From an uncultured Gammaproteobacteria bacterium (GTDB lineage Bacteria; Pseudomonadota; Gammaproteobacteria; GCA-002705445; GCA-002716945): a DNA stretch of 32,953 bases. The notes under the pieces were generated by a model. It was not told the origin of the DNA. It was given only the letters and a program-made list of their open reading frames with translations, and made no database searches. A program made the translations under genes and the position numbers. The stretch lies in the NCBI GenBank assembly GCA_913045115.1, contig CAJWPJ010000009.1, positions 1 through 32,953 of the forward strand, read 5' to 3'. Numbering within the stretch: position 1 is the first letter of the stretch; the number at the start of each line of letters is the position of its first letter. Shown here piece by piece: positions 1-32,953 of this stretch.

Positions 1-637
1 CTGCAGAAATCAAGTAATTTTTTGATTTCAATTGATCTTCAATTAAATTCGAAAAGTATATCTTGTCCCAATTATCTCTCCCGAAGTTTGTGAATGTCCC
101 TCTCTTATAAGTTAAAAGTGATATTAAGATATTACAATTTATGCAGACAGGACATTTCTTACCAGTAGTAGGACTTAGTCCACTTGGTACATCAATAGAA
201 AAAACAAATACTTCTGATTTATTAATCTGATTAACTAAGTCAATATGCTCGTTATCAAGATCTCTATTAAACCCATAGCCAAAGATACAATCTACGATAC
301 AATTGAAGTCATCAAGTGAAAAACTTGTTATCAGATATTCTCTCAACTTTAATCTGTCAAGATAACAGGTATTCTTACTACTTTTTATAAAAAAAACTTT
401 GACATCGTAACCTTGTGATATTAGCTTTCGTGCGGCGAACATGCCATCTAAACCATTAGAGCCTGGGCCACAGATGAAAAGAAATTTATTCTTTAGTGAT
501 TTAGTCTTTGTAATGATTTTACATATGTAATCAGATGCCCTGTTTATGAGAAAATCACTATCATTAGCATTATACCTTTCCTCAATATTTTTGATTTCTA
601 CGGATGTAAGATCAGGATAAAAATGTACTATAGACAT
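1..637 (-). CDS. nnr: NAD(P)H-hydrate epimerase domain, bifunctional Nnr protein (partial, cut by window edge)
   Basis: Translating the minus strand from the ATG at 637 gives an open frame of 212 codons that runs off the window at base 1. The protein carries YjeF_N (NnrE) signatures: CGPGSNGLDGMFAARKL at about residues 56-72 (family GPGNNGGDG loop), DCIFGYGFNRDL (family D-x-IFGTGL) and SIDVPSGLSPTTG. NnrE interconverts the R and S epimers of damaged, hydrated NAD(P)H so that the dehydratase domain can repair it. The full-length protein normally continues into the ADP-dependent dehydratase NnrD, which would lie outside the window. It is the last visible gene of rluC-sppA-nnr, starting 3 bases after the sppA stop. 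Second residues of the glycine loop differ slightly from consensus (GSNGLDG), but the overall pattern is clear. Confidence 0.85.
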   Translation of the reverse strand, partial: MSIVHFYPDLTSVEIKNIEERYNANDSDFLINRASDYICKIITKTKSLKNKFLFICGPGSNGLDGMFAARKLISQGYDVKVFFIKSSKNTCYLDRLKLREYLITSFSLDDFNCIVDCIFGYGFNRDLDNEHIDLVNQINKSEVFVFSIDVPSGLSPTTGKKCPVCINCNILISLLTYKRGTFTNFGRDNWDKIYFSNLIEDQLKSKNYLISA

Positions 638-640
638 TCT

Positions 641-1531
641 TTAATTAATATTTGATTCAGTAAAATAATAAAATGTTGATTTTAGAATTTGCTGTATAAC
701 ATCATTATCACGATTATATTTTTGGATCGGCAAATTTGCATATCTGTTACTTTTTAGGTCATACAATGAAGAAAGGCCGTCTACTAAGCCCAGTGATAAA
801 GCCTCACTACCCGTGTAAAATAAACCAGAGTATACAGATGCATCAGGAGTTAGCTTATTTGCCCTACTCTTTTTCAAATCAACAATAAATTGATTATGGA
901 TTTGATCTGTTAATTTTTTCAGGTGGCTATATTGCTCTGATGAAAGCTCATGAAATGGATCAAGGATAAGCTTATTTTTTCCAGAGTATATAGTTCTAGA
1001 TTTAATACCTAGTTTATCAAAGAAACTTCTTACATCGTAGCTGTCCAGTCTGACCCCAATTGAACCGACAATGCTAGTTTGTGATGCATAAATTTCATCA
1101 GCAGCCATGGCTATATAATAGCCGCCAGAGGCACCTACGTCTTCTATAATTGAAATGATCTCTTTAGTGCTCTCTTCTTTTAATTTTATAATTTCATCAT
1201 AAATTATTTTTGATTGAGTTGCGCTTCCGCCACCACTGTTAACCTTGATAATTATCACAGATGAGTTTTCATTGTCACTAGCTTGTTTTAATAGAGGAAT
1301 GATATTTTCTGCACTGGATTGAGTTTCAGATGCTATGAGACCATTTATTTCAATAACAGCAATGTGAGGTTGACTAAAATTTATGTCTTTAGCTAAAGGA
1401 ATTAAAAAAAGTATTGAAATAAAAAAGAGAAAAAATATGATCCTAAAAATGATTCTATTTCTATAATCTCTTTTTCTCTCTGAGATTAAAACAGATACTA
1501 TTTTATCTAATGTTTTGTTGTCATCAGTCAT
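641..1531 (-). CDS. sppA: Signal peptide peptidase SppA-type serine protease (S49, short form)
   Basis: A 296-residue membrane-anchored S49 peptidase that degrades cleaved signal peptides in the inner membrane. One N-terminal transmembrane segment (about residues 27-46, IIFRIIFFLFFISILFLIPL) follows a charged cytoplasmic stretch. The protease core has the oxyanion region VNSGGGSA (about 98-104), the nucleophile in DVGASGGYYIAMAADEI (Ser135) and the general-base lysine in SGKNKLILDPF (Lys187 by alignment with the E. coli YKSAVEPF motif). The Ser-Lys spacing of 52 fits the family. It has a single S49 domain, like Bacillus SppA and many proteobacterial short forms, rather than the duplicated 618-residue E. 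coli protein. Its start overlaps the end of rluC by 8 bases and its stop lies 3 bases before nnr, so the three are probably cotranscribed. Confidence 0.9.
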   Translation of the reverse strand: MTDDNKTLDKIVSVLISERKRDYRNRIIFRIIFFLFFISILFLIPLAKDINFSQPHIAVIEINGLIASETQSSAENIIPLLKQASDNENSSVIIIKVNSGGGSATQSKIIYDEIIKLKEESTKEIISIIEDVGASGGYYIAMAADEIYASQTSIVGSIGVRLDSYDVRSFFDKLGIKSRTIYSGKNKLILDPFHELSSEQYSHLKKLTDQIHNQFIVDLKKSRANKLTPDASVYSGLFYTGSEALSLGLVDGLSSLYDLKSNRYANLPIQKYNRDNDVIQQILKSTFYYFTESNIN

Positions 1532-2441
1532 TGCATGTCTCTAATATAGATAATACTTCTTTTAATTCAATAGGTAAATCTAATATAAACTCATATTTTT
1601 CATCATAGAAGAATGATAAATAAAATGAATGTAAAAATAATCGTCGTAAATTAATTTTTTTATTGTTCTCTCTGTGATTTTGATTATTATATTTTATATC
1701 TCCAGCTATTGGGTGACCCAAGGATGCTGCATGTAATCTAATCTGATGAGTTCTTCCTGTTTCGATTTCAATTTCTACGTAGCTGTATGATTTAAATCTT
1801 TTCAGCAACTTTATCTTAGTATATGCATATTTTCCCTTAATATTATCCAGAGTCATTTTTTTTTCAAATACATCTTTAGATATTTTAGACTCTATCTCAA
1901 TAACATCTCTGTCAAGAGTACCTAATAATAATGCATAATATTTTTTTTTAACATTCCCTGCTAAAAACTGCTTTCCTAAATAAGATGCTGACTTGTAATT
2001 CTTAGAGACCAACAAACATCCAGAGGTAGATTTATCTAATCTATGAACTAATGAAAGCTCTTTGTTTTGTGAGACTGATCTCAGAGAAGTAAGAAAATCG
2101 AATTTTTGATTTGTACCAGAGTGAACCGCAATTCCGCTTGGTTTATTAATTAAAAGAAATTTTTCATTTTCATACTCTACGAACGAATTTGGGTCTTGGA
2201 GTATTTCCTGAGATATTCTCTCATCTTTGATTAAGTATGGAGGTATTCTTATGATATCGTCTTTGACTATCCTATATGAAACCTGTTTTCTGCCTGAATT
2301 TACTCGAACTTGGCCACTCCTGACAAGTTTATATATTAGACTTTTAGGAGCATTTTTTAGTTGTTTAATGAGAAAATTATCTAACCTTTGGCCGCTTGAT
2401 TCCTCATTTATCTCAAAGATATTGGACTTTTTAGTATTCAT
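1524..2441 (-). CDS. rluC: 23S rRNA pseudouridine(955/2504/2580) synthase RluC
   Basis: A 305-residue RluA-family pseudouridine synthase. An S4 RNA-binding domain occupies about residues 18-75 (QRLDNFLIKQL, SLIYKLVRSGQVRVN), followed by the catalytic domain with LINKPSGIAVHSG and the signature LVHRLDKSTSGCLLVSK, in which Asp136 is the catalytic aspartate. TGRTHQIRLHAASLGHPIAGD is the usual C-terminal family motif. RluC modifies positions 955, 2504 and 2580 of E. coli 23S rRNA. Assignment to RluC rather than RluD is supported by position: it is divergent from rne, as in E. coli and most gammaproteobacteria. A short AGG lies 5 bases before the ATG. The following sppA overlaps its 3' end. Confidence 0.93.
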   Translation of the reverse strand: MNTKKSNIFEINEESSGQRLDNFLIKQLKNAPKSLIYKLVRSGQVRVNSGRKQVSYRIVKDDIIRIPPYLIKDERISQEILQDPNSFVEYENEKFLLINKPSGIAVHSGTNQKFDFLTSLRSVSQNKELSLVHRLDKSTSGCLLVSKNYKSASYLGKQFLAGNVKKKYYALLLGTLDRDVIEIESKISKDVFEKKMTLDNIKGKYAYTKIKLLKRFKSYSYVEIEIETGRTHQIRLHAASLGHPIAGDIKYNNQNHRENNKKINLRRLFLHSFYLSFFYDEKYEFILDLPIELKEVLSILETCND

Positions 2442-2456
2442 CTTGCCTAAATATAT

Positions 2457-2485
2457 TTGATGATAACACCAAACGTTGCTATATT
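2457..2485 (+). promoter_or_regulatory. Candidate sigma-70 promoter for rne
   Basis: TTGATG (2457-2462) and TATATT (2480-2485) are separated by exactly 17 bases, giving 4/6 and 5/6 matches to the -35 and -10 consensus. Transcription would start near 2492 and leave a leader of about 147 nt before rne. This is inferred from sequence alone in an AT-rich region, so chance matches are possible. Confidence 0.5.
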
Positions 2486-2502
2486 AGTGTCTGGTAAAGT
2501 TC

Positions 2503-2524
2503 AAATGTATTAATATATACATTT
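2503..2524. repeat. Inverted repeat in the rne leader
   Basis: AAATGTAT and ATACATTT are perfect 8-base arms around a 6-base loop, TAATAT. The repeat lies in the untranslated leader of rne, downstream of the predicted start of transcription. In E. coli the rne leader forms hairpins through which RNase E cleaves its own mRNA; this hairpin could play that part but is short and AT-only apart from one G-C pair. It could equally be a protein-binding palindrome for the divergent rluC/rne pair. Confidence 0.4.
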
Positions 2525-2638
2525 TATTAGAATAAAGAACATTTATAAATATTTATAAAAAATTAAGCGCCTAGATGATAAATACACCTAATTTTGCGCA
2601 TTTAGAAAAATATAAAATTATGATTAAAAGGATTCACA

Positions 2639-4447
2639 ATGAAAAAAATATTACTCAACGCCTCACAGAAGGAAGAGGTGAGGCTCGCTGTTGTAGAGAA
2701 CAACAAGCTTACAGATTTAGATATAGATTTTCCGTCAAGGAACATAAAATCGAACATTTACAAAGGTGTTATCTCCAGAGTTGAACCTAGTCTGGAGGCT
2801 GCATTTATAAATTTTGGTAGGAAGAGACATGGCTTTCTTCCATTCAAGGAAATAACTCCAGATCTATTTTCAAGCTCTAATAAGTCTTCTCGTGATTGTC
2901 TTAAGGCAGGCAAGGAAATTATAGTTCAAGTAGATAAAGAAGAGCGTGGTAACAAAGGTGCTGCTCTTACAACATATCTTAGTCTTGCAGGAAAATATCT
3001 TGTTCTGCTTCCAAAAAATCCTTCGACTGGTGGTATCTCTAGGCGAATTGAGGGAGATGATAGAATCAAAGCAAAAAAATTAATAGGCGGTCTTGATGTC
3101 CCAGAAGGTATGAGTGTTATCTTGAGAACATCAGGTTTAGAATCCTCTCAAGAATCAATTAAATGGGATATAGAATACTTAATACAAATATATGAATCAG
3201 TACTAGAAACTTCAATCCAGCAAGATGCTCCATTCCTAATATATCAAGAGAGTAGTATGATGGCTCGACTTATAAGGGATTATTGCGATGAATCTGTAGA
3301 TGAGGTTTATATTGATGATAAAGATTTTTTTGATAACTTTATCAGTGCGAAAAAGCTATTTTTACCTCATCACGATGTGAAAACAGAGCATCACAGTGAC
3401 CTCACTCCTATATTTAGTAAGCATAAAATTGAACGTCAGGTTCAGACTGTCTATAAAAGAAATATAAACCTGCCATCAGGTGGAAATATTGTCATTGACT
3501 CAACTGAAGCGTTGGTCAGTATTGATGTTAATTCTGCCAGATCAACGAAAGGGAGTGATATCGAAGAAACTGCGTTGAATACCAATATAGAAGCTGCCGT
3601 GGAGATATTAACACAACTCAAGCTTAGAGATATAGGTGGTTTAATAGTTATTGACTTTATAGATATGATGTCTATTAATTCACAAAAAAATGTGATGCGT
3701 AAAGTGGCAGAGTATTCCAAGAAAGATAAAGCAAAAATACAATTTGCAAGAATATCAAAATTTGGATTAATGGAATTATCAAGACAAAAATTAAAATCAT
3801 CAATCATCCAAAATAATTACGAAAATTGTCCAACTTGTGATGGTACAGGCCAGATAAAGTCACTGTCGTCACTCGCTATTTCTTTATTAAGGATTATTGA
3901 AGAAGAAGCTATTAATACAAAGAGCAAAGAGACTGTTTACCTTCCAGTAAGATTAGCTACGTATTTGTTGAATGAAAAAAAAGATACTATAAAAAACATA
4001 GAATCAAGGCATGGTGTTGAAATTAAAATTGTTCCTGATCCTGAATTAGATACCTCGAGTTATGAGATTGATAATGAGGGCTTGGAAGAAGCTGAATTCA
4101 AAAAGAAGATTAAAAACAATCAAAGGGATAATAAGAAAAATAAAAATACAGATGCGGCTGATGGGATGGTAATACAGGATAAAGAAGTAGCATTGATGTC
4201 TGCAGTCAAACCTAAAACAATACCCCCCAAGCCTTCTTCAAAAGAAAACCGACATATTAAAAAAACTAATATTTTCAAAAGGATTATCCAATTGATATTC
4301 GGCCAGAAAGAGTCAGACGGACTATCTAAAAAACCAAGGAGATATTATAATAAAAACAGAAGATACAACAAAAACTATAAATATAACAAATACAAATCTA
4401 ATAATAAAAAGAGCTATACAAGAGGCCCTAGACAAAAGAATAACTAG
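2639..4447 (+). CDS. rne: Ribonuclease E/G family endoribonuclease (RNase E with short tail)
   Basis: A 602-residue RNase E. The N-terminal S1/5'-sensor region (NIYKGVISRVEPSLEAAFINFG, about 39-60, then RKRHGFLPFKEI) closely follows E. coli RNase E. The DNase I-like catalytic part has Asp296 (VSIDVNSAR) and Asp339 (IVIDFIDM), the Mg2+ ligands, with the same 43-residue spacing as E. coli D303/D346. Cys397 and Cys400 in CPTCDGTG form the zinc link. The tail after about residue 490 is only about 110 residues against about 500 in E. coli. It contains a possible amphipathic membrane helix (IFKRIIQLIFG, about 545-555) and a Tyr/Asn/Lys/Arg-rich end. AAAGGA at 2627-2632, 6 bases before the ATG, supports this start. 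RNase E processes rRNA and tRNA and initiates mRNA decay. mltF follows after 2 bases. Confidence 0.95.
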   Translation: MKKILLNASQKEEVRLAVVENNKLTDLDIDFPSRNIKSNIYKGVISRVEPSLEAAFINFGRKRHGFLPFKEITPDLFSSSNKSSRDCLKAGKEIIVQVDKEERGNKGAALTTYLSLAGKYLVLLPKNPSTGGISRRIEGDDRIKAKKLIGGLDVPEGMSVILRTSGLESSQESIKWDIEYLIQIYESVLETSIQQDAPFLIYQESSMMARLIRDYCDESVDEVYIDDKDFFDNFISAKKLFLPHHDVKTEHHSDLTPIFSKHKIERQVQTVYKRNINLPSGGNIVIDSTEALVSIDVNSARSTKGSDIEETALNTNIEAAVEILTQLKLRDIGGLIVIDFIDMMSINSQKNVMRKVAEYSKKDKAKIQFARISKFGLMELSRQKLKSSIIQNNYENCPTCDGTGQIKSLSSLAISLLRIIEEEAINTKSKETVYLPVRLATYLLNEKKDTIKNIESRHGVEIKIVPDPELDTSSYEIDNEGLEEAEFKKKIKNNQRDNKKNKNTDAADGMVIQDKEVALMSAVKPKTIPPKPSSKENRHIKKTNIFKRIIQLIFGQKESDGLSKKPRRYYNKNRRYNKNYKYNKYKSNNKKSYTRGPRQKNN

Positions 4448-4449
4448 CT

Positions 4450-5760
4450 GTGCTTAAGATTATTTTGAGATTTCTCATAGGTATAGCTGTTTTTACTAGT
4501 TCATATATTTTTTACACTAACTTTACCTATAGCTCTCTCGAAAATATTAAAAATAAAAAAAATATCTCTGTTAGGTTTCAAAACTTACCTGAAATGCTTT
4601 TACCAAATAAAGAAAATATTACAGGGTATCAATATGAGCTACTGAATGAATATCTAAATACATTTGGAAAAAACAAGTTAATACTTGCAGATAATCTATA
4701 CGACATAGATATATTTTATACAACATATATATGTCCAAATTGTCTAGTTGTAAATAAAGAGGACTTACTTTTAATCACAAATCAAAATAGTGGAATGGGT
4801 AATGATGTAGACATAGTTAGATCATTTGAAAATATTGATCTAGGATACCCTTTCTTAACAAGTTTTGAAATAAGCTATTCAGACAGCTCTACTGATGAGC
4901 TTATATATAATATTAATAATAATTTAGTCACAAATGCAATAGTTACAAGAAGTACGTATTTATTTTACAAGAAATATTTTCCGAGCCTTCGTATAAAGAA
5001 GGTCCTAGGTAAAGTAAACTTGGTATGGAAATTTCCTAATGATGATGGTTCTATCCTTGAAAGTGCAAAATACTTTTTAGACTCTGAAAATTCAAAAGAG
5101 TTTATTAATATGCTTGAGGAAAAATATTACTCAAAGAACAGTATATCATCTTATATTTTTATTGGATCTAGAGTATTTATATCAGATATGCTGACGAAAC
5201 TACCACGATATGAGTCTTTATTCAAAAATTCATCTGAAAAATTTAAATTGGATTGGAAATTACTTGCATCTATTTCATACCAAGAGTCACAGTGGAATAA
5301 CAACGCGGTTTCCCCTACTGGCGTGAAAGGGCTAATGATGCTAACTATAGGCACAGCTGAGATGTTGAATGTTGATAGATTGATACCAAAGGAGAGTATT
5401 TTTGGTGGAGCTCAATATTTTAGTAGGCTTCTTGAAAAGTATTCTAATTATAGTGATGAAACAAAAATCAACCTAGCTCTTGCGGCTTACAACGCAGGTC
5501 CTAATCATATTAATGATATAATTTTATTAGCAGATAAAAATGGTGATAACATAAATAATTGGAGCACTCTCAAAGGCTATTTGTATAAACTTAATCAAAA
5601 AAAATACTACAAAAAAATGAAATATGGTTACGCTCGAGGCTGGGAAGCAGTCCAATATATTGAAAATGTAAAACAATATTATGATATAATTAGTTTTTTG
5701 GATAACAAAGATAAAATAAACAGCAACCAAATATTTAATGAGGTCCCGAGTACACTATGA
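4450..5760 (+). CDS. mltF: Membrane-bound lytic murein transglycosylase MltF-like
   Basis: A 436-residue protein with an uncleaved signal or N-terminal membrane segment (about residues 3-22). A divergent periplasmic solute-binding-like region follows (about 40-230), then a C-terminal SLT lysozyme-like domain (about 262-410). The catalytic glutamate is Glu279 in [22 protein letters not shown] and [15 protein letters not shown] are the other family motifs. It cleaves the MurNAc-GlcNAc bond of peptidoglycan, releasing 1,6-anhydro products. This two-part architecture matches E. coli MltF (YfhD). The start is GTG, 2 bases after the rne stop, and the stop overlaps the dapD ATG as ATGA, so it is in the rne transcript. 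Two cysteines (YICPNC, about 94-97) in the periplasmic part could form a disulphide. Confidence 0.88.
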
Positions 5761-6566
5761 CAAAGAATGATTTAATTAATGACGCATTTGAAAATGGCAT
5801 AAACGAAAAAAATAAAAGTGAAGTGGAAAAAGAAGTTCAGAAAACTATATCTGACTTAAACCTTGGAAAAACAAGAGTGGCTGAAAATGTAAGTGGAATA
5901 TGGCAAGTAAATGAATCTGCAAAAAAAGCAATACTTTTATCATTCAAGCTTAATGCCAATAAGTGTATAGAGACAAACTATACAAAGTTCTATGATAAGG
6001 TTGATTCTAAATTTTCTCATACATCTGAAAAATACTTAAAAGAAAATAATATAAGAGTAGTTCCACAAGCAATTGCACGTTACGGTTCTTTTATAGACAA
6101 AAATGTTGTTCTCATGCCCTCTTTTGTAAATATTGGAGCGTATGTTGGAGAAGGAACTATGGTAGATACTTGGGCTACAGTAGGGTCATGTGCGCAAATA
6201 GGTGCAAATGTTCATTTGTCAGGTGGAGTGGGTATTGGTGGCGTATTAGAGCCGCTTCAAGCTTCGCCTACAATCATTGAGGATAACTGCTTCATAGGAG
6301 CTCGCTCTGAAGTTGTCGAAGGTGTTATAGTCAGAAAAAATTCTGTAATATCAATGGGTGTTTTTATAGGCAAAAGCACTAAGATTTATGATAGAGAAAC
6401 TAAAACCGTGAGTTATGGTGAAGTTCCCGAAGGATCTGTTGTTGTATCGGGGTCACTTCCATCAAAAGATGGATCATGTAATTTGTACTGCGCCGTCATT
6501 GTAAAAAAAGTTGACGAGAAGACTTTAAGTAAGGTGGGTATTAATGAAATTCTGCGAGAAGCATAG
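5757..6566 (+). CDS. dapD: 2,3,4,5-tetrahydropyridine-2,6-dicarboxylate N-succinyltransferase
   Basis: A 269-residue DapD, close to the 274 of E. coli. It transfers succinate from succinyl-CoA to tetrahydrodipicolinate in the diaminopimelate/lysine pathway, which supplies both lysine and the peptidoglycan crosslinking residue. The helical N-terminal domain (about 1-100) is followed by hexapeptide turns of a left-handed beta-helix ([38 protein letters not shown], stated here only by its family landmarks). Asp137 in MVDTW is the probable catalytic acid. The end, [22 protein letters not shown], is the normal DapD C-terminus. The ATG overlaps the mltF stop by 4 bases. Its last 26 bases overlap the convergent ligA. 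Confidence 0.95.
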
Positions 6567-8544
6567 CTAGTTCTTTTTCATATAGTATTTTAATGCCATA
6601 GCTTTGTGCCTTTTCCAGTTTACTCCCAGGTTTATTTCCACAAATAAGTAAATTAGTTTTCTTTGAGAGGGTATTTGATATCTTATATCCATTAGCTTCT
6701 AAAATCTCTGATAAATCTGATCGTTTATAGTTATCAAAACTTCCTGTTATTACAACACTTAATAGATTTTCGGTTTTATTTTTTTTATAGATTACATCTA
6801 TTCCGGATGATATTAAATTAGTTATATTTGATACATTCGAGCTGTCCTTAAAAAATGAAATAATATTTGTTGCAACAACTGGGCCAATATCATTTATTCC
6901 TACTAAATCATCATATTTACATCGGAGTAATTTATTAAGTGACTCAAACTCTGTGGCTAGAGCTCTTGCAGATGATTCTCCAACCTCTTTGATACCTAAT
7001 GCATATATGAATTTGCTGAACATAACTTTTTTTGAAGAATCAATAGATAACAAATAATTTTTGATTGATTTTTCACCAACTCGATCTAATTTCTGAAAAT
7101 CACTCTCAGTTAAAGTGAATAAGTCTGAGCTTCTCAAAATTATTTTTTTGGATACCAATTCCTTGATTATTTGATTTCCGATCCCTTGAATATTCATAGC
7201 TTTTCTTGCAATAAAATGAATAATAGATTGTTCAATTTGCGGTATACATTTTTTATGGTTGGTGCATTTATAGGCTACCTGATTATCAATTTTTATAAGT
7301 GTGCTATTGCAACTTGGACATTTCTTAGGTGGTATTATTTTTTTTACACTTTTTCTTTTACTAAGTTCAACTCTATCAATATCTGGTATTACATCACCTG
7401 CTCTTTTTACATACACATAATCACCTATATGAATATCTTTTAAGCTTATCTCGGAAAAATTATGCAAGGTTGCTCTTGCAACTTTAACTCCACCAATATT
7501 AATCGGTTCTAACTCTGCAACAGGTGTGATAGTACCTGTCCTTCCCACCTGGTAAGTAACGCTCAAAATACGCGATAATGATTCCAAAGACTTAAATTTA
7601 TATGCAATAGCCCATTTTGGGGATTTAGATGTAAAGCCAAGTGATTTATACTTGTCAAAAGAGTTAACACGATAGACAAGACCATCGATTTCATACGGCA
7701 TGCTTTCTCTCTGTTTACTCATTTCCTCAAAATAAGATAAACACTCATTGATACCTGAAAGGACTCTTGAGTATTTATTAATGGGAAAGCCTATATCATT
7801 AAAATGAGCGAACAAGTCACTATGCTTTTTAAAGTTGATAAATGAATCAGTCTGAGCAATGCCGTGTAAAAATAATCTCAATCTTCTAGAGTTAGCTACA
7901 GCAGGATCTAATTGCCTAATGCTGCCTGCTGCAAGATTTCTAGGGTTCGAGTATTCTTTTTGCTTTTTTATACGCAATTCTTGATTGATATCGGTAAAAT
8001 CTTTTTTATCAATAAAAACTTCGCCTCTAATTGAAAATTTTTTTGGTAAAGAGGCATTATCAATTACCATCGGTAAAGATTTTATAGTTTTAACATTCTG
8101 AGTAACATCCTCTCCCACATAGCCGTCACCACGAGTTGTGGCATTGTGATAGAGGCCATTTTCATAGCTAATATTCACAGCTAATCCATCAAATTTAGGT
8201 TCGGCAAACATCTCTATATCATTGATATTATTATTGGTATTTAACTTATCATAGAAATCTATAAAATCATTTTCTGTTGCAGCATTAGACAAAGATAACA
8301 TTGGTTGTTCATGTTCTCTCTTTTCAAAGTAATCAAGTAGTTGCGAGCCAACTCTTTGCGTGGGAGAGCCCTCAGAAATAATAGACGGATACTTATTTTC
8401 AATATCCTTGAGCTCTTTATAAAGATGATCGTACTCAGTATCGCTAATAACCGGTGAATCATATGTATGGTAAAGAAGATTATGCTTATTTATAACATCT
8501 ATTAATTTAAGATACCGGTATTTAATTTTTTTTTCCTTTGTCAT
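6541..8544 (-). CDS. ligA: NAD-dependent DNA ligase LigA
   Basis: A 667-residue bacterial NAD+-dependent ligase that seals nicks in replication and repair. Domains in order are: the NAD-binding Ia domain (about 1-65); an adenylation domain with the nucleophile Lys117 in [11 protein letters not shown]; the OB fold ([16 protein letters not shown]); a four-cysteine zinc finger (CPSC...KCTNHKKC); helix-hairpin-helix repeats ([40 protein letters not shown]); and a C-terminal BRCT domain (about 590-667). Length equals that of E. coli LigA. It follows smc after 23 bases. In Pseudomonas and many relatives zipA sits between these two genes; it is absent here. The stop lies inside the last codons of dapD on the other strand. 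Confidence 0.97.
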
Positions 8545-8567
8545 TTAAAAAGATTTTTAAAAAAAGA

Positions 8568-11351
8568 TTAATTAGACTTTGCCATGTCTAAGGCATCCTC
8601 AACATTAACTGACACTAGTTTAGATACTCCGGCTTCTCTCATAGTCACGCCTGATAGTACATCCGCTATCTTCATAGTTGATTTGTTATGAGTTATAAAA
8701 ATAAATTGCACGGATTCAGACATTTCTTTTACAACGTTGCAGAAACGCTCATTATTTGCCTCATCTAGTGGTGCATCGACCTCATCGAGCAAACAAAATG
8801 GAGCTGGGTTAATACGAAAAATAGAGAAAACAAAAGCAATACCTGTTCCTGCCTTTTCGCCACCAGATAAAAGATTCAGATTCTTAACTAATTTGCCTGG
8901 TGGTTTAGCCATGATATTGACTCCAGTATTGAGTAAATCATTGTCTGTCAATTCTAAGTATGCTTTACCGCCTCCAAATATTTTTGGAAAAAAATACGAT
9001 AAATTAGTATTGATTGAATCAAAGGTATTTTTAAATTTTGCTTTTGTCTCTATATCAATTTTTTTTATAGCTGACTCTAAAGTTTCTACAGACTTAACAA
9101 GGTCATCATATTGTTTATCAAGATATATTTTACGTTCCTCATGCTCTTTTAACTCGTCAATTGCTGCTAAATTAATAGCACCAAGTTTATCTATTTTGAT
9201 TTTGACTTTATTGAGATGATTTTCATGATCTGTAAGAGAAGTCTCATCATCTGATTTGATTGATTGAAGTATTAGGTTTTTATCAAAGTCTGTATTATCA
9301 AGTAGTGAAGACTTATTTGTTTTGATTTCAGTCAATTCGATATTAATGGCGTTAATTTCATTACTTATTTGATTTTGACTCAGTGATAACTTCGCAATAA
9401 GCTGTTCATTTTCTCTAATCTTATTATCTATGGAAGTCATTTTATCTTGCGATGATGTTAAAGACTGGTCCTTCGTTTTTTTCTTGTTTATTAAGGTATT
9501 AAGTATTTCTTTAGTATCTGTTCCTATAGTAGTATTTGAGTTAGATAAAAGTTCCTGTTTTCTGATAGTGAGAACCTCAATATTAGCTTTGAGCCTATTA
9601 AGATTTTCATCTGAGGATACCGTCTGTGTTTCGAGTGTAGAAATAGCAACATTATTAGAATTTAGTTTTTCAGATATTTCATTATACTTCCAATTTAACT
9701 TGTCATGAGTTTGTTTTAAGTCAATTTTTTCTTTTTCAAGTTTACTTTTTTGTGTTTCAAAGCTCTTAAGATTTGATTGATATTGTTTAAGCATTTGCTC
9801 GCTATTAATTATTTTCGCGTGGTAGCTTTTAATATTATTATTTAGATCTTGTATCTGCTTATCATGAGATTTATTATTGTCTTTGATTTTTATAATAATT
9901 TTTTTAAATTTATCTAAAAGACTATTTAAACTTGAAAGAAGTGTATCTTTTAGATTGCTGTCAAGTTTATCTGAATGTCTCTCAAAATCTATTTTAAGAT
10001 TAATAAGATCTTTCTGATAAGACTCTGATTGTGTTAAAAGCTCAATATGAATATTCGTATCATGCGAATCAGTACGTTTGTCTGATTGATTATCTAATCT
10101 CTTTTCAAGTAAGGAAATATTTTCTGAGTATGACTCAATTTTAGATTTTTCTAATTCGATCTCTTTCTCTAATTCTATTTTATCCGATAAAAACTTATTA
10201 AAGTGTGATTGCCAATTCTGTAATGAAAATGAAGACTCTTTAATGTCATTATTTATTTGATTAATCTCTTTCGAGAGTTTTTCTTTTTCTTTTTTTTGGT
10301 TAACAATTGATTGCTTATTCTCAGATTGTTTTTTGATTAGTAAATTGCACTCAACATTTGCATTATCTATGTCTTTGTTAATATCTTCAATATTATCTTT
10401 TTTACTAGTTTCAATTTGCTCTGTATATTCTATATCTTTTTCAGCTCTAGCAATTTCTGCGGCGATTTGAAATGACTCTGATTGCAATTTATTATAAACT
10501 AATTGTTCATCATCTCTTTTTGATTTCAATTGATCTATAGTATTGTTAAATCCTGTCATTTCTGAATCATATTTATCTTTTTGAAGTAGATAGTTACTTT
10601 CTCTTTTCTTGACAGCATCAAAAGATTTATCATAGTTCATTATTTTTTTACTGATAATCTTTATCCTTAGAGCTTCTTCTTCTTTTTTTAAGGCTCTATA
10701 TGACTCTGCATCATTAGCCTGCTTCTGAAGTTTAGTGAGAGAGGAGTTTATTTCTCGCATTATGTCTTTTAAGCGACTTAAATTTTCTGATGTATGCTTT
10801 AACCTAAGTTCTGTCTCTCTTCTTTTTTCTTTGTATTTACTTATACCTGCTGCCTCTTCGAGGTATGTTCTTAGCTCTTCAGGCTTAGAGTCAATAATTT
10901 TTGAGATCATACCTTGTTCAATTATTGCGTAGCTTCTTGGGCCAAGACCAGTCCCTAAAAAAACTTCTCTTATATCTTTTCTTCTACATCTCGTATTATT
11001 TAAATAGTAATTTGAGTTGCCATCACGATTAGCATCTCTCCTAATCAAAATTTCATTAAATTTTGCAAATTTTGAATCTAATTTGTTCTGTGAATTATCA
11101 AATACGAGCTCTATACTTGCATGGCTAACTTCTGACCTTGACGATGATCCGGAGAAAATTACATCATCCATTGTATCGCCTCGAAGGTTTCTCGCTGATG
11201 ATTCTCCCATCACCCATCTTATAGCATCTATAATATTAGATTTACCACATCCATTTGGGCCCACTATTCCTGTGAGATTACTGGGGAAGTTTAAGGAAGT
11301 GGCATCAACGAACGTTTTGAAGCCTGATAATTTGATTTTGGATAATCTCAT
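8568..11351 (-). CDS. smc: Chromosome segregation ATPase SMC, apparently without a hinge domain
   Basis: A 927-residue SMC, about 240 shorter than typical bacterial SMCs (about 1160-1190). Both halves of the ABC-type head are intact: Walker A GPNGCGKSN (31-39), the GLGPRSYAIIEQGMIS region (about 135-150), the signature LLSGGEKAGTGIAF (827-840) and Walker B FCLLDEVDAPLDE (852-864), with THNK after it. Between them, from Pro157 to Pro789, there is no proline; between 170 and 723 only two glycines occur (267 and 610). The whole stretch reads as Lys/Glu/Asn/Ser-rich coiled coil. The globular, glycine-rich hinge of about 150-180 residues that normally dimerises SMC is not visible. SMC with ScpA/ScpB organises and segregates chromosomes; ScpAB are not in the window. 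The frame is unbroken, so it is not a pseudogene by that test. Confidence 0.92.
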   Translation of the reverse strand: MRLSKIKLSGFKTFVDATSLNFPSNLTGIVGPNGCGKSNIIDAIRWVMGESSARNLRGDTMDDVIFSGSSSRSEVSHASIELVFDNSQNKLDSKFAKFNEILIRRDANRDGNSNYYLNNTRCRRKDIREVFLGTGLGPRSYAIIEQGMISKIIDSKPEELRTYLEEAAGISKYKEKRRETELRLKHTSENLSRLKDIMREINSSLTKLQKQANDAESYRALKKEEEALRIKIISKKIMNYDKSFDAVKKRESNYLLQKDKYDSEMTGFNNTIDQLKSKRDDEQLVYNKLQSESFQIAAEIARAEKDIEYTEQIETSKKDNIEDINKDIDNANVECNLLIKKQSENKQSIVNQKKEKEKLSKEINQINNDIKESSFSLQNWQSHFNKFLSDKIELEKEIELEKSKIESYSENISLLEKRLDNQSDKRTDSHDTNIHIELLTQSESYQKDLINLKIDFERHSDKLDSNLKDTLLSSLNSLLDKFKKIIIKIKDNNKSHDKQIQDLNNNIKSYHAKIINSEQMLKQYQSNLKSFETQKSKLEKEKIDLKQTHDKLNWKYNEISEKLNSNNVAISTLETQTVSSDENLNRLKANIEVLTIRKQELLSNSNTTIGTDTKEILNTLINKKKTKDQSLTSSQDKMTSIDNKIRENEQLIAKLSLSQNQISNEINAINIELTEIKTNKSSLLDNTDFDKNLILQSIKSDDETSLTDHENHLNKVKIKIDKLGAINLAAIDELKEHEERKIYLDKQYDDLVKSVETLESAIKKIDIETKAKFKNTFDSINTNLSYFFPKIFGGGKAYLELTDNDLLNTGVNIMAKPPGKLVKNLNLLSGGEKAGTGIAFVFSIFRINPAPFCLLDEVDAPLDEANNERFCNVVKEMSESVQFIFITHNKSTMKIADVLSGVTMREAGVSKLVSVNVEDALDMAKSN

Positions 11352-11409
11352 AAGATAATTTTAAATTATAATATGTTATCGTGTATTATACTATAAACAT
11401 TAATTCTTT
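11352..11409. promoter_or_regulatory. Divergent promoter region between smc and queF
   Basis: The 58-base spacer carries a perfect TATAAT on the minus strand at 11370-11365, 13 bases before the smc ATG. A second minus-strand TATAAT (11390-11385) overlaps a plus-strand TATACT (11387-11392) pointing towards queF. No convincing -35 element is visible for any of them, and neither gene has a clear Shine-Dalgarno sequence. The elements are plausible but chance matches are likely in sequence this AT-rich. Confidence 0.35.
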
Positions 11410-11415
11410 GTGTAC

Positions 11416-11784
11416 ATGAAAGATCTATTAGAAACGTTTGATAATCCCCAAAAAGAAAATGACTATCTAATTAAGATGGACATCCCTGAGTTTACATGCA
11501 TATGTCCCCTAACATCACAGCCTGATTTTGCAGAGTTCTATCTTGAATATGTCCCGGACAAGCATTGTGTTGAGCTTAAGTCTCTTAAGTTATACATGGG
11601 ATCATACAGAGAAGTAGGTGCTTTTCATGAGGATATAACTAACCAAATTTTTAATGATCTTTATGGCCTCATTAAGCCAAGATTTATGAGGATCGATGCT
11701 CATTGGAAAGTTAGAGGTGGCATAACTACATACGTGGAGGTAAAAAAATCAAAATTAGGATGGAAAAATTCGAATAATTTCTAA
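11416..11784 (+). CDS. queF: 7-cyano-7-deazaguanine (preQ0) reductase QueF, unimodular type I
   Basis: QueF reduces preQ0 to preQ1 with NADPH in the queuosine pathway. The protein is about 122 residues, the short type I form; E. coli has a duplicated type II enzyme of about 280. The catalytic cysteine is in FTCICPLTSQPDFA (the Cys of the ICP motif, residue 30 from this start). The NADPH/family motif is ELKSLKLYMGSYREVGAFHE, matching E-[SL]-K-S-x-K-L-Y. AHWKVRGG is the usual C-terminal motif. The start is uncertain: GTG at 11410 is in frame two codons upstream, and neither has a visible ribosome-binding site. The next gene overlaps its 3' end. Tgt and QueA, which act later in the same pathway, lie elsewhere in this window (27099-29224). 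Confidence 0.92.
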   Translation: MKDLLETFDNPQKENDYLIKMDIPEFTCICPLTSQPDFAEFYLEYVPDKHCVELKSLKLYMGSYREVGAFHEDITNQIFNDLYGLIKPRFMRIDAHWKVRGGITTYVEVKKSKLGWKNSNNF

Positions 11785-12592
11785 AACATATTTATTAATT
11801 TTATTTATTCTAGTATTTGGTAGTGCCAGTGCAGATCAGCCGATATACACTGGTGATGTAGTACTGATACCATTGGATGATAGTGAAATAAACTCGGAAT
11901 ATTATTACAAAAATCATTTGTTAACAACTGTAAAGGAAGACGGTAAACCATATCTACTCTTTGGCATACCTTATAATTCAGACAGAGGTGCTAACATCTA
12001 TTCCTTTACCGGAAAAGAGAATATAAAGACTGTTAGACTAAATATTCAGAAAAAAAATTTTGATATCCAGGAAATTAGATTTAATAAATATAAAAAAAAA
12101 TCTCAAAGCGAATTAGATAGAATTTATAAAGAAAGGAAAGAGATTGTAGATGCTAAAAAAACAAAATATGACTCTTACCCTGATTATAATTTCATAATTC
12201 CTGTTGATGGTATAGTTACCGGAGTTTATGGCACACAAAGATATTACAATGGTAAAAAAGGTAACTATCATAATGGACATGATATAGCTGCAGATACTGG
12301 AGCACCGATATATGCACCTTCAGATGGCAAAGTTATGCTAACTGGTCATTACTACTACAATGGGAAATTTGTCATGATGAACCACGGAAATAATCTAATA
12401 AGCATGTTCTTGCATATGGATGATATACTTGTGGCTAAAGGTTCAATAGTTAAGAAAGGTCAAGTAATAGGATCAGTTGGGAATACAGGCTTATCAACAG
12501 GTCCCCACTTACACTGGTCAGTTCTACTCAACAATCATTACGTAGATCCTTTAGCGCTGGTGAATAAGGTTAAGGTCAAACTTGATAATTAG
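11768..12592 (+). CDS. Secreted M23-family peptidoglycan endopeptidase (LytM type), probable ATT start
   Basis: An M23 zinc metallopeptidase with all metal and catalytic residues: HNGHD (His168, Asp172 from this start), HMDD (His216) and PHLHW (His247, His249). Such enzymes cut peptide crosslinks in peptidoglycan. The nearest conventional-type start, TTG at 11873, would leave out the export signal. In the same frame, codons from 11768 encode a textbook signal peptide: RIISKT, then YLLILFILVFG, then SASA before Asp23, a good AxA signal peptidase I site. No ATG, GTG or TTG exists between the upstream stop (11756) and 11873. ATT at 11768 has AGGA at 11757-11760, 7 bases upstream. Alternatively, one missing A in the run at 11764-11768 hides an ATG at 11760. 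The mature part before the M23 domain (about 23-135) is unrecognised. It overlaps queF by 17 bases. Confidence 0.85.
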   Translation: MRIISKTYLLILFILVFGSASADQPIYTGDVVLIPLDDSEINSEYYYKNHLLTTVKEDGKPYLLFGIPYNSDRGANIYSFTGKENIKTVRLNIQKKNFDIQEIRFNKYKKKSQSELDRIYKERKEIVDAKKTKYDSYPDYNFIIPVDGIVTGVYGTQRYYNGKKGNYHNGHDIAADTGAPIYAPSDGKVMLTGHYYYNGKFVMMNHGNNLISMFLHMDDILVAKGSIVKKGQVIGSVGNTGLSTGPHLHWSVLLNNHYVDPLALVNKVKVKLDN

Positions 12593-12610
12593 CTAATATA
12601 ATAAGATAAT
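12582..12610 (+). promoter_or_regulatory. Candidate sigma-70 promoter for the DUF4242 gene
   Basis: TTGATA (12582-12587) and GATAAT (12605-12610) are 17 bases apart, each 5/6 to consensus. The -35 lies within the last codons of the M23 gene. The predicted start of transcription near 12617 gives a leader of about 25 nt carrying a very strong ribosome-binding site. Confidence 0.5.
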
Positions 12611-12628
12611 ACAAAAAATACATAATAT

Positions 12629-12637
12629 AAGGAGGGG
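12629..12637 (+). promoter_or_regulatory. Unusually strong Shine-Dalgarno sequence
   Basis: AAGGAGGGG ends 4 bases before the ATG at 12642. AAGGAGG is fully complementary to the 3' end of 16S rRNA. Almost no other gene in the window has more than a 3-4 base match, so this fixes the start and suggests high translation. Confidence 0.8.
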
Positions 12638-12641
12638 TAAA

Positions 12642-12914
12642 ATGCCACAATATGTAATTGAAAGAGAAATATCAGGTGCTGGAGATTTGACTGCAGATGA
12701 TCTTAAGGGCATCTCACAAAAATCATGCGGTATCCTAAAAGATATGGGAACTGGTATAGAATGGGTTCAGAGCTATGTAACTGGTGATAAAGTTTACTGC
12801 GTATATAATGCAGATAACGAGCAGCTCATCAAAGATCATGCAAGTACAGGGGGTTTTCCTGCAAACAGCATTTCAGAGGTAAAAAATATTATCAGCCCAA
12901 AAACAGCTGAGTAA
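12642..12914 (+). CDS. DUF4242 (nickel-binding-type ferredoxin-fold) small protein
   Basis: A 90-residue soluble protein. The pattern PQYVIEREISGAG at the start, then KVYCVYNADNEQLI and KDHASTGGFPANSI, is characteristic of the DUF4242 family, which includes the actinobacterial nickel-binding protein SCO4226 with its ferredoxin-like fold. The biological role of proteobacterial members is not established, and I do not infer one. Histidine, cysteine and aspartate residues (Cys29, Cys53, His71) could bind a metal. It forms its own transcription unit with a predicted promoter, the strongest ribosome-binding site in the window and a rho-independent terminator just after it. This looks like a highly expressed gene, in contrast to the packed operons on either side. 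Confidence 0.8.
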   Translation: MPQYVIEREISGAGDLTADDLKGISQKSCGILKDMGTGIEWVQSYVTGDKVYCVYNADNEQLIKDHASTGGFPANSISEVKNIISPKTAE

Positions 12915-12924
12915 TATTATTTTG

Positions 12925-14241
12925 TTAAGAACCCATTTTATATGGGTTCTTTTCTTTTTTGAAAATCAATTTTATTGGGACTCCAGATAGTCCCAGTTGG
13001 TCTGAAAAATAGTTAACTAGATATTTTCTATATGAATCAGGTATCTTATCTGTTTGATTACCATGTATAGAAATTGATAAATCTGAACTCTTATTTTGTT
13101 TGGCAAACTTCAATTTTATAAGCCTATTACTAGCATTTTTAATGGGGTGCTTATTGCAAGCATCGTTAAGAATCTTTGTGAGTTTTGATGGTCGATACTC
13201 TCTGTATAAGTTAGTAACGAGGGTCTTTATAGTAAATAACAGCTTTCTAATATTTCTATTGTGAAGTGCAGAAATATATATAATCTTGGTTCCAAAAAGT
13301 ATGTTGGAAAAGTAATCAATTTTGCTCTTAAGGATTTTTATCTCATTTTTAGTTATTAAATCTATTTTGTTAATTACTAACACAAAAGGTTTATTATTGT
13401 CTTTTAGAATATTAAAAATAGATTTATCTTGCTTAGATACTAGTTCAGTAGCTGAAATTACGAGCACACAAAGATTAGCATCGCTAATACATTTCAATGA
13501 CATACTTATAGAGTACTTATTGATAATATCCTTTGTAGATGCTTTTTTCATAATACCGGCTGTATCATAAATTAAAAAGTTATGTCCTTTAAAACTAAAA
13601 GGTATTTCAAGTGAATCTATCGTGGTGCCGGGAACATCTGAAGTAATAGACCTGCTTTCATTCAAAATACTGTTTATAAGTGTAGATTTACCTACATTAG
13701 GTTTTCCGATAAAAGCAATTCTTGAGATTTTATCCTCTTTATATACTGAAGATGAACATGAATTAAATAATTCTTCTACTAGTCTCTCAAGACCTAGATT
13801 TGTTTTCGCAGATACTTCAAATACTTTAGTGAATCCGAATTCTGAAAATTCATATTTTTTTAAATTAGATTTTTGCTTATCACATTTATTAATAACGAGA
13901 AAGATAGATTTATTCAGTTTTCTTAGTAATGAACATATCTCTTTATCACTCGAAGTGATACCATCCTCGATAGATGTTACGAATAAAACAATGGATGATC
14001 TCTCAATAGCGCCGAGAGTCTTTTCATAAGAAAGCTTTGTAAAATGTTCATCCGTCGAAGTAATTCCTGCTGTATCAATTAAATTAAGATATTTATCTTG
14101 ATACAATATTTTACCCTCATTGATATCTCTCGTGACACCATGTTTATTAAGTACTATTGAGTTTTTATATTGGATCAATTTATTGAAAAGTAATGATTTT
14201 CCAACATTAGTTCTACCAACAAGGCTAATAGAGTCTGTCAT
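12925..14241 (-). CDS. der: Ribosome-assembly GTPase Der (EngA)
   Basis: A 438-residue GTPase with two tandem G domains, which is diagnostic for Der. The first P-loop is GRTNVGKS (residues 8-15) with LIDTAGI and NKCD; the second is GKPNVGKST (about 179-187) with YDTAGI and NKID. A C-terminal KH-like domain (about 350-438) follows. Der acts in late 50S ribosomal subunit assembly. The protein is about 50 residues shorter than in E. coli, mostly in the linker and the C-terminal tail. Gene order hisS-yfgM-bamB-der is the conserved gammaproteobacterial one; der is the last gene of the long minus-strand run, 6 bases after bamB. Its final codons double as the terminator hairpin of the convergent DUF4242 gene. 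Confidence 0.96.
   Translation of the reverse strand: MTDSISLVGRTNVGKSLLFNKLIQYKNSIVLNKHGVTRDINEGKILYQDKYLNLIDTAGITSTDEHFTKLSYEKTLGAIERSSIVLFVTSIEDGITSSDKEICSLLRKLNKSIFLVINKCDKQKSNLKKYEFSEFGFTKVFEVSAKTNLGLERLVEELFNSCSSSVYKEDKISRIAFIGKPNVGKSTLINSILNESRSITSDVPGTTIDSLEIPFSFKGHNFLIYDTAGIMKKASTKDIINKYSISMSLKCISDANLCVLVISATELVSKQDKSIFNILKDNNKPFVLVINKIDLITKNEIKILKSKIDYFSNILFGTKIIYISALHNRNIRKLLFTIKTLVTNLYREYRPSKLTKILNDACNKHPIKNASNRLIKLKFAKQNKSSDLSISIHGNQTDKIPDSYRKYLVNYFSDQLGLSGVPIKLIFKKEKNPYKMGS
12927..12960 (+). terminator. Rho-independent terminator of the DUF4242 gene, inside the end of der
   Basis: AAGAACCCA (12927-12935) pairs with TGGGTTCTT (12943-12951) around a 7-base loop, followed by a T-rich run (TTCTTTTTT) on the plus strand. 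The hairpin is made of the last codons and stop codon of der on the minus strand. On the minus strand it is not followed by a T tract, so it should act in the plus direction only. Confidence 0.85.
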
Positions 14242-14247
14242 TTTTTA

Positions 14248-15498
14248 TTATAAATTTACCTGAAGACAGATTGTGTCTCCATCATTTGTTTGAAAAAATA
14301 TGTTATTTTTTTCAATAATGAACTGAGTTCTGGAGTTAAGGTCGTATCCATATTCTTTTTCATACACTTTAGTACCAGTATCAAGATCATAACCTAATAA
14401 AGTCCCACTGGTAGTGAATATCATCACAACTTTTTCAATTATAAATGGCTCTGTGATTCTTTTATTTATTTCTTTCTTCCAGTTTAGAAATCCTGAAGCT
14501 TCATCTAGTGAAACAAGTAAGTTATCAGAGGTAGATCCATAAATTGAGTTCTTATGTAAAGATATGTTGTTTAAGAAAGAGAAAGGGCTAGACCAAATTC
14601 TATTTCCAGTATTTTTATCTAATGATGTAAGACTGCCCTGATAGTGACCATAGTATATTTTATTATTTTTAGTCAATATACTCATTTCAGCATCCCGTTG
14701 TGATTCTAAATCATTTCTTCCTGATCGAGAGGATATTATCGTAAGCCATTTGAGGTTACCTGTTGTTTTATCATATGCCGATAAAGAGCCGTTATCCCTT
14801 GCTATAAAAACACTATTTTCAAGAATAAGCGGCATTGAAGAACCTTTAGTTCTCAAAGGAATGTTTTGACTCTCTGTCTTCCAAATTACATCTAATGTTA
14901 AAGGGTCCGTTAAATATAGGTCATCATTATCAAGTTTCATCAGTATGAGATTATTTATTGGTAATACAGGTGAAGCAAGCTCACTGAATAAGTCCATCTC
15001 TATATCAGGGACCCTCTTTGAGAATGTTGTGGAGTTTTTAATACTTGTTATAAGTGGAAGATGACTATCATTTGATAAAGAATCAATTTTGAAGCAAATC
15101 AATTTAGCATCAGCTGTACCTAAACATATTTTATTATCAATTAAACTTATTCCTGAACTAACATCATAATTTGTAGAGGTTTGCCAAATAATTTCTCCAT
15201 TATTGCTAGATAGTGCAGAGAGAAGACCATTTGAATCTACAGAGTAAATAGTATTGTTTTTTTTTAGTATTCTTAAATATCCAGTATTACCCTCGATGCC
15301 ATTATTGGTAGATGTTAACCATTTTTCTGTAGATGATACGTTATACTTATCTTGCGGCATATCTTTCTGATCGGTATTATTAGATGGAGAGAATATTTTA
15401 TCTTTATGTATTCCTCTATCGAGATGCCATGTTAAAAAATTAGAACATGATGTTAAAAACAAGCTGATAAAAAGGATATATATTTTAAACTTAGTCAT
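14248..15498 (-). CDS. bamB: Outer-membrane assembly lipoprotein BamB
   Basis: A 416-residue lipoprotein: the signal sequence KIYILFISLFLTSC ends in a lipobox with the lipidated cysteine at residue 18. The rest consists of repeated PQQ-like blades (for example SNNGEIIWQTS, DPLTLDVIWKTES, DKTTGNLKWLT, DKNTGNRIWSS, DEASGFLNWKKEI), giving the eight-bladed propeller expected of BamB. BamB is a non-essential part of the BAM complex that inserts beta-barrel proteins into the outer membrane, working with BamA. The start ATG overlaps the yfgM stop as ATGA, and der follows after 6 bases. Its presence shows a diderm organism. Confidence 0.93.
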   Translation of the reverse strand: MTKFKIYILFISLFLTSCSNFLTWHLDRGIHKDKIFSPSNNTDQKDMPQDKYNVSSTEKWLTSTNNGIEGNTGYLRILKKNNTIYSVDSNGLLSALSSNNGEIIWQTSTNYDVSSGISLIDNKICLGTADAKLICFKIDSLSNDSHLPLITSIKNSTTFSKRVPDIEMDLFSELASPVLPINNLILMKLDNDDLYLTDPLTLDVIWKTESQNIPLRTKGSSMPLILENSVFIARDNGSLSAYDKTTGNLKWLTIISSRSGRNDLESQRDAEMSILTKNNKIYYGHYQGSLTSLDKNTGNRIWSSPFSFLNNISLHKNSIYGSTSDNLLVSLDEASGFLNWKKEINKRITEPFIIEKVVMIFTTSGTLLGYDLDTGTKVYEKEYGYDLNSRTQFIIEKNNIFFQTNDGDTICLQVNL

Positions 15499-16088
15499 TT
15501 TATTAGATTAATTTTGGCTATAATATTTTTTTTCTCATTTGGTGTAATGCTGTAAGCAAGTACTTTATTGTAATATCTTACTGCCTCCTCGTCATTATTT
15601 TGTAAATAATATATATCACCTTTAAGTTCAATATGCTGATAATTATCTGGATCATCACCAAGTAATTCATTCGCTTGGCTATACTTCATTTCTTCGATGA
15701 GAATCTTTGCTTTTCTGTATTTTGCTATGTCGATTAAACCATTGTCGCTAGTGTTTGAGATGATATGATCTAGAAATACATATGATTGATCAATATTATT
15801 ATCTAGGTACATAATTTTTGCAGAATATAAATTAGCCAAAGATGTATAAACATTGTTCGAATTATTGTTCATATTTTCTCTAGAAAAAGACAGAATTTTA
15901 CTAGTATCTCCATTTTGATAACTTGTAACAGCTAAATCAAATTGCCTAGATAATTCAAGTTGTGAAGTATTTTGATTTGAAAGATAAGATTTATATCCAA
16001 ATAAAATCGTTAAACCTATAATTATGCCGAGTATAAGCGACTTATAGTTTTCTTCAAACCAACTAACAACTTTTTCTTCTTCACTCAT
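15495..16088 (-). CDS. yfgM: YfgM-family inner-membrane TPR protein
   Basis: A 197-residue protein of the YfgM/UPF0070 type. The charged start EEEKVVSWFEENYKS is followed by a single transmembrane segment (about residues 16-33, LILGIIIGLTILFGYKSY) and then a periplasmic helical region with tetratricopeptide-like repeats (about 40-195). In E. coli YfgM associates with the SecYEG translocon and the periplasmic chaperone PpiD, and is thought to help exported proteins. It lies directly between hisS (adjacent, no gap) and bamB (4-base overlap), the conserved order. Confidence 0.9.
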   Translation of the reverse strand: MSEEEKVVSWFEENYKSLILGIIIGLTILFGYKSYLSNQNTSQLELSRQFDLAVTSYQNGDTSKILSFSRENMNNNSNNVYTSLANLYSAKIMYLDNNIDQSYVFLDHIISNTSDNGLIDIAKYRKAKILIEEMKYSQANELLGDDPDNYQHIELKGDIYYLQNNDEEAVRYYNKVLAYSITPNEKKNIIAKINLIK

Positions 16089-17348
16089 TTAATATTCTTC
16101 TATAAATTTTGAAAAATCATCTAAGCCGATTGACCTATCATCTTTATCACTCTTTAGATCTTTTATTGTTAGAGTATTATTGCTCATTTCTTCACTACCT
16201 ACAATTACTAAAATATCACAGTTAGATTTAACAGCAGTTTTTATTTGCTTTGTCAAAGATTTATCCGCATCCATTTGGATAAGTCTGAATTTATCACCAA
16301 CACTTCTAATAAAAGATGATATTTTTAGAATATCTGATTGTGAATCAGATATAACTGACAATCCGATAACTAAATCTGTATCGTGATAAGTTATGAGATC
16401 GACTACCCGGTCAATACCCATAGCAAAACCAACAGCAGGGACATACTGATTACCTATTATATTTGATAGACTATCATATCTACCACCTGCACAAATAGCA
16501 TCCTGTGTGCCGAGCTGATCAGTTTTCCATTCAAAGACTAGATCGTTATAATAATCAAGACCACGGACCAATTTATTATTGACTATATAATCAATGTTGA
16601 GATCTTCAAGGATCTGGATGATATTATTAAACTTATCAGATGATACTTTGTTAATATAATCTGAAATATTTGGAGCATCTTTTACTATCTCTATCAGCTT
16701 TTGATCTTTGCTATCAAGTATTCTAAGTGGATTTGTTTTTATCGTATTCTTCTGTTGATCATTAAAGGAATTAGAATAATTATTGAAATATGACTGAAGA
16801 TCTTGTGAATACTTATTTCTATCCTCTATTAAGCCGAGAGAGTTAATGTTTAGTTTTAGTTTATCGAGTTTAATTTGTTCAAAAAACATCTTTGACAAAA
16901 GTAATAAATCAATATCGCCATAAATTGAATCGTCTCCCATAAACTCAACGCCAAATTGTGTGAATTGCCTATATCTCCCCTTTTGGGGGCGCTCATGTCT
17001 GAACATAGATGTATAGTAGTAAAACCTATTTTTTTTTACCCCACGGTCGTAGATTAAATTATTTTCAAAAGCTAAACGCATACATGGTGCTGTACCTTCT
17101 GGGATCAAGCAAACAGTTTCATCATTTTTATCATTAAATGAATACATTTCTTTTTTAACAATATCTGATGATTCACCGATTGATCTTTTGAATAAGTTAA
17201 GCGACTCCAAAGCAGGAAGTCGAATCTGATTAGCGTTAAACAAAGAGCAAATTTTATGAATTTTTTCTTCAAGAAATAAAAACTTTTTAGATTCTTCGGG
17301 TAATATATCTCGAAAGCCTCTGATTTTTTTTGATATTAAGTCAACCAT
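16089..17348 (-). CDS. hisS: Histidine-tRNA ligase
   Basis: A 419-residue class II aminoacyl-tRNA synthetase that charges tRNA-His. Landmarks are the start KKIRGFRDILPEES, motif 2 in MFRHERPQKGRYRQFTQFGVEF (about 116-137), the histidine-binding motif LVRGLDYYNDLVFEW and motif 3 GFAMGIDRVVDLI. A C-terminal anticodon-binding domain follows. Length matches E. coli (424). Its ATG shares a base with the ndk stop (TAATG). In E. coli rlmN, rodZ and ispG lie between ndk and hisS; they are missing here. Confidence 0.97.
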   Translation of the reverse strand: MVDLISKKIRGFRDILPEESKKFLFLEEKIHKICSLFNANQIRLPALESLNLFKRSIGESSDIVKKEMYSFNDKNDETVCLIPEGTAPCMRLAFENNLIYDRGVKKNRFYYYTSMFRHERPQKGRYRQFTQFGVEFMGDDSIYGDIDLLLLSKMFFEQIKLDKLKLNINSLGLIEDRNKYSQDLQSYFNNYSNSFNDQQKNTIKTNPLRILDSKDQKLIEIVKDAPNISDYINKVSSDKFNNIIQILEDLNIDYIVNNKLVRGLDYYNDLVFEWKTDQLGTQDAICAGGRYDSLSNIIGNQYVPAVGFAMGIDRVVDLITYHDTDLVIGLSVISDSQSDILKISSFIRSVGDKFRLIQMDADKSLTKQIKTAVKSNCDILVIVGSEEMSNNTLTIKDLKSDKDDRSIGLDDFSKFIEEY

Positions 17349-17749
17349 TAGTGATCAAATATAATTGATATTTCTCTTTCAGCATTAGCATCTGAGTCAG
17401 ATCCATGAATAGAGTTAAATGATTTATCTATTGCATAAAGTTTTCTAATGGTTCCCTCTTTAGCAAACTCTGGATCAGTTGATCCTATTAAATCTCGAAA
17501 AATATCAACAGCATTTTCTTTTTTTAAGACTAAAGCAATAATATTACCTGATGTCATATATGTAACAAGTTTATCATAAAAAGATTTTCCTATATGTGCA
17601 TCATAAAATTTTTCAGCTATCGATCGAGACATTTTCATAAATTTCATATCTATGATAACAAATCCGTTTTTTTCAATTAATGAAATTATGTCTCCGATGA
17701 TATTCCTTTCTACTGCGTCAGGTTTAATCAGTGCTAGAGTCTTGTCCAT
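17348..17749 (-). CDS. ndk: Nucleoside diphosphate kinase
   Basis: A 133-residue NDK that phosphorylates (d)NDPs to (d)NTPs from ATP. The active-site His115 is in NSIHGSDS; KPDAVERN and TDPEFAKEGTIR are the other family motifs. The start at 17749 was chosen over an in-frame ATG at 17764 because GAGGAGG (17762-17756) lies 6 bases before it and the homologues begin with this methionine. The ribosome-binding site is inside the end of iscX, and the ATG lies just after the iscX stop. It therefore joins the isc genes to hisS in one run. Confidence 0.96.
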   Translation of the reverse strand: MDKTLALIKPDAVERNIIGDIISLIEKNGFVIIDMKFMKMSRSIAEKFYDAHIGKSFYDKLVTYMTSGNIIALVLKKENAVDIFRDLIGSTDPEFAKEGTIRKLYAIDKSFNSIHGSDSDANAEREISIIFDH

Positions 17750-17750
17750 A

Positions 17751-17948
17751 TCAAACCTCCTCAATCCAATTCATCTGAATTGCTTCTAATATTTTTTCGT
17801 TAGAATTTTCAGGAATGTCATCAAAATTATCCAGACTACATACCCACAGATGAAGATCAGTATAGCGAATATACTTGGGGTCAACATCTGGATGTTTTTC
17901 TGCAAGCTCAATGGCAATATCTAAACTATCAGTCCATTTTAATTTCAC
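17751..17948 (-). CDS. iscX: Fe-S cluster assembly protein IscX
   Basis: A 65-residue acidic protein. LKWTDSLDIAIELAEKHPDVDPKYIRYTDL followed by LHLWVCSLDNFDDIPENSNEKILEAIQMNWIEE is the IscX/YfhJ pattern, given here by its landmarks (WTDSLDIA, HPDVDP, LHLWV, WIEE). IscX binds IscS and iron and modulates the rate of cluster assembly, like bacterial frataxin. The start codon is GTG, sharing a base with the fdx stop (TAGTG). It closes the isc operon as in E. coli. Confidence 0.94.
   Translation of the reverse strand: MKLKWTDSLDIAIELAEKHPDVDPKYIRYTDLHLWVCSLDNFDDIPENSNEKILEAIQMNWIEEV
17756..17762 (-). promoter_or_regulatory. Strong Shine-Dalgarno sequence fixing the ndk start
   Basis: GAGGAGG on the minus strand, 6 bases before the ATG at 17749 and within the last codons of iscX. 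It decides between the two possible ndk starts and is one of only two strong ribosome-binding sites in the window. Confidence 0.75.
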
Positions 17949-18286
17949 TAGTGATTCTCCGAAGCATGATTTATAGTATATTTAGGAATTTCAATTACAA
18001 GGTCTTGATCTGAAATTTTTGCTTGGCAACTGAGTCTAGATTCTGGTTTTAAACCCCAAGCCTTGTCTAAGTAATCATCCTCATCGTCAGTTGGCGGATC
18101 AAGTGAGTCATATCCTGTATTTATATATATATGACAAGTGGTACATGCGCATGACATTTCACATGCATGCTCAATTTTTATATTGTTGTCTAATGCCACT
18201 TTACAGATCGTATCACCCTTTTTAGCGTCGACTGTAATCCCATCGGGGCATAAATCAGGATTGGGTAAAAAGGTTACTTTCGGCAT
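17948..18286 (-). CDS. fdx: Isc-type [2Fe-2S] ferredoxin
   Basis: A 112-residue adrenodoxin-type ferredoxin. Cluster ligands Cys42, Cys48, Cys51 (ACEMSCACTTCHIY) and Cys87 (RLSCQAKI) have the same numbers as in E. coli Fdx; Cys46 is an extra cysteine also typical of the Isc ferredoxins. It donates electrons for sulphur reduction during cluster assembly on IscS-IscU. It starts 2 bases after the hscA stop and shares a base with iscX. Confidence 0.96.
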   Translation of the reverse strand: MPKVTFLPNPDLCPDGITVDAKKGDTICKVALDNNIKIEHACEMSCACTTCHIYINTGYDSLDPPTDDEDDYLDKAWGLKPESRLSCQAKISDQDLVIEIPKYTINHASENH

Positions 18287-18288
18287 GG

Positions 18289-20094
18289 CTAGATTATATC
18301 ATTAATATCTTTACCTGCAATTAATGACTTGATGCTATTATTCATTCTTCTTTCAACATAGAATTCGCAAGTTTGCTCTAGCTTGTTGATAGCATCTCTT
18401 ATCTCAGCGATATCATTTGTGGTAACCGCTTCTTTTAGATATGATATTGAATCATTTACTCGACAAAGTTCATCACTTTTTAGTAATTCATTGCCGTCGG
18501 ATTTAATTGCTTCTTCAATAGCATAAATGGCTCTCTCTGCTTCTACTATATTCTCTCTCAATAATCTATAATTTTTGTCTTCCTCAGCAAGAGTATTTGA
18601 TGAACTTAGCATTTCTTGAATTTTCTCAGGAGATAAGCCGTGTGATGGTTTAATTTGTATCAAAGTTTCTTTATTTACAGTTTGCTCACGTGCACTTACT
18701 GTAAGTAATCCATCAGCATCAACCTGAAATCTCACTATGATTCTCGCGGCGCCTGCAACTAAGGGTGGTATTTCTAAGAGGGTAAATTCACCCAGAGGAA
18801 TACACTCTGTTACATCTTCTCGTTCACCCTGAACAATATTTATCATCATTTTTGTTTGTCCATCTTTGAAAGTAGTGAATGTTTTTTCAGATGATGTTGG
18901 TATTGGTGTATTACGTGTTATAACTTTTTCTGAAAGACCCCCATATGTCTCAATCCCAAGTGAGAGTGGCAAAACATCAAGGAGTAATAAATCATCTTTA
19001 GAATTTCCGGACAGAATTTCAGCTTGTATTGCAGCACCCATAGCTACCACGGTGTCAGGATTAAGATGATCAAGAATAGCTATAGAATATTTTTCTCTAA
19101 TCTTTTCACTTATTATTTTTAGTCTTGAGGATCCACCTACAAGGATAATATTTTGAATATCTTTTTGTGGTAGCAATGAGTCATTAATTGCAGTATCAAA
19201 AATGTTAATTGTTCTATCAATCAAGGATGAAATAATTTTATTAAAATCATCAATTGAAAGCTTTATATTATACTCATCATTAATTGCGATATCATTCTTA
19301 TATAGCTGATGTTTGATATCTTTAGATATATTTATAAGTTCTCGAGTAGGTAATTTCTCAGTAGTCTTGAATGTTTTTACCAAATATTTTGAAATCAAAC
19401 TATCAATATCATCTCCACCTAGATGAGTGTCCCCTTTAGTAGAAAGAACTTTATAAACTCCTTTCTTGATAGAGAGAACAGATACATCGAAAGTACCCCC
19501 TCCAAAGTCATACACAACGAAATTACCATCTTTTGTATCATCGATACCGTAAGCAATAGCAGCAGCGGTTGGCTCACTAATAAGTCTTAAGACTTTTATA
19601 TTGGCCATCTCAGCAGCAAGTTTAGTTGCTTGTCTCTGTATATCATTAAAATATGCTGGTACAGTTATGACGGCAGAATCAACAGGTGACTCTTTTTGCT
19701 TCATAGCAAGATTGCATAAATGGGAGAGGATTAACGATGAGATCTCTGGTGCAGTTTTTTTTTGTTCATTAATTACAACGTATGGTAAATCATTTGAAAG
19801 ATCTAAATTAAAATTGTCAATATCAAGTGAAGATACTTCTTGAGATGATAAACCCATTAATCTTTTTATTGATTTAATAGAGTTCAATTTCGTAGTATCG
19901 CCAACGTATATTTTTTTTTCAGATTCATAGACCACAGATGGAATTAGTTTAGATTTATCACTTTCGAAAAACTTTACATCCTTATTGATACTCTCGGCGA
20001 TTAGAGAATTACTTGTTCCTAAATCTATACCCACAGAAAATTGTTTTTTTATATCTGGTGTAGAATCTGGGTCAGATATTTGAATTAAAGCCAT
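18289..20094 (-). CDS. hscA: Fe-S assembly Hsp70 chaperone HscA
   Basis: A 601-residue DnaK-like chaperone. The nucleotide-binding domain has [15 protein letters not shown] (about 20-34), [25 protein letters not shown] and ILVGGSSRL; the substrate-binding domain (about 375-500) has [10 protein letters not shown] and [20 protein letters not shown]. It is shorter in the lid than DnaK, as HscA is. The known client of HscA is IscU, bound through its LPPVK loop, and ATP turnover releases the cluster. That makes its retention here, in an operon without iscU, notable. It is flanked by hscB (2-base gap) and fdx. Confidence 0.96.
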
Positions 20095-20096
20095 AT

Positions 20097-20588
20097 TTAA
20101 ACACTCAACTGCCGTATATTTTTTTTATAAAATTTAACCATAGAGTTATTCTCGAAAAGGATATCGAATTCTTTATTAGTTAAATTAGTTTTCATCTCTA
20201 AAATAATTTCTTTAATTCTAGTAGATATTTCATTCTTAATTTCCTCATATTGGCTAGGATCAGCATTTTCTATTTTCTCTGATAGCATCATCTGTTCAGT
20301 TAGAAAGTTTGTATTCTTAAATGTAGTGTGCTCATCTTTTGAGTAATTATTTAATTGAAGTATATAATCCACTCTATGGACAAGATCGCTTAGCGTATTA
20401 TATGCATCATTTATATATGTTGATACCCTTGTTGCCATACTTTTCTCTAGATTAGTAGCATTTACAAATTTATCAGGATGAAATTTTGATTGTAAAATTA
20501 AATACTGACTATTTAGATTTTCTATATCAATAGATATCTGCGCATCGATACCAAATATCTCAAAATAATTAAGATTTAGAGGAGACAT
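20097..20588 (-). CDS. hscB: Fe-S assembly J-domain co-chaperone HscB
   Basis: A 163-residue HscB. The N-terminal J domain has the HPD motif at residues 37-39 ([10 protein letters not shown]); the C-terminal three-helix bundle (about 85-163) is the part that binds IscU in E. coli. It delivers IscU to HscA and stimulates its ATPase. The start shares a base with the iscA stop (TAATG), and hscA follows after 2 bases. Confidence 0.94.
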
Positions 20589-20929
20589 TATACGTTGAAG
20601 CTTTCACCGCAACCGCAAGTATCTTTTACATTTGGATTATTGAATTTGAAACCTTCGTTTATACCCTCTTTGGCAAAATCAACCTGTGTTCCCTTTAAAT
20701 ATACATAACTTTTAGGATTTATGATTAGGGTGATTCCCTTGTCTAAAAAAACATTGTCATCATCATTATGGCCGTCTGCAAACTCTATTACATACGCTAA
20801 ACCTGAGCATCCAGTTGTTTTTACGCCAAGTCTGATGCCAACGCCTTTGCCCCGTTGTTCAAGCTGGGATCTGATATGTTTTGCAGCTTTTTCAGTTACA
20901 CTAATCATAGAATTTAGTGAGTATTCCAT
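20588..20929 (-). CDS. iscA: Fe-S cluster assembly A-type protein IscA
   Basis: An A-type carrier of about 113 residues with the three conserved cysteines Cys41 (TTGCSGLAY), Cys105 and Cys107 (DTCGCGESF). The end [20 protein letters not shown] is nearly that of E. coli IscA. It carries iron or clusters to target proteins. The start is uncertain: ATG at 20929 lies inside the end of iscS, while ATG at 20908 gives [10 protein letters not shown], which aligns best with the E. coli N-terminus. An upstream ATG at 20971 is unlikely. In E. coli iscU separates iscS and iscA; here the two genes touch or overlap. Confidence 0.93.
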
Positions 20930-22161
20930 TTTATTGATTTTATGTCTATCCCATCTTTGTACATATCCCATAGTGGTGACAAATTACGTAGCTTTTCTAC
21001 TGACTTCTTGAGTAAGTCAACTGCGTAATCAACTTCTTCTTCAGTGGTATATTTACCAATAGTAATTCTGATGGAACTATGGGCCAATTCATCATCTCTT
21101 CCAAGCGCTCTAAGTACATAACTAGGCTCTAAGCTAGCAGATGTGCAGGCAGAACCGGAAGATACAGCAATATCTTTTATCGCCATGATTAAGCTCTCGC
21201 CCTCAACATAGTTAAAACTAATATTCAAATTACCTGGAATTCTACTTTCAAGATCACCATTTAGATATATCTCTTCAACATCTTTCAGTTGATTCCAAAA
21301 TTTATCTCGTAATTTTTTAATTCTTTCATTGTCATTATCCATTTCCTCTCTTGCAATCTTAAAGGCTTCTCCCATGCCTACTATTTGATGTGTTGGTAAT
21401 GTACCGGATCTGAATCCTCTTTCATGTCCGCCTCCATGCATTTGAGATTCTAATCTGACTCTTGGTTTCCTTCTGACATAAAGAGCTCCGATTCCTTTAG
21501 GACCATATACTTTATGTGCAGACAGTGATAATAAGTCAACGTTAAATTTCTCAACATCTATGTCAACCTTTCCAGGACTTTGTGCAGCATCAACATGGAA
21601 TAAAACTTTTTTTTCTCTTGTTAATTTTCCAATTTTTTCTAGATCTTGAATGACACCAATTTCATTGTTTACATGCATAATGGAAACTAATAATGTTTGA
21701 TCCGTAATAGCCGCCTTTAGCTTTTCCAAATCTAAAAGGCCATTAGGTTCAGGATCTAGGTATGTAACTGAGTATCCCTCTAATTCTAGCTGTCTCATAG
21801 TATCAAGAACAGCCTTGTGCTCTGTTGATAATGTAATAAGGTGATTGCCTTTTGATTTGTAAAAATGAGCAGCTCCTTTTATAGCCAAGTTATTAGATTC
21901 TGTTGCTCCACTGGTCCAAACAATTTCTTTTGTGTCGCATTTAATTAGATCTGCTACATTTTTTCTAGCATCTTTGATAAGCTGATCACTATCCCACCCG
22001 AATGAGTGAGATCTTGATGCAGGGTTACCAAACGCTCCATCGAGCGTTAAACATTCTGACATTTTTGTAGCAACTCTTTTATCAACAGGTGTAGTTGAAG
22101 AGTAGTCCAAGTAAATAGGAATACTTAAAGAATTATTAATATTTTTTGAATTAGCTGACAT
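20914..22161 (-). CDS. iscS: Cysteine desulfurase IscS
   Basis: A PLP enzyme of about 415 residues that takes sulphur from cysteine for Fe-S clusters and tRNA thiolation. [19 protein letters not shown] marks the start of the fold, the PLP lysine is in [12 protein letters not shown], and the persulphide cysteine is in [17 protein letters not shown]. The end [18 protein letters not shown] matches E. coli, so the C-terminus that docks IscU is complete. The ATG at 22161 overlaps the end of iscR; an in-frame ATG at 22203 is possible but adds residues unlike the family. About 10-12 extra residues precede the usual N-terminus. Confidence 0.96.
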
Positions 22162-22597
22162 GCGCGCTTCCCTCCCTGGCATCATGTAAATTGTGTACTT
22201 CATTACTAGTCACTACATCTCCGATAGTGATATTTTTCATATAATTAGTAATAATAGTGTTTAGCCCTGTCCATACATGGTGAGTAGAGCAAGGCTTATC
22301 TTTTTGGCAATTTAGACTTCCACCGCATTGAGTTTGATCTATATTTTCTTCCACCGCGACAACTATCTCATAAAGTGAAATGTCATTAGCTTTTTTATTC
22401 AACATATATCCACCGCCAGGGCCACGCTGGCTTCGAACAACACCATAATTTTTGAGCTTACAAAAAAGCTGTTCTAAGTAAGACAGTGAAATTGATTGTC
22501 TGTCAGATATATCCTTTAGTGAAACAGAAGATTCTGAGTTATTTGCTAAGTCTATTACGGCAGTAATAGCATATCGTGATTTTGTACTAAATTTCAT
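22151..22597 (-). CDS. iscR: Fe-S-responsive transcription repressor IscR (Rrf2 family)
   Basis: A 148-residue Rrf2-family regulator. The winged helix (about 1-65: [46 protein letters not shown]) is followed by the [2Fe-2S] site [16 protein letters not shown]: Cys91, Cys97, Cys103, His106, with exactly the E. coli IscR spacing. With a cluster bound it represses its own operon. A type 1 IscR site lies immediately upstream (22612-22636), so autoregulation is probably kept. It heads the isc run and overlaps iscS by 11 bases. Confidence 0.97.
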
Positions 22598-22611
22598 GTT
22601 TAAATTATTAT

Positions 22612-22636
22612 ATACCTGACTTATCTAGTCAACTAT
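22612..22636 (-). promoter_or_regulatory. Type 1 IscR-binding site overlapping the iscR promoter
   Basis: Read on the minus strand, ATAGTTGACT, AGATA, AGTCAGGTAT fits the published type 1 IscR pattern (ATASYYGACTRWWWYAGTCRRSTAT) at 23 of 25 positions; only two central bases differ. TTGACT inside it (22632-22627) serves as the -35, and TATAAT (22612-22607) or the overlapping TAATAA is the -10. The box touches the trmJ stop codon and ends 14 bases before the iscR ATG, leaving almost no 5' leader. Confidence 0.85.
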
Positions 22637-23352
22637 TATTTTTTTAGGGCTTTTTCAATACTGCTCAGGACACCAAGAAAAAGATTAGCTTCATTCTTGG
22701 TGAATTTCCACTTATTAAAGATTATGTGAATGTTTTGTGTAAGAGATTTTTTATTTTTATCTGAAATAATATCTAAGTGAGTCATTATTGATATAAAAAT
22801 TGATATCATATGACTCTTAGTTAAGTGTGACACATGCTGAGTATCTCTCTTAATTATCTTACTATCGCTCTTGTTAATATTTTTAAAATATTCATAAGAA
22901 AATATTTGAACAGCGGCTGCTAGGTTAAGAGATGTGTAGGCATTATCTGTAGGAATAGATACTATGTAATCACAGAGCTTAATCTCATCATTTGATAAAC
23001 CAGATTGCTCATTGCCAAATACAATAGAAACTTCTTCATTTTCATATTCATCTAAAAGTGTAAAAAGCTCATCAATGGTGAGAGATGGTATATTTGATTT
23101 CCTAGATCTTGCAGAAAACCCAACTGCAAGGGATGACTTTTTTATTGATACTGAAAGGTTGTCATCAACATTAGCATGATTCAAAATATCTACACATCCA
23201 ACTGCATTTGCATCTGCAATGTCAGATGGAAAGTTTTTGGGTGATACAAGTGTAAGTTTTTTCAAACCCATAGTTTTCATTGCTCTGGCGGTTGAACCGA
23301 TATTTCCGGGATGGCTAGTTTTAACTAAAACGATATTAATATTTGCCGTCAT
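22636..23352 (-). CDS. trmJ: tRNA/rRNA 2'-O-methyltransferase TrmJ (SPOUT class)
   Basis: A 238-residue SPOUT methyltransferase that in E. coli methylates position 32 of several tRNAs. VLVKTSHPGNIGSTARAMKTMGL (start), SIVFGNEQSGLSNDEI (about 104-119) and IPTDNAYTSLNLAAAVQIFSYE (about 131-152) are the three SPOUT knot motifs; a helical C-terminal domain follows. It lies between suhB (divergent) and iscR, the conserved gammaproteobacterial order. TATATT ends 5 bases before its ATG and no ribosome-binding site is visible, which suggests a leaderless transcript. Confidence 0.93.
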   Translation of the reverse strand: MTANINIVLVKTSHPGNIGSTARAMKTMGLKKLTLVSPKNFPSDIADANAVGCVDILNHANVDDNLSVSIKKSSLAVGFSARSRKSNIPSLTIDELFTLLDEYENEEVSIVFGNEQSGLSNDEIKLCDYIVSIPTDNAYTSLNLAAAVQIFSYEYFKNINKSDSKIIKRDTQHVSHLTKSHMISIFISIMTHLDIISDKNKKSLTQNIHIIFNKWKFTKNEANLFLGVLSSIEKALKK

Positions 23353-23385
23353 AATGTAATATACACTATCTAACTAATTAATATT

Positions 23386-24114
23386 ATGCAACCAAGACTA
23401 AACATAGCTAAATCAGCATGCGAAATAATTGAAGAAGAAATTAGAAGACTGTTTATCAACAAAAGTTCTGATGCGCTGAGGAATATGCCTGTTAGAGAAA
23501 TGATCACAAGCAAAGTGGTAGAACACATTAACATATACTATAAATTAGGTGAAAATGATTTTATACATTTTGCTAACTTGGAAGATAAAAATAGATTAAA
23601 TGTAGATGATCCAAAGATATTATATGATCAAAAAACAATCAATAATAAATCATTTATATGGACTTTTAACTTTTTAAGTGATTATGAAAATTTCTGTAGG
23701 AAATTACCTTTTTGGACGCTATCTATATCTGTAATACAAAACAAGCAAACAGTTTTTTCAATAATTACTAATCCAATTATTGATTTGTTAATTTTTAGTG
23801 AGAGAGGGTCTGGATCAGTGAATAATCAAAGAAAAGTAAGAGCTCTAACCTCTTCAGAGAGCTTACTAATGTGTAAATCAAATAACATCACTTTGCCAAA
23901 AATGCTCTCCCAGTACACATTGCTTACCCTAAACTCTACATCCGTTGAATTAATTTATTTAGCACTAGGTATAATTGATTACCATGTTATAAGTGAGAGT
24001 GACTATGAGAGATATCAAGACTGTATTTTAATAGCAAAAGAAGCAGGAATAATGAACAAGGAATTCGATAATTTCATAGTGCTTGCAAATGAGAGAAATC
24101 TTAAAAGAATATAA
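23386..24114 (+). CDS. suhB: Degenerate SuhB homologue (inositol monophosphatase fold, catalytic residues lost)
   Basis: A 242-residue protein whose start, MQPRLNIAKSACEIIEEEI, matches SuhB (MHPMLNIAVRAARKAG). Later parts align without large gaps: NFxxKLPFWTLSISV with E. coli NFIKRLPHFAVSIAV; SERGSGSVNNQRKVR with TRGQGAQLNGYRLR; and VELIYLALGIIDY with LDLAYVAAGRVDG. The metal-binding motif DPLDGT is replaced by NFLSDY (Asp84 to Asn95, Asp87 to Ser98). The third metal ligand in PWD is replaced by Arg209 by alignment, and the EE motif is not recognisable. It should lack phosphatase activity. E. coli SuhB has a second role in Nus-dependent antitermination of rRNA operons that does not need catalysis, and this may be what is kept. 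Position next to trmJ and secF is the conserved one. Its 3' end is 3 bases from the convergent secF. Confidence 0.8.
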   Translation: MQPRLNIAKSACEIIEEEIRRLFINKSSDALRNMPVREMITSKVVEHINIYYKLGENDFIHFANLEDKNRLNVDDPKILYDQKTINNKSFIWTFNFLSDYENFCRKLPFWTLSISVIQNKQTVFSIITNPIIDLLIFSERGSGSVNNQRKVRALTSSESLLMCKSNNITLPKMLSQYTLLTLNSTSVELIYLALGIIDYHVISESDYERYQDCILIAKEAGIMNKEFDNFIVLANERNLKRI

Positions 24115-24117
24115 TTC

Positions 24118-25008
24118 CTAATTTTCCTCGGGTCTTTGTATTCCAAAATATGAAAGACTCGTGCTGGCTACAAATATAGATGAGTATGTGCCAACAATAA
24201 TTCCAATGAACATAGCAATAGAAAAGTTTCTCACTGCATCGCCACCAAATATTAACAATGATATTATCACAAATAGAGTTGTGAGTGATGTAACAAGTGT
24301 CCTTGATAAAGTTTGATTGATGGACTTATCAAGGACGTCAAGAATTGATAGCTTACGCATAATAATGTTGTTCTCTCGTATTCTATCGAATACTACGATT
24401 GAGTCATTCAATGAGTAACCGATTACAGCTAAAACAGCAGCAAGGACACTTAAATCAAAAGTCAAACCAAATATAGAGAATACTCCTAACGTTATAATGA
24501 CATCATGCACTAATGCGGTTATTGCTCCTAAACCATATATAACCTCGAACCTTAGTGCTACATAAATTAATATGCTAAAAAGAGCTATCAACATTGCCCA
24601 CTCGCCTTTCTCGCGAAGCTCACTTCCCACTTGGGCGCCTACATATTCTAATTTAGAAATTGTAAATGACTTATCAGAGAATATATTATTCATAAAATTA
24701 TTAATATTATTTTTCTTAAAAATTTCCTCATCCTTGAGTTTAATTAAGACATCTTTACTTGACCCATATAGTTGCACTGTAACATCATCAATATTTGCCT
24801 CAGAAAAATTTTTTTCAATATTTACTATTGAAACTTGGTCATCAAATTTTAATTGAACAATATAGCCACTAGAAAAATCTATCCCAAAGTTAAATCCTTT
24901 AAGCACAAAACTTAGTAAGGATATCACGATCAACAATGAAGATATGAATATAGGAATTTTTCTAATTGCCATAAATCTTATATCCATGTTTTTAATTAGT
25001 CTTAGCAT
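24118..25008 (-). CDS. secF: Protein translocase subunit SecF
   Basis: A 296-residue inner-membrane protein. TM1 (about 16-36) is followed by FGIDFSSGYIVQLKF, a periplasmic domain (about 40-130), then five more membrane helices. GAQVGSELREKGEWA, AVIGYSLNDSIVVFDRIREN and RTLVTSLTTLFV are the SecF motifs. With SecD it uses the proton gradient to pull exported proteins across the membrane. It starts one base from the end of secD and is the last gene of queA-tgt-yajC-secD-secF. Confidence 0.96.
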   Translation of the reverse strand: MLRLIKNMDIRFMAIRKIPIFISSLLIVISLLSFVLKGFNFGIDFSSGYIVQLKFDDQVSIVNIEKNFSEANIDDVTVQLYGSSKDVLIKLKDEEIFKKNNINNFMNNIFSDKSFTISKLEYVGAQVGSELREKGEWAMLIALFSILIYVALRFEVIYGLGAITALVHDVIITLGVFSIFGLTFDLSVLAAVLAVIGYSLNDSIVVFDRIRENNIIMRKLSILDVLDKSINQTLSRTLVTSLTTLFVIISLLIFGGDAVRNFSIAMFIGIIVGTYSSIFVASTSLSYFGIQRPEEN

Positions 25009-26791
25009 TATATAGATAGCCCTTTGTTGCTCTTATTTTCGTAAATAATACTTATAACTGCCCTAGTGCCAATAATAGCAGTGAACATAGACGATAAGAT
25101 ACCGATGACTAGTGTGACTGCGAAACCCTTGACAACGCCTGTTCCGATAGTCAACAATGCGACTGCAGCGATTAGAGTGGTAATGTTAGCATCGGATATT
25201 GTGGAAAATGCTTTATTATAACCAGACACAATGCTAGCGTTTGGACTATTACCATTGAGTAACTCTTCTCTAATTCTCTCATATATCAAGACATTTGCAT
25301 CAACAGCCATTCCAACTGTCAAAACGATACCTGCAATTCCAGAAAGAGTAAGCGTTGCTTGAAATAGAGATAAGGTCGCAGTTATTATAAGAATATTTGC
25401 AAATAAAGCTAAGTTTGCTACTAGTCCAAAATTTTTATAGTAAATAAACATAAATAAGATTACTAAAATCATGCCTAATATCATTGAATCTCTACCAGAA
25501 ATAATGTTTTCACTTCCTAGACTTGGTCCAACGGTTCTCTCCTCAACAATACTCATCGGTGCACTTAAAGAACCTGATCTTAATAAAATAGCCAAATCTT
25601 TAGCTTCTTGTAAGTCAATACCTGTAATCTGAAATCGTTTACTGAATGCCTCACGAATTGTGGCAACATTTATGACCTCACTTTTATCTTGCTCTACAAA
25701 AATAACCGCCATTCTGTTTCCGATATTTCTAGATGTTGTCTCAAGCATATTAGATGCACCATAAGAGCTTAGATTAACAAATACAGCAGGTTGATTAGTT
25801 TGGCTATCAAATCCAGAATTAGCTCCCTCTATATCTTTACCAGAGGCAATTACGTTTCTTGAAAGTAATATTGGTGATCCGTTCTTCTGTCTATACAAGA
25901 TGGATTCACCCACTGTAGTAGCACCCATAGTATCTGATGCTACCCAATCCTCTGGTGTTCCTTTTGTTAATCTAAATTCCAGTGTTGCAGTAGAGCCAAG
26001 TATATTTTTGGCTCTTGTGGAGTCCTGGAGACCTGGCAACTGAACTATAATTCTATCCTTACCTTGTTTTTGAATAATAGGTTGAGATACACCCAATTCG
26101 TCAACTCTTGATCGCAATATCGCTAGGTTTTTTGTCATAGATGCTTTAACATCATCAGCTAAAGAATCGTCAGATAATCTTGCAAATAAATTTTGTTGTT
26201 CATTTTCTCTAATCAAGGTTACATCATAGTCAGAAAAAGTATCGGACAAAACGCTTAAGGTCTCCTCATTAAGATTTTTATTTACAAGAGAAAATTTGAC
26301 CTCATTATTATTATTCTGAACATTTGAGTATCTTATACCATTATCAATTAAGAAGTTTCTCAGATTACTCTCTAACTGATTAGCTCGAGATTTTTTGACA
26401 TTCTCAGTGTCTATTTGAAGTAAGAAGTGAACACCTCCTTTGAGGTCTAAGCCAAGAGACACCGGCTGAGCATTTATTGCATGTAACCAGCTTGGTATTT
26501 GATTATAATTACTTAGTGTATATATGAATTTCTTATTTGAGCTTAGGATATTGTAAGCATTAAGTTGATCATCTATTGATTTAAAATAAATACTGTTTCC
26601 ATTTGTTCCCATATAGGAGAATGAATTATTACTGACTATATTAGTTATCTCGTCTGTAGAAATTTGCCTATTTTCATAATTTGTTATGTTTATAGAGGGA
26701 TATGTATCATAAAAGTTAGGCAGTGTATAAATGACAGAATATGCCATTACTAAAATGACTAAAATATATTTCCAAAGTGGGTATCTAGACA

Positions 26792-26792
<1 letters not shown>
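25008..26792 (-). CDS. secD: Protein translocase subunit SecD
   Basis: A 594-residue SecD. TM1 (about 7-24) leads into the large periplasmic P1 domain with GLDLKGGVHFLLQID and LRSRVDELGVSQPIIQKQGKDRIIVQLPG landmarks. Five C-terminal membrane helices follow with IVLTVGMAVDANVLIYERIREEL. The conserved Asp and Arg of the last motif are implicated in proton movement in the family. It is slightly shorter than E. coli SecD (615). It shares a base with the yajC stop and with secF, consistent with translational coupling. Confidence 0.97.
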
Positions 26793-29224
<2,432 letters not shown>

Positions 29225-29232
29225 AAAATGGG

Positions 29233-29262
29233 ATTATAGATTATGATTATTGCAAAAGTAAA
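29233..29262 (-). promoter_or_regulatory. Candidate sigma-70 promoter for queA-tgt-yajC-secDF
   Basis: On the minus strand TTTACT (29262-29257) and a perfect TATAAT (29238-29233) are 18 bases apart. The -10 ends 8 bases before the queA ATG at 29224, so the transcript would begin at or within a base or two of the start codon. Confidence 0.5.
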
Positions 29263-29283
29263 AGAAATTTGTTACAAAACTGT

Positions 29284-29730
29284 ATGGGTCTTATAAAAAA
29301 TTTTCCACATGATGGCATTGTCACAATAAATAGAGTAATTCTTAAAGACGGACACACTCTGGATGAATTACAAGAAAAGGTTGCTTTAATGTGTGAAAAT
29401 GTAAAAACTTATCACTCAGAAACGGGGTTTATTGGTGGAATGGTTGTTCTAAACAGCGGCCAAATATCTAATGAGGGGAGTAATGTAGGCAAAGCTTTGG
29501 AAAGTTCACTCAAAGATAGAGAGGCTTTAATTATTACTTATTGGAGATCTTATGAAGATCATGAAAATTCTCACAAAAGTGAAACCTTTCAACCATTATT
29601 TCAAAAAGTGATTGATCTTTGTGAAAATGGCAACGAAGAGATTGTCTACGATATGTTGTGGCAAGGTGAAGCTTATACTCCTGAAATGGCCAAAATGGCA
29701 CAGTCTGCGAAAGAAAAAAATATTAAATAA
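29284..29730 (+). CDS. ABM-like (antibiotic biosynthesis monooxygenase fold) protein
   Basis: A protein of about 148 residues. GIVTINRVILKDGHTLDELQEKV, ETGFIGGMVVLN and EALIITYWRSYEDHENSH together fit the dimeric alpha-beta barrel (ABM) pattern: a strand, a helix with sampling of E/L residues, 'GF.GG..L', and a 'W.s.e.h..h..s..f' strand-helix. Many such proteins are small oxygenases or haem-related enzymes, but no specific function can be assigned. The ATG at 29284 is preferred to an in-frame TTG at 29269; neither has a good ribosome-binding site. It is divergent from queA. Its last 8 bases overlap a small convergent gene. Confidence 0.65.
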   Translation: MGLIKNFPHDGIVTINRVILKDGHTLDELQEKVALMCENVKTYHSETGFIGGMVVLNSGQISNEGSNVGKALESSLKDREALIITYWRSYEDHENSHKSETFQPLFQKVIDLCENGNEEIVYDMLWQGEAYTPEMAKMAQSAKEKNIK

Positions 29731-29920
29731 TAGGCGGGTTTTTTTTATTAGTTCGTTTATGTCTGCCGCCAATAAGTTTGTGCTTTTTAAGCTTTTCGTC
29801 CAATCTCTCAAGGGTAGTGTCCTCCAATCTAATGCTTCTTGACACTTGTATTTGCTTATTAATATAAATAGCAACAAATACGATCAAAGCTGCTGCGACA
29901 AAATATATGATATAATCCAT
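29723..29920 (-). CDS. Small single-pass membrane protein with basic tail, unknown function
   Basis: A 65-residue frame: a hydrophobic segment at about residues 4-20 (IIYFVAAALIVFVAIYI) is followed by a charged stretch (RLEDTTLERLDEKLKKHK) and a basic end (GGRHKRTNKKNPP). This composition is protein-like, and the arrangement suggests the tail lies in the cytoplasm. I do not recognise a family. TATAAA ends 5 bases before the ATG, so it may have a leaderless transcript. It fills the space between the ABM-like gene and tRNA-Leu. Competing frames on both strands here are less protein-like. It may still be a chance open frame. Confidence 0.5.
   Translation of the reverse strand: MDYIIYFVAAALIVFVAIYINKQIQVSRSIRLEDTTLERLDEKLKKHKLIGGRHKRTNKKNPPII
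29908..29916 (+). promoter_or_regulatory. Extended -10 promoter for tRNA-Leu
   Basis: TGATATAAT is a perfect extended -10 (TGnTATAAT). Transcription would start near 29923, 32 bases before the tRNA. No good -35 is visible, which is normal for extended -10 promoters. It overlaps the first codons of the small membrane protein on the other strand. Confidence 0.5.
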
Positions 29921-29954
29921 TATTCTTTATACTAACATAAAAAAGTAAAAATAT

Positions 29955-30038
29955 GCCACTGTGGTGGAATTGGTAGACACGAGGGACTCAAAATCCCTTT
30001 TTCGCAAGAAAGTATCGGTTCGAGTCCGATCAGTGGTA
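29955..30038 (+). tRNA. tRNA-Leu (CAA anticodon)
   Basis: The cloverleaf is complete. Acceptor GCCACTG pairs with CAGTGGT (one G-U at the end), discriminator A at 30038. D arm GTGG/CAC with loop AATTGGTAGA. Anticodon stem AGGGA/TCCCT with loop CTCAAAA, so the anticodon is CAA, reading UUG. A long variable arm (TTTTCGCAAGAAAGT) is typical of leucine, and the T arm is ATCGG-TTCGAGT-CCGAT. CCA is not encoded: the sequence continues TGA. A PfkB-family gene starts 14 bases further on, so the two are probably on one transcript. Confidence 0.95.
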
Positions 30039-30052
30039 TGAATGAGAAGATT

Positions 30053-31045
30053 ATGAAAAAAAAATTAATTTGCGGCATTGGTAACGCGCTTGTCGATAGT
30101 GAATATAAAGTTACTGATACAGAAATAGCTGATCTGAGTCTTACAAAAGGATGTATGGAGCTTAATGATCAGGAGAATCACATGAGGTTATTGTCTCATC
30201 TTAATGAGACACACGGGTCCGTCAAAATGATGCCTGGCGGTTCAGTTGCTAATTCCTTATACACATTATCCCAATTTGGTGTCGATGCGTCATTTATTGG
30301 CCGCGTTTCAGATGATGTAGCAGGAAATTCATTCATTAAGTCTCTTGAAAAAGTTGGAATTAAAGCATGTATTGATCAGGTTGATGTTGGCATTACAGGA
30401 GAATGCTTAGTATTAATCACGCCCGATCACGAGAGAACAATGTATACTCATCTGGGAGTATCTTCAGATCTAAATAAAGATGACATAGACCAAAATATGA
30501 TAAAGAATTCTCGATATCTTTTAATTGAAGGATACTTAGTAACTTCAGATAGTACAAAAAACGTTGCTCTCCATGCTCTTGATATCGCGATAGAGAGTGA
30601 AACGAAGAAGGTCATTACATTATCTGATCCAAATGTCATCAAATTCTTTAGAGATAATATGATGGAACTACTTCATAAAAATTTTGATATGGTTTTTTGT
30701 AATAAACAAGAAGCATTAAATATATCGATGAAAGATAATATAGAAGATGCTATAGATTTTTTAAAAAATTATTCATCTGAAATCATTATCACATCAGGTA
30801 GCGAAGGTGCCTATGTAATCTGTAATGATGAAAGGGCACATGAGATTCCAGAAAAAGTTTCTCCTGTAGATTTAACTGGTGCTGGTGATATGTTTCTAGC
30901 TTCTTACATCTTTGCAAAAATAAATCAAAAGAGTCTCTCGGATTGTGTGAGATTTGCAAATAGGTGTGCAGGAGAGGTAATTCAAGAATATGGTGCTAAA
31001 CTTGATAGCGATAGTGCGTATAAAAGGCTCTACGAAAGTCTATAG
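30053..31045 (+). CDS. PfkB-family carbohydrate/nucleoside kinase (adenosine kinase-like)
   Basis: A kinase of about 330 residues of the ribokinase/PfkB superfamily. Family landmarks are CGIGNALVDSEYKV (start), MPGGSVANSLYTLSQFG and FIGRVSDDVAG (PfkB signature 1 region), CNKQEALNI, and VDLTGAGDMFLASYIFA near the end (signature 2, with the catalytic Asp in GAGD). Substrate cannot be fixed; similar proteobacterial proteins are annotated as adenosine or sugar kinases. The start at 30053 (MKKKLICGIGN) was chosen over ATG at 30038 because the latter uses the last base of the tRNA. AGAAG lies upstream of 30053. Its end overlaps the convergent pyrF by 6 bases. Confidence 0.88.
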   Translation: MKKKLICGIGNALVDSEYKVTDTEIADLSLTKGCMELNDQENHMRLLSHLNETHGSVKMMPGGSVANSLYTLSQFGVDASFIGRVSDDVAGNSFIKSLEKVGIKACIDQVDVGITGECLVLITPDHERTMYTHLGVSSDLNKDDIDQNMIKNSRYLLIEGYLVTSDSTKNVALHALDIAIESETKKVITLSDPNVIKFFRDNMMELLHKNFDMVFCNKQEALNISMKDNIEDAIDFLKNYSSEIIITSGSEGAYVICNDERAHEIPEKVSPVDLTGAGDMFLASYIFAKINQKSLSDCVRFANRCAGEVIQEYGAKLDSDSAYKRLYESL

Positions 31046-31717
31046 TGTTCTTATAATATCCTCTAGGACGGAATTAGGATTCGGATTTCCAGTAATTGCT
31101 CTTCCAATTACAATATAATCAGAGCCCAAATCAATTGCCTCTTTTGGTTTCGCAGCTTTATGATGATCCTGCTTATCATTATTTATTCTAATACCTGGTG
31201 TTACATATATTTTCGTGGAGTCTTTTAGAGTATTTATATCATATGGAGAGCAGACAAAACCATCTACACCTGATTCCATGGCTATATGTTTAAGCCTTTG
31301 AAGCTCTTCGTGTCTAGAACAGCCGTATATTTTTAGACAATCATTGTCAGATAAACTTGTAAGTGCTGTCACACCGATTAATTTGGTAGGAGTTTCACAA
31401 TGTTCTTTTGCGCGCATTGCAGCTTTGGCCATATCTACACCACCTGAGAGATGAACGTTTAGCATCCATACATTGAGAGACAATGCTGAGAGACACGCCT
31501 TATATACAGTTGTAGGAATATCATGAAATTTAAGATCTAGAAAAACATCAAAGCCTTTATTTTGAACTTTCGTTACTATTTCTGGTCCATACTTTGTGAA
31601 AAGCTCTTTTCCGATCTTGAGTCGACACAACTCAGGATTTACTATGTCAGATAGAGCTATTGCATGATCAATATGATCATAATCTAATGCTATAATAATT
31701 TTTTTTGAGTCATCCAT
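31040..31717 (-). CDS. pyrF: Orotidine 5'-phosphate decarboxylase
   Basis: A 225-residue TIM-barrel enzyme making UMP from OMP, the last step of pyrimidine synthesis. The catalytic array Asp61-Lys63-Asp66 is in FLDLKFHDIPTTV; IALDYDH, KIGKELF and the phosphate-binding YVTPGIRI and SDYIVIGRAIT are also present. Length is close to E. coli (245). It overlaps the end of lapB by 8 bases, the conserved lapA-lapB-pyrF order, and overlaps the convergent kinase gene by 6 bases. Confidence 0.97.
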   Translation of the reverse strand: MDDSKKIIIALDYDHIDHAIALSDIVNPELCRLKIGKELFTKYGPEIVTKVQNKGFDVFLDLKFHDIPTTVYKACLSALSLNVWMLNVHLSGGVDMAKAAMRAKEHCETPTKLIGVTALTSLSDNDCLKIYGCSRHEELQRLKHIAMESGVDGFVCSPYDINTLKDSTKIYVTPGIRINNDKQDHHKAAKPKEAIDLGSDYIVIGRAITGNPNPNSVLEDIIRTL

Positions 31718-32855
31718 TAATTGTTACTCTCTCGCTAATTGTACTAGGTTCAATTGATTCCCAACTATTACATGACGGGCATTGCCATGTATGACTCTTT
31801 GAGGTGTAACCACATGTGCTGCAGCTAAACGATAAATAATTATCCCTAATCAATGTTAAAAAATCGCTTTGAAATGATGAGTTGTCGTTCTTACTTAAAT
31901 ACAAATTATCATACATTTTTGTGAAAACATTGTTACTCAATTTTAAAACATACTCAGATGAATCCTCAGAATTATAATTAATCATGAATTCATAAAGATC
32001 GGGTGAGAATAAGCTTGTTGATGACGCTGATAATACTAAATCATATATTTTTTTATCTATACTTGAATCCTTGTTTCTACTAGATAATTTGACTATTTCT
32101 TTTGAAGATATTAGTAGAAATTTCGAATCAACTTTCACAAGTGATTTCAAATAATCAATAGCAAGGCTTGGGTTATTATCAATATTTACCTCAAATAATA
32201 GTTTATATGCTCGAGCACAGTTTTTGTTTACATCTATCGCTTTTTTTAAAACAGTTATCATCTTATTCAGCTGATTGTCATTATAATAATCCAATGATTT
32301 TTCGCAATAATATTGAGAGATAAGGATCTCACTAGTTGTATTTCTTATAAGGTCACTCTTAATACTTTTACTGAAGTCTATTGCCTTATCCCAGTCTTTC
32401 GATAGTTCATAAGTCAGAAGCAAATATTCGTTACATGAGTCTTGATATGACTTATTCGTTTTTAGATTTAAGAGTATTTTTTCTGATTTATCATACAAGC
32501 CTGCGGCAAAGAAATCCTTAGATAATTCATACAGAGACTGATTCTTGATACCTTTATCAAGATTAGGTCTAGATAGAAGATTTTGATGAATCAGTATTGC
32601 TTTATCAAACTCCCCTCTCCTTCTGTATACACCACCTAACGCGAGATGTGTCTCTATGGTTGAGCTATCAACATCAATTAAGTCAGTAAATATCTTTAAT
32701 GCTTTATCATCTTCATTATTAAGTAAATAGTTAAGACCTCTGTAATACTCTGCGCTATATATATTTGCTGTAGAGCTTTCGTTTACGCTTGATTTAGTGA
32801 AAAAATAAATTGACATGATCGCAATGAAAATGACAATAATAAGAATTTCAATCAT
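31710..32855 (-). CDS. lapB: Lipopolysaccharide assembly protein LapB (YciM)
   Basis: A 381-residue protein: one N-terminal membrane helix (about 3-19, EILIIVIFIAIMSIYFF), then a long series of TPR-type helices (about 32-330; clearest repeat AEYYRGLNYLLNNEDDKALKIF, THLALGGVYRRRGEFDKAI by landmarks), then a rubredoxin-like knuckle: Cys345, Cys348, Cys359, Cys362 (CSTCG...CPSC). In E. coli LapB limits LPS synthesis by directing LpxC to FtsH. The ATG overlaps the lapA stop as ATGA. Confidence 0.93.
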   Translation of the reverse strand: MIEILIIVIFIAIMSIYFFTKSSVNESSTANIYSAEYYRGLNYLLNNEDDKALKIFTDLIDVDSSTIETHLALGGVYRRRGEFDKAILIHQNLLSRPNLDKGIKNQSLYELSKDFFAAGLYDKSEKILLNLKTNKSYQDSCNEYLLLTYELSKDWDKAIDFSKSIKSDLIRNTTSEILISQYYCEKSLDYYNDNQLNKMITVLKKAIDVNKNCARAYKLLFEVNIDNNPSLAIDYLKSLVKVDSKFLLISSKEIVKLSSRNKDSSIDKKIYDLVLSASSTSLFSPDLYEFMINYNSEDSSEYVLKLSNNVFTKMYDNLYLSKNDNSSFQSDFLTLIRDNYLSFSCSTCGYTSKSHTWQCPSCNSWESIEPSTISERVTING

Positions 32856-32953
32856 TCAGTCCCGTCTCGAAGTGGGTTTCTCCTCAGATTGTCAAGCTCT
32901 TCGCGATTGTTTTCAAGAGCAATTTTCATCTCTCTTGTTTTCCTTTTATATGA
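32852..32953 (-). CDS. lapA: LapA-family protein, C-terminal end only
   Basis: The last 33 codons of a gene that continues beyond the window. The visible part, KRKTREMKIALENNREELDNLRR and a short charged tail, has the helical character of the LapA (YciS) C-terminus, which follows two membrane segments in that family. Identification depends mainly on position: it overlaps lapB by 4 bases in the order lapA-lapB-pyrF. Confidence 0.65.
   Translation of the reverse strand, partial: SYKRKTREMKIALENNREELDNLRRNPLRDGTE

Follow-up and report, generated by a model that had tools for sequence, protein, structure and literature searches.

The SMC protein of a small marine gammaproteobacterium, and of all examined relatives in its order, lacks the globular hinge by which the two halves of this near-universal chromosome organiser are normally linked. 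The gene (Table 1) lies in the window, i.e. the whole stretch of 32,953 nucleotides that was analysed. The hinge is regarded as one of the features that define SMC machines. Literature searches found a hinge-less SMC described once, in marine Actinobacteria (PMC12153180), and found no report from Gammaproteobacteria. The present analysis adds a second phylum to the range of the hinge-less variant, links the variant to ScpAB and shows that the hinge was lost more than once.

Table 1. Features of the smc region, in window positions; residue numbers refer to the SMC protein
Feature	Position	Strand	Basis
Hinge-less smc	8568..11351	minus	ORF, ATG start, 927 aa; TIGR02168 839 bits; PF06470 silent
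ATPase head, N-terminal half (residues 1-165), Walker A	10857..11351	minus	PF02463 and PDB SMC heads 5xg3/3zgx
N-arm coiled coil (residues 170-427), helix break 310-317	10071..10844	minus	AlphaFold2 model
Predicted tip (residues 428-496) at the hinge position, with helices 431-458 and 465-493	9864..10070	minus	AlphaFold2 secondary structure
C-arm coiled coil (residues 497-765), helix break 602-612	9057..9863	minus	AlphaFold2 model
ATPase head, C-terminal half (residues 766-920), signature and Walker B	8592..9056	minus	PDB SMC heads
ligA (NAD-dependent DNA ligase)	6541..8544	minus	ORF; directly downstream of smc

Heads, partners and the missing hinge

The preliminary description of this DNA stated that the smc frame is intact and that both halves of the ATPase head have complete motifs, and both statements hold. 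The minus-strand frame is open from its ATG over 927 codons, and the terminal halves contain, as in a canonical SMC_prok_B protein, Walker A (GPNGCGKS, residues 31-38), the signature (LSGGE, 828-832) and Walker B (FCLLDE, 852-857). The equivalog model TIGR02168 (SMC_prok_B) scores 839.2 bits against a cut-off of 567.35. Its match is split in two: residues 2-432 correspond to model positions 1-429 and the remainder to positions ~699-1180, and the middle of the model finds nothing in the protein. The closest solved structures are bacterial SMC heads, and in a structure comparison of the AlphaFold model condensin, Smc5/6 and SMC heads rank first.

The helix that follows the signature reads LSGGEKAG[T/V]GIAF in 19 of 19 SMCs of f1, the family of this protein (residues 828-839; positions 8835-8870, minus strand). 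In nearly every other gammaproteobacterial SMC that was examined the sequence is LSGGEKA[L/M]; f1 adds two conserved glycines to the signature helix. Judged from the sequence, the family-wide change to LSGGEKAG[T/V]G could alter ATPase behaviour.

A search for scpA and scpB had been proposed, and the genome encodes both partners of a canonical SMC. The genes for ScpA (PF02616, 126 bits) and ScpB (PF04079, 158 bits) are intact and adjacent to each other on another contig, and ScpA is present in 19 of the 20 hinge-less genomes tested. The trpS gene that adjoins scpA (L142 4748-5752, G000:C3) has one in-frame stop after ...KVPVGDDQK, which is an amplification error, an assembly error or the mark of a broken gene. 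In the f1 loci examined ligA is near and downstream of smc. It lies within about 1 kb of smc in L060, the nearest hinge-bearing relative, and at most of the loci in the other lineages with short SMCs. This conserved neighbourhood supports the orthology of the genes.

The central claim of the preliminary description, that the protein has no hinge domain, is borne out by three kinds of profile search, each checked against positive controls. The amino acid counts that accompanied it are exact: the stretch between residues 157 and 789 contains no proline, and glycine occurs just twice between residues 169 and 724, as Gly267 and Gly610. The corresponding region of L060 has several prolines and many glycines. 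The search with the SMC_hinge profile PF06470, also proposed earlier, finds no hinge in residues 400-620 or elsewhere in the protein. PF06470 has no match anywhere in the genome in a six-frame search, and a hinge encoded by a separate gene was accordingly rejected. The profile is equally silent in all 25 genomes of the order that were searched. It matches in 286 of the 370 sampled Gammaproteobacteria, and in L060 at residues 523-619. The silence of PF06470 alone is no proof, because the profile also misses normal-length SMCs in a Caulobacter control and the f223 protein L254. A class-specific hinge HMM, for which 29 gammaproteobacterial hinges were used, scores 171-191 bits on five hinge-bearing proteins kept out of its construction, among them the one missed by Pfam, and detects the hinge of L254 at E 4e-59. 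On 44 short SMCs its score is at most 5.5 bits, and on the 927-residue protein 4.3 bits (E 0.06). A profile-profile comparison with the hinge by hhalign returns a probability of 0.4%, compared to 99.9% for the positive control. A diverged hinge overlooked by Pfam is ruled out by the class-specific profile and its controls. On these sequence comparisons, the central domain of canonical SMC_prok_B proteins is truly absent.

The protein thus shares with canonical SMC-ScpAB (TIGR02168; B. subtilis Smc; L060) the two head halves, the antiparallel arms, ScpA and ScpB, and the ligA neighbourhood. It differs in that the hinge is gone, the head halves are 500 rather than ~744 residues apart, and a two-helix tip is predicted between the arms. 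The distance between the head halves is 499-506 residues throughout f1 and 740-767 in hinge-bearing gammaproteobacteria.

The predicted tip and the joining of the arms

The AlphaFold2 model, calculated with 21 sequences, is of medium confidence (mean pLDDT 77, pTM 0.43). It predicts the long antiparallel coiled-coil arms of a canonical SMC, with helices 170-309 and 318-427 in the N-arm and 497-601 and 613 onward in the C-arm. The position of the hinge is occupied in the model by a block of two helices with a pLDDT of ~65-83. The predicted tip comprises ~69 residues, whereas hinge-bearing SMCs have ~170-200 residues at the same place. Its length is constant to ~2 residues across 19 orthologues, and hydrophobic positions are regularly spaced in both helices and conserved across f1. 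The preliminary description regarded the centre of the protein as coil-like, possibly a minimal turn. The region has no hinge, but it is not a bare turn: two helices are predicted, and their length is nearly constant across the genera of f1. In the model the hairpin may fold back as a four-helix bundle or extend the rod. AlphaFold predicts a similar helix-loop-helix tip for an SMC of a second order (see below). A common ancestry of the tips found no support, because hhalign scores for pairs of lineages do not rise above those for unrelated coiled-coil segments.

Without the tip each arm would measure ~270 residues, compared to ~340 in a hinge-bearing SMC. Arms of 253-267 and of ~321-373 residues are functional in B. 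subtilis Smc (PMC5344682). The match to these lengths was given no weight, because ~270 sits at the edge of a range and depends on where the tip boundary is drawn. The modelled arms are interrupted at residues 310-317 (positions 10401-10424) and 602-612 (9516-9548), each break being ~110 residues from the tip. The C-arm break contains prolines in relatives. The paired breaks may form an elbow-like joint.

On balance, the protein is probably part of a functional SMC-ScpAB condensin that has lost its hinge and has a helix-turn-helix tip (residues ~428-496) in its place, the tips being linked by their hairpins. The smc product would be the cell's own SMC ATPase of SMC-ScpAB, and the heads, kleisin and kite would operate as usual. 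The slightly shortened antiparallel arms would end in helical hairpins that dimerise and join the two arm tips, closing a ring without a hinge channel. The complex would load on DNA and presumably extrude or translocate, without hinge-gated bypass of obstacles.

The preliminary description gave the hinge as thought essential for loop extrusion, which is an overstatement in light of published experiments. The zinc hook of Rad50 substitutes for the hinge of B. subtilis Smc with normal growth (PMC5344682), and Rad50 of fission yeast works with a hinge in the place of its hook (PMC6969161). A Wadjet core that lacks the segment from elbow to hinge cleaves plasmid DNA if it is held as a dimer by a disulfide, and does not bypass obstacles (PMC12647877). 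By analogy with the hook swaps and the Wadjet core, it seems that a link between the arm ends is needed rather than the hinge fold. The engineered JetC core of Wadjet (PMC12647877) is likewise an SMC ATPase without the elbow-to-hinge segment. However, it is man-made and requires the disulfide to dimerise, whereas the natural protein retains arms of ~270 residues and a tip of its own.

It is less likely, although by no means negligible, that the SMC functions with undimerised arm ends. The ATP-engaged heads and ScpAB would then be the sole contact, and the complex would be a half-ring or would open at that end in each cycle. Such an arrangement agrees with the poorly conserved tip sequence and with the absence from the tip of a known dimerisation motif, be it a hinge or a CxxC hook. 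However, B. subtilis Smc does not function with mutations in hinge dimerisation (PMC5344682), the Wadjet core is inactive once its artificial dimer link is reduced (PMC12647877), and the conserved length and hydrophobic stripes of the tip suggest that something is retained there.

Dimerisation along the arms, as a rod, or through the paired breaks, with the tip being only a capped turn, is unlikely. The equal distance of the predicted breaks from the tip would allow them to pair like an elbow, and hinge-bearing Smc has arm-arm contacts (PMC5526789). The AlphaFold model of the second-lineage protein has no such arm break, however, and pairing of the breaks cannot therefore be the common solution.

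It is very improbable that smc has turned into another SMC-like ATPase, for example a Rad50-like repair factor. The protein resembles Rad50/SbcC in being a coiled-coil ATPase with a small tip in place of a hinge; Rad50-like proteins are likewise hinge-less, and there are weak matches to Rad50 profiles. The heads are nevertheless of the SMC type, because the top Rad50 model reaches 45 bits against its cut-off of 700, compared to 839 bits for TIGR02168. The CxxC zinc hook that marks the Rad50/SbcC apex is absent, there being no Cys in residues 428-496. Furthermore, ScpA and ScpB are retained in the genome, the ligA neighbourhood is the same as in hinge-bearing L060, and the genome has no other long SMC_N protein above the cut-off that bears a hinge.

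The apex is reduced or channel-less in MukB and MksB as well. These proteins have long arms, a mini-hinge and different subunits (MukEF). The heads of the 927-residue protein, in contrast, belong unambiguously to TIGR02168.

Among the nearest known counterparts are the hinge-less SMCs of marine Actinobacteria. Sussfeld et al. (2025, PMC12153180) recognised them with the help of metagenome networks and AlphaFold models, as a clade that branches close to the base of the actinobacterial SMCs. The present protein has the combination that characterises them, SMC heads and a coiled coil without a hinge or a CxxC zinc hook, and is also oceanic. Unlike them, the proteins described here are gammaproteobacterial, belong to two or three further lineages, and have documented ScpAB partners. 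The 927-residue protein falls outside the actinobacterial clade in so far as its close relatives and L060 are titled Gammaproteobacteria.

Fixation and recurrence of the loss

The loss is fixed in the relatives of the organism, as the preliminary description had suggested might be checked. Independent single-cell genomes and MAGs contain 19 full-length orthologues of 926-944 residues, none with a hinge at this locus, and all complete SMCs detected in the order share the size class (open frames of 929-956). The two outcomes named beforehand as fatal to the claim, a central hinge and hinge-bearing close relatives at the locus, were thus not found. Mean pairwise identity among the 19 aligned orthologues is 87-88% in the heads (N-half 87%, C-half 88%), 41-63% in the arms and 38% in the tip, and the alignment is near-gapless throughout. 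The variability of the tip resembles that of the distal arms (38% vs 41% identity). Heads that are conserved, together with arms and a tip that have diverged while keeping their length, are expected if geometry is selected. The gene-wide dN/dS of smc is 0.04-0.13, and the gene is under purifying selection; in one close pair the tip has a dN/dS of 0.85, with few changes. Although the genome is a draft of 49 contigs, an assembly deletion, frameshift or decaying pseudogene is ruled out for practical purposes by the agreement in length across all independent relatives, the purifying selection and a six-frame genome search without any hinge.

The protein is not a lone oddity: besides its absence in marine Actinobacteria (PMC12153180), the hinge was lost on two or three occasions among Gammaproteobacteria with small genomes. 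Of the gammaproteobacterial genomes sampled, 79 gave no PF06470 match. A head query in these identified short intact SMCs in a further four families, f37, f153, f163 and f30, all with genomes of 0.9-1.3 Mb. The hinge-less SMC genomes outside f1, which belong to f37 and to a second order, measure 0.7-1.8 Mb overall. The second order (f30, f153, f163 and f222) was sampled with 121 genomes, 108 of which have an SMC. Its SMC frames are mostly of 729-843 residues, with 998-1010 in some genera; those that were examined have no hinge, and the long ones are products of internal duplication. In the order of f37, the f37 SMC is short (933-947), whereas f154 and f223 have full-length proteins (1134-1176) with a hinge. 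The others among the 149 SMCs of a phylum sample have at least 1134 residues, except for three shorter frames assumed to be contig-edge fragments.

Retention of the hinge in the 995-residue SMCs of f163 was ruled out, because these proteins contain internal arm-plus-tip duplications without a hinge. Duplicated SMCs of 995-996 residues are found in L219, L220, L221, L222, L223 and L236 (e.g. L219:358-3342). Residues 199-731 of the 732-residue G613 protein correspond to 472-994 of G630, and residues 1-582 to 1-707. The head-to-head distance is 569 in the duplicated protein, compared to ~306.

Trees of the SMC heads contain three well supported hinge-less clades but do not reject a single loss (AU p 0.45). 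The RpoB tree sets the second order apart from f1 and f37, and one clade of losers, and with it a single loss, is rejected (AU p 0.020). RpoB places f1 and f37 as sisters (98/95), in a tree without f154 and f223, whereas in the SMC-head tree f37 groups with hinge-bearing f154 (84/81), in agreement with the order assignment. The RpoB rejection and the grouping of f37 with f154 point to at least two losses of the hinge, and probably three. Besides f1, at least one other small-genome lineage, and probably two, thus have a hinge-less SMC. Some Gammaproteobacteria of ~1 Mb (G284, G250 and others) have no SMC head that could be found, which indicates that streamlining sometimes removes the whole SMC and not the hinge alone. 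A tentative extension of these results, held with rather less than even confidence, is that the proteins represent a natural class of hinge-less 'core' condensin that evolved repeatedly in streamlined ocean Gammaproteobacteria and does without hinge gating, its arm ends either having no stable dimerisation or being joined by a helical tip of an entirely new kind.

A natural hinge-less protein makes the purpose of the hinge directly testable. According to a recent proposal, the hinge serves as a gate through which obstacles are bypassed and does not belong to the extrusion motor (PMC12647877). Lineages with two or three losses, in which the heads, ScpAB and tight arm lengths were kept, are natural experiments on this proposal. 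The prediction is a condensin that would extrude and yet be incapable of hinge bypass, on chromosomes of ~1 Mb. The short natural arms, estimated at ~180 to 270 residues, could be used to test arm-length rules, and the modelled tip is a candidate for a new minimal dimerisation element.
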